A program made the translations under genes and the position numbers. Below the pieces are notes generated by a model. It worked only from the letters and a program-made list of their open reading frames with translations, was not told the origin of the DNA and ran no database searches. DNA of 64,000 nt from Cetobacterium somerae ATCC BAA-474. Lineage in GTDB: Bacteria; Fusobacteriota; Fusobacteriia; Fusobacteriales; Fusobacteriaceae. The first letter of the stretch is position 1. Every line of letters begins with the position of its first letter. The DNA lies in NCBI RefSeq assembly GCF_000479045.1, contig NZ_KI518180.1, positions 1 through 64,000 on the forward strand, in the 5' to 3' direction. Positions 1-64,000 of the stretch are shown here, one piece after another.

Positions 1-33
1 CATTTTAAAATTTTTTTTAAATTTTTTTTTTTA

Positions 34-146
34 ATCATTGTTTTTTTGACACTTTCCTAGAAATATATATATACTCAAATTAAATTTAAATAAAAATCTA
101 ATATGTTTACTAAATATATCGAGGAAAGTGTCTAAAAAACAATGAT
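34..146. repeat. long-range inverted repeat ahead of the ROK gene
   Basis: Bases 34-58 and 122-146 are inverted copies of each other, matching at 24 of 25 positions, with a 63-bp AT-rich spacer. The arms contain ATCATTG, a T-run and GACACTTTCCT. The window begins just upstream, so the full extent is unknown. It could be a miniature mobile element, a pair of terminal repeats, or a regulatory structure. There is no transposase nearby, so its nature is unresolved. Confidence 0.6.
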
Positions 147-179
147 TTATCTAAAAAAAATTTTTAAATGTTTACTAAA
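104..179 (+). promoter_or_regulatory. repeated TGTTTACTAAA boxes, candidate ROK operator
   Basis: The 11-mer TGTTTACTAAA occurs at 104-114 and again at 169-179, 65 bp apart, upstream of the ROK repressor. The core TTTACTAAA is a near-perfect palindrome. ROK repressors usually bind symmetric AT-rich sites in front of the operon they control, so this is a reasonable operator candidate. In a genome this AT-rich, chance is a real alternative. Confidence 0.35.
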
Positions 180-263
180 AATATAAAAATGAGTTAAAAT
201 TGAAGAAAATGATATTTACTTAAACAGAATAAAAAAATATACTTAAGATGTAGAGGGGATGAA

Positions 264-1379
264 ATGAACTTAAATAAGAAAAAAATATTGACAACAATAT
301 ATGAAAATGGACCTAAAAGTAGAAAAGAACTTTCAGATATTTTGGGAATATCAAAAACTATAATTGGAAGATACATCAAACAATTTATAGAAGAAAATAT
401 TTTAATTGAGGAAAAAGAAACTTTAAAAGGATTAGTTGGAAAACCTCAAATAAAATTAAATTTCAAAAAAGATTTTGGAAGAGTGCTTGGAATTCATTTA
501 AGTGACAAAGAGATAAGAGGAGGTGTAGGAAATCCATTAGGTGAATTATTAGAGTTTGATTCAATAAATTTAGAAAAATTATCAGGGGAATTAGTTTTAG
601 AAAAATTATTAAAATTAATTAAAAAATTTATAACAAATTATAAAATAGAAGTTATAGCATTAGGTATGAATGGAGTTGTAGATAGTAAGAATGGAGTATC
701 TATTTTATCAGTTTATTATAATTGGAAAAATATTCAATTAAAAAAAATATTAGAAACAGAATTTAATATACCTGTAATTTTAGAGAACGGAACAAATTTA
801 ATGGCTCTCAGAGAAAAAAGAAATGGTTTAGGAAAAAAATTTAAAAATTTTATAGTTTTTAATATAGATGAAGGAGTTGGTGCAGGAATTATTGTGGAAG
901 AAAAGTTATACAGTGGAACAAAATTTGAAGCTGGTGAAATTGGTCACGCACCATATGATTATTCTGAAGATGCACCAATATGTAGTTGTGGGAATAAAGG
1001 ATGTTTAGAAACATATCTTGCTAATTGGCGGGTAGTAGAAAGAGTTTATAAAGAAAAAGGAATGGTTCTTGTATATGAAGAAATAATACATAGAGCTAAT
1101 AAAGGAGAAACGTATTTTTATAAACTAATACTTTCTTTGGTAAAAGCAATATCTCATGGAATTTTATGGACTGAGTATTTATTAAATCCAGAAGGGATAA
1201 TAATAACGGGGAAAATAACAGAGTGTAAAGATTTTTTTTGGAAAGAGGTTCAAAGAGTATTGAATAATAATCTTTTAAATAAAGATAAAAAAATCTGTTT
1301 ATTAAAATCAAGATATGAAAAAAACTCTATTTTAGAAGGGGCAATTTTTTTTGGATTAGATTATTATTTTAATAAGTAG
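264..1379 (+). CDS. ROK-family transcriptional repressor
   Basis: The protein has 371 residues. A winged helix-turn-helix fills about residues 5-60 and a ROK sugar-binding domain fills the rest. The ROK zinc-binding signature CxCGxxGC is intact at C240/C242/C247 with H228 in the GEIGH motif. The kinase motif NDAN is replaced by NGTN near residue 175, so the catalytic aspartate is lost, as expected of an XylR/NagC-type repressor rather than a kinase. The ATG at 264 follows AGAGGGGAT; the earlier ATG at 259 hits a stop at once. It sits 17 bp before the symporter gene and probably controls that gene, the small ORF and the sulfatase in response to an imported sugar. The inducer is not known. Confidence 0.85.
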   Translation: MNLNKKKILTTIYENGPKSRKELSDILGISKTIIGRYIKQFIEENILIEEKETLKGLVGKPQIKLNFKKDFGRVLGIHLSDKEIRGGVGNPLGELLEFDSINLEKLSGELVLEKLLKLIKKFITNYKIEVIALGMNGVVDSKNGVSILSVYYNWKNIQLKKILETEFNIPVILENGTNLMALREKRNGLGKKFKNFIVFNIDEGVGAGIIVEEKLYSGTKFEAGEIGHAPYDYSEDAPICSCGNKGCLETYLANWRVVERVYKEKGMVLVYEEIIHRANKGETYFYKLILSLVKAISHGILWTEYLLNPEGIIITGKITECKDFFWKEVQRVLNNNLLNKDKKICLLKSRYEKNSILEGAIFFGLDYYFNK

Positions 1380-1396
1380 ATAAATAGAAGGAGGGT

Positions 1397-2896
1397 ATGA
1401 TGACAAATTTTAATTGGTTTCTTGATGGAGGATTGGTTGGGTTTTATATTCTACTAAGTTTAATTGTGGGGATTTTTATTAAAAAATATGTTAGAAATGT
1501 TAATGATTTCTTAGTTGCAGGAAGAAGTGTTGATTTACATGTGGGGATGGCATCACTAGCAGCAACAGAATTTGGAATAATAACATGTATGGCAGCAAGT
1601 CAATTAGGATATCGTTATGGATTTGCTGGAGCAACTGTAGGAATAATAATGACAATAGTTATGTTTATTGTAGGAAAAACAGGATTTTGTATTGAACCTC
1701 TTAGAAAAGCAGGTGTTGTGACAATTCCAGAATTTTTTGAAAAAAAATTTGGAAGTAGAGTTAGATGGGCTTCTGGAGTTGTAATTGTTTTAGGTGGACT
1801 TTTGAATATGGGAGTATTTTTGAGAACAGGAGGAGAATTTTTAGTTTATGTAGCAGGATTAAATCCAAAATATTTAGAAATAACAATGACAGTTTTATTG
1901 ATAATTGTAGCTTTGTATACTATATTAGGTGGAATGTTATCGGTATTAGTAACAGATTATATGCAGTTCTTACTTATGAGTATTGGACTTATTTTAACTA
2001 CATTTACAGTATTTATAAAAGTTGGATGGAATAAACTATTTGATACAGTTATAACGCAATATGGTGCAGGAGGAATAAATCCATTTGTACATCCTAAACT
2101 AGGTTGGCAATATGTTTTATATACAACATTAGTATTAACAGCAACAGTTTTAACTTGGCAAACAATGGTTTCTAGAGTTCTTTCAGCTAAAGATGAAAAA
2201 GTTGCTAAAAAAATGTATACTAAAACAAGTATATTTTATATTGTAAGATCATTGATTCCAGTGCTTTGGGGTGTTACAGCGTTAGTTTTAGTAAAGTTAG
2301 ATGCTGTAGGAGGAAATCCGTTATACGCAATGCCAAAAATGTTATCAGTTTTACTACCAAGTGGAATAATTGGACTTTTAGTAGCAGCAATGCTTGCAGC
2401 TGATATGTCAACAGATTCATCATATCTTTTAGGATGGGCAAGTGTAATATATAATGATATTTTAGTAATATTTCATAAAAATTCTTGGTCAGAAAAAAGA
2501 GCTATATTTATAAATAGAATTTTAATAGGAATAATAGGTGTATTTCTTTTATTATATGGATTATGGTATCCATTAAAATCAGATTTATGGATTTATATGA
2601 CATTAACAGCAACAATTTATTCAGTGAGTGTATCAACTCTTCTAATAGCAGCTTGTTATTGGGAAAAGGCTAATGATTGGGGAGCTTTTGCAACAATAAT
2701 AGTTGGTGCTTTAATACCAGGTGGTTTTTTAGTTGCTCAGCAAATACCAACTCTTAGCCCAATAACTGATGCAATAGGACCATATTATTCAGGGATAGCA
2801 TCATTTATTTTTGCTTGGATTGCCATGGTGGTTGGTTCTCTTTTAAAAATATCAATTAAAGAAAAAGACAGAGTTTTAGAGGAGGAGATAGCATGA
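1397..2896 (+). CDS. sodium:solute symporter (SSS family)
   Basis: This 499-residue polytopic membrane protein has the length and roughly 13-helix pattern of the SSS family, including the early DFLVAGRS motif and the GGMLSVLVTDYMQ stretch typical of these carriers. It should bring a small organic solute into the cell with sodium. An AGGAGGG ribosome site precedes ATG 1397. Its stop overlaps the start of a 48-residue membrane ORF (ATGA), and a cytoplasmic sulfatase follows, so a sulfated or sulfate-ester substrate is plausible. The substrate cannot be read from the sequence. Confidence 0.85.
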   Translation: MMTNFNWFLDGGLVGFYILLSLIVGIFIKKYVRNVNDFLVAGRSVDLHVGMASLAATEFGIITCMAASQLGYRYGFAGATVGIIMTIVMFIVGKTGFCIEPLRKAGVVTIPEFFEKKFGSRVRWASGVVIVLGGLLNMGVFLRTGGEFLVYVAGLNPKYLEITMTVLLIIVALYTILGGMLSVLVTDYMQFLLMSIGLILTTFTVFIKVGWNKLFDTVITQYGAGGINPFVHPKLGWQYVLYTTLVLTATVLTWQTMVSRVLSAKDEKVAKKMYTKTSIFYIVRSLIPVLWGVTALVLVKLDAVGGNPLYAMPKMLSVLLPSGIIGLLVAAMLAADMSTDSSYLLGWASVIYNDILVIFHKNSWSEKRAIFINRILIGIIGVFLLLYGLWYPLKSDLWIYMTLTATIYSVSVSTLLIAACYWEKANDWGAFATIIVGALIPGGFLVAQQIPTLSPITDAIGPYYSGIASFIFAWIAMVVGSLLKISIKEKDRVLEEEIA

Positions 2897-3039
2897 CAAA
2901 TATTTTAGTTGGATTTTGGAAATTTTTAATATGCTTTGGATTAGTTTGGTATGTTGTGACAATAGGGATTGTAGGGGTGAAAGGGTTTAAAAATATAAAA
3001 ACTATGCTGGGAGGAATAAATGCTAGAGAAGAAAAATAA
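2893..3039 (+). CDS. small single-helix membrane protein, probable symporter partner
   Basis: This is a 48-residue ORF with start and stop overlapping both neighbours: its ATG overlaps the symporter stop, and its last 20 bases overlap the sulfatase start. A GAGGAGGAGATA ribosome site lies directly upstream. One hydrophobic segment (about residues 4-29) is followed by a basic tail. Several SSS transporters are known to have a tiny membrane partner encoded next to them, and this fits that pattern by position and topology. No functional motif is visible, so the role is inferred. Confidence 0.65.
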   Translation: MTNILVGFWKFLICFGLVWYVVTIGIVGVKGFKNIKTMLGGINAREEK

Positions 3040-4504
3040 TGTTATTTTTGTTATAGCAGATGATTTAGGTTATTGGGCTTTGGGAAGTTATGGAAATAAA
3101 GATGCAATAACTCCAAATTTAGATAGATTGGCTCATGAAGGAAAGAAATTTGAGAATTTTTTCTGTGCATCTCCAGTGTGTTCACCTGCAAGAGCATCTA
3201 TATTTACAGGAAGAATTCCATCTCAACATGGAATATTAGATTGGTTAGATGAATGGGAGAATGGAACAACAACAGAGGAATACTTAAAAGGACAAAATAC
3301 ATTTGTAGATATTTTATCTAAAAATAATTATACTTGTTGTATGAGTGGAAAATGGCATATGGGAGCTGCAGAAAAACCTCAAAATGGATTTAAGTATTGG
3401 TATTCTCACCAAAAAGGAGGAGGCCCCTACTATAATGCTCCAATGTATAAAGATGGAGAGTTAGTTTATGAAGAGGAGTATATAACTGATAAAATAACAG
3501 ATTATGCACTTGAATTTTTAGAAAAACATTCAAATGATAAAAATCCATTTTTTCTGAGTTTAAATTATACAGCTCCTCATTCGCCATGGAATTCTAAAAA
3601 TCATCCAAAAGAGTTATTAGATTTATATGAAAACTGTGAATTTTTATCTTGTCCACGAGAGACGTATCACCCTTGGAAAATAGCTGAAACTTTTGAAGGA
3701 AATGAAGAAGAGAGAAAAGATGTTTTAAAAGGATATTTTGCATCATTGACTTCAATGGATTTAAATATAGGTAGAGTTTTAAAATTTTTAGAAGATAAAA
3801 AAATATTAGAAGATACACTGGTAATCTTCACAAGTGATAATGGAATGAATATGGGACATCATGGAATTTTTGGTAAAGGAAATGGAACAAGTCCATTGAA
3901 TATGTACGATACATCAGTAAAAATACCATTTATAATGTATAAAAAAGGAGAATTTATTCCAGAAGTTGTAGATAAATTGTTAAGTCATTATGATATAAGA
4001 CATACAATATTGGAATATTTAAAATTAGATGATCATTTAGATAAAAATATAAAATATCCAGGAAAAAGTTTTAAAAATATATTAGAAAATAAAAATACTG
4101 AAGAAACAGGCCATATTGTTATATATGACGAATATGGTCCAACACGAATGATAAGAAATGATAGATTTAAATATGTACATAGATATCCTGATGGTCCATA
4201 TGAATTTTACGATTTACAGAAAGATCCCGATGAAAAAATAAATGCAATAGATAATAGAGAATACTCAGAGATTTTAAAAGAGATGAGATATGAACTTTTA
4301 AGCTGGTATTCTCAACATGTAAATCCAGAAATAGATGGAGCTACATTACCTGTATATGGTGGTGGTCAAAAAAAACTTGCAGGAAAATGGGGAAAATATG
4401 ATAAAGATGCTTTTGGAAGATATAGTTCTAAGTATATCTTTACAAGTGATGATGAGTTAAGAGAAAAAGTAATTGAGATAAAATTAGAAAGTAAAATACA
4501 ATAG
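3020..4504 (+). CDS. cytoplasmic sulfatase (type I, formylglycine-dependent)
   Basis: The 494-residue protein is a type I sulfatase. The metal-binding DD pair is at residues 14-15 and the formylglycine motif CSPAR is at 54-58 (C54 would be oxidised), followed by ASIFTGR. A later DNG/GHHG stretch matches the second metal-binding half. There is no signal peptide, so it acts in the cytoplasm on a substrate already imported, probably by the adjacent symporter. The Cys-type motif in an anaerobe needs an anSME radical-SAM activating enzyme, which is not in this window. The start at 3020 follows GGGAGGAAT and overlaps the preceding small ORF. Its natural sulfate ester is unknown; host-glycan sugars are a guess. 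Confidence 0.88.
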   Translation: MLEKKNNVIFVIADDLGYWALGSYGNKDAITPNLDRLAHEGKKFENFFCASPVCSPARASIFTGRIPSQHGILDWLDEWENGTTTEEYLKGQNTFVDILSKNNYTCCMSGKWHMGAAEKPQNGFKYWYSHQKGGGPYYNAPMYKDGELVYEEEYITDKITDYALEFLEKHSNDKNPFFLSLNYTAPHSPWNSKNHPKELLDLYENCEFLSCPRETYHPWKIAETFEGNEEERKDVLKGYFASLTSMDLNIGRVLKFLEDKKILEDTLVIFTSDNGMNMGHHGIFGKGNGTSPLNMYDTSVKIPFIMYKKGEFIPEVVDKLLSHYDIRHTILEYLKLDDHLDKNIKYPGKSFKNILENKNTEETGHIVIYDEYGPTRMIRNDRFKYVHRYPDGPYEFYDLQKDPDEKINAIDNREYSEILKEMRYELLSWYSQHVNPEIDGATLPVYGGGQKKLAGKWGKYDKDAFGRYSSKYIFTSDDELREKVIEIKLESKIQ

Positions 4505-4506
4505 TA

Positions 4507-4540
4507 AAAAGTTGCAGGTTGTTTTCCTGCAACTTTTATT
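4507..4540. terminator. bidirectional intrinsic terminator
   Basis: The stem GTTGCAGG (4511-4518) pairs with CCTGCAAC (4526-4533), extended by A4/T4, and has T-runs on either strand. It separates the sulfatase (plus) from the convergent acetyltransferase (minus). Confidence 0.85.
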
Positions 4541-4542
4541 TT

Positions 4543-5085
4543 TTAGATTTTTGCTAAGATTAGTCCCATAGCTAAAATGTCAAAATATTCTCCATCAATT
4601 AAAGTTTCATTTATTAAAACACCCTCTATACGAAACCCAAATTTTTCATAAAGAGCAACAGCTTTTAAATTATCTTTTCGAACGGATAAACTTATTTTAG
4701 TTGTAATTTTATTATTTTTACACCAATCAATTAAATTTTTCATTAGTATTGATCCAATTCCATTATTAAAATAGTTTTGACTAATAACTATGCCTAAAAC
4801 TCCAACATGTTCACTTTTTTTTCTCTTACTTGAAGAGATAGTTCCAATGCCAACTATTTGTGAGTCGACTAGTGCAAGAATCATGATATTATTTTTTGAT
4901 TTAGAAATATCTTTGATTATTGAAGTTTGTTGTTCAACTGTCACTAAATACTCGTTTTCTCCAAAGCTTAGGTAAGTTGTTTCTTTTCCAACTCTTTTGT
5001 AAAAATCTATAATTTCTTTAGCATCACTTGCTTCAGCTAATTTTAAAGTTACAAAATTGCTATTTTTATCTTTATAAATATTCAT
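4543..5085 (-). CDS. GNAT-family N-acetyltransferase
   Basis: This 180-residue protein has the usual GNAT length and layout. The central beta-strand is followed by the acetyl-CoA loop NNGIGSILM and then the C-terminal ALYEKFGFRIEG motif seen in RimI/RimJ-like and YhhY-like members. It transfers an acetyl group from acetyl-CoA to an amine; the acceptor is unknown. It is transcribed away from the transporter gene at 5100-6275 with a 14-bp gap, so the two are probably cotranscribed. No signal peptide is visible. Confidence 0.8.
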   Translation of the reverse strand: MNIYKDKNSNFVTLKLAEASDAKEIIDFYKRVGKETTYLSFGENEYLVTVEQQTSIIKDISKSKNNIMILALVDSQIVGIGTISSSKRKKSEHVGVLGIVISQNYFNNGIGSILMKNLIDWCKNNKITTKISLSVRKDNLKAVALYEKFGFRIEGVLINETLIDGEYFDILAMGLILAKI

Positions 5086-5099
5086 ATAGCACCTCTTAA

Positions 5100-6275
5100 T
5101 TATAAAAATTCAACAAAATAACCTGCTATAACAATAGAAAGTGTTGTAACAGAAGCTAAGCCACCGATTACATATGAAGGAGCAATTTTTTTCATAATAA
5201 CTTCATGTTCCTCCTCGTTTTCAGCAACTGCTGTAGCTATTTCATTAACAATTAAATATGTAGCTGGAAAACCTAAAAGTTGACTCATAGATATTCCCAT
5301 AGCTAAGTTTTTAGAACCAACTAATTTCCAAGTAGGTAAGATAAACATAATAATATATGTTGCAACGAATACTCCAATAAAAGCCACAATTAATTGCCAA
5401 CTTAAAGTCATAACTTGCTCAAGATCTATTTTAGCCAAAGATGGGATAATAGCAGCAAAAACTACCATTGTTATAAAACCAGATGATTTACCATGATCTA
5501 AAATTTTATCTGGAACTAAATTGAAATATGAAAGTGTTGCTCCAAAAGCAAGAGCCCAAATACTATTGTTAACTCCAGTAAGCTCTTGAAGAAGTATGCT
5601 TATATATCCAGCTAAAGCAGCAATAGTAAAGCAAACAAATGGAGTAAAATAGTTTTTGTTTCTATGAGCAAAACCTAACTTTTTTTGAGAATTTTGCATG
5701 TTTACATTCATTGAATCAATATTTTCAAGTTTTCCTTTACGATACTCTTTTAAAATTTCTCGAGCTTCTTTAAGTCCATAAAAAGATGCAGGTGGAGTTC
5801 CTACAAACTTTTGAACAGCATAAACTAAAGTTCCAAAAGCAGCAGCAATAGTAAACCCTTTTTCCATAGCTCCACTAACCATAATATTTGTTGCAATAAT
5901 ACCACCATTCATAATAGGAATACTAACTATAGCAGCTTCTTTTCCAATTATGGGACTAACTAAAAAAACTCCAATTAAAGCAGCAACCATAGATATAAGA
6001 GTTAAAAGAACAGTTTTCCATTCATCAATAAGTTGTTTTACATTAATCATAGTTCCCATTCCAAAAACTAATATAGGACTAGCCCATCTCCCAACTTGAC
6101 TAAGACCAGCTTTAGAAATAATATCCTCAGGTATAGTTCCAGTCATAAAAAGAACTAAAAATAACATCAAAGCCACAAAGATAGATGATACCTTTGCCTT
6201 TGTAGCTACCCCTAAGATATCCCCAATTGCAAATAAACTAACAGTAATGCAAAGCATTAAAAGCATTTCACTCAT
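5100..6275 (-). CDS. polytopic membrane transporter of uncertain specificity
   Basis: This 391-residue protein has about ten hydrophobic segments and a hydrophilic loop near residues 165-205. The pattern of inverted halves with glycine-rich stretches (NGGIIATN in the first half) resembles sodium-dependent carboxylate or glutamate carriers of the GltS or 2-hydroxycarboxylate type, but I do not recognise the exact family. The ATG follows an AGGAGGGG ribosome site. It is first in a two-gene minus-strand unit with the acetyltransferase. The 250-bp divergent region upstream also drives the lipoprotein gene at 6526. Confidence 0.5.
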   Translation of the reverse strand: MSEMLLMLCITVSLFAIGDILGVATKAKVSSIFVALMLFLVLFMTGTIPEDIISKAGLSQVGRWASPILVFGMGTMINVKQLIDEWKTVLLTLISMVAALIGVFLVSPIIGKEAAIVSIPIMNGGIIATNIMVSGAMEKGFTIAAAFGTLVYAVQKFVGTPPASFYGLKEAREILKEYRKGKLENIDSMNVNMQNSQKKLGFAHRNKNYFTPFVCFTIAALAGYISILLQELTGVNNSIWALAFGATLSYFNLVPDKILDHGKSSGFITMVVFAAIIPSLAKIDLEQVMTLSWQLIVAFIGVFVATYIIMFILPTWKLVGSKNLAMGISMSQLLGFPATYLIVNEIATAVAENEEEHEVIMKKIAPSYVIGGLASVTTLSIVIAGYFVEFL

Positions 6276-6459
6276 AAACCCCTCCTGTTGTACTAATAAA
6301 AAAGAAAATAGTTATAAATTTTTGATATTATACATGAAAAAAAAATAAAACTAAATATAAAAAATGAATAAAGTATATTTAAAAATAATATATGTATCTA
6401 TTTTAAAGACTTTAATACTATAAAAATGGATGAAAAATGTTTTTTTAAATTTATTTTTA

Positions 6460-6487
6460 TTGACAATTGTTTTTAAAGACGTATAAT
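6460..6487 (+). promoter_or_regulatory. sigma-70-type promoter of the binding-protein unit
   Basis: TTGACA (6460-6465) and TATAAT (6482-6487) are both perfect consensus boxes separated by 16 bp. They lie about 40 bp before the lipoprotein start at 6526. Confidence 0.75.
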
Positions 6488-6525
6488 GCTTCTTAATATC
6501 AAAGTTTAAAGGGGAGGTCAGTTAT

Positions 6526-8034
6526 ATGAACAAGGGATTAAAAAATTTATTAATGATTCTTTTAGTATTTATATTTGGTTCATGCGGAGAAAAAACAGAA
6601 AATAAAAAGGAAATAAAGACTCTTGTCTATACAATGGCAGTTGAGCCGATAACTTTAGATCCTTATTCTGTAACAGATGTCTATTCTCGAAGAGTTATAA
6701 AAAATGTTTTTGATACTCTTTTAGAAAGTGATGAAAACAATGAAAAAGTACCTAGTTTAGCAAAAAGTTGGAAGTATTTAGATGATAAAACTGTAGAGTT
6801 CAAATTAAATAAAGATATCAAATTTCATAATGGAGAGACTTTAACTTCTGATGATGTAAAGTATTCCTTGGAAAAAGCAAAAGAGTCTCTAAAAGTTGGG
6901 TACTATTTTGATATGATTGAAAGCATAGAAACGCCAGATTTAGAAACAGTAATAATAAAAACAAATGAGCCATCAGGAACACTTTTTACAACATTAGCTC
7001 ATGCAGCTAGTTCAATTGTAAATAAAAAAGATTATGAAAATAATAAAGATAAAAAATTTAAACCAGTGGGAACAGGGCCGTATAAATTAACAGATTGGGA
7101 AGTTGGAAGCAAATTAGTTTTAGAAAAAAATTCTGAATATTTTGGAATTGAGCCAACAATTGAAAAAGTTGAAATAAAAATAATTCCTGAGGATAATAAT
7201 AGAGTTATTGCTTTACAAACAGGTGAAGCTCAAATTGCTTTTGATTTATCTGCCTCTAGTTTGAAAAGTTTAGAAAATGAAAGAGATATTAATATCTATA
7301 CTGTTGAATCTTTGGGAACAAATTATTTAGGATTTAACACAACACATCCTAAATTAAAAGATATTAGAGTAAGACAAGCTATTGCTAAAGGGATTGATAT
7401 GGATAGTGCTATAGAAGTTCTATTTGAAGGGAAAGGTAGAAGATCAACATCTATTTTGGGACCTAAGGTTTTTGGATATAAAGAAAATACTGTTCCAAAC
7501 TATAATACTGAGGAAGCTAAAGCTCTTTTGAAAGAAGCAGGATATGATGGAAATTTAGAATTAACATTAGCAACTGGAAATGTTAACATAAGCAAACAAT
7601 TTGCAGAAATATTTCAATATCAATTGAAAGAGATTGGTATAGATTTAAAAATAGTTACTTTAGATATGGGAGCTTTATTAAAAGAAACTTCAAATCAAGA
7701 AAAATCAGAACTATTTTTCTTAGGTTGGTCTAATTCTACAGGAGATGCAGATAACGGATTTACTGCAAATTTACATACAGTAAATTATGGTATTGGAAAT
7801 AGATTTTTTTATTCTAATAAAGAGTTTGATAAATTAGTTGACTCTGGAAAAAATGAAATAGATCAAAATAAAAGATTAGCTTATTATAAAGAGGCGCAAG
7901 ATATGGTATCAAAAGATTTGCCATTTCTTCCAGTAAGTGTAATTATGTATAATTCAGGTGTAAGTAATAGAATAGAAGGGTATAAAGCAGATGCATTGGG
8001 ATATTTAAAATTTAACACATTAAAAATAAATTAA
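6526..8034 (+). CDS. ABC transporter substrate-binding lipoprotein, family 5 (peptide type)
   Basis: The 502-residue protein begins with a lipoprotein signal; the lipobox FGSC places the lipidated cysteine at residue 20. The body is an extracellular solute-binding protein family 5 domain (DppA/OppA/GsiB class), with motifs such as SLAKSW, GTGPYKL and the terminal LPFLPV stretch. It should bind a short peptide or glutathione-like ligand outside the inner membrane. No ABC permease or ATPase genes accompany it. Instead a gamma-glutamyltransferase-like gene follows after 16 bp, which suggests a gamma-glutamyl peptide ligand (inference). A consensus promoter lies upstream. Confidence 0.85.
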   Translation: MNKGLKNLLMILLVFIFGSCGEKTENKKEIKTLVYTMAVEPITLDPYSVTDVYSRRVIKNVFDTLLESDENNEKVPSLAKSWKYLDDKTVEFKLNKDIKFHNGETLTSDDVKYSLEKAKESLKVGYYFDMIESIETPDLETVIIKTNEPSGTLFTTLAHAASSIVNKKDYENNKDKKFKPVGTGPYKLTDWEVGSKLVLEKNSEYFGIEPTIEKVEIKIIPEDNNRVIALQTGEAQIAFDLSASSLKSLENERDINIYTVESLGTNYLGFNTTHPKLKDIRVRQAIAKGIDMDSAIEVLFEGKGRRSTSILGPKVFGYKENTVPNYNTEEAKALLKEAGYDGNLELTLATGNVNISKQFAEIFQYQLKEIGIDLKIVTLDMGALLKETSNQEKSELFFLGWSNSTGDADNGFTANLHTVNYGIGNRFFYSNKEFDKLVDSGKNEIDQNKRLAYYKEAQDMVSKDLPFLPVSVIMYNSGVSNRIEGYKADALGYLKFNTLKIN

Positions 8035-8050
8035 TAAAAGGGGGAGCAAA

Positions 8051-9655
8051 ATGAAATTCAATCCAACAATATATCCATACAATTCACGAAGAAATGTACA
8101 ATATGCTAAAAATGGAGTTGTTGCCACAGGGTCACCTTTAGCAGCTCAAGCGGGATTAGATATAATGAAACAGGGAGGAAATGCAATAGATGCAGCAATT
8201 GCAACAGCGGCAGCACTAACAGTTGTAGAACCATCTGGTTGTGGAATAGGAGGAGATGCCTTTGCAATTATTAGTATAAAAGATGAAATATATGGATTAA
8301 ATTCTAGTGGAACATCACCAGCTTCTATATCAGCTACAGAACTTTTAAATAAAGGTTTTAAAGAGATGCCAAAATTTGGATTAACTCCAGTAAATGTTCC
8401 AGGAATTCCAAAAGCATGGGCAGAATTAAGTAAAAGATTTGGAAGATTACCGCTGGAAAAAGTATTGCAACCAGCTATTGATTTAGCAGAAAATGGATAC
8501 TCTTTGCCAGTAAATGTTGGTAAACTTTGGAAAAGAGCCTATAATTTATACAAACAAGAAAAAGGAGAGGAGTTTAAACACTGGTTTGAAACATTTACTC
8601 CAGATGATAAAATTCCAGAAATTGGAGATATTATATATCTAAAAGACCATGCAAAAACATTAAGAAAATTAGGTGAAACTAATTGTGAGGATTTTTATAA
8701 GGGAGAGATTGCTGAAAAAATAGATGCTTTTTCTAAAAAATATGGTGGATATATAAGAAAAGAGGACTTAGAAGGATATGAAGCTGAATGGGTAAAACCA
8801 ATTTCTGTAAACTACAAAGGTTATGATGTATATGAGATTCCTCCTAATGGCCATGGAATTTCAGCTTTAATGGCACTTAATATTTTAAATAATTTTCAAT
8901 TGAAAGAAAGAGAAAATTCAGATAGCTATCATAAATTAATTGAAAGTATGAAGTTAGCTTTTGTAGATACTCAAAAATATGTAGCAGATCCTAAGCATAT
9001 GAAAGTAACAATAGAGGAACTATTATCTAAAGATTATGCCAAAAAAAGGGCGAGTTTAATTGGCGAGATGGCTATTATGCCAGAAGTAGGAGATCCGAAA
9101 TCTGGAGGAACAGTTTACTTAGCTGCAGCTGATACAGAGGGAAATATGATATCTTATATTCAGAGTAATTATATGGGATTTGGATCTGGAATAGTTATTC
9201 CAGGAACAGGAATATCTTTACAAAATAGAGGAAACAATTTTAATTTAGATTTAGAAAGTCCAAATTGTTTAGGACCGAACAAAAGACCATATCATACAAT
9301 AATACCAGGGTTTTTAGCAAAAGATGGAAAATCTGTAGGACCGTTTGGTGTAATGGGTGGATTTATGCAACCACAAGGACATATTCAAATGGTAACAAAT
9401 ACAATAGATTTTATGCTAAATCCACAAGCTGCATTGGATGCTCCAAGATGGCAGTGGGTTGGAGGAAAAACTATAGAGTTAGAAGCAGCAGTTCCAAATC
9501 ATATAGCTTTAGAATTGTCAGCTAAAGGTCATGATATAAAAGTAGTACACGACAGTTTAATGTTTGGAAGAGGACAAATAATTTGGTTACTGGAAAATGG
9601 GGCTCTTTGTGCAGGGACTGAACCTAGAACAGATGGAACTATAGCGTTGTGGTAA
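8051..9655 (+). CDS. gamma-glutamyltransferase-family hydrolase, leaderless (YwrD-like)
   Basis: This 534-residue Ntn-hydrolase of the gamma-glutamyltransferase superfamily lacks a signal peptide. The N-terminal GGNAIDAA block and GIGGDAF motif are typical. The autoprocessing threonine is T354 in SGGTVYL, followed by the small-subunit motifs for nucleophile activation and ending in DGTIALW. This variant motif (GGT rather than TTHYS) is that of cytoplasmic YwrD-type or oxamate-hydrolase-like members. It is cotranscribed with a peptide-binding lipoprotein, so hydrolysis of an imported gamma-glutamyl compound is plausible. Classical transpeptidase activity should not be assumed. Confidence 0.85.
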   Translation: MKFNPTIYPYNSRRNVQYAKNGVVATGSPLAAQAGLDIMKQGGNAIDAAIATAAALTVVEPSGCGIGGDAFAIISIKDEIYGLNSSGTSPASISATELLNKGFKEMPKFGLTPVNVPGIPKAWAELSKRFGRLPLEKVLQPAIDLAENGYSLPVNVGKLWKRAYNLYKQEKGEEFKHWFETFTPDDKIPEIGDIIYLKDHAKTLRKLGETNCEDFYKGEIAEKIDAFSKKYGGYIRKEDLEGYEAEWVKPISVNYKGYDVYEIPPNGHGISALMALNILNNFQLKERENSDSYHKLIESMKLAFVDTQKYVADPKHMKVTIEELLSKDYAKKRASLIGEMAIMPEVGDPKSGGTVYLAAADTEGNMISYIQSNYMGFGSGIVIPGTGISLQNRGNNFNLDLESPNCLGPNKRPYHTIIPGFLAKDGKSVGPFGVMGGFMQPQGHIQMVTNTIDFMLNPQAALDAPRWQWVGGKTIELEAAVPNHIALELSAKGHDIKVVHDSLMFGRGQIIWLLENGALCAGTEPRTDGTIALW

Positions 9656-9658
9656 TTG

Positions 9659-10195
9659 ATGAAATTTTACTATGAATTATTTATGTTATTTTTTAAAATA
9701 GGAATGTTTGTAATAGGTGGAGGCTATGCAATGATTCCATTTATAAAAGCAGAGGTAGTAGAAAATAAAAAATGGTTAACAGAGGATGAATTCTTAGATG
9801 CTTTAGCAGTTAGTCAATCTGCTCCAGGAATATTAGCAGTAAATGTATCAGTTTATGTAGGAAAGCGATTAAGGGGAGTTAAAGGAATAGTTGCAGCATC
9901 TTTAGGGGCTGTTTTACCATCTTTTCTAATAATACTAATAATTGCTATATTTTTTAAGAACTTTCAAGATAATCCATATGTCATAGCAGCTTTTAAAGGA
10001 ATAAAGCCCGCTGTAATAGCTTTAATTTTAACACCTGCTTTATCTTTGGCTAAAAAAGCTGGAATTACTTATAAGAATGTAATAATACCAATAGCTATAG
10101 CAACATTAATAGCTCTTTTCAATATATCCCCAATTATATTTATACTTTTAGGAATTTTTGGTGGAAATCTATATTATAGAGGAGAGAGAAAATGA
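9659..10195 (+). CDS. ChrA-type chromate transporter, first half-size subunit
   Basis: This protein is about 178 residues and consists of a single CHR domain, with the opening motif FFKIGMFVIGGGYAM and the SQSAPGILAVN motif. Half-size CHR proteins work as pairs, and here the partner starts within this gene's stop codon. The reading frame opens with TTG at 9656 followed by ATG 9659; I prefer the ATG. The ribosome site is weak, so translation is probably coupled to the preceding hydrolase. These transporters export chromate in some bacteria, but many family members have unknown anionic substrates. Confidence 0.82.
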   Translation: MKFYYELFMLFFKIGMFVIGGGYAMIPFIKAEVVENKKWLTEDEFLDALAVSQSAPGILAVNVSVYVGKRLRGVKGIVAASLGAVLPSFLIILIIAIFFKNFQDNPYVIAAFKGIKPAVIALILTPALSLAKKAGITYKNVIIPIAIATLIALFNISPIIFILLGIFGGNLYYRGERK

Positions 10196-10722
10196 TATAT
10201 ATAAATCTATTTGTTACATTTTTTAAAATAGGATTATTTAGTTTTGGTGGAGGCTATGCAATGCTATCGATGATATCTCAAGAGGTAGTTCTAAGGCACA
10301 AGTGGTTAACTATGGGTGAATTTACAAATATAGTGGCGATTTCTCAAGTAACTCCAGGACCAATTGCAGTGAATTCAGCTACATATATAGGGTATAAAGC
10401 TAGTGGTAATACCATCTTAGGTTCTGTTATGGCTACTTCAGGTGTTGTTTTACCATCAATAATTATAATGTTCATATTGATAAAGTTAATAGAAAAATAT
10501 AAACATTTAAAGTGGGTAGAAAATGCATTTAAAGGTTTAAGAATAGTTGTTGTAGGTTTGATATTAGGAGCAGCTTTTCTTTTAATGAATAGAGAAACTC
10601 TATATGGTTATAGTAGTTATATAATTTTATTAGTATCGCTAGTGGCAATTTTGAAATATAAAATAGGCCCAATCCCTATAGTTATCATATCAGGAATAGT
10701 GGGAGCAACGTTGCTGAAATAA
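10192..10722 (+). CDS. ChrA-type chromate transporter, second half-size subunit
   Basis: This 176-residue protein is the second CHR domain of the pair, with FFKIGLFSFGGGYAM and the SQVTPGPIAVNSATY motif that is the stronger CHR signature. Its ATG overlaps the previous stop by 4 bp (ATGA). The two halves would form one transporter with opposite membrane topology. A terminator hairpin follows at 10731-10757, closing the unit that began at 6526. Confidence 0.85.
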   Translation: MIYINLFVTFFKIGLFSFGGGYAMLSMISQEVVLRHKWLTMGEFTNIVAISQVTPGPIAVNSATYIGYKASGNTILGSVMATSGVVLPSIIIMFILIKLIEKYKHLKWVENAFKGLRIVVVGLILGAAFLLMNRETLYGYSSYIILLVSLVAILKYKIGPIPIVIISGIVGATLLK

Positions 10723-10730
10723 ATCCATAA

Positions 10731-10757
10731 AAAACTGTAGAGAAATCTGCAGTTTTT
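10731..10757 (+). terminator. intrinsic terminator after the chromate transporter pair
   Basis: The stem CTGTAGA pairs with TCTGCAG (one G-U), the loop is GAAA, and A4 and T6 flanks extend it. It belongs to the same sequence family as the terminators at 36347 and 37129. Confidence 0.8.
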
Positions 10758-10829
10758 TGTTTATGGAAATTAAAATGTTCGAGTAATAAAAAAAATGATA
10801 TAATAAGGCATACTAAGTGGGGTGGGTAT

Positions 10830-12137
10830 GTGGAGATTAAATTAGAAGAGAAAAAAATAAAATTAGTTTTAATAATACTTTTTTTGGGAATGATATTACC
10901 AATTTTTTTAACACATCAAAATTTTAAAATTTATGATTCTATAACCAAAGCATTGGAGTTATGGGATAAAGAACACCTTTTAATAGGGATGTTAAAGTTA
11001 GTTATTATGAATACTTTAAGATCAATACCAATGTACATAGCAATTTTTTTACTTTTTGATTCAATAGAGATAATAAAAAATGGTAGAAAAAGGAATTTTG
11101 AAAAGGTGTTATTGATACTGCCAATAATTCCAATTGCTTATAGCTTAATTAAAATTTTCTATGATATTCAACTTCCTGTTGGGAAAACAAGTATTTTAGG
11201 GGTATTATGGTTTTGTTATTATGTAAAATTTGATTTGAAAAATATAACGTATGTAGAAAAATATCTAGTTTTTTTATCTTTTATTGTGGGATTACAATGG
11301 TTAGATGTAAGTAGATTTTTTAATTTTTTAGGTGTTGGAGAGATTACATCAGATTTAAATAAAGCCATAATTTTTATGGAAGCAGACGTAATTGTAACGT
11401 TAATTTGCATTAGCTTTTTTAGTTTTTTCACTCTGTTTTCAATTTTATTACTACATTTTTTTAAAGGACAAGAGGAAAGAATAGCAAGATCTAGATCAGA
11501 GATGGAAAATAGACACTTAAAAGAAGTTCAACTATTGGTTCATGATTTGAAAACACCAATTTTTTCAGTGGGAGCTCTATTAGAAACTCTTACTCTTCAA
11601 GAGGAGGATGAGAGAAAAAAACTTTACCTAAAAAAGATGGAAGATTCAATAGAAAAAACAAATGTTATGATTAGTGAAATATTATCTGTAAAATCTGAGA
11701 AGCCAATAGTAATTGAAGAGATGATGAGATTTATTTTTTCTTTTTTATCAGTTCATAAAAATATCGAGGGAATAACCTATAAAAGTTATTTAAAAAAAGA
11801 TTATAAGCTAAAAGGAAATAGAATTTTACTATCGAGGGTAATAATAAATCTTATTGTTAATTCTTGGGAAGCTAATTCATCAGTTGTAAATATAATGGTT
11901 AAAGATTATAAAAAGAGATTAATTATTCAAATTGATGATTGTGGTGATGGAATTGATATTGATAATATAAATGAGTTAATAAAAGAGGGAGTATCCACAA
12001 AAAACTCATCGGGTAAAGGACTGTCTTTTGTTGTAAAAACTATAAAAGAAATGGAAGGGAAAATATATTTTGTAAAAAAAATAAAAAATGGAACAAAAAT
12101 TTATATCATTCTAAAGGGGGATGAATATGGGGAATAA
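10830..12137 (+). CDS. membrane sensor histidine kinase
   Basis: This 435-residue kinase has about six membrane segments in residues 10-210, a dimerisation helix with the phosphoacceptor H238 in VHDLKTP, and an ATPase domain with DDCGDGID and the GKGLSF lid motif. The start is GTG at 10830 after GGGGTGGG; the ATG two bases earlier is out of frame and hits a stop after five codons. Its last 17 bases overlap the response regulator gene. The sensing part is entirely membrane-embedded, so the signal cannot be read. The gamma-glutamyltransferase/pgs cluster follows and is the likely target (inference). Confidence 0.88.
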   Translation: MEIKLEEKKIKLVLIILFLGMILPIFLTHQNFKIYDSITKALELWDKEHLLIGMLKLVIMNTLRSIPMYIAIFLLFDSIEIIKNGRKRNFEKVLLILPIIPIAYSLIKIFYDIQLPVGKTSILGVLWFCYYVKFDLKNITYVEKYLVFLSFIVGLQWLDVSRFFNFLGVGEITSDLNKAIIFMEADVIVTLICISFFSFFTLFSILLLHFFKGQEERIARSRSEMENRHLKEVQLLVHDLKTPIFSVGALLETLTLQEEDERKKLYLKKMEDSIEKTNVMISEILSVKSEKPIVIEEMMRFIFSFLSVHKNIEGITYKSYLKKDYKLKGNRILLSRVIINLIVNSWEANSSVVNIMVKDYKKRLIIQIDDCGDGIDIDNINELIKEGVSTKNSSGKGLSFVVKTIKEMEGKIYFVKKIKNGTKIYIILKGDEYGE

Positions 12138-12732
12138 TATGTTAATTATAGATGATTCAGAGGAGATATGTTTTGCAATATCTGAATTTTTTATATATAA
12201 GGGATGGAGTGTAGAGACTGCTAATAGCGTAGAAAAATCTTTAGAGATATTAAAAAATAGAAAGTTTGATATAATTTTAATAGATTATAATATGCCGTAT
12301 ATTAATGGAGCTGTTGGTGTAAAATTGATAAGGGCATTGGATAAAGACGTATCAATAATCGCTTTAACAGTGGAAGGGGAGGAGATTGTAGCAGAAAGTT
12401 TTTTTGAAGCAGGTGCGAATGATTTTGCTATTAAACCAATAAAAATGCTTGATCTTTTTTCAAGAGTGAATGTTCATTTGAATAATAAAAAGCGTTTAAA
12501 AGATGAAGAGATTCTCCCTAAAGGAATAGATAAAAATACTCTTAATATAGTTTTGGGGTGCTTAAGTAATAAAAAGGAGTATATAGATGTGGATGAAATA
12601 TCTAATTTAACGGGAGTTGCCACAAAAACAGTAAACAGATATATGAACTACCTTTTAGATGAGGAGAAGGTTATTTTAAATAATATTTATGGAAAAATTG
12701 GAAGACCTAAAAAAGAGTATAAACTAAAATAG
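12121..12732 (+). CDS. response regulator with CitT/DpiA-like DNA-binding tail
   Basis: The 203-residue protein has a receiver domain with acidic pair D11-D12, phosphoacceptor D55 in ILIDYNMP and K105. A linker leads to a C-terminal helix-turn-helix (about residues 135-200) ending in GRPKKEYKLK. The GRPxxxY ending is typical of the CitB/DpiA/MalR group, which usually controls transport and use of carboxylates. The AAGGGGG ribosome site is within the kinase gene. It is the obvious partner of the adjacent kinase. Sensing glutamate or a polymer fragment would fit the neighbours but is not shown. Confidence 0.87.
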   Translation: MNMGNNMLIIDDSEEICFAISEFFIYKGWSVETANSVEKSLEILKNRKFDIILIDYNMPYINGAVGVKLIRALDKDVSIIALTVEGEEIVAESFFEAGANDFAIKPIKMLDLFSRVNVHLNNKKRLKDEEILPKGIDKNTLNIVLGCLSNKKEYIDVDEISNLTGVATKTVNRYMNYLLDEEKVILNNIYGKIGRPKKEYKLK

Positions 12733-12739
12733 AGATTTA

Positions 12740-12782
12740 AACCCGAATTGTTGCAGTTAGTAACAAAGAGGGTTTATTTTTT
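12740..12782 (+). terminator. intrinsic terminator after the two-component genes
   Basis: AAACCC (12740-12745) pairs with GGGTTT (12771-12776), with an inner TTGTT/AACAA stem and a following T-run. Confidence 0.75.
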
Positions 12783-12822
12783 TGTGAGAACAAAGAGAAA
12801 AAAGAGAAAAATGGGTCTTTTA

Positions 12823-12851
12823 TTTACATTGGAATTTTCATAAGGTATAAA
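12823..12851 (+). promoter_or_regulatory. promoter of the gamma-glutamyl polymer cluster
   Basis: TTTACA (12823-12828), a 17-bp spacer and TATAAA (12846-12851) form a good sigma-70 type promoter 27 bp before the secreted gamma-glutamyltransferase gene. It follows a terminator, so the cluster has its own promoter and is not just readthrough from the kinase genes. Confidence 0.65.
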
Positions 12852-12877
12852 TGATAGAAATGAAAGGGGAGTGAGTT

Positions 12878-14581
12878 ATGAAAAAAAGATATTTATTAGG
12901 AGCAGTGGCAGTAACATTTTTTTCTTTTAGCAGTTTAAAAGCTGATTTTAAACCATTTGATGAGAACGGGAATATGATTAGAACTGGTAGAGGAGCAGAG
13001 GGGAAAGTTGGAATAGTTTCTACAAGTAAGTATGAGGCTAGTAAAATTGGAATGGATGTTTTAAAAAAGGGAGGAAATGCAATTGATGCAGCAGTAGCAG
13101 CAGGGTTTGCTTTAGGTGTTGCAGAACCAAATTCATCTGGATTAGGTGGAGGTGGATTTATGTTAATAAGAATTGCTAAAACTGGAGAAACAGTATTTAT
13201 TGATTTTAGAGAGAGAGCACCGAAAAATTCAGCACCAAAAATGTGGGTACTGGATAAAGATGGAAAAGTAGTGGATAATGAAAAAGTTGAAGGTGGAAAA
13301 GCAGCTGGAGTTCCAGGAGAGGTAGCAGGATTATTGTATGCTTTAGAAAAATATGGAACTATGTCAAGAGAGGATGTAATCAGACCAGCAGCAGATTTAG
13401 CAAAAAATGGTTTTGTTGTAACACCAACACTATCAGGAGATATGAAAAATAAATATGATTTAATGGTTAAATATCCTGAGTTTGGAAAAACTTTTTTAAC
13501 GGCAGATGGGTTTCCTTATGAAACTGGGGATACTTTTAAAAATGAAGATATGGCTAAAACACTTGATTTAATAATAAAAAATGGTAAGGATGGATTCTAT
13601 AAAGGTGAAGTAGCTGAATCTATTGTTGGAACTTTAAATAAGTATGGTGGAGTATTCACAATGGAAGATTTAGCAAATTATGAACCAAGAATTAGAAAAC
13701 CTGTGGTAGGAAACTATAGAGGGTATGAGGTTATATCATCACCAGCTCCAAGTTCAGGAGGAGCAGTAGTTGTACAAATATTAAATATTTTAGAAAACTT
13801 TAACGTTGGAGATATGGAAGTAAACTCTCCAGAGTATTTACACCTTTTCTCTGAAGCATTTAAGTTATCTTATGCTGATAGAGCAAAATACATGGGAGAT
13901 ACAGATTATACTCCAGTACCTTTAAAGGGGTTAACATCTAAAAAATATGCAAAAGATTTATCACAAAAAATTGATATGTCTAAATCACAAGAAAGTATTG
14001 CTCATGATCCGTGGCAATATGAGTCAGATGATACAACTCACTATTCGATAGCAGATAAAGAAGGGAATATGGTTTCAGTAACTAAAACTGTAAATGGAAT
14101 TTTCGGAAACGGAGTAGTGGCAGATGGATATGGATTTGTTTTAAATAATGAGATGGATGATTTTGTTACAGGAGAGGGACATCCAAACTCAGTGGCTCCA
14201 GGAAAAACTCCTTTAAGTTCAATGTCACCAACAATTGTACTGAAAAATGGAGAGCCATTCATGGTATTGGGATCACCAGGGGCTACAAAAATTATAAGTA
14301 CAGTATCTCAGGTAATAAGCAAAGTTGTAGATCACGATATGGGAATGCAAGAGGCTATTGATGCTCCAAGAATGTTTGATAATACATCTAATAAAATAAA
14401 TGTTGAAACGAGAATTACTCCTGAAACTGTAGATAAATTAAAGGTTTTAGGGCATGAAGTAAATGAAACATCAGAATGGGATAGAGGAATGGGATCAGTT
14501 CAAGGAGTTCTATATAAAAAAGATGGAACATTAGAGGGTGGAGCAGATCCAAGAAGAGATGGAAAAGCTGTAGGTATTTAA
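12878..14581 (+). CDS. ggt: secreted gamma-glutamyltransferase
   Basis: This 567-residue protein has a signal peptide (cleavage after SLKA, about residue 22). The full GGT signature set is present: GGNAIDAAVA, the FRERAP substrate-binding block, and the autocatalytic TTHYS motif with nucleophile T386, followed by GNMVSVT. Cleavage there yields the large and small subunits. It acts in the periplasm on gamma-glutamyl bonds. Being first in a unit with pgsB, pgsC and pgsW suggests a CapD/PgdS-like role in trimming poly-gamma-glutamate rather than only glutathione breakdown; that role is inferred. The start follows GAAAGGGGAGTG. Confidence 0.92.
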   Translation: MKKRYLLGAVAVTFFSFSSLKADFKPFDENGNMIRTGRGAEGKVGIVSTSKYEASKIGMDVLKKGGNAIDAAVAAGFALGVAEPNSSGLGGGGFMLIRIAKTGETVFIDFRERAPKNSAPKMWVLDKDGKVVDNEKVEGGKAAGVPGEVAGLLYALEKYGTMSREDVIRPAADLAKNGFVVTPTLSGDMKNKYDLMVKYPEFGKTFLTADGFPYETGDTFKNEDMAKTLDLIIKNGKDGFYKGEVAESIVGTLNKYGGVFTMEDLANYEPRIRKPVVGNYRGYEVISSPAPSSGGAVVVQILNILENFNVGDMEVNSPEYLHLFSEAFKLSYADRAKYMGDTDYTPVPLKGLTSKKYAKDLSQKIDMSKSQESIAHDPWQYESDDTTHYSIADKEGNMVSVTKTVNGIFGNGVVADGYGFVLNNEMDDFVTGEGHPNSVAPGKTPLSSMSPTIVLKNGEPFMVLGSPGATKIISTVSQVISKVVDHDMGMQEAIDAPRMFDNTSNKINVETRITPETVDKLKVLGHEVNETSEWDRGMGSVQGVLYKKDGTLEGGADPRRDGKAVGI

Positions 14582-14596
14582 AAGAGGAGGATATAT

Positions 14597-15127
14597 ATGA
14601 AAAAATTTTTTACAACAATGTTATTTTTTATTTTAGGAGTACTAGCTTTTGGAGAAAAATTTGAAAAACCTGTGTTATTAACTTCAGTAGGGCAAAGTGC
14701 TGATGTACAAATGGTAAGTGTGTTATTAAAAAAAGCTGGAGTTGAAGCAACTTTAGATAAAAATATCACTGGGGATAAGTTGGGAGCAGATAAGACAGTT
14801 GTAATAGCAATTGGAGGAAGCTCAAAAGGACTTGGAGCAGCTGGAATAAAAGTAGAAGATGAGTTAGCTAGAACTGAGCAACTACTAAAGGCTGCTAAAG
14901 ATAAAGGAATAAAAATAGTTGGATTACATGTTGGTGGAGAGCAAAGAAGAGGAGAGTTATCTGATAAATTTGTAAACGCAACTGTTGGAGAGTGTGATTA
15001 TTTAATCGTAGTTGAAGATGGAAATAAAGATCAACTATTTACAAAAGTAGCTGAAGAAAAGAAAATACCTTTAGTTCTTGTTCCTAAAATAAGTGGAGCA
15101 GTAGAGCCTCTAAAAGAGATTTTTTAA
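14597..15127 (+). CDS. exported DUF6305-like protein
   Basis: This 176-residue protein has a signal peptide (MKKFF..., cleavage after LAFG). The mature part alternates strands and helices like a Rossmann-type fold, with a hydrophobic strand then TSVGQSADVQMV, a GGSSKGLGAAG loop and GLHVGGEQRRGE. I believe it corresponds to the DUF6305 family, whose function is unknown. It lies 15 bp after ggt and ahead of a DctM-like permease, so it may be a periplasmic ligand- or polymer-binding partner. No catalytic residues stand out. Confidence 0.75.
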   Translation: MKKFFTTMLFFILGVLAFGEKFEKPVLLTSVGQSADVQMVSVLLKKAGVEATLDKNITGDKLGADKTVVIAIGGSSKGLGAAGIKVEDELARTEQLLKAAKDKGIKIVGLHVGGEQRRGELSDKFVNATVGECDYLIVVEDGNKDQLFTKVAEEKKIPLVLVPKISGAVEPLKEIF

Positions 15128-15138
15128 TAAGTAGATAG

Positions 15139-15168
15139 AAGAGCTGCTAAAAATTTTTAGCAGCTCTT
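15139..15168 (+). promoter_or_regulatory. perfect hairpin inside the polymer cluster
   Basis: Bases 15139-15168 form a perfect 30-nt palindrome (AAGAGCTGCTAAAAA and its complement) between the DUF6305-like gene and the permease. No T-run follows, so it is a poor terminator. It could protect the upstream mRNA's 3' end or lower downstream expression. Confidence 0.6.
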
Positions 15169-15185
15169 ATTCAAAGGAGGAAAAA

Positions 15186-16457
15186 GTGTCGCAAGAATTG
15201 ATAATATTTTTAGGAATGATAATAGTTTTTACATTTTCATGTTTTAAACTGAAGTTACCTGTGAGTATAGCTATGGTTTTGTCAGCTGTAACAGGAACTT
15301 TAATGAGTGGTAATGGAATCCATGTGAGACACTTAGTTGAAGGGATGTTTGGATATATTGATACTATTCTTGTAATAGCAACAGCTATGATTTTTATGAA
15401 AACTATTCAAGAGATTGGAACATTGAATGCTTTAAGTGCATCGATATTAAAAAAGTTTCATTCAACACCATGGGTTCTACTAATTTTTTTAATGATTGTT
15501 AGTATGTTTCCAGGAATGATAACAGGATCTTCAACGGCAGCAGTATTAACAGCAGGAAGCATAGTAGCTCCAATACTTATGTTAGTGGGAATACCAATTG
15601 TTGAAACTGCAACAATTATTGCAATAGGTGGAATACTAGGAATGATTGCACCTCCTGTAAATGTACCAGCAATGATAATTGGTGGAGGAATAGATATGCC
15701 TTATGTTGGATTTACAATTCCTCTTCTTTTACTAACAATTCCAGTAGCTATTTTTACGGTGCTTTACTTGGGATTAAAATATGTAAAAAAAATAAATTAT
15801 GATGAGATAAAATCTAAAATAAATCTAGAAGATATTGAAAAATATGGTTGGAAACTTTATTTACCAATAATCTTAGGTGTTGTTTTAATGGTTTTAGGAA
15901 AAGTTATGCCAACTATATTTAATTTAGGAATGCCTTTAATATTTTTAATAAGTGCTTTAGTTGGTTTATTTTGTGGTAAAAAAGTTAACTTTATAGCTGT
16001 TTCAAAAGAAGCGATAAAAGAAACATTGCCAGTTTTAGGAATTCTGATGGGAGTTGGAATGTTTATTCAAGTGATGACTCTTACTGGAGTTAGAGGATTT
16101 ATAGTTGTAAATAGTTTAAGTTTACCACCAGCAATGATCTATGTGGCTATGGCAATAACAATTCCATTATTTGGAGCTGTATCATCTTTTGGAGCTGCAT
16201 CAGTTTTAGGAGTACCATTCTTAATGGTATTTTTAGCACAAAACCAGATAATAACAGCATCATCAATCTCTTTTATAGCTGGATTAGGAGATTTAATGCC
16301 ACCAACAGCTCTAGCGGGAATATTTGCTGCTCAGGTAGTTGGATTAAAAGACTATTCATTAGTTTTAAAAAAATCAATCGTTCCAGCTTTGGTAATTATA
16401 GTTTACTCTATCCTGTTTATAGTTTTCTCTAAAGAGATAGCTTCGATAATATATTAG
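15186..16457 (+). CDS. TRAP transporter large permease-like protein (DctM family)
   Basis: The 423-residue protein has about 11-12 hydrophobic segments and the DctM-type motif GSSTAAVLTAGSI near one third of its length, followed by the APPVNVPA loop. DctM proteins import carboxylates using the sodium gradient with a periplasmic binding protein and a small DctQ subunit. Here neither standard partner is present. The DUF6305-like protein and the 47-residue membrane ORF sit in those positions. The start is GTG at 15186 after AAAGGAGG. Uptake of glutamate or oligo-gamma-glutamate is an inference from context. Confidence 0.75.
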   Translation: MSQELIIFLGMIIVFTFSCFKLKLPVSIAMVLSAVTGTLMSGNGIHVRHLVEGMFGYIDTILVIATAMIFMKTIQEIGTLNALSASILKKFHSTPWVLLIFLMIVSMFPGMITGSSTAAVLTAGSIVAPILMLVGIPIVETATIIAIGGILGMIAPPVNVPAMIIGGGIDMPYVGFTIPLLLLTIPVAIFTVLYLGLKYVKKINYDEIKSKINLEDIEKYGWKLYLPIILGVVLMVLGKVMPTIFNLGMPLIFLISALVGLFCGKKVNFIAVSKEAIKETLPVLGILMGVGMFIQVMTLTGVRGFIVVNSLSLPPAMIYVAMAITIPLFGAVSSFGAASVLGVPFLMVFLAQNQIITASSISFIAGLGDLMPPTALAGIFAAQVVGLKDYSLVLKKSIVPALVIIVYSILFIVFSKEIASIIY

Positions 16458-16472
16458 AGGAGAGTGATAAAA

Positions 16473-16616
16473 ATGATGTTTATTTATTTAGGAATAACGC
16501 TATATATATTAATTATGGTTGTATTAAATCTTTTTGAAGAGAAAAGATTTTTTAATCAGTTAAATGCGGCGTTAGTTATAATTCCTTTAATATTGAGATT
16601 ATTAATGATAAAATAA
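16473..16616 (+). CDS. small two-helix membrane protein
   Basis: This 47-residue ORF starts with ATG 16473 after AGAGGAGAGTG and ends 15 bp before the next gene. Two hydrophobic segments (about residues 2-20 and 33-46) flank a charged turn, FEEKRFFNQ. Position right after a DctM-like permease suggests a reduced DctQ-like partner or an assembly factor. I do not recognise the family. Confidence 0.6.
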   Translation: MMFIYLGITLYILIMVVLNLFEEKRFFNQLNAALVIIPLILRLLMIK

Positions 16617-16631
16617 AGAGGAGATTGTTGT

Positions 16632-17765
16632 ATGAAAGGAAATAAAACTACAGGAGCTATACTTTTAGCTTGTTCTTTATTGATAGCTTTTATAGCAGGG
16701 AAAGAGTTTAAAAAAATGAGAGAGCCTGAGCCTATTGTAAAAGGAGAGGGAGTTACACAAGTAAAGATGTTAAGTGAGTATTTTCCAGATATAAAAGGAA
16801 CTAATATGGATACTGAAATCTATGTTTTAAAAGGTAAAGAGAAGGGGGGATCTACACTTATTTTAGGTGGAACACATGGAAATGAACCGTCAGGACTTTT
16901 AAGTGCAGTATTATTTATAGAAAATGCTAAAGTTGATAAGGGAACTGTTTATGTAATTCCAAGAACTAATAATAGTGGATATACACATAATGACCCTCAA
17001 GAGGGATCGCCTCAAAGGTTTACAATTAAAACTAAAGATGGAGATAGATGGTTTAGATATGGTTCACGTGCAACTAATCCACTAGATCAATGGCCAGACC
17101 CAGATGTGTATATACACGCAAGTTCTGGACAACAGTTATCAGGAAATGAAACTAGAAATATAAATAGAGCTTATCCTGGAAGGCCTGATGGAACGTCTAC
17201 AGAAAAAGCTGCTTATGCAATAGTTCAACTGATAAAAAATGAAAAGATAGACATGACAATAGATTTACATGAAGCCTCACCAGAGTATCCAGTTATAAAT
17301 GCAATAGTTGCTCATGATAGAGCGATGGGAATTGCATCAAATACAGTAATGAATCTAGAGTTTGAAGATGTGGCAATAGGATTGGAGCCATCTCCTGTTA
17401 GTTTAAGAGGATTAACTCATAGAGAGTTAGGAGATTTTACAGATACATATGCAATTTTAATGGAAACAGCTAACCCAGCTCAAGGTAGATTGAGAGGAAA
17501 AACTAATGAAGCTTTAGTTGTAACTGGTGTTGATCCAACATATGTAAAAGCTCAAAAATTAGGTCGTTTATTTGTACCATTTGATGAGAAAGGGCATCCT
17601 CTTGACGAAAGAGTATCAAGACATGTTGGAAGTGTTGTAGAACTTATAAAAGTGATGGGAGAAAATGAACCTGAAAAAGAGATTATAATAGAAAATGTTC
17701 CCACAATTTTAGAGATAAGAGAGAATGGAATAGGAAATTACTTGAATAAAGTGACAAAAAATTAA
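16632..17765 (+). CDS. M14-type zinc hydrolase, succinylglutamate desuccinylase/aspartoacylase family
   Basis: This 377-residue protein has an N-terminal hydrophobic anchor (residues 8-23), so it is exported or membrane-bound. The zinc site is H82 and E85 in GGTHGNEPSG and H213 in DLHEASPEYP, with a likely catalytic glutamate at E278 in METANPAQG. Family members cleave amide bonds next to a free carboxylate, such as those in N-acyl-aspartate or glutamate. In this cluster a role cutting gamma-glutamyl oligomers outside the cytoplasm is plausible but unproved. Confidence 0.8.
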   Translation: MKGNKTTGAILLACSLLIAFIAGKEFKKMREPEPIVKGEGVTQVKMLSEYFPDIKGTNMDTEIYVLKGKEKGGSTLILGGTHGNEPSGLLSAVLFIENAKVDKGTVYVIPRTNNSGYTHNDPQEGSPQRFTIKTKDGDRWFRYGSRATNPLDQWPDPDVYIHASSGQQLSGNETRNINRAYPGRPDGTSTEKAAYAIVQLIKNEKIDMTIDLHEASPEYPVINAIVAHDRAMGIASNTVMNLEFEDVAIGLEPSPVSLRGLTHRELGDFTDTYAILMETANPAQGRLRGKTNEALVVTGVDPTYVKAQKLGRLFVPFDEKGHPLDERVSRHVGSVVELIKVMGENEPEKEIIIENVPTILEIRENGIGNYLNKVTKN

Positions 17766-17775
17766 GAGGTGAGTT

Positions 17776-18906
17776 ATGGAAACTGTTGTTTTTACTTTCA
17801 TAGGAATATTTTTTATAAAATTAATTTATGAGAAGATATCTTTAGAAAAAGCTAGAAAAAAAATAAAGATAGTTATTCATGTAAATGGAATAAGAGGTAA
17901 ATCAACAGTTTCTAGACTTATTGATGCAGGATTAAGAGATGGAGAGAAAAGAGTATTTACTAAGGTCACTGGAACAGAACCAAAATATATAGATATTGAT
18001 AATCAAGAAAAAAATATAAAAAGAATTGGAAAAGCAAATATAAGAGAGCAGATAAAAACTATAAAAAAAGCTGCAAAGTGCCAAGCAGATATATTAGTTT
18101 TAGAGTGTATGGCTGTGAAGCCAGAGTTGCAAAAGATATCAGAGGAAAAAATTGTAAAAGCAGATATAGGTGTGATAACTAATGTAAGATATGATCATTT
18201 AGATGAGATGGGTGAGAGCTTAGAAAAAATTACGAACTCACTTTGTAATATGATGCCTAAAAATGGAATTTTAGTAACTGGAGAAGAGAAAAATTTAGGT
18301 ATAATTAAAGAGAAAGCTGAATTAAAAGTAACTAAAGTTTTATTCATGGATGAATTAAAAGATGAGTATAAAGAGATAGACTTTATAGAAAATGTAGCAG
18401 TAGCTTTGAAAGTCTGTGAATGTTTAGGTGTAGATAGAGAAGTAGCATTAAAAAGAATGAAAAAATATAAAAAAGACTCTGGAGTTTTAAAAGAGATAAA
18501 ATTTCTAAACTCTCAAGGTAAAAAAATAAGTTTTATAAATCTTTTAGCAGCCAATGATCCTGATTCTAGTGAGAAGATTATAAAAAATTTTGAGAGTGAA
18601 GAGTTATGGACTAGAAAAAAATACCTTATGGTTAATAATAGAAGAGATAGATTAAGTCGATTAGAGCAATTTGTAAATTTTGTTGAAAAGCATGAGAAAA
18701 AATTTGAAAAAATATTTATCTCAGGTGAGAGCATAAATATTTTTTATAAGAAACTTAATAAAAATATGAATAAAGTTGAAGTTTTGAAAAACATAGAGCA
18801 ATTCGATATTTTAGCTGAAGATTCAGTTATTTTTGCAGTGGGGAATATATGTGGGAAAGGAAAAGAGTTGTTAAAAGAGATTGAAAGTAGGGGTATAGAT
18901 GAATGA
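17776..18906 (+). CDS. pgsB: poly-gamma-glutamate synthase PgsB/CapB
   Basis: The 376-residue protein matches the CapB/PgsB length of just under 400. An N-terminal membrane segment (residues 3-17) is followed by a Mur-ligase-like P-loop, HVNGIRGKST (35-44), the ECMAVKPE motif near 110 and TNVRYDHLDEMG near 135. It would activate glutamate with ATP and add it to the gamma-carboxyl end of a growing chain at the inner face of the membrane. Its stop overlaps the pgsC start by 8 bp, indicating coupling. No PgsA/CapA gene is in the cluster. Confidence 0.92.
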   Translation: METVVFTFIGIFFIKLIYEKISLEKARKKIKIVIHVNGIRGKSTVSRLIDAGLRDGEKRVFTKVTGTEPKYIDIDNQEKNIKRIGKANIREQIKTIKKAAKCQADILVLECMAVKPELQKISEEKIVKADIGVITNVRYDHLDEMGESLEKITNSLCNMMPKNGILVTGEEKNLGIIKEKAELKVTKVLFMDELKDEYKEIDFIENVAVALKVCECLGVDREVALKRMKKYKKDSGVLKEIKFLNSQGKKISFINLLAANDPDSSEKIIKNFESEELWTRKKYLMVNNRRDRLSRLEQFVNFVEKHEKKFEKIFISGESINIFYKKLNKNMNKVEVLKNIEQFDILAEDSVIFAVGNICGKGKELLKEIESRGIDE

Positions 18907-19327
18907 AACTATAGTTATAATTGGGGTATTATTAAGTATTTTATTTTATGAAGTAAGTGAACTATCTCCTGGTGGACTTATAGTTCCTGGTTATTTTGCA
19001 CTTTTTTCAAATGACTACAAAAGAATAGTTGTAACAATATTAGTTGCATTTTTTGTATTAATAGTTGTGAGGTTTTTAGAAAAATATCTCATAATATATG
19101 GAAGACGTAGATTTGCAATATATATTATAATAACTTTTTTACTTAAAAGATTTATAGGAGAGTTAGATTTTGAGATTTTAATTGGAGGAGAGGTAATAGG
19201 ACTTCTTATACCTGCAATTTTAGCTCAAGATTTAGATAGAAATGGAGTAAAAAAGACTTTGCCAGCACTTCTTATATTAACAGGAGTTATAAAAAGTATT
19301 ATTATAATAAGTGGGAGTTTTATATGA
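18899..19327 (+). CDS. pgsC: poly-gamma-glutamate biosynthesis protein PgsC/CapC
   Basis: This 142-residue, nearly all-membrane protein has about four to five helices, close to the 149 residues of the Bacillus protein. The opening ELSPGGLIVPGY motif is the CapC hallmark. It forms the membrane part of the synthase with PgsB. It overlaps both pgsB (8 bp) and the next gene (4 bp), so the three products are likely made in fixed ratio. Confidence 0.92.
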   Translation: MNETIVIIGVLLSILFYEVSELSPGGLIVPGYFALFSNDYKRIVVTILVAFFVLIVVRFLEKYLIIYGRRRFAIYIIITFLLKRFIGELDFEILIGGEVIGLLIPAILAQDLDRNGVKKTLPALLILTGVIKSIIIISGSFI

Positions 19328-20283
19328 AAAAATATTCATTATATTTATTAGCAATTTTAGTTGGAATATGTTTAATCTTAGGGGATATGGAGTTTGGAGA
19401 TAAGCATGAAGGTTTTGATGAGATGTTAGAAGCTAAAAATTTAATGGTAAAACTTTCTAAAGAGATATACAGTGAAAAGATAAACAGAGCAATTAATATT
19501 GATAAGAAATTAGATATTTTAGAAAGTGGTTTGATAGGAGAAGAGTTCACAGGAATAACAACAACATTAGGAGATTTAGATAGTAAGAGAATATCTACAA
19601 ACCCAGAGTTTGCAGCTTATTTTGTGAAAAAATTGAAAAATAAAGGATTGAAAAAAGATGATGTTGTATATGTAAATATGTCGAGTTCATTTCCAGGTCT
19701 TAATCTGTCTTTAATATCAGCCTTAGATACTCTCAATTTAAGGGGAGTTATAATAAACTCCATAGGTTCATCAATGTATGGTGCTAATAACGAAGAGTTT
19801 ACATTTTTAGAAATGATAAATTTTTTAAAATCTAAAAATATGATAAAAAATAGTGTAGAGCTTTATACGTTAGGTGGAGATGCAGACGAAGGATTAAATT
19901 TCGATGAAGATGTGAAAGGGCACTTAGTAGAGAGATTAAATGAGATAGATATTCCAAAATTAGATTTTAAAGATTTAAATGACAACATAGGGAAAAGAAT
20001 AGCTTACTATGAAAAATATCCAAATCCAAAGTATTTTATAAATATTGGTGGGAATTTAGTTTCTACTAAGTTAGAAAAGTATTATGAAAGTTTAGGAATT
20101 CCAACTTTAACTATGTTAAATATTAAACAGATAGCTCTTGCTAATGGAATTTCTAATGTTAAAAATACAAAGCAACTATATGAAAAGTCTCAAAATCTTA
20201 TATTTTATTTTGGGATTATATTTGCCTTTATAGGGTATATTTTGAAGATATTTTATAAAAATAAAAAATCCATTCGTTATTGA
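19324..20283 (+). CDS. pgsW: poly-gamma-glutamate system protein PgsW
   Basis: The 319-residue protein has one N-terminal and one C-terminal membrane segment (about residues 4-19 and 296-313) around a soluble domain. It overlaps pgsC by 4 bp. Genes of this type directly follow pgsB and pgsC in several bacteria and are annotated PgsW; their biochemical role is unknown. The motif VYVNMSSSFPGLN and a TLGGDADEG loop are visible, but no catalytic assignment can be made. It ends the cluster at a bidirectional terminator. Confidence 0.8.
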   Translation: MKKYSLYLLAILVGICLILGDMEFGDKHEGFDEMLEAKNLMVKLSKEIYSEKINRAINIDKKLDILESGLIGEEFTGITTTLGDLDSKRISTNPEFAAYFVKKLKNKGLKKDDVVYVNMSSSFPGLNLSLISALDTLNLRGVIINSIGSSMYGANNEEFTFLEMINFLKSKNMIKNSVELYTLGGDADEGLNFDEDVKGHLVERLNEIDIPKLDFKDLNDNIGKRIAYYEKYPNPKYFINIGGNLVSTKLEKYYESLGIPTLTMLNIKQIALANGISNVKNTKQLYEKSQNLIFYFGIIFAFIGYILKIFYKNKKSIRY

Positions 20284-20296
20284 ATGGATTTTTTTA
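20263..20296. terminator. bidirectional terminator between pgsW and the pilin-like gene
   Basis: AATCCATTC (20267-20275) pairs with GAATGGATT (20282-20290), flanked by A- and T-runs. It includes the pgsW stop and lies 4 bp from the minus-strand stop at 20300, serving both convergent units. Confidence 0.85.
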
Positions 20297-20299
20297 TTA

Positions 20300-20617
20300 C
20301 TAGTTATACATTACTCTTACAGTAACTTTACCTTTTAAATTATTTTGTTTTGAATTTAAAACTAATTTTCCACTTATATCTTTTTCATTGTATGACTTAA
20401 TATTATTAAGTTCTTTAATATAAACTTTAACTTGTTCCTCTTTAGAGTTATCTAATTTAAAATTAAGAACATCTTCATTTGACATTTTCTTAATTTCTAT
20501 TTTACTAGGGTTTATTAAATTTAATCTTGTAGAAATATCAATATTTGCATTATTGTTTGAACCAAGAGTAAAAATAAAATTTAGCACAAAAAAACTAAAG
20601 AAATAGAATTTCTTCAT
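20300..20617 (-). CDS. small secreted pilin-like protein under its own riboswitch
   Basis: The 105-residue protein has a signal peptide (cleavage near residue 18-20). The mature part is about 85 residues of predicted beta-strands ending in KGKVTVRVMYN, the alternating pattern that closes the major pilin and the large adhesin of this locus. The start follows TAAGGAGGATTAAA. It is the only gene after the second c-di-GMP riboswitch and promoter, so it is regulated separately from the main operon. A minor pilin, tip or terminator subunit is the likeliest role; homology is too weak to be sure. Confidence 0.6.
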   Translation of the reverse strand: MKKFYFFSFFVLNFIFTLGSNNNANIDISTRLNLINPSKIEIKKMSNEDVLNFKLDNSKEEQVKVYIKELNNIKSYNEKDISGKLVLNSKQNNLKGKVTVRVMYN

Positions 20618-20674
20618 TTTAATCCTCCTTAAAATTTAATAATAAAACTAAAATTAAATTAAAATTAAATTAAA

Positions 20675-20698
20675 ATAAAGTAGTATTCACTTCTTTAT
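20675..20698 (-). promoter_or_regulatory. possible expression-platform hairpin of riboswitch 1
   Basis: On the minus strand ATAAAGAAGT pairs with ACTACTTTAT (one mismatch) around a GAAT loop, followed by a broken T-rich run. It lies between the aptamer and the gene at 20617, where a terminator or regulatory hairpin is expected. The U-tract is interrupted by A's, so termination would be weak. Confidence 0.45.
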
Positions 20699-20699
20699 A

Positions 20700-20775
20700 T
20701 ACTGCAACTGGCTGCCATTTTAAAGGCCCTATAGCTTTGCGTCACACAGTTTCCCATGCTTTGCCTTTATTTTAA
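20700..20775 (-). ncRNA. c-di-GMP-I (GEMM) riboswitch 1
   Basis: Read on the minus strand, the region contains the GEMM core: GGCAAAGC, a P2 stem-loop with GAAA tetraloop (CATGG-GAAA-CTGTG), the near-invariant GACGCAAAGCTATAGGGCC (20745-20725) and the closing ATGGCAGCCAGTTGC. These are the conserved parts of the c-di-GMP-I aptamer, including tetraloop and receptor. It lies between a good promoter and the pilin-like gene at 20617. It shares its GCAAAGCTATAGGGCCT core with riboswitch 2 upstream of the main pilus operon. Confidence 0.9.
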
Positions 20776-20800
20776 TTCTTCCAAATTAACCTACAATAAA

Positions 20801-20830
20801 ATTGTACTATATTGTTATTTCATTTGTCAA
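20801..20830 (-). promoter_or_regulatory. promoter of riboswitch 1
   Basis: On the minus strand TTGACA (20830-20825), an 18-bp spacer and TACAAT (20806-20801) form a promoter directly ahead of the aptamer and just past the stop of the preceding gene. The pilin-like gene is therefore transcribed on its own. Confidence 0.7.
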
Positions 20831-20852
20831 TAGCAGAAGAAATACAGCTAAA

Positions 20853-21296
20853 TTAATATTTTCCAATGATTCCTATACCTATTTCATTTAATATTATTGT
20901 TTCTTCATCTAAAAGAGATTTAGAATCATTAGGAAGTTCCTTAAAAATTATATAACTTTTATAATTTTCACCTTTATTTAAGATATCTATTTTGTTATAT
21001 ACCAATTTTATTAATTTTTCCTCTTTTGATTTTAATATTATAAATTTTGGAAAACATTGAAGCATAGATTCTAAACTATTATTTTGAAACTCCTCTGGAG
21101 TCTCAAAATATGTTAGAAGTTTAACTGTTTTATCTCCGTTATTTATAAGATAAATATCTTTAACAGAATTATTATTTAAATCTAACTCTATCTTTGTAGG
21201 AGTTATAGATAAATTAAATTCACTTGATAATATGATAGTAGAAAAAATTAAATATATAAATAATAATTTTATGTGGAACACTCTCCTTTTAGCCAT
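20853..21296 (-). CDS. short chaperone-like secreted protein
   Basis: The 147-residue protein has a signal peptide (to about residue 25). The mature part starts NLSITPTKIELDLNNNSVKDIYLINNG, the opening beta-strands of a PapD-type N-terminal domain, and includes KLVYNKID like the chaperone G1-strand region. At half the length of the two full chaperones in this locus, it would hold only the first Ig domain. The start is 5 bp after the EAL stop with no clear ribosome site; a GTG at codon 6 sits immediately after AGGAGA, too close for normal spacing, so the exact start is uncertain. Confidence 0.6.
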   Translation of the reverse strand: MAKRRVFHIKLLFIYLIFSTIILSSEFNLSITPTKIELDLNNNSVKDIYLINNGDKTVKLLTYFETPEEFQNNSLESMLQCFPKFIILKSKEEKLIKLVYNKIDILNKGENYKSYIIFKELPNDSKSLLDEETIILNEIGIGIIGKY

Positions 21297-21301
21297 AAGT
21301 T

Positions 21302-22009
21302 TTATAGAGCTAACTCGTTTTCTAGAATTGGTTTTCCCATATAGTAACCTTGTACAAAATTAACACCAATCTCTTTAATAAAATCAAATTGTTCTTTAGT
21401 TTCAATTCCTTCAATTGTAATCTCGTGTTTCATTGTTTTTAATAGAGATACAATTCCTTTATAAACCTCTTTTCCTAAAGGACAATTAATATCTTTTAAT
21501 AAACTTCGATCAATTTTAACTTTATTAATTTGAGTTTTTAAAAGAGTTTCCAGACTAGAGTTTTTCATAGGAAAATCATCCATGACAACCTTTATTCCTA
21601 ATTTATTTAGCTGATTGATTCTAGTAATTAATTTTTTATAGTTAAAATCTCCTCTTTCAGTTAATTCAATTTCTAGATTAGATAAGTTACATTTTAATAG
21701 ATTTACTTTTTCAAGAAATTCGTCCATTAAAATTGTTATTGGTGAAATATTTATTGCTATTTTTTTTCCATCTTTTAAATATTTTTCAATTTTTTTTAAA
21801 ATTAAAAAATCTAGTTCGTGTATAGTGTCTTGTTTTTCTAAAAATTTTATCACTTTTATTGTAGAAATAACATCATTATCTTTATTATAAAATCTCGATA
21901 AAACCTCATAACTCTTTATTTCCCCGTCTAAAGAATATATCGGTTGAAAAGCAACTTTTAAAATATCTTCTAAATTAAGTTTTAAAAGATTTTCCAATTG
22001 TTTATTCAT
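21302..22009 (-). CDS. EAL-domain c-di-GMP phosphodiesterase
   Basis: This 235-residue protein is a stand-alone EAL domain with no membrane segment or sensor. The EAL signature reads EVL at residues 35-37. The remaining catalytic set appears intact: N87 in INIS, E115 in ELTE, D144-D145 in MDDF, K165, E200 in IEGIE and Q220 in QGYYMGKP. It should therefore hydrolyse c-di-GMP to pGpG in the cytoplasm. The ribosome site is GGGGGA. It lies within the pilus operon controlled by a c-di-GMP riboswitch, so its product could feed back on its own transcription. Confidence 0.9.
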   Translation of the reverse strand: MNKQLENLLKLNLEDILKVAFQPIYSLDGEIKSYEVLSRFYNKDNDVISTIKVIKFLEKQDTIHELDFLILKKIEKYLKDGKKIAINISPITILMDEFLEKVNLLKCNLSNLEIELTERGDFNYKKLITRINQLNKLGIKVVMDDFPMKNSSLETLLKTQINKVKIDRSLLKDINCPLGKEVYKGIVSLLKTMKHEITIEGIETKEQFDFIKEIGVNFVQGYYMGKPILENELAL

Positions 22010-22041
22010 ATTGTCCCCCAGTATTGATGTATTTTCTATAA

Positions 22042-23595
22042 TTATTTTAGTTCTATATTTAAATAAAATTGTCCTGTATGTTCACCTTCGATAGCTTCAC
22101 TAGTGTTTGTAAGTGTACTATTTAATATGAAATAGCTATTTCCAGTAGATGTTTCTTTTTGCTCAGGAGTTACTGAAAAATTGCTAGCTATAATTTTAGA
22201 ACTTTTATTTTCATTTTCAAGCTCTACTTTATCCATAGCTGGAACTAGAGTCAATTCTTTACTAGATAAATTTTTTATAACTATTTTAGAAGTAGCAGCT
22301 TTTGAGTCATCACCTTTTAAAACTGTTCCAAAATCTAAAACTTCTTTAGACACAATTTCAAAAGTTGGAGTATTTATCTTTCTAAACTTTATTGGTGGAT
22401 ACTCAATAGATAATGTATTCCCAAATTTATCATTTGGAATATTTATGTTTTTCTCTGAATGTCCAGGACCTGTAGAACTAGGAATTAAAGATATATTAAG
22501 ATTATTTCCAGTATATGGTATATCAATAGTATCATTTCCATTATTAATAGGAAGATAAGCATATTCTATAATTTTTTTTATTACTTGTTGTGGAATAGCT
22601 ATTTTCAACTCGCCACTAATTGTTGCTGCTGCTAAAGTCACAAATCTTTCAGTATCATCAATTCCTAAGTTACCAGTTAATTTTTTTCTAAAGAAGGGAG
22701 TGTTAATCTCTTTCAAATAAGGATAAATTTTGAAGTTTTCTTCATTAATATTTAGATAAATGTTATTGATTTCCTCGGGACCATTAACATTAGTATTGTC
22801 GCTTGAACTATTTGTTACGGTGTATCCCCACTCTGAAATACTTCCTATTCCTATAGCAGAAAGTAGTTTTGCACTACCATTAGTACTACCTATCGTTTCT
22901 AAAGAAATAGTTCCCAGAGAAATAGTGTAATATCCGTTTTCGTATGTAATTATATTTTCATCTATTGTATAATCTTTTAATTTACTAGTGTATCTAAAGT
23001 ATGTATTAAAGTCATTATACGTAGATTCCTTATTCTCAATAAACTCAGCTCTGTAAATCTTTTCAACTAGTCCTGTTTTGTTATTAATTACTCCTAAATA
23101 GAATGTTTCAGGCTTTAAATCATAGGATACCTCTAAAACCTTTTCTCTGTTTTGTTCAATTAGACTATAACTTATATTTTTTAGTTTGATTTTTTCACCA
23201 TTTCTTAATTTAACTCCTTGTTCGAAAACTCTATTCATTTTAAACTTCTCATTTTTTTTCATATAAGTTGCAGCATTGTCTAAATTTTCTAAAATAAAAA
23301 TCTCATAGTTATTGCTATCAGTTACAATCTTCTTTTTTTCTGCAGCTTTTTTTAAATCTTTAAAATCAAAAATTATTTTATTTTCGTTCTCATATATTAC
23401 CCCAGTTATTTTTTCTGTTTTTATTTTTAGAACTTCAATATCTAAATTAGCTTTCTCTCTTTGTGGAAGAGCTTCAATTGTTGTAACTTCATTTTTTGAA
23501 AAGCTAGTTAAGAAAATACAGATAAAGAAACTGAAATTAATTAAAAATTTATTTATCCCCCTCACTCTCCCCGTTTTGTTTTTTATTTTCCTCAA
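22042..23595 (-). CDS. large exported pilus-associated protein, probable tip adhesin
   Basis: The 517-residue protein has a hydrophobic signal near residues 17-32. It reads as an N-terminal domain (about 40-230), a long central beta-rich region and a C-terminal pilin-like domain (about 410-517) with the DFGTVLKG strand and the closing GEHTGQFYLNIELK strand. This order, binding domain then pilin domain, is that of two-domain tip adhesins. The reading frame opens with TTG at 23595, overlapping the LysM gene by 47 bp. A GTG at codon 11 is the alternative start; no ATG is available before residue 90. The receptor cannot be predicted. Confidence 0.65.
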   Translation of the reverse strand: MRKIKNKTGRVRGINKFLINFSFFICIFLTSFSKNEVTTIEALPQREKANLDIEVLKIKTEKITGVIYENENKIIFDFKDLKKAAEKKKIVTDSNNYEIFILENLDNAATYMKKNEKFKMNRVFEQGVKLRNGEKIKLKNISYSLIEQNREKVLEVSYDLKPETFYLGVINNKTGLVEKIYRAEFIENKESTYNDFNTYFRYTSKLKDYTIDENIITYENGYYTISLGTISLETIGSTNGSAKLLSAIGIGSISEWGYTVTNSSSDNTNVNGPEEINNIYLNINEENFKIYPYLKEINTPFFRKKLTGNLGIDDTERFVTLAAATISGELKIAIPQQVIKKIIEYAYLPINNGNDTIDIPYTGNNLNISLIPSSTGPGHSEKNINIPNDKFGNTLSIEYPPIKFRKINTPTFEIVSKEVLDFGTVLKGDDSKAATSKIVIKNLSSKELTLVPAMDKVELENENKSSKIIASNFSVTPEQKETSTGNSYFILNSTLTNTSEAIEGEHTGQFYLNIELK

Positions 23596-23869
23596 AGTAT
23601 AATATCTGTCCTGGATAAATATCCCTACTATTTTTTAGATTATTTATTCGAAGTAGCTCTTCTAAAGGTATTCTATACGAATTGGCAACCTCTTCCAAAT
23701 GCTCTTTTCCTTTAATGACATAGTAATTTTTACTGTTCGAAGGATCCCCCTTGCCTATTCCAATAACTAATGTGTTTTTTTCTTTTATTTTTATATCATA
23801 ATTCAAATGAGAATTTCCTAAAACAAAGGAATTTAAAATAAAAATTCCCATAAAAATTTTATATATCAT
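23549..23869 (-). CDS. exported LysM-domain protein
   Basis: This 106-residue protein has a signal peptide (cleavage near residue 18-20) and one LysM domain at residues 49-92, with YYVIKGKEHLEEVAN, the LLRINNL motif and IYPGQILYF. LysM binds peptidoglycan. In the middle of a pilus operon it may anchor or position the assembly system at the cell wall; I do not know a standard chaperone-usher system with such a part. Its start overlaps the previous gene by 11 bp. Confidence 0.8.
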   Translation of the reverse strand: MIYKIFMGIFILNSFVLGNSHLNYDIKIKEKNTLVIGIGKGDPSNSKNYYVIKGKEHLEEVANSYRIPLEELLRINNLKNSRDIYPGQILYFEENKKQNGESEGDK

Positions 23870-24305
23870 TTATGTTCCCCCTTTTCTTATATTGAGATAC
23901 AATAATAGGAATATATCCTACATATTCTCCTTCAATATCAATAACTTCCCCTTTATTAATATCTTTTCTATCTAAAACAGCGTAAAAAGCAAATTGCTCT
24001 CTCTCTTTAGTTATGATTATCTCTTTTTTAGATGATTCCATTCCTAGCTTTTCTACCTTTAGCCATTTTCTACGATTAGTCATAAGATTATACTCTGGAA
24101 ATTCAAACATTATTTTTTTCCCAAAATCTTCCTCTTTATTATCTGTAAAAACTTCAATGATTCCCTTTCCTAGAATTTTATCTTTGTCTAAATGAGTAGT
24201 ATTGATGCTTTTAAATCTCATAGGCTCAGCTATTCTAACCTTTATTTCACTAAAAGTTAACTTTTGAATACTAAATAGAAATACTAATAAAATTAATTTT
24301 TTCAT
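23859..24305 (-). CDS. exported pilus-locus protein of unknown function
   Basis: The 148-residue protein has a signal peptide (to about residue 19) and a beta-rich mature part starting KVRIAEPMRFKSINT. The opening resembles the N-terminal donor-strand region of small beta-sandwich subunits, but no family is recognised. It lies 2 bp after the 183-residue gene and overlaps the LysM gene, so it is made with them. A minor subunit or periplasmic accessory protein are both possible. Confidence 0.6.
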   Translation of the reverse strand: MKKLILLVFLFSIQKLTFSEIKVRIAEPMRFKSINTTHLDKDKILGKGIIEVFTDNKEEDFGKKIMFEFPEYNLMTNRRKWLKVEKLGMESSKKEIIITKEREQFAFYAVLDRKDINKGEVIDIEGEYVGYIPIIVSQYKKRGNINDI

Positions 24306-24307
24306 AT

Positions 24308-24859
24308 CTATTTCCCATCCCTAACTTCAACTGTTATATAAACTCTTTTTCTATGTAGTCCCTCTTTTGTAATGTTTGAACCATCAATACTTAAAATATT
24401 ATCATCGACAACTTTTTTATTTATATATTTAGGTGAGTATATTCTAGTATCAATATTTCCATCATTATCTAAATCTAACTCTTTTTGAGAATACTTTAGC
24501 ATATAGTAATCTTTTTTCTCAGGCTCTTTATTCATCTCAATTTCAAATGGAATATCAAGTTTTTGATTATCAATAACCATAGCTTTGATTTCAACATCTG
24601 ATATAATTTCTAAAGGTACTATAACTTTAACTTTACTCTCCATCATAACAGTAGAGATTTTTTCTAAAACCCAAACATCTTCATTTTCATCAACTTTTTC
24701 CACTGGTGAAGCAGGAATTAGTGGAATCATAGGCATTGATAGATTTGAGTTAGCAACTGGAGGTCCCATTGTTTCATCTGAAGGAAGTGTCATTATTCCC
24801 TCAGATGAAAAAACTACCAGTTGTGTTAATATATAAAAAAGTATAAATAAAACCTTCAT
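24308..24859 (-). CDS. exported proline-rich pilus-locus protein of unknown function
   Basis: This 183-residue protein has a signal peptide (to about residue 19), a low-complexity Pro/Ser/Met-rich segment (residues 20-55, with PMIPLIPASP) and a beta-rich C-terminal part. DLDNDGNIDTR near residue 132 looks like a calcium-binding loop of the DxDxDG type. It follows the usher gene by 14 bp. No family is recognised; the flexible linker plus folded domain suggests an envelope-spanning accessory protein. Confidence 0.6.
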   Translation of the reverse strand: MKVLFILFYILTQLVVFSSEGIMTLPSDETMGPPVANSNLSMPMIPLIPASPVEKVDENEDVWVLEKISTVMMESKVKVIVPLEIISDVEIKAMVIDNQKLDIPFEIEMNKEPEKKDYYMLKYSQKELDLDNDGNIDTRIYSPKYINKKVVDDNILSIDGSNITKEGLHRKRVYITVEVRDGK

Positions 24860-24873
24860 ATTTTACCCCTATT

Positions 24874-27480
24874 TTAATTTTTTAAAAGTGCTATTCCTTT
24901 TTCTCTAAATTTTAGAACAATTTCATTGTCTTTTGCCTCGATATATTTTAAATCTATTGTTTCTATTAAAGGTGGAATATTTAATTTATCTCCAAGATAA
25001 GTTATTTCTACACTATAACTTTCAGTTAATAATCCACTCACATAGAAAATTCCGCTTTCATCTGGAATTGTATTTTCTAAAATTTTTCCCTCTTTATCTT
25101 TTATTTTGATAATTGTATTATCATAAATGTCTTTTATATCATCATCACTCAGATTTAATTTTTCATCAACGATAAATACTCCAGATAAAGTTACCATAGC
25201 TTTTAAAGGAATAAAAGCTTCAATAGTTCCTGTATTTGTTCCACGAACTGCTACTTTATTACTTCCCAAAGAGTATGATGGTTTTCTAATTTTAGGATTT
25301 AAATCATATAAAATTCCATTTGGAACCCCAAAGAAATATGCTTCTCCTTCATCACCTGTAACTTCTGTTTGAGAACCAATTTTAATCTCTACATTATCAA
25401 CTAATTTTTCTCCAGAATCATATATATTATTACTATTTTCATCTACAAAAGCTATAACTTTAACTCTACTTGAATTCATACTTTCAACATTTCTAGTTAT
25501 ATCTTTTAAATCAACAACTTTATCTACTCCAAGTTTATAGTTTTGTTCACCATTTTTTCCAGCAAACATTCCAGCACTTAACCAGTTGTCATAGTTTAGA
25601 TCGAATCTAAAGGTAAATCTTGATTCATCCCTATTTGAATAGCTAAACTCTATAGAAAAATCCAGAGCATCCCAGAGATTTTTATTCATAAGAGTTAAAA
25701 CACTTTCGAAATCTTTTCCATTGTCACTCCATCTATTATTTAATCTAGTATTAACATAATGTAGCCCAGTGTAATAAAGATTGATTGAATATTCATCTCC
25801 ATCACTGTTTCCAGTACTATATTCCCCTGTAACAAGGAGGTCTCTCATTAAGTTTTTATAAATTGAAACCCCAATATCATAGTTTTTTTCAGTACCTTCA
25901 TTATAATAGTCATTTATATAGTAGTTACTATCAATTGAATAACCATTTCCTGGATTATATTCTATTGTATAAGATCTTACTGTTTCAAGATCATAGTATA
26001 ATCCAAAATTTTGATATTCTGTTCTCAGCTTAACGTTGTTTATTTGTATTTGAGCCTCTAAGTACTCTTTTGTTCTTTGGTCTTTTCCTTTTTCTCCTCC
26101 TAGAACTAAAGTATAGGGCATTCTAAAAACATAGTTAGAATAAACAGCTTCAGCATTAAAGAGGTCTAAATAGTCAATCTTTTCATTAGAAGTATCAATA
26201 CTTCTAATATATCCAGTTCCTAAAGTAAGATTTTCAGTTAGACCATAGTATATATTTCCTTCGCTAGCGTACTTTCTAGAATCATGGTCCTCTCTTATTT
26301 TGAAATCATACTCAATCTCACCTTTGTTTTGTTGTCTAAAATCAACAGCTGTATTGATATCTATTGTGTATATTTTTCCATTTGGTTCATAAACTCTTAA
26401 AGTATATTCTCTATCATTTTTTATCTCTGAATTTTGAAACTCTACAATACCATTTTCAGCATATTGAACAGCAATGGGAAAACCTAAATATAGTAGCTCT
26501 ACTCTACTACCAATAGGAACATTTTCTCTAATAACAATGTCTTTTCCCACATAAAAATATCCTTTTTCTTTTTTTAAGCTAAGACCTAACTCTCTTTCCA
26601 CTGTTCCATAACTTCCAAATTCAAGTGAATGATTTTTATAAATTTCAGGATAGTAAAGGTAAGTATCACCTAACATTTTTTCTTTTACATCATAAGACGT
26701 AGTAAGTTCACCATAAAGTAGATTACCTTGATATTCTAAGTCCCCAGTCCATCCTGTTTCAAAATTTTCACCTTTACTCTTTGATAACTCTCCTTGAACA
26801 TTGAATCTCATATATCCAATGTCAAATAATCTATTTTTATTAGTATAAATAATCTCATTTTTATTTTCTCTTGTGAACTCGTTATCCAATCGATTTTCTA
26901 AAGAGGTGTCAATTTCAAAGGGAGTACTAAATGTTAATTGAGTTTTAAGAAGCAATTTTTTTGTATCGATTTCTAAAGAGTTTGTGAAAATCTCTTTAAA
27001 TAATTCTATCTCAACATAAATCTCATTACCCTCTCTAAGTATTGCAGATTCATTAAACTGTATTTTTCTATTGGGATCACTTAAAGTTGCCACCTTTTGT
27101 TCCCAATCTATATCTATTTTATGTAGTTCTTTTCCAACTTTCATGGAAATTCTATTTTTTTCAAAGTCATAATTTTTAAATCTAATGATATTTAAAAATT
27201 CTATTAGTGGGATATAATCATAACTATCTTTTTTTAAAAGTTTTAAATGAGTTCCTCTAACTCGTCCATTTACTATAACAGAATAAACCATCTCATCGTT
27301 TATAAAAGAGGTACCTTCTAACTCAGCTTTTAAAATCTGATACTCCTCTTCTGTTATAAGGTTTTGAGCTTTAAAAATCTCTAAATCTTCTAAGGAGTAG
27401 TCCATTGAATATGTAGTTGTAAATAGAATCAACCCAGCTCCGAGAAGACTCATTAGAAACCGACTATATGTTTTTTGCAT
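24874..27480 (-). CDS. outer-membrane pilus usher (divergent)
   Basis: The 868-residue protein has the length of a fimbrial usher. After the signal peptide a short helical motif, FKAQNLITEEEYQILKAEL (SHOCT-like), precedes an N-terminal domain. About 550 residues of alternating aromatic/hydrophilic strands form a beta-barrel, including the usher-like PIGSRVELLYLGFPI. The C-terminus carries two Ig- or carboxypeptidase-regulatory-like domains (DENSNNIYDSGEKLVDNVEI near residue 675). The layout is closest to the alpha class (CFA/I, CS1) of ushers. Two chaperones and a pilin lie beside it. Exact class needs profile searches. Confidence 0.75.
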   Translation of the reverse strand: MQKTYSRFLMSLLGAGLILFTTTYSMDYSLEDLEIFKAQNLITEEEYQILKAELEGTSFINDEMVYSVIVNGRVRGTHLKLLKKDSYDYIPLIEFLNIIRFKNYDFEKNRISMKVGKELHKIDIDWEQKVATLSDPNRKIQFNESAILREGNEIYVEIELFKEIFTNSLEIDTKKLLLKTQLTFSTPFEIDTSLENRLDNEFTRENKNEIIYTNKNRLFDIGYMRFNVQGELSKSKGENFETGWTGDLEYQGNLLYGELTTSYDVKEKMLGDTYLYYPEIYKNHSLEFGSYGTVERELGLSLKKEKGYFYVGKDIVIRENVPIGSRVELLYLGFPIAVQYAENGIVEFQNSEIKNDREYTLRVYEPNGKIYTIDINTAVDFRQQNKGEIEYDFKIREDHDSRKYASEGNIYYGLTENLTLGTGYIRSIDTSNEKIDYLDLFNAEAVYSNYVFRMPYTLVLGGEKGKDQRTKEYLEAQIQINNVKLRTEYQNFGLYYDLETVRSYTIEYNPGNGYSIDSNYYINDYYNEGTEKNYDIGVSIYKNLMRDLLVTGEYSTGNSDGDEYSINLYYTGLHYVNTRLNNRWSDNGKDFESVLTLMNKNLWDALDFSIEFSYSNRDESRFTFRFDLNYDNWLSAGMFAGKNGEQNYKLGVDKVVDLKDITRNVESMNSSRVKVIAFVDENSNNIYDSGEKLVDNVEIKIGSQTEVTGDEGEAYFFGVPNGILYDLNPKIRKPSYSLGSNKVAVRGTNTGTIEAFIPLKAMVTLSGVFIVDEKLNLSDDDIKDIYDNTIIKIKDKEGKILENTIPDESGIFYVSGLLTESYSVEITYLGDKLNIPPLIETIDLKYIEAKDNEIVLKFREKGIALLKN

Positions 27481-27502
27481 TCTCTATCCCCCTAAATAGA
27501 TT

Positions 27503-28225
27503 TTAAATTTTGATTTTCATAATTACAGATTCATTTTCTTTTATCAATAAAGTATTGTAATTTTTAATTTTTTTAAAAATAGCATCATCTTTAATCTCTT
27601 GATTAAACTCTTTTAAATCTATTTCTTCATTTATTAAAACTCTTTTGTTCCCCAATAAAAAACTATTTTTATTTCTTGAATCACTTAAATAAAATGAGAA
27701 TGTTCCACGTCTATTTCCCATGTTTTTTATTTTTCCAGAAAACTCTAGTTTTTTGTTTTCTTTTTTAACTGCTAAATTTTTTAAAGTTAAACTACTTTTT
27801 AATTCCCCCACATATCCTACAATCTCCATTTTAAGATTTGTTAAAACTTTAAGAGTAGAACTTTTGCTTTTTATCTCTTTTTCACTTATAACAGGCATCT
27901 CTTTAACACCTAAGACTGTAGTATATTCCCCGACTTCAGTTCCTCTAGGAGCTTTTATAAAAACTTTTAAAATACCTTCTTGTCCAGGCTTTAAATTGAG
28001 AGTTTTAGGGTAGTATTCAACCCAGCTGGTCATATCTTTTTCATTTTTACTACGCTCTACAGAAAAAAGATATTTAATTGAAGAACTAGTTCCATTATAT
28101 AAATAGTATTCTTCAATCTCTCCAGCCCCTCCTATATTTTTATCAAAGTTCACAGGATGGATATTAACATATGAGTATACTTTAGAGAATAAAATCATAA
28201 GTATAATGAAAATATTTTTTTTCAT
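27503..28225 (-). CDS. periplasmic pilus chaperone 2
   Basis: The 240-residue protein has a signal peptide (to about residue 18) and two Ig-like domains, the size of PapD/CfaA-type chaperones. The first domain opens with VNIHPVNFDKN and contains WVEYYPKTLNLKPGQEGILKVFIKAP, the strand arrangement that holds the subunit-binding edge. It is similar to chaperone 1 upstream, indicating duplication. It lies just after the terminator hairpin that follows the pilin gene and 22 bp ahead of the usher. Confidence 0.8.
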   Translation of the reverse strand: MKKNIFIILMILFSKVYSYVNIHPVNFDKNIGGAGEIEEYYLYNGTSSSIKYLFSVERSKNEKDMTSWVEYYPKTLNLKPGQEGILKVFIKAPRGTEVGEYTTVLGVKEMPVISEKEIKSKSSTLKVLTNLKMEIVGYVGELKSSLTLKNLAVKKENKKLEFSGKIKNMGNRRGTFSFYLSDSRNKNSFLLGNKRVLINEEIDLKEFNQEIKDDAIFKKIKNYNTLLIKENESVIMKIKI

Positions 28226-28239
28226 AGTTTCTCTCCTTA

Positions 28240-28269
28240 AAAAAGCCTCTAAAGTTCTTAGAGGCTTTT
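28240..28269 (-). terminator. intra-operon terminator after the pilin gene
   Basis: On the minus strand AAAAGCCTCTAA and TTTAGAGGCTTTT form a stem around GAAC, ending in a run of T and followed immediately by the ribosome site of chaperone 2. It sits where fimbrial operons often keep a partial terminator so that pilin exceeds usher. Confidence 0.8.
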
Positions 28270-28279
28270 AAATTTTTAG

Positions 28280-28918
28280 TTATCTTGTTCTACCTGCTGG
28301 TGTTCCATCAACTTCAGGTACCTTACTAAATTTAACACTTAGTGTTGATGTATTAGAGTAAGCTCCCTCTAGTAGAGTAAGAGTAGGATTACTAATTACT
28401 CCTGCAGCAATCTCTGAATTTAAGCTAACTTTTACAGCAGTTGCTCCTTGTAATGTAGCAAATTGGTTAGTTTTTGTAACTGATGTTTCAGTACCTCCTA
28501 TTTTTAAGACATTGCTAGAACTTGTAGCACCAGTAGGTACACCAGCACCAGTACCTATAGTAGCTGTTAATGTATGAGGAATTTTAGAACTGCTATTTAC
28601 TAAATTACTATTTCCTGCAAGAGATATCTCTAAAATACTACTAGTTGGAAATGCGCCCCCATTACTTTTTTTAATATAAATATCTCTATCTACAGATGAA
28701 GCAGCAGGATTTGTTTTTAAGATTGTTCCATGATCTAATTCAATTGATCTAATTGCAGCAGCATTTTCCGTATCTTTTTCTGTTATAATAAGTCCCGAAT
28801 CAACTATAAATGCCTTTGTTGTAATATCAATTTGATTCTCTCCAGTACTCCCAGCTTCTCCTGTTGATGCCATAATTGTTGCTGATAATGCTAATAATCC
28901 TAATAAAACCTTTTTCAT
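28280..28918 (-). CDS. major pilin subunit
   Basis: The 212-residue secreted protein has a signal peptide ending in MAS-T (about residue 18). The mature protein is rich in Ser, Thr, Gly and Ala, has no cysteine, and is predicted all-beta. It opens with QIDITTKAFIVDSGLIIT and ends with GAYSNTSTLSVKF, resembling the first and last strands of CS1-type pilins. It lies between two chaperone genes and is followed by a hairpin terminator that would raise its yield over the usher. It is the best candidate for the fibre-forming subunit. Confidence 0.75.
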   Translation of the reverse strand: MKKVLLGLLALSATIMASTGEAGSTGENQIDITTKAFIVDSGLIITEKDTENAAAIRSIELDHGTILKTNPAASSVDRDIYIKKSNGGAFPTSSILEISLAGNSNLVNSSSKIPHTLTATIGTGAGVPTGATSSSNVLKIGGTETSVTKTNQFATLQGATAVKVSLNSEIAAGVISNPTLTLLEGAYSNTSTLSVKFSKVPEVDGTPAGRTR

Positions 28919-28939
28919 TTTTATTCCTCCCTATGTTAT

Positions 28940-29650
28940 CTATATTTTTATTTTGTTAATTGTCCTATAGTTTATATCTTCATATATCTCTATTTCATAT
29001 GGATGATTCTTTTTCATTCCATTTAACTCTAAAGTTATTTTTTTATTTTCCCCTGCATATATACGTCCTAAGGTATTTCTAACTGTAGTTTTATTTTTAC
29101 CCTTAACCTGCACCCCAAACTCTACACCTCTTTGACTAGATGGATTTTTAAGAGCAATATCTAATTTTGTCTTTCCATTCTCTTCATAGATTTTATAACT
29201 ATCTACTTTTATTAAAGGTTCTAAGTTTCCAACATATCCAATCATCTCTAAAGAGGCATTTATTCTAATTCCCACATTAGATTTTATTCCTGTGCCATCT
29301 TTTTTTATATTAGGAATTGATATTAATGAACTATCTAGATGAAATCCATACTCTCCATCTTTAACCTCTTTAGGTGCTTTAGCAAAAACTTTTAAAAGCC
29401 CAGTTTCTCCTGGTTTAACTGTTAAAATTTTTGGATAAAACTCTACCCATTGACTCATATCTCCTCTTATACTACTCCCAGGAGACACAGCAAATTTATA
29501 TCTTAGAGTTTCTAATCCATTATTAGGAAAATAAAATTCTTGATAACCCTCACCGTTATCTATTCTTTTTTCAAATCCATCAGGCATTATATGAAAACTG
29601 TAAGAAATGATGTTTAAAATTATAAAAAAAAGTGTAATTAATTTTTTCAT
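28940..29650 (-). CDS. periplasmic pilus chaperone 1
   Basis: This 236-residue protein has a signal peptide (to about residue 17) and two Ig domains like chaperone 2. It shares the pattern MSQWVEFYPKILTVKPGETGLLKVFAKAP. It is the first gene of the main pilus operon, with a strong GGGGGGAG ribosome site and a c-di-GMP riboswitch leader upstream. The two chaperones may serve different subunits (pilin versus tip protein), as in some alpha-class systems; that division is inferred. Confidence 0.82.
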   Translation of the reverse strand: MKKLITLFFIILNIISYSFHIMPDGFEKRIDNGEGYQEFYFPNNGLETLRYKFAVSPGSSIRGDMSQWVEFYPKILTVKPGETGLLKVFAKAPKEVKDGEYGFHLDSSLISIPNIKKDGTGIKSNVGIRINASLEMIGYVGNLEPLIKVDSYKIYEENGKTKLDIALKNPSSQRGVEFGVQVKGKNKTTVRNTLGRIYAGENKKITLELNGMKKNHPYEIEIYEDINYRTINKIKI

Positions 29651-29680
29651 GCTCCCCCCATTATAAAGTTAAAAAATTTG

Positions 29681-29728
29681 TAAAAAAAAAAGTTGCACTT
29701 ATTGTATATTAATACAAGTTGTGCAACT
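29681..29728 (-). promoter_or_regulatory. expression-platform terminator of riboswitch 2
   Basis: On the minus strand AGTTGCAC (29728-29721) pairs with GTGCAACT (29698-29691). An inner TTGTAT/ATACAA stem closes on TAAT, and ten T's follow (29690-29681). It is a strong intrinsic terminator whose first arm uses bases at the 3' end of the aptamer (CCAGTTGC), so ligand binding should influence its formation. Confidence 0.85.
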
Positions 29729-29795
29729 GGCTACCATTTTACAGGCCCTATAGCTTTGCGTCCTCAAATTTCTTTGAGTTTGCCATATTTTATTT
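29720..29795 (-). ncRNA. c-di-GMP-I (GEMM) riboswitch 2
   Basis: On the minus strand the leader contains GGCAAACTC, a P2 stem-loop CTCAAA-GAAA-TTTGAG with the GAAA tetraloop, the conserved GGACGCAAAGCTATAGGGCC and ATGGTAGCCAGTTGC. These match the c-di-GMP-I aptamer closely. A strong terminator overlaps its 3' end, and the pilus operon begins at 29650. It should couple pilus transcription to cellular c-di-GMP. Confidence 0.93.
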
Positions 29796-29838
29796 ATTGT
29801 GGAATTTTATTATAGATGATTTTATAAATAAATTCTAT

Positions 29839-29929
29839 TAGAAAATTTTTTAAGTTTTTATAAAAAATTTTCTAGTATAAAAAAATAAACATAATAATTT
29901 TAAGTTTATTTTCCGCAAAAATTATTATG
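29839..29929. repeat. two consecutive AT-rich inverted repeats in the divergent region
   Basis: The 441-bp gap between the pilus operon and the sugar ABC operon contains the riboswitch leader and two perfect inverted repeats. One has 14-bp arms at 29839-29852 and 29861-29874. The other has 12-bp arms CATAATAATTTT at 29890-29901 and 29918-29929. They could be operators for the divergent promoters or back-to-back terminators. Base composition makes such repeats easier to get by chance. Confidence 0.5.
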
Positions 29930-30029
29930 AATAAAATCAATTAATTGTAATTCCACTTCATTTAAAATTTTATCCTGTCTATAAACTGTGAATTTGTTTA
30001 AAATAATAAATAGTTCCATATATAAAAAA

Positions 30030-30058
30030 TTGACAAAATAGTCTTAATAAAGTATATA
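30030..30058 (+). promoter_or_regulatory. promoter of the sugar ABC operon
   Basis: TTGACA (30030-30035), 17-bp spacer and TATATA (30053-30058) lie 33 bp ahead of the ATPase gene. Confidence 0.75.
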
Positions 30059-30091
30059 AAGATACTGAAAATAAAAAATAGGGAGGAGTGA

Positions 30092-31591
30092 ATGGAAAGT
30101 TATCTATTAGAAGCTAAAGATATTAGAAAAATTTTTCCAGGAGTTGTAGCTTTAGATGGAGTAAATTTTTCATTAAAAACTGGAGAGGTTCATGCTCTTT
30201 TAGGTGAAAATGGAGCAGGAAAATCGACTATGATGAAAATTTTTTCAGGTGTTCATCAAAAAGATGGCGGAGAAATCTATATAAAAGGAAAAAAAGAGGA
30301 GATAAAATCACCGATACACGCAGCAGAGCTAGGTATTGGGATAATTTATCAAGAGCTAAATCTTTGTCCTCATCTTTCAGTAGCAGAGAATATATTTTTA
30401 AGTAGAGAGTTTGTAAATGGAGTTCGTCTAGATAGAAAAAAAATGGAAGAGGAAGCTGGAAAGCTTTTGTTTACATTGAAATCTAATATAAATCCAAAGG
30501 AAAAAGTTAAAAACCTTTCAATATCAAATCAACAAATTGTAGAAATAGCAAAAGCGTTATCACAGAATGCAGATATTATAATAATGGATGAGCCAACTTC
30601 ATCTTTAAGTGAAAGAGAGATTGCTCAACTTTTTGAAGTTATAAAAGAGTTGAAAAAAGCTAAAAAAGGTATTGTTTATATATCACATAAATTAGATGAA
30701 TTAAAAGAGATAACAGATAGGGTTACTATATTTAGAGATGGAAAATGGGTTGTAACAGATAAATTTAATAATTTAACTTTAGATGAAATAATAGCTTTTA
30801 TGGTTGGAAGAAGTGTGGATGAAAAATTTCCAAGAATAGATATGAAAAGAGGAGTAGATAAAATTTTAGAGATAAGAAATTATTCTAAAAATAACTATTT
30901 TAAAGATATAAATATGGAACTTTATGAGGGCGAGGTTTTAGGAGTTGCTGGATTGGTTGGAGCAGGAAGAACAGAACTTTGTAAAGGTATTTTTGGTGCT
31001 TATGGAAAATGTTCAGGAGAAATCTATATAAATGGAAATCAAGTTAATATCTCATCTCCAATGGAAGCTATAAAAGAGGGTATATCTTATATCGCAGAGG
31101 ATAGAAAAAAAGAGGGTCTTGCCATAAATATGAGTGTTGTTCAAAATATAAGTTTTCCAATATTAGATAAAATAAGTTCAAAAATTTTAGGTAAAATAAG
31201 AAAAAAAGAGCTTTTAGAAAAAAGTGACTCAATGGTAGAAGCGTTAGCTATAAAAACACCTACAGTTTATCAAAAAGTAAAAAATCTTAGTGGAGGAAAT
31301 CAACAAAAGATTGTAATAGGAAAGTGGCTTTTAAATAATCCTAAAATTGTTATATTTGATGAGCCGACTAGAGGGATAGATGTAAATGCAAAAATTGAAA
31401 TCTATAAGATAATAAATCAATTAAAAAAAGATGGAATAGGAGTAATAGTTGTATCTTCAGAACTTCCTGAGATTTTGGGAGTTACAGATAGAATAGTAGT
31501 TATGTGTAACAAAAAAATTCGTGCAAATTTAAATACAAGAGAGACTACTCAAGAGGAGATAATGCACTACGCTACAAAATTTAATGATTAA
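30092..31591 (+). CDS. sugar ABC transporter ATP-binding protein (RbsA type)
   Basis: The 499-residue protein holds two ABC ATPase domains in tandem, the hallmark of the RbsA/MglA group. The first has Walker A GENGAGKSTMMK (about residues 38-49), signature LSISNQQ and Walker B IIMDEPTSS. The second has a degenerate Walker A (AGLVGAGRTEL), LSGGNQQK and VIFDEPTRGID. It powers uptake of a monosaccharide with the permease and binding protein downstream. The ribosome site is GGGAGGAG and a consensus promoter lies upstream. Confidence 0.92.
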   Translation: MESYLLEAKDIRKIFPGVVALDGVNFSLKTGEVHALLGENGAGKSTMMKIFSGVHQKDGGEIYIKGKKEEIKSPIHAAELGIGIIYQELNLCPHLSVAENIFLSREFVNGVRLDRKKMEEEAGKLLFTLKSNINPKEKVKNLSISNQQIVEIAKALSQNADIIIMDEPTSSLSEREIAQLFEVIKELKKAKKGIVYISHKLDELKEITDRVTIFRDGKWVVTDKFNNLTLDEIIAFMVGRSVDEKFPRIDMKRGVDKILEIRNYSKNNYFKDINMELYEGEVLGVAGLVGAGRTELCKGIFGAYGKCSGEIYINGNQVNISSPMEAIKEGISYIAEDRKKEGLAINMSVVQNISFPILDKISSKILGKIRKKELLEKSDSMVEALAIKTPTVYQKVKNLSGGNQQKIVIGKWLLNNPKIVIFDEPTRGIDVNAKIEIYKIINQLKKDGIGVIVVSSELPEILGVTDRIVVMCNKKIRANLNTRETTQEEIMHYATKFND

Positions 31592-31601
31592 GGAGGGTAA
31601 A

Positions 31602-32567
31602 GTGAGTACAAAAATTGGAGTACTAAAAGAGGTTAGGGGAAAAGTTGGAGAGGAAAACTTTCAGATTTTATCAGTATTAAGTGGATTAGTGGCAATGATG
31701 ATATTTTTTTCAATGGCATCACCATATTTTTTTACAATGAACAATATGATGACAGTAGCGTTACAAACATCAATTATAGCTATAATAGCTATTGGTCAAA
31801 CTTTTGTACTTATAACAACTGGAATAGATTTATCAATTGGATCAAATATGGCTATAGCTGGAATAGTAACATCTCTTGCTTTAGTTAATGGAGTTCCAAT
31901 GATAATAGCTATTATGTTAGGATTGATAACTGGAATTATATCTGGTCTTATAAATGGATTACTAATAGTTTTAGGTGATTTACCACCATTTGTAGTAACT
32001 TTAGGAAGTATGAGTATAGTTAGAGGATTGGCTCTTGTAATAACTAATGGAATACCAGTTAGTGGCTTACCAAAAGCTTTTAGATATATTGGAAATGGAA
32101 AAGTTTTAGATGTCCCATTTTCTGTAATTATTATGTTTTTATTAACAGGTATATTTGGTTTTATTCTTTCTAAAACAAAGCTTGGAACACATATATATGC
32201 ATGTGGAAGTAATATTGAAGCGGCTAGATTATCAGGAATAAACACAAAAAAAACATTGATTCAAGTTTACGTATTTTCAGGATTTTTAGCAGCGTGTTCT
32301 GGAATAATATTAGCCTCTAGAATAGCTTCAGGACAACCAAGTGCAGGGATGGGATATGAACTATTTGCAGTAGCTTCAGCTGTAATTGGAGGAACAAGTT
32401 TAGCTGGAGGAGAGGGAATAATAACAGGAACACTAATTGGAGCTCTAGTAATTGGAGTTTTAAGAAATGGATTAAATTTAATGGGTGTTTCAGCATTTCT
32501 ACAAGAGATTTTAATTGGAATAGTTATTATATTAGCAGTATTTGCTGATAGAATTAAAAGAAAATAA
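31602..32567 (+). CDS. sugar ABC transporter permease (RbsC type)
   Basis: This is a roughly 321-residue membrane protein with about ten helices and the family motif TTGIDLSIGSNMAIAG, plus the EAA-like GxN.EAARLSGI loop. The frame is open from ATG 31584, but AAGGAGGG sits between that ATG and GTG 31602 at correct spacing, so I place the start at GTG. It would form the homodimeric channel for the RbsA-type ATPase. The sugar is not determined; ribose, allose or a related sugar are all possible. Confidence 0.9.
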   Translation: MSTKIGVLKEVRGKVGEENFQILSVLSGLVAMMIFFSMASPYFFTMNNMMTVALQTSIIAIIAIGQTFVLITTGIDLSIGSNMAIAGIVTSLALVNGVPMIIAIMLGLITGIISGLINGLLIVLGDLPPFVVTLGSMSIVRGLALVITNGIPVSGLPKAFRYIGNGKVLDVPFSVIIMFLLTGIFGFILSKTKLGTHIYACGSNIEAARLSGINTKKTLIQVYVFSGFLAACSGIILASRIASGQPSAGMGYELFAVASAVIGGTSLAGGEGIITGTLIGALVIGVLRNGLNLMGVSAFLQEILIGIVIILAVFADRIKRK

Positions 32568-32589
32568 AAGTTAATTGAGGAGGGAGTAA

Positions 32590-33501
32590 ATGAGAAAGGT
32601 TTCAAAGTTACTATTATTATCATCACTATTTTTAGGGTTAGCTACAGGTGCTTTTGCACAAAAGAAGTTTGTTTTAATAACTATGGATTCAATGGATGAG
32701 CATTGGTTATCAGTAAAAAAAGGGGCAGAAACTAAAGCTAAAGAGTTAGGGGATGTGGATATTATATTTAGAGCTCCAGCGGGAAAAGTTGATCCAAATG
32801 AGCAAACAAGAATGGTTGAAGATGCTATAAATCAGAAAGTAGATGCAATTCTTTTAGCACCATCTGATAAATCTGCATTGGGACCTGTTGTAGAAAGAGC
32901 TATTGATGAGAAAATACCAGTTGTTATAATAGATTCTCCAGTTGATGCAGAAGGGTATGTAACATTCCTATCTACAGATAACTATGCAGCAGGAGCTTTA
33001 GCAGCTGATACTTTAGCAAAATTAGTTAATGAAAAAGGAAAAGTTGGAATTATCAATGCTCAGCCAGGAGCAGGAACAGCTATAGCTAGATCTTCTGGAT
33101 TTGAAGATAGATTGAAAGAGAAATATCCAAATATGAAAGTAGCAGGAATTCAATATTCAAATGGAGATAAAGCTGTAGCATTAAATCAAGCTACTGATAT
33201 GATGACAGCAAATCCAGATTTAGTAGCATTTTATGGTTCTAACGAAGGATCAACAGTAGGAATTTCGAGAGCTTTAGAGGAAAGTGGAAATATTGGAAAA
33301 ATTAAGTTAGTAGGATTTGATTTCTCTAAAGATACTATAACTGGATTAAAGAATGGTTCTATTCAGGCTTCTATGGTTCAAAATCCTGAGAAAATGGGAT
33401 ATGATGGAGTAGCGGCAGCTTATGATAATATAAATGGTAAAGAGGTTCCAAAGCATGTGGATACTGGAGTTAAAGTTGTAACAGTAGGAGATTTAAAATA
33501 G
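32590..33501 (+). CDS. sugar ABC transporter substrate-binding protein
   Basis: The 303-residue protein has a signal peptide (cleavage after GAFA, residue 23) and a periplasmic-binding-protein fold of the type 4 (RbsB/AlsB) class, with the opening VLITMDSMDEHWLSVKKGAE and the DAILLAPSD strand. It captures the sugar in the periplasm and hands it to the permease. It is directly followed by a ROK sugar kinase whose ATG abuts its stop. Confidence 0.92.
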   Translation: MRKVSKLLLLSSLFLGLATGAFAQKKFVLITMDSMDEHWLSVKKGAETKAKELGDVDIIFRAPAGKVDPNEQTRMVEDAINQKVDAILLAPSDKSALGPVVERAIDEKIPVVIIDSPVDAEGYVTFLSTDNYAAGALAADTLAKLVNEKGKVGIINAQPGAGTAIARSSGFEDRLKEKYPNMKVAGIQYSNGDKAVALNQATDMMTANPDLVAFYGSNEGSTVGISRALEESGNIGKIKLVGFDFSKDTITGLKNGSIQASMVQNPEKMGYDGVAAAYDNINGKEVPKHVDTGVKVVTVGDLK

Positions 33502-34464
33502 ATGAATTACTATGTGGGAATAGATATAGGAGGCACTAAAATAGCAACAGTTGTTGCTGATAAAAATTTTAATATACTTAATAAAAAAAGGTTTTTAACT
33601 GCAGAAACTAAATTACCTTTAAAAAGTATAGAAAGAATAGTGGAGAATATAGATATTCAATTGAAAGAGATGGCTATAACTAAAGAGGATATTTTAGGAA
33701 TAGGTATAAGTTGTGGAGGTCCACTAAATAGTAGGGAGGGAGTGATACTTTCTCCCCCTAATCTTCCAGGATGGGACAATGTTAATATAATAGAGATTTT
33801 AAAAAGCAGCTTTAATACAAAAGTATATTTACAAAATGACGCAAATGCCTGTGCTTTAGCTGAATGGAAACTAGGAGCAGGTAAAGGTTTTGAAAATTTA
33901 GTTTTTTTAACTTTTGGAACTGGAATGGGAGCAGGACTGATACTAGATAATAAATTGTATTGTGGAAAACAAGATTGTGCAGGAGAGGTTGGGCACATTA
34001 GATTAAATACTACAGGACCAGTTGGATTTGGTAAAGCTGGGTCTTTTGAAGGATATTGTAGTGGTGGCGGAATAGTAAAACTTGGAGAAATATTTTTAAA
34101 AGAAGAGTTAGGTAAAGGATATTCTGGCCCATTAAAAGAAAAGTATGAAAGAGGTTCTATAGAAGCTAAAGATATATTAACATTGGCCTTTGAAGGAGAG
34201 ATATTATCTAAAAAAATAATAGATGAGAGTGCAAGGCGATTAGGTCAAGGTCTTTCAATATTAATAGATATATTAAATCCTGAAGCAATCGTAATTGGAA
34301 GTATCTATAGTAGATGTGAAAATCTGTTTAAACCTATTGTCGATTTAATTTTAGAAAAAGAGTGTATAAAACAATCGTTAAATGGTTGTAAAATTGTACC
34401 AGCAGAGTTAAGTGAAAATGTTGGAGATTTAGCAGCTATAATAGTAGCTAGTGGAGAGTATTGA
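33502..34464 (+). CDS. ROK-family sugar kinase
   Basis: This 320-residue enzyme has the ATP-binding DIGGTK motif at residues 8-13 and the catalytic aspartate D113 in QNDANACALAE. It is therefore an active-type kinase, in contrast with the repressor at 264-1379. The zinc motif CxCGxxGC of many ROK proteins is absent and replaced by a GYCSGGG segment. As last gene of the sugar importer operon it probably phosphorylates the imported sugar in the cytoplasm. Substrate cannot be set from sequence alone; glucose, allose and N-acylmannosamine kinases share this fold. Confidence 0.87.
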   Translation: MNYYVGIDIGGTKIATVVADKNFNILNKKRFLTAETKLPLKSIERIVENIDIQLKEMAITKEDILGIGISCGGPLNSREGVILSPPNLPGWDNVNIIEILKSSFNTKVYLQNDANACALAEWKLGAGKGFENLVFLTFGTGMGAGLILDNKLYCGKQDCAGEVGHIRLNTTGPVGFGKAGSFEGYCSGGGIVKLGEIFLKEELGKGYSGPLKEKYERGSIEAKDILTLAFEGEILSKKIIDESARRLGQGLSILIDILNPEAIVIGSIYSRCENLFKPIVDLILEKECIKQSLNGCKIVPAELSENVGDLAAIIVASGEY

Positions 34465-34471
34465 AAATATA

Positions 34472-34503
34472 AAAAATTGCAGATTTTATGCTGCAATTTT
34501 TTT
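34472..34503 (+). terminator. intrinsic terminator after the ROK kinase
   Basis: ATTGCAG (34476-34482) pairs with CTGCAAT (34491-34497), flanked by an A-run and seven T's. Confidence 0.85.
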
Positions 34504-34588
34504 AATTTCTTAACAAAAACTTGCTACTAATAAAAAAAAGAATTACAATAGTGTTAATCTGTATAATACAAAATCAGGAGGAGATTAA

Positions 34589-36340
34589 ATGAGATTAAAA
34601 AATGTGGTGCTAATAGGAACTTTAACAACATCGTTTTTATTGGCTAAAGAGGTGGATATAAAAATAATATCTAGCTCAGATGTACATGGAAGAATTATTC
34701 CTTGGGAATATTCAGGAGATTCATATGTTTCTGGAAGTTTTAGCCAAATAGATACATATGTGTCAAAAGAAAAAGAAAAGAGTAACAATGTTATTTTAGT
34801 TGATGTTGGTGATGCAATTCAAGATAACTCTGTTGAAAAGTTCTCAAAAGTTTTTCCAAATCCAGTAGCAAAAGTTATGAATGTAATGGAGTATGATGTA
34901 TTTGTTCCGGGAAATCATGAGTTTAACTTTGGATTAGATGTTTTATCAAAGTACACACAAGATTTTAAAGGCAAATCTTTGGCTTCAAATCTTTTTTATA
35001 AAAAAGATGGGAAAGAGTTTTTAGAAGGATCTACAATAATGGAAAAAGATGGAATTAAAGTTGGATTTATTGGTGTAACAACTCCTCTTATTACAAAGTT
35101 TGAAGCAGATACAGGAAATGTAAAAGATTTAGAAGTGATGGATTCAATTCCAGCTATAAAAGCACAGGTTGAAAAACTAAAAGGAAAAGTTGATGCTATA
35201 GTTTTAGTTGCTCATATGGGATATGATAATGAGAATGGTGTTCCTGGAAGTGGAGTAAAAGATATAGCAAATGCAATTCCAGAAATAGATGTTATCTTAT
35301 CAGGGCATGCACATAAAGAGGTTTCAAGTATAGTTGAAAATGGTGTGGTAATAACAGCACCTTATAAATATGGACAAGATTTATCAATAGTTGATTTAAA
35401 ATTTGATACTAATAAAAAATCAAAACTTGTATCAAAAGAGGCTAAAACTGTTTCTTTAAAAGGTGTTGAAAATAGTGAAAGAGTAGATAAAATATATGCT
35501 CCTTATCATGAAAAGTTAAGAGAGGAAGCTAACATAGTTATAGGAAAAGCAAGTAATCCTCTTGTACCAAAGGATAAGGTTAAAGGAATTCCAAGCATCT
35601 ATGTAGAGGATACAGGACTTGCCACTTTTTTACATAATGTTATGTTAAATTATAGTGATGCACAAGTTGTTGCACTTTCTTTAGATAGAGATGACTCTAA
35701 ATGGGATGCAGGGGAGGTAAAGAAAAAAGATATTGCTTATAACTATCGTTATACAGGTGGAGAGATTACTGTATATGAATTTACAGGGAAAGACCTAAAA
35801 AATTATATGGAGTGGTCAGCTGAATATTTTAATACTTTAAAACCTGGAGATTTAACAATAAGTTTTGATTTAGATAAAAGAGCTTTTAAATATAGCTTAT
35901 ATGATCAATTTGGTGGAGCACAATATAAGATTGATTTAAGAGAGGAAAAAGGAAATAGAATAAAAGATTTAAAACTTATGGATGGAACTCCAATAACAGA
36001 TGATATGAAAGTTAAAGTTGGAATGAATTCATATAGATTTGATATGTTAGCTAAAAAAGGTGGAATATTTGAAAATAGAAATATACCTATTTTATGGGAT
36101 TCTAAAACTGCTTATGGGAAAACAGAGGGGACTATTCAACAACTATCTATGAAATATGTCCAAGAGAAAAAGGTAATTGATGGATTGCCAGATAATAACT
36201 GGGAAATAATAGGACTACCAGGAGATAAAAATCAAGCTATTGCAGTTGAACTTATAAATGAAGGAAAAATAACTCTACCAAAAGAGGGAAGAGCTACAAA
36301 TATAAGATCAATAACTGTTGAGGATATAAAAAATAAATAA
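34589..36340 (+). CDS. secreted bifunctional 5'-nucleotidase / cyclic phosphodiesterase family enzyme 1
   Basis: This 583-residue protein has a signal peptide (cleavage after LLA, about residue 19). The metallophosphatase half shows SSDVHGRI, VGDAIQDN, GNHEFNFG and SGHAHKEV, giving the di-metal ligands of the UshA/CpdB family. A 5'-nucleotidase C-terminal domain follows from about residue 340. It releases phosphate and nucleosides from nucleotides in the periplasm. It is single-gene, with AGGAGG at 34575 and a terminator after it. A second family member lies 900 bp downstream. Confidence 0.88.
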   Translation: MRLKNVVLIGTLTTSFLLAKEVDIKIISSSDVHGRIIPWEYSGDSYVSGSFSQIDTYVSKEKEKSNNVILVDVGDAIQDNSVEKFSKVFPNPVAKVMNVMEYDVFVPGNHEFNFGLDVLSKYTQDFKGKSLASNLFYKKDGKEFLEGSTIMEKDGIKVGFIGVTTPLITKFEADTGNVKDLEVMDSIPAIKAQVEKLKGKVDAIVLVAHMGYDNENGVPGSGVKDIANAIPEIDVILSGHAHKEVSSIVENGVVITAPYKYGQDLSIVDLKFDTNKKSKLVSKEAKTVSLKGVENSERVDKIYAPYHEKLREEANIVIGKASNPLVPKDKVKGIPSIYVEDTGLATFLHNVMLNYSDAQVVALSLDRDDSKWDAGEVKKKDIAYNYRYTGGEITVYEFTGKDLKNYMEWSAEYFNTLKPGDLTISFDLDKRAFKYSLYDQFGGAQYKIDLREEKGNRIKDLKLMDGTPITDDMKVKVGMNSYRFDMLAKKGGIFENRNIPILWDSKTAYGKTEGTIQQLSMKYVQEKKVIDGLPDNNWEIIGLPGDKNQAIAVELINEGKITLPKEGRATNIRSITVEDIKNK

Positions 36341-36346
36341 AAAATA

Positions 36347-36377
36347 TTAAAGCTGTGGAGAAATCTACAGCTTTTTT
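36347..36377 (+). terminator. intrinsic terminator, direct-repeat copy 1
   Basis: AGCTGTGGA and TCTACAGCT form a stem around GAAA or a shorter inner loop, with six T's following. A 30-bp stretch from 36347 is identical to 37129-37158. Confidence 0.85.
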
Positions 36378-36436
36378 GCTTAAGCAAGATAGATATGATA
36401 CAATATATAAAAAAGTTAGAATAGGGTGATGTTTTT

Positions 36437-36838
36437 ATGGGAAAGAGATGGAGTGAAAAAATTAAAGATTTAGAAAACGCTGTTTCAAGATTAGATGAAG
36501 CCATAAAAGATAGTAAAAAAATAGAGTTATCAACACTAAAGGATGGAGTAATTCAAAGATTTGAATTCACGTTAGAGTTATCTTGGAAAATACTAAAAAC
36601 ATATCTAGTGAATGAAGGAATAGATTGTGTGAATACACCAAAAAGTGTTATGAGAGAAGCATATAAAGCTGGAATTATAAAAAATGGTGAGATTTGGATA
36701 GAGATGATAGATGATAGAAATTTAACATCACATATTTATAGTCAATCAATGGCAGATGATATATATTTAAGAATAACAAAAAAATATTTTAAAGAATTAG
36801 ATTTGTTATTTCACTTTTTAAAGGAGATGAACTTTTAA
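36437..36838 (+). CDS. HEPN-domain toxin-like protein (HI0074/HepT family)
   Basis: The 133-residue all-helical protein belongs to the HI0074 nucleotidyltransferase substrate-binding family. It carries the HEPN ribonuclease motif R-x4-H-x-Y at R94, H99 and Y101 (RNLTSHIY), which in HepT toxins cleaves RNA and is the site modified by the partner. Its stop is followed at once by the nucleotidyltransferase gene's ATG. Together they form a probable toxin-antitoxin pair, bracketed by two identical terminator repeats. Confidence 0.85.
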   Translation: MGKRWSEKIKDLENAVSRLDEAIKDSKKIELSTLKDGVIQRFEFTLELSWKILKTYLVNEGIDCVNTPKSVMREAYKAGIIKNGEIWIEMIDDRNLTSHIYSQSMADDIYLRITKKYFKELDLLFHFLKEMNF

Positions 36839-37132
36839 ATGAAGTTTGGTTTGAAGGAAAGAGAGTTAGATGAGATAAAAGTTTTGTATTATCTATTTCC
36901 TGAGATAGATGAGATTGTTATATTTGGATCTAGAGCAAGAGGAGATTACAGTAGAGTTTCAGATATAGATATTGCGATAAAAGGTGATGTAGATAAAATT
37001 ATGTATAAAATAAGAGATTATTTTGAGGAAAGTAGCATAATATATACTGTGGATGTTGTAAATTATATATCTATAAGCAATCAAGATTTTAAAGAGAATA
37101 TAGATAGTGAAGGTGTAATTATTAATGGTTAA
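36839..37132 (+). CDS. minimal nucleotidyltransferase, antitoxin of the HEPN pair (MntA-like)
   Basis: The 97-residue protein is a minimal nucleotidyltransferase with the GS-x10-DxD motif intact: G30-S31 and D42/D44 in FGSRARGDYSRVSDIDI. MntA-type antitoxins block their HEPN toxin by attaching AMP to the tyrosine of its R-x4-H-x-Y motif. The gene abuts the toxin gene, and its stop codon lies within the second terminator repeat. Confidence 0.87.
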   Translation: MKFGLKERELDEIKVLYYLFPEIDEIVIFGSRARGDYSRVSDIDIAIKGDVDKIMYKIRDYFEESSIIYTVDVVNYISISNQDFKENIDSEGVIING

Positions 37133-37158
37133 AGCTGTGGAGAAATCTACAGCTTTTT
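37129..37158 (+). terminator. intrinsic terminator, direct-repeat copy 2
   Basis: This 30-bp copy is identical to 36347-36376 and starts inside the stop codon of the antitoxin gene. The same stem and T-run would end transcription of the toxin-antitoxin pair. Confidence 0.85.
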
Positions 37159-37227
37159 GCTTTATAGTTGACATATATGATATAATACTTCAGATTTAAA
37201 TTTAATTATTTTATTGGAGGGTATATT

Positions 37228-38709
37228 TTGAAAAAATTATTACTTAGTTTTTTACTTATTTCGTCATTGGTTGTTGCTCAAGAAAAAGCGACACTACTAT
37301 ATTTTAATGACTCTCATGTGATTTATCCAGTTGTAGATAAGCATGGAGAGAGAGGAGGAGTTGCTAGAGCTAAAACTTTAGTTGATTCTGTAAAAAAAGA
37401 AAATAAAAATACTATAGTGCTTCAAGGTGGAGATTTAGGAGGGGGAGTTTTATTTGGAGCTGTTTATCATGGATTTCCAATGATTGAAGCTTTTAATAAA
37501 ATGCCTATAGATATTTCAAATTTTGGACAACATGAGTTTGATTTTGGAGTAACTGAAGCTAGAAACTTAGTTAATAAATCTAAGTTTCAATGGATAAGTA
37601 CTAACTTAAAAGAAAGCTCAGGAAAGCCTTTTAATAATTCTAAAGAGTATATTGTAAAAAAGATAGGAGATTTTAAAGTTGGATTTCTAGGAACTACTGA
37701 TGGAATGGAAACAACAATTCAAACAACTGAAATTTATCAAGAGGATATAATAAAAAGCATTGGAGAAAATTTAGAAAAACTAAAAAAAGAAAAAGTTGAT
37801 TTCATAGTTCTTTTAACTCAATCAGAACCAGAGCTTAATATAGAGATTTTAGAAAAATATCCAGAAATAAATGCAGTATTAGCAGAAGAAAAATCTGAAA
37901 AATATAATTTTGTGACATATGTAGGAGAAAAGCCAATTGTCTCTCCACAAGGAAATATGGGATCTATTGTAAAAATTGATATATTTAAAAATAAAGATGG
38001 AAAAATAAAACAAAATCTAGAATTTTTGCCAGTGGATAATTCTGTTCCTTCAGATAAGGAGATGTTAAAATTGGAAGAGTTTTATAAAGAAAAATTAGAT
38101 AGAGATTTAGGAACTGTTATTGCAAAAAACAATGTAAAACTAGATTCAGGATTTGGAGAGAATCATCATGCTAGATATGAGGAAAGTAATGTAGGAAATC
38201 TAATAGCAGATGCTTATAAAAATCACTTTAATACAGAGATTGCATTTATGAATGGTGGAGGAATTAGAGCAAATATAGAATCTGGAGATTTTAGATTAAG
38301 AGATGCAATATCAATTCTTCCATTTTCAAATAAAGTTGGTGCTTTTAAATATAGTGGAAAAACTATAGTAGAAGCATTGGAACATGGAGTTAGTAGTGTG
38401 GATAAGAAAGCTGGAAGATTTTTGCAGGTTTCAGGAATGGAATATAGTTATAACCCCAAAAATGAAGTGGGATCAAGAGTAAGCAATGTTACTATAAATG
38501 GTAAACCTATTCAATTAGAAACTATTTATACAGTTGCTCTTCCTTTATACATAAAAAATGGAGGAGACGGGTTTCAAATGTTAAAAAATACTATGGGAGT
38601 AGTAGAGATAGATTCAGAAAAAAATATTGATTCAGATATCTTTATTGATTATGTGAAAAAAATAAAGGTGTTAAACCCTAAATTAGAGGGAAGAATAGTT
38701 GTAAAATAA
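37228..38709 (+). CDS. secreted 5'-nucleotidase family enzyme 2
   Basis: This 493-residue protein has a signal peptide (cleavage after VVA, residue 17), a metallophosphatase domain (YFNDSHVIYP, QGGDLGGG and GQHEFDFG) and a C-terminal 5'-nucleotidase domain with NGGGIRANIESGDFR. The usual GNHE motif reads GQHE, so one metal ligand is changed from Asn to Gln. In place of the GHxH motif the sequence near residue 215 reads differently, so the metal site is degenerate and activity may be altered. The start is TTG at 37228, with GGAGG 7 bp upstream. Confidence 0.82.
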   Translation: MKKLLLSFLLISSLVVAQEKATLLYFNDSHVIYPVVDKHGERGGVARAKTLVDSVKKENKNTIVLQGGDLGGGVLFGAVYHGFPMIEAFNKMPIDISNFGQHEFDFGVTEARNLVNKSKFQWISTNLKESSGKPFNNSKEYIVKKIGDFKVGFLGTTDGMETTIQTTEIYQEDIIKSIGENLEKLKKEKVDFIVLLTQSEPELNIEILEKYPEINAVLAEEKSEKYNFVTYVGEKPIVSPQGNMGSIVKIDIFKNKDGKIKQNLEFLPVDNSVPSDKEMLKLEEFYKEKLDRDLGTVIAKNNVKLDSGFGENHHARYEESNVGNLIADAYKNHFNTEIAFMNGGGIRANIESGDFRLRDAISILPFSNKVGAFKYSGKTIVEALEHGVSSVDKKAGRFLQVSGMEYSYNPKNEVGSRVSNVTINGKPIQLETIYTVALPLYIKNGGDGFQMLKNTMGVVEIDSEKNIDSDIFIDYVKKIKVLNPKLEGRIVVK

Positions 38710-38710
38710 A

Positions 38711-38742
38711 GGAATTGCAGAGTAAAATCTGCAATTTTTTTT
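38711..38742 (+). terminator. intrinsic terminator after nucleotidase 2
   Basis: AATTGCAGA pairs with TCTGCAATT around GTAAAA, followed by T8. Confidence 0.85.
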
Positions 38743-38745
38743 AAT

Positions 38746-39053
38746 CAAAATTAAGAGGAAAGAGGTAAAAACTAGACTAAAGTATTTAAAATATGGAGTT
38801 TATATAAAAAAAGACTTAAAAATAGGTATGAAAATGTAGAGTTACTATTTTGAAAACAAAAGTACAGAAAAATGACGCTATTAAATGAGATTTAAGGCGT
38901 TCGTTTGAAATTGACCTAGTTAGAGTTAAGAAGACAAAAAAATGATATATAAAGCTATATAAATGATATAGAAAGGGTATATATAAAATGTAATACAAAT
39001 CAAGGAAAAACAGTAATTTTTTATTTGACATATTGAAAATAATGAGCTATATA
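38746..39053 (+). promoter_or_regulatory. AT-rich gap with one good promoter
   Basis: This stretch has no gene I can support. It contains TATA-rich short repeats and ends in a promoter: TTGACA at 39025-39030, a 17-bp spacer and TATATA at 39048-39053, 38 bp before the TSCPD gene. A 71-codon open frame on the minus strand lacks a ribosome site and shows no protein-like composition. Confidence 0.65.
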
Positions 39054-39091
39054 GCTATATTAACAATATAAAAATACAAGGGGGAAAAATT

Positions 39092-39541
39092 ATGAAAAGA
39101 AATTTATTTTTATTAGCTGGAGCTTTAATGATGGGTACTTTTGCTAATGCAGAAGTAAAAAAAGATGTTAAGTTTACAGAGGTACCTTATGGAGCCTGCT
39201 CTAAAGAGATGACTGTAGAGGTAAAAGATGGGAAAATAGCATCATTTTCAGCAGTGAAAGGATGTCCAGGAAACTTAAATGCAATATCTAAATTGCTACC
39301 TGGAATGGAAGTAGATAAAGTTATCGCTCTTTTAGATGATAATCCATGTTCAGGAGCTCCAATAAAAGGGTTATCTTCGTGTATGGATAATTTAGTTGAA
39401 ATGCTAAAATATCATGTTAATGGAGAGGGAGAGGGACATGTGGCAGAGTTAAGAAAAAAACAAAAAGCTCAGAAAATCGCATTCTCTTACAATGGGCATG
39501 TTTGCTCAGGTTGTGGGCTATGTGATGCTCAGTTCTCATAA
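39092..39541 (+). CDS. exported TSCPD-domain protein with C-terminal cysteine cluster
   Basis: The 149-residue protein has a signal peptide (cleavage after ANA, residue 20). It then has a TSCPD domain (about residues 30-110) with conserved C36, C58 in VKGCPGNL, C86 and C97. The tail ends with a C-x2-C-x2-C cluster at C138, C141 and C144. TSCPD domains are usually cytoplasmic and include the C-terminal zinc-binding domain of class II ribonucleotide reductases. A secreted version with seven cysteines is unusual; metal binding or redox activity is plausible. A clear promoter and terminator frame it as a single gene. Confidence 0.8.
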   Translation: MKRNLFLLAGALMMGTFANAEVKKDVKFTEVPYGACSKEMTVEVKDGKIASFSAVKGCPGNLNAISKLLPGMEVDKVIALLDDNPCSGAPIKGLSSCMDNLVEMLKYHVNGEGEGHVAELRKKQKAQKIAFSYNGHVCSGCGLCDAQFS

Positions 39542-39556
39542 GAATTAAAAAAATTA

Positions 39557-39597
39557 AAAAGGTGCAAGTTCATTTAGTTTTGAACTGCACCTTTTAC
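39557..39597. terminator. bidirectional intrinsic terminator
   Basis: AAAAGGTGCAAGTTCA pairs with TGAACTGCACCTTTT with one bulged A. T-rich sequence follows on both strands, so it serves the TSCPD gene and the convergent ABC operon. Confidence 0.85.
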
Positions 39598-39619
39598 TTT
39601 TTATGAGAGGAAAATATGA

Positions 39620-40693
39620 CTACTCTTTAATTATATGAAGAGAATTAATATCCAATCCAAACTCTATTTTTTCTCCAACTTTATATATTTTTTTATTCAT
39701 GGGATTATTTAAAGAAACTTCAATTTTAAAGTTAGAATCAATGAGAATCTCATACTCATGATGTCCTCCCATAAACATACTTCTTGTAACTAGTCCATTC
39801 ATTTCAGAAGCACCAATTAAAATAGTTTCAGGTCTTGCTAGAACTTTTACCGTAGAGTTTATCTCTAATTTTTCATTGTGCTCTACCTTGTACTCTTTTT
39901 CATAAATTTTAACAATTGTAAAAGTTTCAGAAGATTCTAAAACAATAGCTGGAAAAATATTTGCTTTTCCAATGAAGTTGGCAACAAATTCGTTGATAGG
40001 TCTTTGATAAACCTCTATTGGAGATCCAACTTGTTGAATTTTACCATCTTTCATTATAACAATTTTATCTGAAAGTCCCATTGCCTCAGATTGATCATGA
40101 GTTACATATATTGATGTTATGCCAACTTCTTGTTGGATTTTCCTAATCTCGTCTCTCATATGTATACGAAGTTTAGCATCTAAGTTAGAAAGAGGTTCAT
40201 CAAATAGTAAAACTCCAGGTTCCATTACTAAAGCTCTAGCTAAAGAAACTCTTTGTTGTTGACCTCCAGACATTTGGGATGGAACTCTGTTGGCAAAATC
40301 CTCCATTTTCATAAGAGAAAGTATTTTATTTACTCGTTCATTAATCTCTATTTTAGATAATTTTTGTAACTTTAATCCATAAGCGATATTATCAAAAACA
40401 TTCATGTGAGGGAACAGTGCATAGTTCTGAAAAACCATTGTAGTATCTCTTTTATCAGGAGTTATTCGCTCAACATTTTCATCTCCAATGTAGATATGAC
40501 CATCTGTTGGAATTTCAAAACCAGCAAGCATTCTTAAAGTAGTTGTTTTACCGCAACCAGATGGCCCAAGTAAACAAACAAACTCCCCAGGATTAATATC
40601 TAAATTAAAATTATCTACAGCTTTAACTTGTCGATCATCATCTGTTAAAAAAATTTTATTTAAATTTTCAAATTTAACTCTTTTAGCACCCAT
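39620..40693 (-). CDS. ABC transporter ATP-binding protein (FbpC/PotA type)
   Basis: This 357-residue ATPase has Walker A GPSGCGKTT (about residues 42-50), signature MSGGQQQR, Walker B LLFDEPLSNLDAK and a C-terminal TOBE regulatory domain. It is the last gene of a three-gene importer operon with a fused permease and a binding protein of the iron/2-aminoethylphosphonate/polyamine group. It hydrolyses ATP at the inner face of the membrane to drive import. Confidence 0.9.
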   Translation of the reverse strand: MGAKRVKFENLNKIFLTDDDRQVKAVDNFNLDINPGEFVCLLGPSGCGKTTTLRMLAGFEIPTDGHIYIGDENVERITPDKRDTTMVFQNYALFPHMNVFDNIAYGLKLQKLSKIEINERVNKILSLMKMEDFANRVPSQMSGGQQQRVSLARALVMEPGVLLFDEPLSNLDAKLRIHMRDEIRKIQQEVGITSIYVTHDQSEAMGLSDKIVIMKDGKIQQVGSPIEVYQRPINEFVANFIGKANIFPAIVLESSETFTIVKIYEKEYKVEHNEKLEINSTVKVLARPETILIGASEMNGLVTRSMFMGGHHEYEILIDSNFKIEVSLNNPMNKKIYKVGEKIEFGLDINSLHIIKE

Positions 40694-40706
40694 ATTCTAT
40701 CTCCTA

Positions 40707-42404
40707 TTATTCTGTAATTTCATCGATTCCCATCTGTTTTAAGACCATTTTCATAATTCCAATAACCAAGAAAACAACGATGATTAAAATTGTACAATAT
40801 GCTGAAGCAACACCTATTTTTCCTACATCAATTTGATTCATAATAGCAACTGTTAGAAGATTATAATTTGCAGAAACTAAGAATATAACAGTACTAACTA
40901 AAGTCATGCTTCTAACAAATGCGTAGACTAATCCACTAAAAAATGCAGGTTTAACCATAGGAAGAGTAATAGAAGTAAATACTTTCTTACTATTTGCACC
41001 TAAAACCATTGCAGCTTCTTCAATAGATGGATCAATTTGTTGAAGGGCAGCCATACCAGAACGAATTCCAATTGGCATATTTCTCATGATAAAAGCTATT
41101 ATTAAGATAGTTGCAGTTCCAGTTAAAATAAAAGGTTTGGTATTATACGTGATAACATAACCAAGTCCAACTATAGTTCCAGGAATTGCAATGGCCATCA
41201 TTGTAGAAAATTCTATAAATCCTTTTCCAATAAACTTTCCTCTAATTATTAAAAATGCAATAATCATAGCTAAGATTCCAGTTATAGGAGTAGATATTAA
41301 GGATAAAATAGTTGTATCAATAATAGGTTTCATACCTAAGTCAAAAACATATTTATAATGATCTAAAGATGGAGAGTAGTTTATTCCCCAAAGTTTAACA
41401 AGAGAACCAATAGGTATTGTGATATACATCATAAGTACAAAAATAGTTAAAAGAGACATAATTATAAAAATAGGCAATGTTATAGATTTTTCCTTTATTT
41501 TTTCACGTTCTCTAGAAACTTTTCCAGTTACAGTAACATAAGACTTTTTACTTATGTAATATTTTTGAGTTACAAATATAGAAAGAGATATTAAAACGAG
41601 AATTATAGAAAGAGCAGTGGCACTTCCCATATCATAGTTTCCTATCCCTTGAAGATAAACCTGAACAGCAACAGTTGTAAAGTTTCCACCAATAACCATA
41701 GGATTACTAAAATCAGCTATAGTTTGAATAAAAATAACTAAAAAAGCATTGGCAATTCCTGGAATCATTAGAGGAAAGGTTATAGTTTTAAAAACATCCC
41801 ACCGAGATGCACCTAAATCCCTAGCAGCTTCTTCTACAGATGGATCAATTCTTTGTAATAAGCCTATTAGCATCAAATATGCAACAGGAAAAAAGGTTAA
41901 AACTTGTACTAAAACTAATCCGTGAAAACCATAGATATCAGCATTTTTTATTCCTAGAATTCCTCGTGTTATAAAACCTCTTCTTCCAAGAAGTAAAATG
42001 GCAGATAAAGCTACAACAAAAGGTGGTGAAACTATAGGAAGAATAGCGACACTATTAAAAATTTTCTTCAGAGGTAGTTCTAAATAAGTCATACCATAGG
42101 CAAAGAAAAATCCAATTCCAGTAGAAAAAATAGAGGTTACGATACCTAATAAAATGGTATTTTTGATGATATTTAAACTTTCAGGAAGGTTCATAACCTC
42201 TATATAATGTTGGAAAGAAAAAGTATTATTAGCAGTAAAACTTTCCTTTAAAATATTGAATAAAGGAAGTATTGTAAAAAGTAATATAATAACTATTACA
42301 AAAATAATTGTAGAGAAAAGAATAGGGTCATTAAAAACTTTTTTGAAACTTTTGATTTCATTTGAAATTTTTAATTGAACCTTTGTTTTATTTTGTACAT
42401 TCAT
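40707..42404 (-). CDS. ABC transporter permease, two-domain (FbpB type)
   Basis: The 565-residue permease comprises two tandem BPD-transporter domains with about 12 helices. Each half has an EAA loop (EEAARDLGASRWDVFKTITFPLMIPG near residue 195 and EEAAMVLGANSKKVFTSITLPMVKP near 465). This fused layout is typical of ferric-iron and phosphonate importers. It lies 13 bp before the ATPase gene and 15 bp after the binding-protein gene. Confidence 0.9.
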   Translation of the reverse strand: MNVQNKTKVQLKISNEIKSFKKVFNDPILFSTIIFVIVIILLFTILPLFNILKESFTANNTFSFQHYIEVMNLPESLNIIKNTILLGIVTSIFSTGIGFFFAYGMTYLELPLKKIFNSVAILPIVSPPFVVALSAILLLGRRGFITRGILGIKNADIYGFHGLVLVQVLTFFPVAYLMLIGLLQRIDPSVEEAARDLGASRWDVFKTITFPLMIPGIANAFLVIFIQTIADFSNPMVIGGNFTTVAVQVYLQGIGNYDMGSATALSIILVLISLSIFVTQKYYISKKSYVTVTGKVSREREKIKEKSITLPIFIIMSLLTIFVLMMYITIPIGSLVKLWGINYSPSLDHYKYVFDLGMKPIIDTTILSLISTPITGILAMIIAFLIIRGKFIGKGFIEFSTMMAIAIPGTIVGLGYVITYNTKPFILTGTATILIIAFIMRNMPIGIRSGMAALQQIDPSIEEAAMVLGANSKKVFTSITLPMVKPAFFSGLVYAFVRSMTLVSTVIFLVSANYNLLTVAIMNQIDVGKIGVASAYCTILIIVVFLVIGIMKMVLKQMGIDEITE

Positions 42405-42419
42405 ATAGTTATCTCCTTA

Positions 42420-43439
42420 CTATTTTGTAGGAACTTCAGCTTTTGTAGCTTTACTAAATTCATCTAAAAGATTTTTTCTATTTTTACCAGCCCAATCAAA
42501 GTCGTACTCTATTAGTTTTGCTCCTTTAATCTCTTCAACTTCAGAAGGAGGAACAGCAGTTGTATTTGTTAAAAATTGATAAGAACCTACAGTTTGTCCA
42601 AGCTCTTGTGCTTTTTTAGATAGTGACCAATCCACAAATTTTTTAGCTGAAACTTGATCTGGACCATTAGCTAAAACAGCAACTCCACCAATTTCAAAAC
42701 CTGTTCCTTCAGCAGGTGCAGCCATTATAATATCTTCATATCCTTCTTTTCTATATTTTATAGCATCGTGTAAAAAAGTGATTCCAATAGCAGTTTCTCC
42801 AAGACCAACCATTCTACCAGGAGCAGTTCCAGATTTTGTATACTGTCTAACTTGTCCATTAAGTTTTTGCATATATTTCATTCCCTCTTCAGGTCCCATA
42901 AGTTGAATAACAGTAGCTAACATTGTATATGCAGTGCCAGATGAACCAGGATGAGCTGTAACAATCTCACCTTTATACTCTGGTTTTAAAAGATCTTGCC
43001 AAGATTTTGGCATTTCAACTCCTAGTTCTTTTAAAACTTCTTTGTTAGCAACAAAACCTAAATACCCTACATAGATTCCTGTCCAAACTCCATTTGGATC
43101 TTTAAATTTATCACCAATATCAGTAGCATTTGGAGATTTATAAGGTTGAATAAGTCCCTCTTCATTAGCAGCTACAAAAGCATCAATAGGTCCTCCATAC
43201 CAAACAGAAGCAGTCATATTATTTTTTTCAGCTCTAACTCTAGCTAAAATTTCTCCACTACTCATTCTAACGAATTTTGTTTTGATTCCAGTTTCTTTTT
43301 CAAACTCTTTAGCAGCTGCAATTGCGTGGTCTTCCATAAGTCCAGCATAAATAAGCAGTTCACCAGTCTCTTTCTCTTCGGCTGAAAAAATACCAATAGA
43401 TAAAAGTAAAGAGATTAAAAGTGTAAAAATTTTTTTCAT
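42420..43439 (-). CDS. ABC transporter substrate-binding protein (FbpA-like)
   Basis: The protein is 339 residues when started at the ATG at 43439. The frame is open 45 bp further upstream, but GGGAGGT sits 6-7 bp before this ATG, and MKKIFTLLISLLL is a proper signal peptide (cleavage after FSA). The mature part is a type 2 periplasmic binding protein with SVWYGGPIDAFVAANEEG, close to ferric-iron (FbpA/AfuA) and 2-aminoethylphosphonate binders. Iron(III) is the most likely ligand but the conserved tyrosine pair was not verified. Confidence 0.85.
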   Translation of the reverse strand: MKKIFTLLISLLLSIGIFSAEEKETGELLIYAGLMEDHAIAAAKEFEKETGIKTKFVRMSSGEILARVRAEKNNMTASVWYGGPIDAFVAANEEGLIQPYKSPNATDIGDKFKDPNGVWTGIYVGYLGFVANKEVLKELGVEMPKSWQDLLKPEYKGEIVTAHPGSSGTAYTMLATVIQLMGPEEGMKYMQKLNGQVRQYTKSGTAPGRMVGLGETAIGITFLHDAIKYRKEGYEDIIMAAPAEGTGFEIGGVAVLANGPDQVSAKKFVDWSLSKKAQELGQTVGSYQFLTNTTAVPPSEVEEIKGAKLIEYDFDWAGKNRKNLLDEFSKATKAEVPTK

Positions 43440-43567
43440 AATATACCTCCCAAAAAAACTTATAATAATCTCTATATACCTCAATTTTTGTCAATAAACA
43501 AGAGTAAAAATTACAAAAAATAAAAAAACTGCCAAAACTGACAGTTAAAAGTTCATATATTAAATTT

Positions 43568-43643
43568 TGGTGGCGGGAGCTGGACTCGAACCAACGACCT
43601 TCGGGTTATGAGCCCGACGAGCTGCCAACTGCTCTATCCCGCG
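43568..43643 (-). tRNA. initiator tRNA-Met (CAU)
   Basis: The 76-nt gene on the minus strand reads CGCGGGATAGAGCAG..., with anticodon CAT in the GGGCTCATAACCC arm and an encoded CCA tail. The three G-C pairs in the anticodon stem, the A11-U24 pair in the D-arm and the lack of a Watson-Crick 1-72 pair (C1 opposite C72) mark it as initiator rather than elongator. It stands alone between two minus-strand operons. Confidence 0.95.
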
Positions 43644-43740
43644 TTATCTTTACTAAATAAGTATAACACGTAACTTAGAGTGTGTCAATAAAAAAATACA
43701 AATAAATTAAATTGTTTTAAAAAATTATACTAATATAGAA

Positions 43741-43777
43741 AAAGAGTTATGAAGAAATACTGCTCCACAACTCTTTT
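43741..43777 (-). terminator. terminator of the metallopeptidase operon
   Basis: On the minus strand AAAGAGTT and AACTCTTT form the stem, with a partly paired inner loop and T5 following. It lies 20 bp past the stop at 43794. Confidence 0.75.
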
Positions 43778-43793
43778 AAAGCTTATTTTAAAA

Positions 43794-46700
43794 TTATACA
43801 GTTATAAGTTTTTCTAAGAATAATCTATTTTCTTCAGCTATAAACTCCTCTTTGTTGTTCCAATTTATTTGCCAAATAGGAATAGCAAAAGGTGGATATG
43901 TTTTACAAACATCGATAGCTTCTTGAGAAATTGGGAAACTATGACGTAAGAAGTAGTCACTAGTATCTCTATTTAATATATCTGAAGTGAACATAGCAAG
44001 TTTAGAAGCAGCATCTTCATTTGAAGTTGTAGGATTTGCTTGCATATACTCATTCATTTTTATTATAAACTCTTTATCATTATAGAAATATCTCATTTTA
44101 AACCAGAAAGCAAGCTTTCCCCAATAGTCAGCATCATATATTGAGATTTCTTCATTTGTGATGATGTTGTCATTAGACCATCCACCGCCATGGATATACT
44201 CTAATATTCCAGATTCAGCAAACCAGTTATTGAAAACTTCACCGAATAATCCCATTAAATAACCATTGTTATCAAGCTCATGTCCAACTTCGTGTCCAAC
44301 AACCCAGTGATGTGCATATCTTTCTTTAGTTAAATGATTAAATGCTAAAGGGCCTCCACTATAAGCTGTATATCCATTTCCAGTACCAACACCAGCGTGA
44401 GGATTATTTGTACTTAATCCTGTCCACATTAATCTTTTGTAAGGGATAGGCTCATCAAACGCTTTATTAGCTCCAACTAAATTATATAAAAAGTCGATAT
44501 ATTCATCTCTAGTTCTTAGAACGTCTAAAAAGTTTTCAGGTTTAATATTACTTTTTAACCAATCGATGTCAAAAGCAGCTATTGTATTAACTCCTTCGAT
44601 ATAAGCTAAATTGCAACTGTGATATTCAGGCATAATACTCTCTATTTTAGATTTTTGATAAAACTCTTTAAAAGAATCATATCCATAACGATAAGTTAAT
44701 CCGTTATCTAATTCACTTAAAGTATACATTCTAATTTCAGATTCTCTAGAACCTTGTAAAAATAGTTGTCCCTGTTGGTCACCAGGATTTATAATATTTA
44801 TTCCTTGTTTAAAATTAAAGTTACAGTTAGGATTTGGTTTTCCTAAGAAGCTAGTTAAAGTTCCTGTAATAGTTCTGTTAAAGACAAATATATAATCTTG
44901 GTTTGGTTTTAAATAGTGAGGAGTCATATAAAGATTTCCAGTACTATTTGCATTTATTCGATTAAAGTAAAAACTATTAGTTTTTTCTAAAGCTTTAATT
45001 GAAAGAACATCAAAAGGATTAGAGCTATTATTATTTATAAAAACTTTTGCTAGTTCTAAAGCTACAATTAACTCTTTGTCTTCAGTTACATATTTTTCAA
45101 TCTCTTCAATATCTTTAATTCCGATTCCAGGTTTTACTTTTGTAAAATCATCATTAAATATATCTTTTATTCTAGCATGAATAGGATTGTAAATTTTGAA
45201 ATTTACTTCATAAAGAGATACTGAGTTACTACTTGATTCTAAAGTTCTTATCATAACCTCTTTAGCTAAAACAGGTGGAATTTTTAAAATTTTTACTTCA
45301 TCATTAGCAGAGTTACCTATTGAGAAGGTAGTAGCAAATCTCCATTGGTCACTGCTAGTTTCTTTATAATAAATTTCACCACTTTTTATATTACCGTTTA
45401 TAGATTTACAAACATATCTAAATTGATCCACAACTTTAGGCGTTTCAAAAATAAATTCAACATCTCCTATACTGCTTCCATAAAAATTAGTTTCTAAATC
45501 TCCATCAAGAGCATTTTCAATAGGTTTATGTGAACCACATCTAGATATACCTTTTATTGTATTTTGTGGAATTTCAGTAAATAAGTCGTTTATTACGTAA
45601 TAATCACTTTGAGTACATGGAATAATTTCGATATAGTGAGGTTTCCATTTTTCAATCTCTTCTAGAAAAACTCTAACTTTGAAGTCTTGGGTGTATATAG
45701 AAGAGAAATTTATATCAATTTCATTCTCTTTTAGTGTATAGTTTATAGTTTTTAAAACTCTATTATTTCCTAAGCTATCCACATAAAGTATTTCAACTCC
45801 ATATAAAGTGTTAATATTATTTTTTAATTTAAGTTTAAGATGATTAATAACTCTTAAATCATTGTTAGAATAATCGATATCTTTATAAAAAACCCTTTCT
45901 CTGAATAAATCTTTAGCCAATTGAATTTTATCTATATACTCTTGAGTTACGAGAACTCTTTCCTCTAATTTTAGTATTTTTTCAAATGTTACATCATCCT
46001 TTAGAGATGTAAAAGTTTTATCAACAAAAAGCTCATTTAAATCGTCTTCTAAAAAGTTATGGATATAAGTAGAAAGTTCATCTTTTCTTATTCTACGATT
46101 TGCAGTTTTAATAAAAAGCTCTGAAATAAACATAGGTTCAATTCTAGAATTAAACTGATTATTTTCATTGTAAAGATATCTTTCTTTTGTCAATGGGTTT
46201 TCACAATAAATTGAGAATCTATCTTCAAAAGTTGTTAAAAATTTCGAAATTAATTTTTTTTCAGAGAATTTAATCATATTATAGATTACGTTATCTACTG
46301 CATAATAATCAATTATTACATTGTCATTATTATATTTTGTATCTTCATCAGTATTGAAAGAGTAGTTTTCAATATTTTCTATAATTGCTTCAACACCATA
46401 AATTTCGTAAGTTCCATAGATTAAAAGTTCAAAGTTATCTGTGTATATTTCTGTAAAATTAACAACTTTTTGATTGTTTTCTAAATGAGTAATCTCAATA
46501 TTTTTTAGCTTAAATGCTTTTTCTTGCTTATCGAAATATCTAATATCCGCTCTTAAAATATTTTCTAAAGCAACAAATTGTAATCCTGTAACTACAGAGT
46601 ATTCTTTTAGATTTTCAGCTTTAAATACGTTAGGTTCAATGCTTTCTAAATAAAGGTTTTCAATCTCTTTATAAATAGAGTTATATTCAGCAGTATTAGC

Positions 46701-48311
46701 CAAAAGTGTTCTTAAATATCTTAAATATTCTAAGTCAACCTTATCAACTAAAGATGTTTTAGTTTCATCTGTAAAACATTCCATTAAAGTATCGTAAAGA
46801 CGATTATATCGGAAAAATTCAGTTTCATATATTAAAACATGATCATCATTTCCTTTCGTAACTCTAACACAAAGTTCTTTAGCTAAGATTGGTTTAAAGT
46901 GAACGTTTCTCCAGTTGCCAGAAATCCCATCCATTAAACATTGAGCAACTTCCATCCACTCATCTTCTGAGCTTTCTTTATAAAGTAAAGTGTAGTTTTG
47001 AATTCTTCCTAAAGAGTTAGGTCTTGTTAAAACATGAACTCTATCAATAACTTTTTCTTGGCTAAAAGAAAAATATACATCTCCATAACCTATAGATGTA
47101 AATGGATTGCTATGAAACTGAGTTGCTTCATCTCCGTCAACAGCTCTTTGAGCTACAAGATGTGCATAATGACCGCAACCAGATGTAGCTGTAATTGTAG
47201 ATTTATCTATTCTAGTATCCTCATCGATTTCAGAGTAATAATCCTCTCTAAAAGGAGCACCAGTAATAGTAAGATTTTCTTGGTTTGCTCCATATATTTT
47301 AAAAGTTATATCTTTTGCAAAAAATGGTTTAAATGTAACTTTATTTTCATCAATAGATAGAGGAACTTTTGTAAAAATATTTCCATAGTTATCAGTATAT
47401 TCAACTTCAATATAACCATGAGCTAGGTTTTCGCTTAGAGAAAACTCTTTCCACATTTCAAACTTATCATTTCTGTATATCATAGTTTTTCCATCCTCTT
47501 TTCCAGTTAGTAGTTTTTTAGCTAAATTTAACTTTAAAATATACTCTTCAGTAGTATGTACTTTAGAGCTAATAGCTTTTATTGTGTTATAGGTAATACC
47601 TTCATTTAATGCTGTAAAGGTATTATCTGTGAAAAGAGAGTCTATTTCATAAGAGATGTAGTTAAAGATGAATATATTTGTATTCTCTAAAAAGTTTACT
47701 GTTAGAGGATTACTACTTCTTATAAATAGTTTTTTCATCATAATAGGTAAAAATTTATAAGTTCCACTACTGCTATCAGCTTCAACAGTTATTTTTACAA
47801 AATCTTGGTTATCACCAGATGAATAAAATAATTCGAACTCTCCATTAGGAATAAACTCTATCCTATCTACAATTCTTGATTCTTGAAGTTTAAAATAAAA
47901 CTCTTTATTTTGGTTTTCAGAACTAATCTCTACTTCATTTAATTTTATTCTTGTATCAACATCTTCATTTTTATAATACTTTCTTCCGTTTACAATAACA
48001 GGAGTAACATTTATAATAGAGGCTTCGTCATCTTCTATTAAAACTTTAACCTCTCTTGTTAACACAGGATCAAGTTCCCATTTTTGAATATTTCCTTCTT
48101 CACTAATTTCTCTAGCATGTAGATTTATAGTATTATTTAAAAAATCTTTAAATTGAATATTTAAAGATGAAGGAAAAATATTGTTTTGGCTCTCTAAAAT
48201 TAAATTAGTAACCACTGAGTAATCGTTGAGTTTTAAAGTGAAAGTTTTTGAACTAGGTGCATTACCATTTCTAATAAAAATCAATTCTGGAACGAACTCT
48301 TTTAAATCCAT
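43794..48311 (-). CDS. giant leaderless M60-type metallopeptidase with discoidin domains
   Basis: The 1505-residue protein has a C-terminal M60/enhancin-like peptidase domain (about residues 1100-1450) with zinc motif HEVGH at 1340-1344 and a downstream glutamate in NNWFAESG. Two F5/8 type C (discoidin, CBM32-like) domains lie near residues 370-500 and 915-1040. Other beta-rich modules and four copies of a roughly 43-residue helical segment (starting near 226, 511, 761 and 1051) fill the rest. M60 peptidases attack mucin-type glycoproteins, so host or food glycoprotein degradation is expected. However, there is no signal peptide, and the start lies 2 bp after the previous stop, so export is unexplained. 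Confidence 0.85.
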   Translation of the reverse strand: MDLKEFVPELIFIRNGNAPSSKTFTLKLNDYSVVTNLILESQNNIFPSSLNIQFKDFLNNTINLHAREISEEGNIQKWELDPVLTREVKVLIEDDEASIINVTPVIVNGRKYYKNEDVDTRIKLNEVEISSENQNKEFYFKLQESRIVDRIEFIPNGEFELFYSSGDNQDFVKITVEADSSSGTYKFLPIMMKKLFIRSSNPLTVNFLENTNIFIFNYISYEIDSLFTDNTFTALNEGITYNTIKAISSKVHTTEEYILKLNLAKKLLTGKEDGKTMIYRNDKFEMWKEFSLSENLAHGYIEVEYTDNYGNIFTKVPLSIDENKVTFKPFFAKDITFKIYGANQENLTITGAPFREDYYSEIDEDTRIDKSTITATSGCGHYAHLVAQRAVDGDEATQFHSNPFTSIGYGDVYFSFSQEKVIDRVHVLTRPNSLGRIQNYTLLYKESSEDEWMEVAQCLMDGISGNWRNVHFKPILAKELCVRVTKGNDDHVLIYETEFFRYNRLYDTLMECFTDETKTSLVDKVDLEYLRYLRTLLANTAEYNSIYKEIENLYLESIEPNVFKAENLKEYSVVTGLQFVALENILRADIRYFDKQEKAFKLKNIEITHLENNQKVVNFTEIYTDNFELLIYGTYEIYGVEAIIENIENYSFNTDEDTKYNNDNVIIDYYAVDNVIYNMIKFSEKKLISKFLTTFEDRFSIYCENPLTKERYLYNENNQFNSRIEPMFISELFIKTANRRIRKDELSTYIHNFLEDDLNELFVDKTFTSLKDDVTFEKILKLEERVLVTQEYIDKIQLAKDLFRERVFYKDIDYSNNDLRVINHLKLKLKNNINTLYGVEILYVDSLGNNRVLKTINYTLKENEIDINFSSIYTQDFKVRVFLEEIEKWKPHYIEIIPCTQSDYYVINDLFTEIPQNTIKGISRCGSHKPIENALDGDLETNFYGSSIGDVEFIFETPKVVDQFRYVCKSINGNIKSGEIYYKETSSDQWRFATTFSIGNSANDEVKILKIPPVLAKEVMIRTLESSSNSVSLYEVNFKIYNPIHARIKDIFNDDFTKVKPGIGIKDIEEIEKYVTEDKELIVALELAKVFINNNSSNPFDVLSIKALEKTNSFYFNRINANSTGNLYMTPHYLKPNQDYIFVFNRTITGTLTSFLGKPNPNCNFNFKQGINIINPGDQQGQLFLQGSRESEIRMYTLSELDNGLTYRYGYDSFKEFYQKSKIESIMPEYHSCNLAYIEGVNTIAAFDIDWLKSNIKPENFLDVLRTRDEYIDFLYNLVGANKAFDEPIPYKRLMWTGLSTNNPHAGVGTGNGYTAYSGGPLAFNHLTKERYAHHWVVGHEVGHELDNNGYLMGLFGEVFNNWFAESGILEYIHGGGWSNDNIITNEEISIYDADYWGKLAFWFKMRYFYNDKEFIIKMNEYMQANPTTSNEDAASKLAMFTSDILNRDTSDYFLRHSFPISQEAIDVCKTYPPFAIPIWQINWNNKEEFIAEENRLFLEKLITV

Positions 48312-48313
48312 AT

Positions 48314-50080
48314 CTATCTTGTCGCCTCCTGCTGTATTCTATTTAAGTAATATTGATTGAACAACTCTCTTTCTCTTCTAAAAAATTCCTTATGATTTTC
48401 AAAAGTTATATTATCTATATCTAAAAATAGATTAGGATATTTATTGCAAAGATTAATAGTGTCTTGTGAAAGAGTATATCCTTTTTGTATGAAAAGAGAA
48501 GCTACATTTCTACAAATTAACTCACTTAACCAAAGAGCTAATTTATCTAAAGGATTTTCATTTTCAGAAAATTCATATGTGTAGTATTTTCTAAAAAGTC
48601 TAGTTATAAATCTATCAGAATTTGAATATAGCATGATTTTTATAAATATATCTTTTTTATCTTCTCCTGTTAGAGCCAAAACTTTATTGTATTTAAATTC
48701 AAAAGTTTTATAAAATCCAAGTTTTAAAAGGTCACCTAACTCTTTAGAGAAAAATTCATTAGAAACCATTTCTTCAGCAGTTAATCTACAAATTAAAGGT
48801 GTTGCAAAATTGTGAATTCCATTTTTGAAAAATAAACTTGCATCTCCACCAAAGTTTAAAATACTTCCAATATCTGTATTTTTTATTCCAACTCTTTCTT
48901 CAGAATCTCCCTGCCATAATAATCTTTTGATTATATTTTTATCAAAATATAAAGGTGTATCTAAGATTGCATATAAGTAGTCATAGTAAGCATCAATAGT
49001 GATAATTGCATCTAAAAAACGATGTTCATCGAAACTGTTTTTAATCCAATTAGTATCAATATTAGCAATAAAGTTTTTACCCTCTATAAACATATTTTTT
49101 CTACCATTTTGTAAGTTTAAAAATTGTGTGAATTTACTTTCTCCCATTTTAAATACACTTGATTCATTAAATCCATACCCTCTAATATATATATTTTCAT
49201 TAAGGTCACCTATTAGAAAAAGTTCTCCAGATTTAGGGATAAAAACTTTATTTATTCCTCTTGCTAATTTTATAGTTTTATTGTAATGAAAATCTTTTCT
49301 ATCTTCAAAACAAACTATTTCACAATCAGAGTTAGATATGAATATTACATTTTTACTATTTTTAACAAACATTCCTAAAGAGTTAAGTTTGCTTGTTTTA
49401 ACAATTTTTAAAGTATTACAAAACTCACCAGTAGTGATTGCGTTGTTTTTAGAGATTGCCACTTCATTATATTTAATTGTAGTCATTTTAGAGAAAAATA
49501 GGTATTTAACTATTTCACTAACACTGTATAACTCTGGAAAATCTTTTATATCATTTTGAACTTCATCAATTATTGCTAAAGTTAAAAAATCTGAAAGTAT
49601 AAAATCACCATTGATTTCATCGAAAAATGTGAGCATATTAAGCTCTTGCATTAAACTACTATAAAAACTTATTTCATTCATAGTAATAAATCTTCCGTTA
49701 CTTCCATGAACTCGAATACAAATTTCATTGGCAAAAACTGGAGAAAATTCAGCTATTCTTAAACCTTCGCTTGTTTCCCAATTAGATGATCTAAATACAG
49801 AGATCCAGTCTGCTGTAGATATATTATTTTTATATAGAATTTCAAAACTTTGAATGAGTCCCCATCCTCTAAGATTACTTGTATAAAAATCTATTTTTTC
49901 AAGTACTCTGTGTTGAGGTAGTTTAAAATAGATATCACCGTAAGAACTAGTAGGATAACTTCCATTAGAAGCATAAACAGTTTCTAAATTGCCGTCAAGA
50001 ACTAAAGAAACTTCATTATTACCAAAATGAGATAAATTTGCTGATGCTGTAATTGAATCGTTAGGTATTTTATTATTCAC
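48314..50080 (-). CDS. M60-like paralogue without zinc motif, with N-terminal discoidin domain
   Basis: This 588-residue protein has an F5/8 type C domain at residues 1-145, one copy of the helical segment near 150-195, and a region aligning with the M60 domain of the next gene (ANIDTNWIKNSF, KRLLWQGD and the C-terminal CRNVASLFIQKGYTLSQDTINLC). Where the partner has HEVGH this one reads EEMVSNEFF, so it is probably not a peptidase. No signal peptide is visible. The start is GTG at 50080 after AAAGGAG. It may be a substrate-binding partner of the large enzyme. Confidence 0.75.
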   Translation of the reverse strand: MNNKIPNDSITASANLSHFGNNEVSLVLDGNLETVYASNGSYPTSSYGDIYFKLPQHRVLEKIDFYTSNLRGWGLIQSFEILYKNNISTADWISVFRSSNWETSEGLRIAEFSPVFANEICIRVHGSNGRFITMNEISFYSSLMQELNMLTFFDEINGDFILSDFLTLAIIDEVQNDIKDFPELYSVSEIVKYLFFSKMTTIKYNEVAISKNNAITTGEFCNTLKIVKTSKLNSLGMFVKNSKNVIFISNSDCEIVCFEDRKDFHYNKTIKLARGINKVFIPKSGELFLIGDLNENIYIRGYGFNESSVFKMGESKFTQFLNLQNGRKNMFIEGKNFIANIDTNWIKNSFDEHRFLDAIITIDAYYDYLYAILDTPLYFDKNIIKRLLWQGDSEERVGIKNTDIGSILNFGGDASLFFKNGIHNFATPLICRLTAEEMVSNEFFSKELGDLLKLGFYKTFEFKYNKVLALTGEDKKDIFIKIMLYSNSDRFITRLFRKYYTYEFSENENPLDKLALWLSELICRNVASLFIQKGYTLSQDTINLCNKYPNLFLDIDNITFENHKEFFRRERELFNQYYLNRIQQEATR

Positions 50081-50178
50081 AGTTCACTCCTTTTGTATTT
50101 TCTTAAACTATTATGAAATAATTTTACATTCAATGTATTGTTAAGTCAATAGTAAAAATTTTATTTTAAATAAAGTTT

Positions 50179-50208
50179 TTTACCTATATAAAATTAATGT
50201 GATATAAT
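50179..50208 (+). promoter_or_regulatory. promoter of the D-cysteine desulfhydrase gene
   Basis: TTTACC (50179-50184), 18-bp spacer and TATAAT (50203-50208) lie 40 bp before ATG 50249. Confidence 0.6.
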
Positions 50209-50248
50209 CTTAAAAAATCAGAACTTATAATAAAAAGGGGGAAATTTA

Positions 50249-51241
50249 ATGAACAACAAAATTAATATTGCAAATTTACCTACAAAGATTGAAAAATTAG
50301 AAAAAATTTCAGCAGAGTTGGGAGTTAATATTTTTTTCAAAAGAGATGACCAAACAGGAAGTGAAGTATCTGGAAATAAAGTTAGAAAGTTGGAGTATTC
50401 AATTAAAGAGGCTATAGACCAGGGATGTGATACATTAATTACTTGTGGTGGAATACAATCAAATCATGCTAGATCAACTGCAGCAGCAGCCATAAAAGCA
50501 GGGCTTTCATCAGTTTTAGTTTTAAGAACTAATGAGGAACCTGAGGTAGATGGAAACTACTTTGTTGATAGACTTTTAGGAGCTGATATTAGATTTATAA
50601 CATCAGATGAATATAGTAATAGTAGACAAGAGATAATGGAAAGTATAGTAAAAGAGCTAGAAAAAGATGGACGAAAAGGCTATATAATACCTGAAGGTGC
50701 ATCTAATGGAGTTGGAAGTTTAGGGTATATAAATTTTGTTAAAGAGGTTTTAGAGTTTGAGGAAAAATCAGATACAAAATTTGATACTGTTGTAGTAGCT
50801 GTAGGCTCTGGTGGGACATATGCTGGAATTCATATGGGAAATGATATATATTTAGATGGGAAAAGAAGAGTTGTAGGATTTAATGTTTGCGATACTGCTG
50901 AATTTTTCAAAGAAAAAGTAAAAGAGATTATTGAAGAGAGTAAAGAATATTTAAATAAAAAAGATTTAGAAAAAGTGAACTCTGAGAATATGGATATAAT
51001 TGATGGTTATGTAGGAGATGGGTATGCTTTAAGTACTCAAGAGGAATTAAATTTTATATGGGATTTAGCAAAAAAAGAGGGAGTAATTTTAGACCCTGTG
51101 TACACTGGGAAAGCTATGTTTGGACTTCATAAAGAAATAAAAAAAGGAAGTTTCAAAAACTCTAAAAATATTTTATTTGTTCATACTGGAGGTTTATTTG
51201 GATTGTTTCCTAAAAAAAATCAATTTGAATTTAAAAGCTAA
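50249..51241 (+). CDS. D-cysteine desulfhydrase / ACC deaminase family PLP enzyme
   Basis: This 330-residue fold-type II PLP enzyme has the cofactor lysine K44 in SGNKVRKLEY, the TCGGIQSNHAR motif and the glycine-rich GSGGTYAG phosphate-binding loop near residue 190. Members convert D-cysteine to pyruvate, ammonia and sulfide, or deaminate 1-aminocyclopropane-1-carboxylate; D-cysteine desulfhydrase is more likely in an anaerobe. It is a single-gene unit with GGGGG ribosome site and its own terminator. Confidence 0.87.
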   Translation: MNNKINIANLPTKIEKLEKISAELGVNIFFKRDDQTGSEVSGNKVRKLEYSIKEAIDQGCDTLITCGGIQSNHARSTAAAAIKAGLSSVLVLRTNEEPEVDGNYFVDRLLGADIRFITSDEYSNSRQEIMESIVKELEKDGRKGYIIPEGASNGVGSLGYINFVKEVLEFEEKSDTKFDTVVVAVGSGGTYAGIHMGNDIYLDGKRRVVGFNVCDTAEFFKEKVKEIIEESKEYLNKKDLEKVNSENMDIIDGYVGDGYALSTQEELNFIWDLAKKEGVILDPVYTGKAMFGLHKEIKKGSFKNSKNILFVHTGGLFGLFPKKNQFEFKS

Positions 51242-51269
51242 AAATATTTTGATATAAAAACTATGTAGG

Positions 51270-51300
51270 TTGCAACTTTATAGAAGTTGCAATTTTTTTA
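51270..51300 (+). terminator. intrinsic terminator before the eut operon
   Basis: TTGCAACTT (51270-51278) pairs with AAGTTGCAA (51284-51292), followed by T7. Confidence 0.88.
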
Positions 51301-51374
51301 TCCTTGAAAAAAATAGACATTTGTGATTTAATTGTAAACAAATGAAGTAAAATAAAAACAAAAGAGGTATAACT

Positions 51375-51716
51375 ATGGAAAAAGTTAGAATGATTCAGGA
51401 GTATGTACCAGGAAAGCAAGTGACACTAGCACATCTAATAGCTCATCCAAATATAGATATCTATAAAAAAATGGGGCTAAATGTTGAAAATAAAAATGCT
51501 ATAGGGATATTGACAATAACTCCAGGAGAAGCAGCAATAATAGCAGCAGATATAGCAACAAAATCAGGAGCAATAGAGATAGGATTTTTAGACAGATTTA
51601 GTGGAACTTTAGTTATAACAGGAGATGTTTCAAGTATAGAAAGTTCTTTAGAAGCAATTATGGAATACTTAAAAACATCTTTAAATTTTTCGATTACAAA
51701 TATTTCGAGGTCTTAA
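51375..51716 (+). CDS. eutS: ethanolamine microcompartment shell protein EutS
   Basis: The 113-residue protein is a single circularly permuted BMC domain. It contains [22 protein letters not shown] and [24 protein letters not shown], typical of EutS. It forms bent hexamers of the compartment shell. It is the first gene of the eut operon, 4 bp ahead of eutP. I could not define a convincing promoter or an ANTAR site ahead of it. Confidence 0.93.
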
Positions 51717-51719
51717 GAT

Positions 51720-52139
51720 ATGAAAATAATGTTAGTAGGAAAAACTGGAAGTGGAAAAACAACATTAACTCAAATTTTAAATAATCAAAAAGTTGAGTAC
51801 AAAAAAACACAGATGGTAGATTATATTGGAAAGATAATTGATACACCAGGAGAGTATTTAGAAAATAAAGTATACTATAAAGCTTTAAATGTTGTTTCTA
51901 TAGATGCAGATATCATAATATTAATTCAATCAGCAACAGATGAGGAAAATCTATATCCACCAAATTTTGCAAGTATGTTTCTAGGAAAAAAAGTCTTGGG
52001 GGCAATAACTAAAATTGATTTAGAGGAAAATTGTAAAGATGCCGAAAAGATACTAGAGAATGCAGGAGTTGAAAAGATCTTTCCTATGGACTTGAAAAGT
52101 TTAAAGGGAGTGGAGTGCTTAAAAACTTTTTTGAGGTGA
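51720..52139 (+). CDS. eutP: ethanolamine utilization P-loop protein EutP
   Basis: The 139-residue P-loop protein has Walker A GKTGSGKTT (residues 7-15), DTPGE (41-45) and the TKID base-recognition motif. EutP in Salmonella has been reported to act as an acetate kinase, which would complete ATP recovery from the acetyl phosphate made by the phosphotransacylase here; a GTPase-like role is the older assignment. It is followed by eutV with a 4-bp gap. Confidence 0.9.
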   Translation: MKIMLVGKTGSGKTTLTQILNNQKVEYKKTQMVDYIGKIIDTPGEYLENKVYYKALNVVSIDADIIILIQSATDEENLYPPNFASMFLGKKVLGAITKIDLEENCKDAEKILENAGVEKIFPMDLKSLKGVECLKTFLR

Positions 52140-52143
52140 GTTA

Positions 52144-52722
52144 ATGAGAAAAACCGTTGTTGTAGCAGAGGATGATTCATTGATAAGAATGGATCTTGTG
52201 GAGATGTTAAAAGAAAATGAATACGATGTTTTAGGGGAAGCTAAGGATGGACTAGAAGCTGTTGAACTAGCGCTTAGATATACTCCAGATATTTTACTTT
52301 TAGATTTGAAGATGCCTTTTCTTTTAGGAACAAATGTGGCAAAAATTTTAAAAGAAAAGGAGTATAAAAATTGCATAATTATGCTAACAGCTTATAGCGT
52401 GGAAAACTATATAAAAGAGGCTACTGAATATGATGTGTCAGGGTATTTAATAAAACCATTAGATGAAAAGATTCTTTTGTCACAGATGGATTTGTTGTAT
52501 AAAAATTATAGTGAAAAAATAAAACTAAAAAATGCTTTAGAGTTAAGTGAAAGAAAACTAAAAGAGAGAAAGATGTTAGAGAAAGCCAAAGGTATTTTAA
52601 TGTGTAAATACTCTTTAACTGAGGATGAAGCATATACAAAAATTAGAAAAATAAGCATGGAAAAGAGAATATCAATCTGTCAGCTATCTGAAATTATAAA
52701 TACTACTGGAGAGCTGTTATGA
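52144..52722 (+). CDS. eutV: ANTAR-type response regulator EutV
   Basis: This 192-residue protein has a receiver domain (D10-D11, phosphoacceptor D54 in LLLDLKMP, conserved K) and a C-terminal ANTAR RNA-binding domain (about residues 140-190, AKGILMCKYSLTEDEAYTKIRK). When phosphorylated by EutW it binds paired hexaloop hairpins in eut mRNA and prevents termination. Such a site lies at 54113-54152. It overlaps eutW by 4 bp. Confidence 0.94.
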   Translation: MRKTVVVAEDDSLIRMDLVEMLKENEYDVLGEAKDGLEAVELALRYTPDILLLDLKMPFLLGTNVAKILKEKEYKNCIIMLTAYSVENYIKEATEYDVSGYLIKPLDEKILLSQMDLLYKNYSEKIKLKNALELSERKLKERKMLEKAKGILMCKYSLTEDEAYTKIRKISMEKRISICQLSEIINTTGELL

Positions 52723-54113
52723 TAAAAACTTATTGTAAAATGTGTGCTACTCTAACAACGCAAGATATAGATAAAATACAAAAATTAGAGGAAACAGCTA
52801 TAATTTTAAGTAACGTTTTAGGTGTGGACACATTTATAGACTGTCCTACAAAAGATGGAGAGAAAGCTTTAGTAGTACATCATTCAAAACCTGAAACAGG
52901 AAGTATGTATTCTAAAAATATAGCTGGAGAGGTAGCTCTTTATAAAAATGAACCAGCTGTTTTAAGAACTTTACAAACTGGAATGCCATCTAAAAATTAT
53001 AAAGCTATAACTCAAGAGGGAGAAACTGTTTTACAAAATGTAATTGCTATAAAAAATGAGAGTAATGAAATCATTGGTGTTTTGATATTAGAGCATTCTG
53101 ATAAAAAGAAAACTCTTTTAAAAATAGGAGATGTAGAAACTCCAGAGGAGTTAATGAGTAACTTTTTAGAAAGTAGATATACAATACCAGAGCTTATAAA
53201 AGATGGAATAGTTATATTTAATAATAATGAAACTGTAACTTATGCCAACGGAGTAGCTAAATCTATCTATGAAAAAATGGGATTTGGAAAAAATATTGTA
53301 GGTGAAACATTTCAAAATATAGTTATCAACAGCGTGGAGTTTAATAATATATTACAAAATAAAAAGATAGATGTAGTTGAGATAAGTATATTAGATATGG
53401 TTTTATCAGTTAGTTATTTCGCAACTCTAGAAAATAAAAAAAGGCAAAATGTGATTATGATAGTTAGAGATATAACCCAAGAGAAAAGTAAAGAGCAAGA
53501 GATAATTTTGAAATCTGTGGCAATCAAAGAGATACACCACAGAGTAAAAAATAATTTGCAAACAATTGCTAGTTTATTAAGGATTCAAAGTAGAAGATCT
53601 AAAAATAGAGAGGTTAAAAAAATCTTAGATGAAACTATCAGTCGGATTTTAAGTATAGCTATAACACATGAGGTTTTGTCCGAAAAAGGATTCGATAATC
53701 TTAATATCAGAGAAATAGTTGACTTAATATACAAAAATTATTCAACAAAAACTATTGACAAAAAAGAAAAAATAGAGTTTACTATTATTGGAGATAACTT
53801 TAATATCTCATCTGAGAAAGCTACAGCGATTGCTTTAGTTATAAATGAAATTATCCAAAATATAGTAGATTATGCTTTTCCAGACGATGTAGCTGGAAAG
53901 GTAAAAATATTTATTCAGAAAGATCACTTCTTTTCAAGAATTACAATTTCTGACAATGGGGTCGGAATTCCTCAAGAAAAGATATCATCTTCTGGTTTGG
54001 GACTAATGATAGTGGAAAAAATAATAAAAGAGCAGTTAAAAGGTAGTTTTGAGATTAATAGTGAAGTAGGAAAAGGTACAACAGTTAAGTTTGAAATAAA
54101 AAATGAATATTAA
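52719..54113 (+). CDS. eutW: ethanolamine-sensing histidine kinase EutW
   Basis: This 464-residue soluble kinase has an N-terminal sensor region (residues 1-130), a PAS-like part (about 155-255), a HisKA_2 phosphoacceptor segment EIHHRVKNNLQT (H273/H274) and an ATPase domain with SDNGVGIP and the GLGLMIVE lid. In Gram-positive relatives EutW autophosphorylates when ethanolamine is present. It directly precedes the antitermination site its partner EutV should act on. Confidence 0.93.
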   Translation: MIKTYCKMCATLTTQDIDKIQKLEETAIILSNVLGVDTFIDCPTKDGEKALVVHHSKPETGSMYSKNIAGEVALYKNEPAVLRTLQTGMPSKNYKAITQEGETVLQNVIAIKNESNEIIGVLILEHSDKKKTLLKIGDVETPEELMSNFLESRYTIPELIKDGIVIFNNNETVTYANGVAKSIYEKMGFGKNIVGETFQNIVINSVEFNNILQNKKIDVVEISILDMVLSVSYFATLENKKRQNVIMIVRDITQEKSKEQEIILKSVAIKEIHHRVKNNLQTIASLLRIQSRRSKNREVKKILDETISRILSIAITHEVLSEKGFDNLNIREIVDLIYKNYSTKTIDKKEKIEFTIIGDNFNISSEKATAIALVINEIIQNIVDYAFPDDVAGKVKIFIQKDHFFSRITISDNGVGIPQEKISSSGLGLMIVEKIIKEQLKGSFEINSEVGKGTTVKFEIKNEY

Positions 54114-54192
54114 ATATACAAGGTTGTATATTTTAAAATAGCAAAGAAGCTAAAGAATATAGTGGGTAACTATATTTCTTTAGCTTTTTTTG
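54113..54192 (+). promoter_or_regulatory. EutV (ANTAR) antitermination site with terminator
   Basis: Hairpin P1 is AATATAC-AAGGTT-GTATATT (54113-54132) and P2 is TAGC-AAAGAA-GCTA (54139-54152). Both have six-base loops with A at position 1 and G at position 4, the ANTAR recognition pattern. The 3' arm of P2 is part of the 5' arm of the terminator AGCTAAAGAATATAG/CTATATTTCTTTAGCT (54148-54185, then T-run). Binding of phosphorylated EutV to P1-P2 would stop the terminator forming and allow eutA and later genes to be transcribed. Confidence 0.93.
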
Positions 54193-54214
54193 TTCTAATT
54201 AGGAGGTAAATTTA

Positions 54215-55645
54215 GTGAAGGAAGAGATTATAAGTGTGGGAATTGATATTGGAACATCTACAACTCAGTTAGTTTTTTCGAAAATAACTTTAGAAAATCT
54301 ATCTTCTGGAGCAAGAGTTCCTCAAATAAAAATTGTGGACAAAGAGATTTTTTATAGAAGTAAAATCTATACAACACCACTTGTAAATTCTTACGAAATT
54401 GATATAGAAGCTTTAAAAAAAATATTAAAAGATGAGTATGAAGCTTCTAAAGTTCCTAGAGATAAGATAAGTACAGGAGCTGTGATAATAACTGGAGAAA
54501 CAGCTAGAAAAAGTAATGCTAGAGAGGTACTAAAAGCTTTAAGTGGAATGGCTGGAGATTTTGTCGTAGCAACAGCTGGACCAGATTTAGAAAGTATAAT
54601 ATCTGGAAAAGGCTCAGGGGCTATGAAGTTTTCAGAAGAGAATAATACAAGTATCTATAATTTAGATATAGGGGGTGGAACAACAAATATCTCTTTATTT
54701 GATAAGGGGGAGGTTGAAGACACAACTTGTTTAGATATAGGTGGTAGATTAATAAAGTTTGAAAAAAATAGTTTAAAGATAGCATATATTTTTAAAAAAT
54801 ATGAAAAGCTTATTGAAAGATTGAATTTAAGGAGTTTAAAAGTTGGAGAGATTGCTAGTGAAAGAGATTTAGAAATTTTATGTGATAAAATAGCTGAAAT
54901 TCTTTTAGAAGCAGTAAGAAATACTCAATTTAAAAGTGAAGATTACAGATTACTAATAACAGATAAAGACTATAGAACTCTATTGAAAGGTGAGTTTATT
55001 AGTTTCTCAGGAGGTGTAGCTGATTTTATCTACACTGAACCTGAAAAGAAAGATTACTATACCTATGATGATATCGGTCCACTTTTAGGAGTTTGTATAA
55101 AAAGAAAATTTGAAAAAGAAAAAATAAATACAGTGAGATTAGGAGAAACTATAAGAGCTACAGTTGTAGGAGCAGGTTCTCATACAACTGAGATAAGTGG
55201 AAGTACAATAAGTTATGCTAAAGAGGTTCTTCCAATAAAAAATCTTCCTATATTGAAAATAAATGATGCAGATAAAAATTTTGATTATAAAGATTTAGTA
55301 AAAGTTTTAGAAAAAAAATTAGAGTGGTTTAAAGCAGATGATGGATATCAAGATGTAGCTATTGGATTAAGTGGTAGAAAAGGACTTAAATATAAAGATA
55401 TACAAGAGATGTCTAAAAATATTTACGAGGTGATGAAAAGATTTAAAAGACTAGTAATTATAGTAGAGGAAGACATAGGAAAAGTTTTAGGACAGTGCTT
55501 AATATTAGAATCTGAAAATAGGATTCCAATAGTTTGTATAGACAGTATAAAAGTTAATGATGGTGACTTTGTAGATATTGGACTTCCTCTTGGAAGTGGA
55601 AGCGTATTACCAGTAATTGTAAAGACATTAGTTTTAAGTTATTAA
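54215..55645 (+). CDS. eutA: ethanolamine ammonia-lyase reactivating factor EutA
   Basis: The 476-residue protein is an actin/Hsp70-like ATPase with [14 protein letters not shown] at its N-terminus and [14 protein letters not shown] in the middle. EutA removes damaged cobalamin from EutBC using ATP. The start is GTG at 54215 after TTAGGAGGT. It is the first gene beyond the EutV-controlled terminator. Confidence 0.94.
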
Positions 55646-55672
55646 ATAAAAAAATAGATTGGGGTGAGTTTG

Positions 55673-57037
55673 ATGAGATTACACACAAGACTTTTTGGCC
55701 AAGACTATGTATTTGAAAATTTATATGATGTTATGGCTAAAGCAAATGAAGAAAAATCAGGTGATGAGTTAGCTGGAATAGCAGCAAGAAGTACAAAGGA
55801 AAGAGTGGCAGCAAAAGAGGTATTATCTAATATAAAACTTAAAGAGTTTAAAGAGAATCCTGCAGTTCCTTATGATCAAGATGAGGTTACAAGAATTATA
55901 ATAGACGCTTTAAACTTAAAGGTATATGAAGAGATAAAAGAATGGACTGTTGGTGAATTAAGAGAGTGGTTATTAGCTACTGAAAATGGAGATAGAGAGA
56001 TTCAGTGGATAAGAAGAGGATTAACTTCAGAGATGATATCAGCAGTTACAAAGTTAATGTCAAATTTAGATTTGATTAGAGCGGCGAGTAAAATTCAAGT
56101 AAAAAAACATTGTAACACAACAATTGGAGGAAAAGGGATTCTAGCAGCTAGACTGCAACCTAATCATACAACAGATGATCCAGATGGAATAATGATTTCA
56201 CTACTAGAAGGATTAAGCTATGGAGTTGGAGATGCTTTAATAGGATTAAATCCAGTTGATGATACTGTAGATAGTGTTGTTAGAGTTTTACAAAGATTTG
56301 ATGAGATAAAGAAAAAATTTAATATACCAACACAAATATGTGTACTAGCTCACGTAACTACTCAAATGGAAGCTATAAGAAAAGGAGCTCCTACAGATTT
56401 AATATTCCAAAGTATAGCTGGATCACAAAAATCAAATGAAGCTTTTGGAATAACTGGAGATATGATAGAGGAAGCAAGACAATTAGCTTTAACTCATGGA
56501 ACAGCAGCTGGACCAAATGTAATGTATTTCGAAACAGGACAAGGTTCTGAACTTTCTTCAGATGGACATAATGGTGTGGATCAATTAACAATGGAAGCAA
56601 GATGTTATGGATTTGCTAAAAAGTATGATCCATTTATAGTTAATACCGTAGTTGGATTTATAGGTCCAGAGTATCTTTACGATAGTAAACAAGTTACAAG
56701 AGCTGGATTAGAAGACCACTTTATGGGAAAACTTCATGGATTATCTATGGGAGTTGACGTTTGTTATACAAACCATATGAAGGCAGACCAAAACGATATT
56801 GAAAACTTAGCTGTTTTATTAACAGCAGCTGGATGTAACTATTTTATGGGAGTTCCAGCTGGAGATGATATTATGTTAAACTACCAAACTACAGGATATC
56901 ATGATATTCAAACTTTAAGAGAAACATTAAATGTTAAACCTATAAAAGAGTTTGAGGAGTGGCTAGAAAAAGTAGGTATCAGAGATGAGGATGGAAATTT
57001 AACTAATCTTGCAGGAGATGCATCACTATTTTTATAG
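55673..57037 (+). CDS. eutB: ethanolamine ammonia-lyase large subunit EutB
   Basis: The protein is about 454 residues, the size of EutB. The frame opens at GTG 55664, but ATG 55673 gives the family's normal beginning (MRLHTRLFG) and is well spaced from GGGGTGA. Conserved blocks include NTTIGGKGILAARLQPNHTTDDPDG and TGQGSELSSDGHNGVDQ. With EutC and adenosylcobalamin it splits ethanolamine into acetaldehyde and ammonia inside the microcompartment. Confidence 0.96.
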   Translation: MRLHTRLFGQDYVFENLYDVMAKANEEKSGDELAGIAARSTKERVAAKEVLSNIKLKEFKENPAVPYDQDEVTRIIIDALNLKVYEEIKEWTVGELREWLLATENGDREIQWIRRGLTSEMISAVTKLMSNLDLIRAASKIQVKKHCNTTIGGKGILAARLQPNHTTDDPDGIMISLLEGLSYGVGDALIGLNPVDDTVDSVVRVLQRFDEIKKKFNIPTQICVLAHVTTQMEAIRKGAPTDLIFQSIAGSQKSNEAFGITGDMIEEARQLALTHGTAAGPNVMYFETGQGSELSSDGHNGVDQLTMEARCYGFAKKYDPFIVNTVVGFIGPEYLYDSKQVTRAGLEDHFMGKLHGLSMGVDVCYTNHMKADQNDIENLAVLLTAAGCNYFMGVPAGDDIMLNYQTTGYHDIQTLRETLNVKPIKEFEEWLEKVGIRDEDGNLTNLAGDASLFL

Positions 57038-57049
57038 GAGGAGAGAATA

Positions 57050-57928
57050 ATGATTTCTGAAAAAGAGTTGAAAGATATAATATCACAAGTTTTAAAAGAG
57101 ATGGATGGAGAGGGAAAGGCTTTAGAAAAAGTAAAAGAGAGAGTTGAAAAAACACTTTCTAATTTGGAAGAGGTAGAGGACATAACTAAAATTGATTTAA
57201 GAGAAGTTATAGACGTAGTGAATCCAAAAAATAGAGAGGAGTTATTAAAGTATAAAAGAAAAACACCAGCAAGAGTTGGAATTGGAAGAGCTGGAACAAG
57301 ATATACAACATCAACAATGTTAAGATTTAGAGCTGATCACGCTTCAGCACAAGATGCTGTATTTACTGATGTTTCAGATGAAATATTAGCTAAAAATAAT
57401 CTATTTACAGTTCAAACAAGATGTAACTCTAAAGATGAATATATAACAAGACCAGATTTAGGAAGAAGATTATCAGATGAAGCTGTGAAAGTTTTAAAAG
57501 AGAGATGTAAACAAAATCCAACAGTTCAAGTTTATGTTTCAGATGGTCTTAGTTCAACAGCAGTAGAAGCAAACGTTGAAAATATACTTCCAGCACTATT
57601 AAATGGATTAAAAGCTTATGGAATAGATACAGGAACACCATTTTTCTTGAAATATGGAAGAGTTGCTGCTTCAGATGACGTAGCTGAAACACTTGGTGCA
57701 ACAGTAACTTGTGTATTAATTGGAGAGAGACCAGGACTAGCAACTGCAGAAAGTATGAGTGCATATATAACATATAAAGGATATGTAGGAATACCAGAAG
57801 CTAAGAGAACAGTTGTATCAAATATACATGAAAAAGGAACTCCAGCAGTGGAAGCAGGAGCACATGTGGCACATATAATTAAGAAAATATTAGACGCTAA
57901 AGCAAGCGGACAAGATTTAAAATTATAA
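57050..57928 (+). CDS. eutC: ethanolamine ammonia-lyase small subunit EutC
   Basis: This 292-residue protein carries RVGIGRAGTRY, LRFRADHASAQDAV and the SDGLSSTAVEAN block typical of EutC. The first 20 residues (ISEKELKDIISQVLKEMDG) form an amphipathic helix like the encapsulation peptides that carry cargo into microcompartments, followed by a charged linker. Its gene follows eutB by 12 bp with AGGAGAG. Confidence 0.95.
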   Translation: MISEKELKDIISQVLKEMDGEGKALEKVKERVEKTLSNLEEVEDITKIDLREVIDVVNPKNREELLKYKRKTPARVGIGRAGTRYTTSTMLRFRADHASAQDAVFTDVSDEILAKNNLFTVQTRCNSKDEYITRPDLGRRLSDEAVKVLKERCKQNPTVQVYVSDGLSSTAVEANVENILPALLNGLKAYGIDTGTPFFLKYGRVAASDDVAETLGATVTCVLIGERPGLATAESMSAYITYKGYVGIPEAKRTVVSNIHEKGTPAVEAGAHVAHIIKKILDAKASGQDLKL

Positions 57929-57938
57929 GGAGGAAAAA

Positions 57939-58592
57939 ATGACAAACGATCCTATAAAACCAAGTGTTTTAGCAGTTAAGCTAATACCAAATGTAGATGA
58001 TAAAATGGCGGAAGAGTTCAAACTTCCAAAAGGGTATAAGAGTATTGGAATAGTTACAGCAGATTGTGATGATGTAACATATACAGCATTAGATTATGCA
58101 ACAAAAATGTCAGAAGTTGAAGTAGTTTATGGTAGATCATTTTATGGTGGAGCAGCAAATGCAAATACAAAATTAGCTGGAGAAGTTATTGGAATAATAG
58201 CTGGACCTACACCTGCTGAAGTAAAAAGTGGATTAAATGCAATAGTAGACTTTATAGAAAATGAAGCATGTTTCTATAGTGCTAATGATGATGATACAAT
58301 TGCATATTATGCTCACTGTGTTTCAAGAACAGGAACTTATTTGTCAAAAACTGCAGGAGTACCAGAGGGAGAAGCTTTAGCATATTTAATAGCACCACCT
58401 TTAGAAGCTATGTATGCACTTGATGTAGCATTAAAAGCAGCAGATGTAAGATTAGCAGCTTTCTTTGGACCACCATCAGAAACTAACTTTGGAGGAGGAC
58501 TTTTAACAGGTAGTCAATCAGCATGTAAAGCAGCATGTGATGCTTTTGCTGATGCTGTGAAATATGTTGCTCAAAATCCATTAAAGTTCTAA
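57939..58592 (+). CDS. eutL: shell protein EutL
   Basis: The 217-residue protein has two fused BMC domains and forms a trimer with a gated central pore. The segments SVLAVKLIPNVD and AYYAHCVSRTGTYLSK and the closing SACKAACDAF fit EutL. Ethanolamine is known to bind between its subunits. It begins 10 bp after eutC. Confidence 0.94.
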   Translation: MTNDPIKPSVLAVKLIPNVDDKMAEEFKLPKGYKSIGIVTADCDDVTYTALDYATKMSEVEVVYGRSFYGGAANANTKLAGEVIGIIAGPTPAEVKSGLNAIVDFIENEACFYSANDDDTIAYYAHCVSRTGTYLSKTAGVPEGEALAYLIAPPLEAMYALDVALKAADVRLAAFFGPPSETNFGGGLLTGSQSACKAACDAFADAVKYVAQNPLKF

Positions 58593-58609
58593 AAGGAGTT
58601 GTTTAAATT

Positions 58610-59014
58610 ATGAAAGCGTTAGGAATGATTGAAACAAGAGGAATGGTTGGAGCGATAGAGGCTGTAGATGTGGCGTGTAAGACGGCAGATGTAGAGGTAC
58701 TAAATAGACATCTTGTAAAAGGTGGAATAGTGACAGTTGAAATAGTTGGTGACGTTGGAGCTGTAAAAGTTGCAGTAGAAGCGGCAGCTGAAGCAGTTAA
58801 AAGATTAGGAGTTTATATGGGAAGTCATGTAATTCCAAGACCAACTGAAGAAGTATACAATATGTTAGAAAAAAAAGAGGTTCCAACAGAAAAGGTAGTA
58901 GAGGAAGAGATAATTGTAGAGCTTCCAGAAGAAAATGAAGTGATAGTAGAAGAAATAGTAGATGAAGTAGAAACAAAATCAGTAGTAAATAGAAGAGATA
59001 AAACTAAAAAATAG
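58610..59014 (+). CDS. BMC shell protein with acidic C-terminal tail
   Basis: The 134-residue protein starts with a standard EutM-like BMC domain (residues 1-85: [15 protein letters not shown] ... HVIPRP). It is followed by a 45-residue tail that is strongly acidic ([20 protein letters not shown]) and ends in a short basic stretch, NRRDKTKK. Tailed BMC proteins in other eut operons (EutK) carry a nucleic-acid-binding domain; this tail does not look like that domain. It may face the lumen or cytosol and bind cargo. Confidence 0.88.
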
Positions 59015-59031
59015 ATAAGGAGAGGATATTT

Positions 59032-59316
59032 ATGGCAACTTTAAATGCATTAGGAATGGTAGAAACAAGAGGATTAGTAGCAGCGATAGAGGCAGCAGAC
59101 GCAATGGTGAAAGCAGCAAACGTAACTTTAATAGGAAAAGAGATTGTTGGAGGAGGACTTGTGAGTGTTTTAGTTAGAGGAGACGTTGGAGCTGTAAAAG
59201 CAGCAACAGATGCTGGAGCAGCAGCTGCAGATAGAATTGGAGAGTTAATCTCTGTTCACGTAATTCCAAGACCACACTCAGATGTAGAGGCAATCTTACC
59301 AAAAGAAGCAAAGTAG
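59032..59316 (+). CDS. eutM: major hexameric shell protein EutM
   Basis: This 94-residue single BMC domain protein contains [19 protein letters not shown] and [14 protein letters not shown], matching EutM/PduA. It forms flat hexamers that tile the shell facets and a small-molecule pore. A stable hairpin lies 12 bp after its stop. It is closely related to the upstream tailed shell protein, so the two arose by duplication. Confidence 0.95.
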
Positions 59317-59325
59317 TAAAATATA

Positions 59326-59354
59326 TTAGGGAGTGACGTGCTAGTCACTCCCTA
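59326..59354 (+). promoter_or_regulatory. stable hairpin after eutM
   Basis: TTAGGGAGTGAC and GTCACTCCCTAA pair perfectly around the loop GTGCTA. No T-run follows (an A-run does), so it is not a normal terminator. Location after the most abundant shell gene suggests mRNA 3'-end protection. Confidence 0.8.
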
Positions 59355-59375
59355 AAAAAAATGAAAGGAGAAGAG

Positions 59376-59894
59376 ATGAAAGCGTTAGGTATAGTTGAAT
59401 TCAATAGTATTCCAAAGGGAATTGAGGAATTAGATAAAATTATAAAATTTAATGAATTAAAAATATATAAGGCTGGAGTAACTTGTCCTGGAAAATATTA
59501 TTTTATAGTTTATGGAGATAACTCTTCAGTTAAAGATGGATTAAAAGATTTAACAGGGGAACGTTGTAAACAAGTTATCTCTGGAGTAAGTGAAAAGCTT
59601 TTAGAAGCATTAAATAGAAAAAGAGAAGATAAAAAATTTAAAGCAATAGGTGTAGTTGAATTTTTGAATATAGCTGATGGTGTTAAAGTTTTAGATCATG
59701 TGATTAAAAGTGTTGATGTAGATATAGTTAAATTAGTTTTAGGATGGACACTAGCAGGAAAATGTTATTTTGTTGTAGGAGGAGAAACGAGTTCTATAGA
59801 TGAGGCAATAGTTTTAGTTACAGGATCATCTTATAAATATATGGATATTAGTAAAATAAATAACCCAGTTGAAAACATACTTGATTATATTTAA
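59376..59894 (+). CDS. tandem-BMC shell protein
   Basis: The protein is 172 residues when started at ATG 59376, which is spaced correctly from AAAGGAGAAG; an in-frame ATG at 59361 lies before that site. Two divergent BMC domains follow one another (residues 1-80 and 90-165), each opening with KAxGxVEF and containing a GK-Cys/Tyr strand (GKYYF, GKCYF). It should form pseudohexameric trimers as minor shell tiles. It is unlike EutL in sequence and shorter. Confidence 0.82.
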   Translation: MKALGIVEFNSIPKGIEELDKIIKFNELKIYKAGVTCPGKYYFIVYGDNSSVKDGLKDLTGERCKQVISGVSEKLLEALNRKREDKKFKAIGVVEFLNIADGVKVLDHVIKSVDVDIVKLVLGWTLAGKCYFVVGGETSSIDEAIVLVTGSSYKYMDISKINNPVENILDYI

Positions 59895-59913
59895 GTTTTA
59901 ATAGGGAGGCAAA

Positions 59914-61350
59914 ATGGATAGAGATTTGATGTCAAGACAAGAGGTAAGAGATTTAATAAGAAAATCAAAGGAAGCTCAGAAAATATATGCTACATTTTCT
60001 CAAGAGAAAATAGATAGTATTATATGTTCTATGGTAGAGGGAATAAAAGGGTACAGTGAAAAATTAGCTAAGATGGCTGTTGAAGAAACTGGTTTTGGAA
60101 ATTGGCAAGATAAAGTTCTAAAAAATAAGTTCGCTTCAGAATATGTATATGAGTATATAAAAAATATGAAAACTATTGGTGAGTTAAAAAATGAAAATGG
60201 AGTTTTAGAAATTGGTGTTCCTTTAGGTGTTATAGCTGGATTAATTCCATCGACAAATCCAACATCTACAACAATTTATAAAACATTAATATCATTAAAA
60301 GCTGGAAATGGAATAATTGTAAGTCCTCATCCAAATGCTAAAAATTGTATAATTGAAACAGCTAATCTATTGATAGAGATTGCAGAAAAAGCTGGAGCAC
60401 CTGAAGGATTAATAAGTGTAGTAAAAACAGTAACTATGGATGCAACAGAGGAATTAATGAAACATGAGGATACAGCACTGATTTTAGCTACTGGTGGAGA
60501 AGCTATGGTAAAAGCTGCTTATAGTTCAGGGAATCCAGCAATAGGAGTTGGACCAGGAAATGGACCAGCATTTATAGAGAAAAGTGCAAATATAAAATTA
60601 GCTGTGAAAAGAATTATAGATAGTAAAACTTTTGATAATGGTGTTATATGTGCTTCTGAGCAATCTATAATTGTAGAAAAAGTGATAAGAGAACAAGTGA
60701 AAGAGGAGTTATTAGCTCAAGGTGGATATTTCTTAAATCCAGAAGAATCTAAAAAACTTGCTAATTTCATTTTAAGAAGTAATGGAACTATGAATCCACA
60801 AATTGTAGGTAAAAATGCTTTAAGATTAGCACAGATGGCAGGAATAAATGTTCCATGTGACACTAAAGTTTTAATTTCAGAAGAGTGTGAAGTTTCAAAA
60901 AGAAATCCATACTCTAGAGAGAAATTAGCTCCAATTTTAGCATTTTATGTTGAAAATAGTTGGGAAGAAGCGTGTGAAAGATCTATTGAGATATTAAATG
61001 TAGAAGGAAAAGGACATACTATGGTTATTCACTCTGAGAATGAGATGGTTATAAGAGAGTTTGCTCTAAAAAAACCAGTTTCAAGACTTTTAGTTAATAC
61101 ACCAGGTGCTTTAGGTGGAATTGGTGGAACAACTAATCTTGCTCCAGCACTAACTCTAGGATGTGGTGCAGTTGGAGGAAGTTCAACTTCTGATAATATA
61201 ACACCATTAAATCTTATAAATATAAGAAGAGTGGCTTGGGGAGTCAGAGAGCTAGAGGATATAAAAAGAGAAAAGAAAAGCTGTGAAACATCACAAGATA
61301 AATTAGAAGAGATGGTAAAGAAAATAGTAGCAGATATATTAAATAGATAG
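59914..61350 (+). CDS. eutE: CoA-acylating acetaldehyde dehydrogenase EutE
   Basis: This 478-residue aldehyde dehydrogenase has the catalytic cysteine C246 in NGVICASEQS, the PSTNPTSTT block and GVGPGNGPAF for the cofactor. It turns acetaldehyde, CoA and NAD+ into acetyl-CoA and NADH in the compartment lumen. The last 16 residues (KLEEMVKKIVADILNR) form an amphipathic helix like a cargo-targeting peptide, whereas enteric EutE carries it at the N-terminus. Confidence 0.94.
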   Translation: MDRDLMSRQEVRDLIRKSKEAQKIYATFSQEKIDSIICSMVEGIKGYSEKLAKMAVEETGFGNWQDKVLKNKFASEYVYEYIKNMKTIGELKNENGVLEIGVPLGVIAGLIPSTNPTSTTIYKTLISLKAGNGIIVSPHPNAKNCIIETANLLIEIAEKAGAPEGLISVVKTVTMDATEELMKHEDTALILATGGEAMVKAAYSSGNPAIGVGPGNGPAFIEKSANIKLAVKRIIDSKTFDNGVICASEQSIIVEKVIREQVKEELLAQGGYFLNPEESKKLANFILRSNGTMNPQIVGKNALRLAQMAGINVPCDTKVLISEECEVSKRNPYSREKLAPILAFYVENSWEEACERSIEILNVEGKGHTMVIHSENEMVIREFALKKPVSRLLVNTPGALGGIGGTTNLAPALTLGCGAVGGSSTSDNITPLNLINIRRVAWGVRELEDIKREKKSCETSQDKLEEMVKKIVADILNR

Positions 61351-61361
61351 GAGAGGTACTT

Positions 61362-62120
61362 ATGGTTCTAACAGAGGAAAAATTAAGATCTCTTTATAAA
61401 AAAGATGAAAATATGAAAGAGATTTCTTTAGAAAAAGGAACAATTTTAACTCCTTCAGCAAGACAATTTTTAATAGATAAAGATATAAAAGTAGTTGATA
61501 AAATAGTTGGAAAAACCGAAGAGGCTAGAGAGTTTAAAGAGATAAGAAATGAAGAATCAAAACCTAAGTACAAAGGAATATTAGGAGAGCTTTACGTTGA
61601 AAAACCAGAGTATATGACTCAAATATATGGAAATGTTTTAGTAAAAAAAGATGATAAAAGGATAATTTTTAGAGGTGTAATAGATTCTTTTCAAAGTCGT
61701 TGGCTAGTTTTAATGAAAGATTTAGAAGAGATTAAAAATGTTAAACTCCAAAAAGATTTAGAAAGTATTGAAAAATTTATAAAAAACATTTTAGTTTCAG
61801 AGGTTATAGGAGAGGCATTAGTTGATATAAAGGTTTTAGAAAAAAGTTTAGATGAGATTAGAGATATCTCTCATAATCCTAAAAAATATTTTAATAGAGA
61901 GCATCTCTTTGGAATATGTTCAAAGGATAGTTATCCAGTTATAAAATTAAATGAGATGAGAGCACTATCTAGAGAGTTAGAGATTAAAGGTGTAGAAGCT
62001 TTTGTTAAAGAGAATGGAACAATCGAAAGAAGAGACATCCTATTAGCACTAAATAGATTAAGTAGTGCTATCTATATAATGATGTTAAGAGGGGTGACAG
62101 GAGAGTATGGAAATCGATGA
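61362..62120 (+). CDS. eutT: cobalamin adenosyltransferase EutT
   Basis: The 252-residue protein has a short N-terminal segment with ILTPSARQFLIDKDIKV (residues 29-45) and a C-terminal helical domain ending LALNRLSSAIYIMMLRGVTGEYG, the EutT signature. It makes adenosylcobalamin for EutBC from ATP and corrinoid. The cysteine-rich metal motif (CCxxC) of enteric EutT is missing here; metal-independent EutT forms are known. It overlaps the next gene by 14 bp. Confidence 0.88.
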   Translation: MVLTEEKLRSLYKKDENMKEISLEKGTILTPSARQFLIDKDIKVVDKIVGKTEEAREFKEIRNEESKPKYKGILGELYVEKPEYMTQIYGNVLVKKDDKRIIFRGVIDSFQSRWLVLMKDLEEIKNVKLQKDLESIEKFIKNILVSEVIGEALVDIKVLEKSLDEIRDISHNPKKYFNREHLFGICSKDSYPVIKLNEMRALSRELEIKGVEAFVKENGTIERRDILLALNRLSSAIYIMMLRGVTGEYGNR

Positions 62121-62754
62121 GATTGTAAAATTAGTAAAGGATGCTGTAGAAAAAGAGTTGAATCAAAAAGAGTATAAAAATATGAAAAGAATTCCAATAG
62201 AAGCTTCAGGTAGGCATATTCACCTTTCAGAGGAGGATGCAGAGGTTTTATTTGGAGAGAGATATCAATTTAATAAAGTGAAAGATCTATCTCAACCTGG
62301 ACAATATGCTTGTAAGGAAAGAGTTAGACTAGTTGGTCCAAAAGGAGTAATTGAAGGAGTAATAGTTTTAGGACCATTTAGGGGAAGTACTCAAATTGAA
62401 CTTTCATTAACAGATGCTAGAACTTTAGGTGTAACTCCTATTTTAAGAGAATCAGGAAGTACAAAGGATACTCCAGGAATTTTAATAACAAATGGTGATA
62501 GATACTTAAAGTTAAAAGAGGGAGTAATAGTAGCTAAAAATCATATTCATATGACAGAAGAAGACTCAAGAAGGTTAAACTTAAAAGATAAGGATAAGGT
62601 AAAAGTAAAAATTTGTGGTAGTTTAAGACCAATGATTTTTGAAGATGTTGTTGTGAGAGTGAATAATAGATTTTCTCTAAATATGCATATAGACTATGAT
62701 GAAGCCAATGCTTGTTTTTTAACTAAAGACTCTTATGGAGAGATTTATGAATGA
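62107..62754 (+). CDS. eutD: phosphotransacylase, PduL type (EutD)
   Basis: The 215-residue PduL-fold enzyme has the zinc-binding histidine motif SGRHIHLSEEDAEVLFG and the second motif AKNHIHMTEEDSRRL. It converts acetyl-CoA to acetyl phosphate and frees CoA. The first 20 residues (EIDEIVKLVKDAVEKELNQ) look like a microcompartment-targeting helix. It is not related to the Pta-type EutD of enteric bacteria but fills the same step. Confidence 0.93.
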   Translation: MEIDEIVKLVKDAVEKELNQKEYKNMKRIPIEASGRHIHLSEEDAEVLFGERYQFNKVKDLSQPGQYACKERVRLVGPKGVIEGVIVLGPFRGSTQIELSLTDARTLGVTPILRESGSTKDTPGILITNGDRYLKLKEGVIVAKNHIHMTEEDSRRLNLKDKDKVKVKICGSLRPMIFEDVVVRVNNRFSLNMHIDYDEANACFLTKDSYGEIYE

Positions 62755-63343
62755 AAATGATTTATTAGATATTATAAGAAAAGAGATAGAGAAGTATATA
62801 AGAGAAAAAAATAGTTCACAAGGACAAAACATAAAAGAAAAAATAACTCTTTTAGGAGAGGATTTAGTACTTAAAGAGGAGTTAGAAAAAAGATTTGAGA
62901 TTTCAGATGAAAGCGATAAAATAGTAGTTTTTTCATTGGAAATTGATGAGTTATTTTCCATTTCAAACGCAACATATATAAATCCAAAAACAGAGTTGAT
63001 AATAAAATCTCTATTAAAAAATAAATATATATATTTAATAGAGGAGGGAATATCTTGGCGAAGTTACAGTTGTGAAGTTAAAAAAATAGCCGATAAGTAT
63101 TTAAGTTATGAAAAAGAACTGAAAGATATGGGGATAAAAATTATTAAAAAAATGGAAGTTCTTGATTATTTGGATAATACTAAAAGGAAAAAATATTTTG
63201 ATAAAAAAGTGATGACTTTAAAGGATGTTAAAGAGATTGAAAGAGAAGCAGCAGATGAAATAGTTATTTCAGATAAAATCTTTATAACAGACTCAGCCAA
63301 AGAATATTTAAAAAATTCAGCTTTAGAAATAAAAAAAGGGTGA
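62747..63343 (+). CDS. eut-operon protein of unknown function
   Basis: The protein is about 198 residues if started at ATG 62747, which is preceded by GGAGAG; the frame is open from 62735. The N-terminus (MNENDLLDIIRKEIEKYIREK) resembles a cargo helix. The C-terminus has a segment VISDKIFITDSAKEYLKNSALEI similar to the N-terminal segments of EutT and of the 88-residue protein at 63600. It appears to belong to a conserved family of unknown function found in eut operons of anaerobes. Confidence 0.75.
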   Translation: MNENDLLDIIRKEIEKYIREKNSSQGQNIKEKITLLGEDLVLKEELEKRFEISDESDKIVVFSLEIDELFSISNATYINPKTELIIKSLLKNKYIYLIEEGISWRSYSCEVKKIADKYLSYEKELKDMGIKIIKKMEVLDYLDNTKRKKYFDKKVMTLKDVKEIEREAADEIVISDKIFITDSAKEYLKNSALEIKKG

Positions 63344-63347
63344 TTTT

Positions 63348-63599
63348 ATGGTTATAGGAAAGATTATTGGAAATGTTTGGGCAACAAGAAAAGATGAGTC
63401 TTTAAATGGTTTGAAATTTATGATAGCTCAACTTGAAAACGGAGAAAAAATAGTTGTATGTGATTATATTGGGGCTGGAACAGGAGATATGGTTCTTATA
63501 ACAAAAGGAAGTGGAGCAAGAAAAGTTTTAGAAAATGAAAGTATACCAATTGATGCAGTAACAATTGGTATTATAGATGGATTTGAGGAAGGTGAATAG
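63348..63599 (+). CDS. eutN: shell vertex protein EutN
   Basis: This 83-residue EutN/CcmL-type protein has VIGKIIGNVWATRKDESLNG at its start and VTIGIIDG near the end. It forms pentamers that close the shell's corners. It ends one base before the next ATG. Confidence 0.94.
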   Translation: MVIGKIIGNVWATRKDESLNGLKFMIAQLENGEKIVVCDYIGAGTGDMVLITKGSGARKVLENESIPIDAVTIGIIDGFEEGE

Positions 63600-63866
63600 A
63601 TGAAAAAGAAACTTATTACCTTGGAAAATGTAGAGGAGTTTATAGTTGGAGATGAATTAAATATGTCAAAAGATATGATTCTTCTTCCTAAAGTAAATGA
63701 TTATTTAAAAAACAAAGGGGTAAAAATTAGATATGTATCTGATAGTTGCAAAAGTTTAGAAGAAAGAATTAAATTGATTTTGACTAAAGACTTTAATATA
63801 TCAGATGAAAGAGTAATCGGTGAAGTCTTAAAAAAAGTTAAAGGGGGTATAAATAATGGGTATTAA
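63600..63866 (+). CDS. small eut-operon protein of unknown function
   Basis: The 88-residue soluble protein has no signal peptide or membrane segment. It contains ILLPKVNDYLKNKGVKIRYV, similar in pattern to the N-terminus of EutT and the C-terminus of the unknown protein at 62747. The rest is a short helical domain (LEERIKLILTKDFNISDERVIGEVLKKV) resembling a targeting helix. It overlaps eutH by 11 bp. Function unknown; a compartment adaptor is a guess. Confidence 0.7.
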   Translation: MKKKLITLENVEEFIVGDELNMSKDMILLPKVNDYLKNKGVKIRYVSDSCKSLEERIKLILTKDFNISDERVIGEVLKKVKGGINNGY

Positions 63867-64000
63867 TGAGATTATCATTTATATAATGGTTTTATTTATG
63901 GTAATTGGAGCAATTGATAAGTGTTTAGGAAATAAATTTGGTTATGGTGAGAAGTTTGAAGAGGGAATTATGGCAATGGGTGCTCTAGCTCTAGCAATGG
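63856..64000 (+). CDS. eutH: ethanolamine permease EutH (partial, cut by window end)
   Basis: The first 48 codons are present: MGINEIIIYIMVLFMVIGAID, then a glycine-rich GNKFGYGEKFEEGIMAMGALALAM, the normal beginning of EutH. It is a membrane protein that helps ethanolamine enter at low concentration or low pH. The start follows AAGGGGGT and overlaps the preceding gene. The remainder is beyond the window. Confidence 0.92.
   Translation, partial: MGINEIIIYIMVLFMVIGAIDKCLGNKFGYGEKFEEGIMAMGALALAM

Follow-up and report, generated by a model that had tools for sequence, protein, structure and literature searches.

The window analysed here, a stretch of 64,000 nucleotides from Cetobacterium somerae ATCC BAA-474, lies on contig C125 of a 3.07-Mb draft genome. 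It raises the question of whether a pilus locus can be switched by c-di-GMP and at the same time act back on the level of this messenger. All features of the locus are on the minus strand (Table 1). Its main unit comprises ten genes which are located between two c-di-GMP-I aptamers, have intergenic gaps of -47 to 54 nt, and occur in the order chaperone, pilin, chaperone, usher, 183-aa protein, 148-aa protein, LysM protein, 517-aa protein, EAL protein, and short chaperone-like gene. Downstream of this operon, the second aptamer is followed by a single gene coding for a 105-aa protein. The kinds of genes named in a first-pass annotation are present and in the right place, but the main unit has ten genes rather than six.

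Table 1. Features of the pilus locus, with positions in the window and the basis of each assignment
Feature	Position	Strand	Basis
c-di-GMP-I riboswitch aptamer 1, pilus operon leader	29719..29794	-	Rfam RF01051, 62.7 bits
Leader 1 intrinsic terminator	29682..29728 (stem 29691-29728, then U tract)	-	Folding, -15.3 kcal/mol
Periplasmic pilus chaperone 1, 236 aa	28940..29650	-	AlphaFold and Foldseek; PapD_N in relatives
Major pilin candidate, 212 aa	28280..28918	-	Position, signal peptide/strand pattern, fast evolution
12-bp hairpin, pilin/chaperone 2 intergenic	28241..28269	-	Hairpins at the same spot in related operons
Periplasmic pilus chaperone 2, 240 aa	27503..28225	-	Homology to chaperone 1
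Outer-membrane usher, 868 aa	24874..27480	-	Foldseek FimD 1.3e-23; relatives pass PF00577
Conserved accessory protein, 183 aa	24308..24859	-	Next gene after the usher in almost all complete class A operons
Conserved accessory protein, 148 aa	23859..24305	-	Conserved operon member
Secreted LysM protein, 106 aa	23549..23869	-	PF01476, E 3.4e-8
Candidate tip adhesin, 517 aa or a little less	22042..23595	-	N and C ends kept in orthologues
Stand-alone EAL-domain protein, 235 aa	21302..22009	-	PF00563, 4.4e-45
Short chaperone-like protein, 147 aa	20853..21296	-	Class B chaperone likeness 2e-18; weak PapD_N
Candidate sigma-70 promoter, unit 2	20801..20830	-	TTGACA-18-TACAAT, 11/12
c-di-GMP-I riboswitch aptamer 2, leader of 105-aa gene	20700..20775	-	RF01051, 62.2 bits
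Candidate for a small exported Ig-like subunit, 105 aa	20300..20617	-	Sits behind riboswitch 2

Within the locus, Pfam cut-offs are passed by the LysM and EAL proteins; the 868-aa protein, the pilin candidate and the 517-aa protein are unmatched in Pfam, and the chaperones give weak hints only. The Pfam usher model (PF00577) has no match in the 868-aa protein, nor anywhere in the genome. We attribute the failure of the 868-aa protein to sequence divergence, the Pfam model being an aid to detection and not a definition. When an AlphaFold model built from 12 relatives (pLDDT 76, pTM 0.51) was compared to the PDB using Foldseek, the top 18 matches were all to FimD or PapC, with FimD as the best, and the first outer-membrane barrel other than an usher appeared at 3e-6. 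Searches with the 868-aa protein retrieved relatives from 39 of 98 Fusobacteriota genomes, and three distant relatives (G053, G054, and G059) clear the PF00577 cut-off. A usher with 96% identity was found in an uncultured Cetobacterium, and the nearest named relatives belong to Cetobacterium as well. The genome itself codes for four class A ushers (that of the window and three at 37-44% identity) and for one class B usher (25%). Judged by its modelled fold and by this chain of relatives, the 868-aa protein is an usher, as initially proposed, and not a member of another barrel family.

For chaperone 1 (AlphaFold pLDDT 86), the best Foldseek match is CsuC (4e-10), followed by CupB2, FaeE, FimC, EcpB, and PapD; chaperones of the ECP and CFA/I systems are matched beside the nearest one, CsuC. 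In the comparison to fimbrial profiles that the first-pass annotation suggested, the usher fails its model while distant relatives pass it, and PapD_N matches 6 of the 24 aligned relatives of chaperone 1 (best value 1.5e-6). The short chaperone-like protein of 147 aa reaches 0.044 with PapD_N, and an orthologue reaches 0.001. No useful match came from searching PDB sequences with profiles of the usher, the pilin, and the chaperone. Clade placement by hhalign against single Escherichia coli K-12 proteins was dropped, as the positive control (FimD-EcpC) failed too.

The pilin candidate shows a signal peptide and strand pattern which, together with its position, is kept in 14 operons; searches of Pfam and of PDB sequences with it were without match. 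Between the window and G005, its dN/dS is 0.58, compared to 0.07-0.16 for the usher, the chaperones, and the EAL gene. Almost all of the 24 related operons have a hairpin downstream of the pilin gene, with no sequence relation among these hairpins, and the 12-bp hairpin found here probably sets the excess of pilin. Among the remaining proteins, the 183-aa accessory protein shares 42-59% identity with its paralogues, and the LysM gene is recurrent, although not universal, among class A operons. The 517-aa protein has orthologues of 1045 and 1072 aa which carry an extra copy of a module of about 210 aa between conserved ends; the start of its gene is uncertain because the open reading frame, which begins with TTG, overlaps the LysM gene by 47 nt. 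Two other riboswitches of the genome are followed by genes of the DUF4402 type, and we infer a relation of the 105-aa protein to DUF4402.

The usher-like barrel and the chaperones might instead handle the export or anchoring of a surface protein that forms no fibre, with no pilus being built. The missing Pfam matches of the pilin candidate and the 517-aa protein would fit this, as would the LysM protein, the two genes of no assigned role, and adhesins of up to 2129 aa. Two chaperones and an usher accompanied by a small subunit gene, the conserved hairpin, and the fast evolution of the pilin are, however, the pattern of a fimbrial operon, and we regard export without a fibre as quite improbable.

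Riboswitches had been proposed both ahead of the main operon and ahead of the last gene, and this is confirmed, since both aptamers clear the gathering score of RF01051 (35 bits) with E about 1e-9. In leader 1, the 5' arm of the terminator (AGUUGCAC) starts inside the 3' strand of the aptamer; the stem begins at AGUU, which is the 3' strand of the last aptamer helix. Through such an overlap, ligand binding would hinder termination, and the anatomy of leader 1 thus predicts a transcriptional ON switch. In the fold, the aptamer helix can be imposed at a cost of 6.0 kcal/mol, which could plausibly be paid by ligand binding; against the ON reading, a shorter hairpin persists when the helix is enforced. 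Leader sequences and folds were read by eye, and by this reading the 5' arm starts in or before AGUUG in 27 of 31 fusobacterial leaders, their stem sequences being different. Of the other four, one has its arm start just behind AGUUG and three are orthologues of leader 2, where terminator and aptamer do not overlap. The ON argument is weaker for the leader on contig C10, since its terminator reaches only nucleotides just past the aptamer helix, the enforcement of which costs nothing. For leader 2, folding of three close relatives suggests that a long outer helix may take up the 3' arm of the terminator, which would also result in an ON switch.

In other bacteria, c-di-GMP-I riboswitches can be OFF switches. 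If this were the case here, c-di-GMP would silence the pilus and the EAL protein would sustain it by positive feedback, and the separation of terminator and aptamer in leader 2 would be compatible with this. Leader 1 and most of the leaders have the terminator 5' arm in the aptamer 3' end, though, which is the anatomy of an ON switch, so that we consider this sign of control very improbable. A search of 36 leaders for a P1 helix around the aptamer gave no support for one, true pairs being no better than swapped pairs. The candidate sigma-70 promoter of unit 2 is the top match of the region; such matches are not enriched overall.

The 235-aa protein consists of an EAL domain which retains all metal-binding and catalytic residues: the E of EVL, the N of NIS, the E of ELTE, the DD pair, the K of KID, the E of EGIE, and the Q of QGYY. 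The catalytic positions thus stand as initially described, but the signature motif reads EVL instead of EAL, and loop 6 reads DDFPMKNSS instead of the consensus DDFG(A/T)GYSS. Loop 6 has been reported to be essential for dimerisation and for the binding of Mg2+ and c-di-GMP (PMC7290235). A gap of 32 nt separates the EAL gene from the adhesin gene upstream, and one of 5 nt from the gene that follows; its dN/dS of 0.07 points to strong purifying selection. From its residues, the protein is probably a c-di-GMP phosphodiesterase; activity is likely, and the non-canonical loop 6 keeps it from being assured.

The same changes could mark a catalytically weak or dead receptor for c-di-GMP, in which case the operon would contain a sensor and lack feedback by degradation, with pilus and riboswitch as described. 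Loop 6 is altered in all four pilus-operon EAL proteins that were aligned, whereas the GGDEF-EAL proteins of the same genome retain loops of the DDFGTGYSS or DDFTAG type, and the EVL motif points in the same direction. Yet every metal and catalytic position is retained under strong purifying selection, and class B operons have at the matching regulatory spot a member of HD-GYP, which is another family of c-di-GMP phosphodiesterases. A pure receptor role is therefore unlikely in our view.

We consider it fairly likely (with a probability of about 0.6) that the locus is a highly diverged Cetobacterium chaperone-usher operon with a c-di-GMP-I ON switch which limits itself through its EAL protein. 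At low c-di-GMP, the terminator of leader 1 would pair with the 3' end of the aptamer and RNA polymerase would halt. At high c-di-GMP, the bound aptamer would retain its 3' strand, and the operon would be transcribed, giving rise to chaperones, pilin, usher, accessory proteins, adhesin, and the EAL protein. The latter would hydrolyse c-di-GMP until the operon closes, so that fibres would appear in a self-limiting burst and not as a steady output. An ON switch in leader 1 combined with a working EAL enzyme would amount to negative feedback. The feedback loop of the first-pass annotation can thus be given an arguable sign from the anatomy of leader 1; with a non-canonical loop 6 and no overlap in leader 2, the loop as such is one that we still infer.

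The arrangement had been described for a single locus and is in fact more widespread, as it recurs in other Cetobacterium genomes and at a distant class B pilus. Class A operons share a core of chaperone, pilin, chaperone, usher, 183-aa protein, and 148-aa protein, often a LysM protein, and then an adhesin of 400-2129 aa. The full arrangement is present in three species, represented by the window, by L063, and by L050 plus L099, which were joined by homology because the locus of that genome is split over two contigs. C. somerae has a second class A pilus operon led by a riboswitch and carrying an EAL gene (on C10), and the genome has no stand-alone EAL genes other than the two at or near the ends of these operons. 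An EAL gene is present in 5 of the 9 class A operons led by a riboswitch, compared to 0 of the 12 without one (one-sided Fisher p 0.006, from a hand count which ignores relatedness). The genus has seven members of this stand-alone EAL subfamily: two are orphans adjoining IS607-like recombinases, and the other five (window, C10, L063, L066, and L099) come after the adhesin gene in class A operons that a riboswitch leads. In the sister operon L064, both riboswitches are kept and the EAL gene is absent. The 5/9 count led us to reject the idea of EAL as a constant component of every such operon. Control by riboswitches as a family-wide trait was rejected as well: within 8 kb upstream, one is present for 9 of 39 ushers in class A and for 15 of 40 in class B, some contigs ending too early for this count.

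The genome contains eight c-di-GMP-I riboswitches, two of them in the window. The others precede a class A operon (C10), a class B operon (C145), an SBP-GGDEF gene and a DUF4402-like gene (both on C57), a DUF4402 gene (C21), and a MarR-type gene (C80). Throughout the phylum, 143 sites score above the cut-off, and for 42 of these, a member of this usher family lies no more than 12 kb away. In many Fusobacteriaceae, class B loci have the order riboswitch, in some cases a DUF4402-like gene, SBP-HD-GYP gene, SBP gene, subunit, usher, repeat protein, and chaperone. All nine Cetobacterium orthologues of the sensory HD-GYP gene (61-100% identical) are directly preceded by the riboswitch, and the class B leader has ON-type anatomy. 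At some class B loci (L083 and L084) the number of riboswitches rises to three or four, and each of the later ones is followed by a subunit/chaperone pair. We tentatively propose, at somewhat less than even odds, that Fusobacteriaceae repeatedly paired a c-di-GMP ON riboswitch on their fibres with a phosphodiesterase of its own (EAL near the end of class A operons, HD-GYP near the start of class B operons), a pulse generator which would yield short pilus bursts without a protein regulator.

The archaic Csu pili of Acinetobacter, which provide the nearest fold match to chaperone 1 (CsuC), have to our knowledge neither a riboswitch nor an EAL gene. In Klebsiella pneumoniae, the last gene of the type 1 fimbrial operon fimAICDFGHK is fimK. 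This chaperone-usher operon likewise encodes an EAL phosphodiesterase, FimK (PMC9487511). It lacks a riboswitch, however, and FimK has a DNA-binding domain in addition, while the Cetobacterium EAL protein stands alone and RNA would serve as the sensor. The type 3 system mrkABCDF/mrkHIJ of the same species is similar in that c-di-GMP turns the pilus on and a nearby EAL enzyme, MrkJ, lowers c-di-GMP (PMC3161979); it differs by sensing through a PilZ transcription activator, which a separate convergent unit encodes, and by its proteobacterial usher. These two Klebsiella systems are the nearest precedents, and both work by way of proteins. The type IV pilus operon of Clostridioides difficile is also controlled by a c-di-GMP riboswitch (PMC11477304), in that case of the c-di-GMP-II class, for another type of pilus, and in a Gram-positive organism. 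GEMM riboswitches have been described before genes for making or destroying c-di-GMP, chaperone-usher pili not being among the cases given (PMC12564702). The c-di-GMP/EAL logic and riboswitch-led pili are thus known already; a literature search, mostly without subscription papers, found no description of their combination in a riboswitch-controlled chaperone-usher pilus.

Archaic chaperone-usher systems have been reported from Proteobacteria, Cyanobacteria, and Deinococcus-Thermus (PMC4654587), and a survey of outer-membrane proteins lists ushers for these phyla and for Spirochaetes, with Fusobacteria not listed (PMC4827864). Fusobacteriota, absent from both lists, are added to the phyla with chaperone-usher pili. 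Since most of these ushers go undetected with the standard model, such pili have likely been overlooked. The locus would be a chaperone-usher pilus under riboswitch control, and a compact loop of sensor, output, and enzyme which is directly testable. Cetobacterium is a common symbiont of the fish gut, and the control of its attachment bears on how the fish gut is colonised.

The class B operons, which represent a distant usher class, are found downstream of an IMP-dehydrogenase-like (guaB) gene in all Cetobacterium genomes read (loci L011, L079, L080, L081, L088, L102, and L103). The class B locus is thus positionally stable in this genus, whereas the position of class A, the family of the window's pilus operon, is not. 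At two class B loci, L083 and L084, the c-di-GMP-I riboswitches form a series of three to four, in which each later riboswitch precedes one subunit/chaperone pair.

In the window, a hairpin separates the pilin gene from that of the second chaperone. Such an intergenic hairpin, variable in sequence, occurs in nearly all class A operons read (n = 24) and may protect the transcript or cause partial termination, resulting in an excess of pilin. The window's adhesin candidate is a short form; its orthologues have an extra copy of a module of ca. 210 residues. The genes to the left of the pilus locus, recognized solely by ORF reading, look like a poly-gamma-glutamate synthesis cluster. Insertion sequences, named by reading their translations, were encountered within or adjoining three pilus/EAL loci, among them the sister class A operon (L064).

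Features and their coordinates
Feature	Location	Context
Hairpin	window 28241-28269	pilin/chaperone 2
Adhesin candidate	window 22042-23595 (-)	
PgsB/PgsC-like and carboxypeptidase-like genes	window 16632-20283	
istA/istB-like pair	L064 10804-13082	between pilin and chaperone 1
Transposase fragment	L009 12642-12995	upstream of EAL gene
IS607-like recombinases	L100 2910-5336	adjoining orphan EAL genes
Class B riboswitch series	L083 1193-12699	
Class B riboswitch series	L084 918-14095	
Diguanylate cyclase locus	L010 1784-4552	own genome, contig C57

At the last of these loci, a riboswitch is located upstream of a gene that encodes a diguanylate cyclase carrying periplasmic solute-binding domains, and a second riboswitch follows upstream of a DUF4402-like gene. 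This pair is possibly the positive arm of the c-di-GMP network proposed for the pili.
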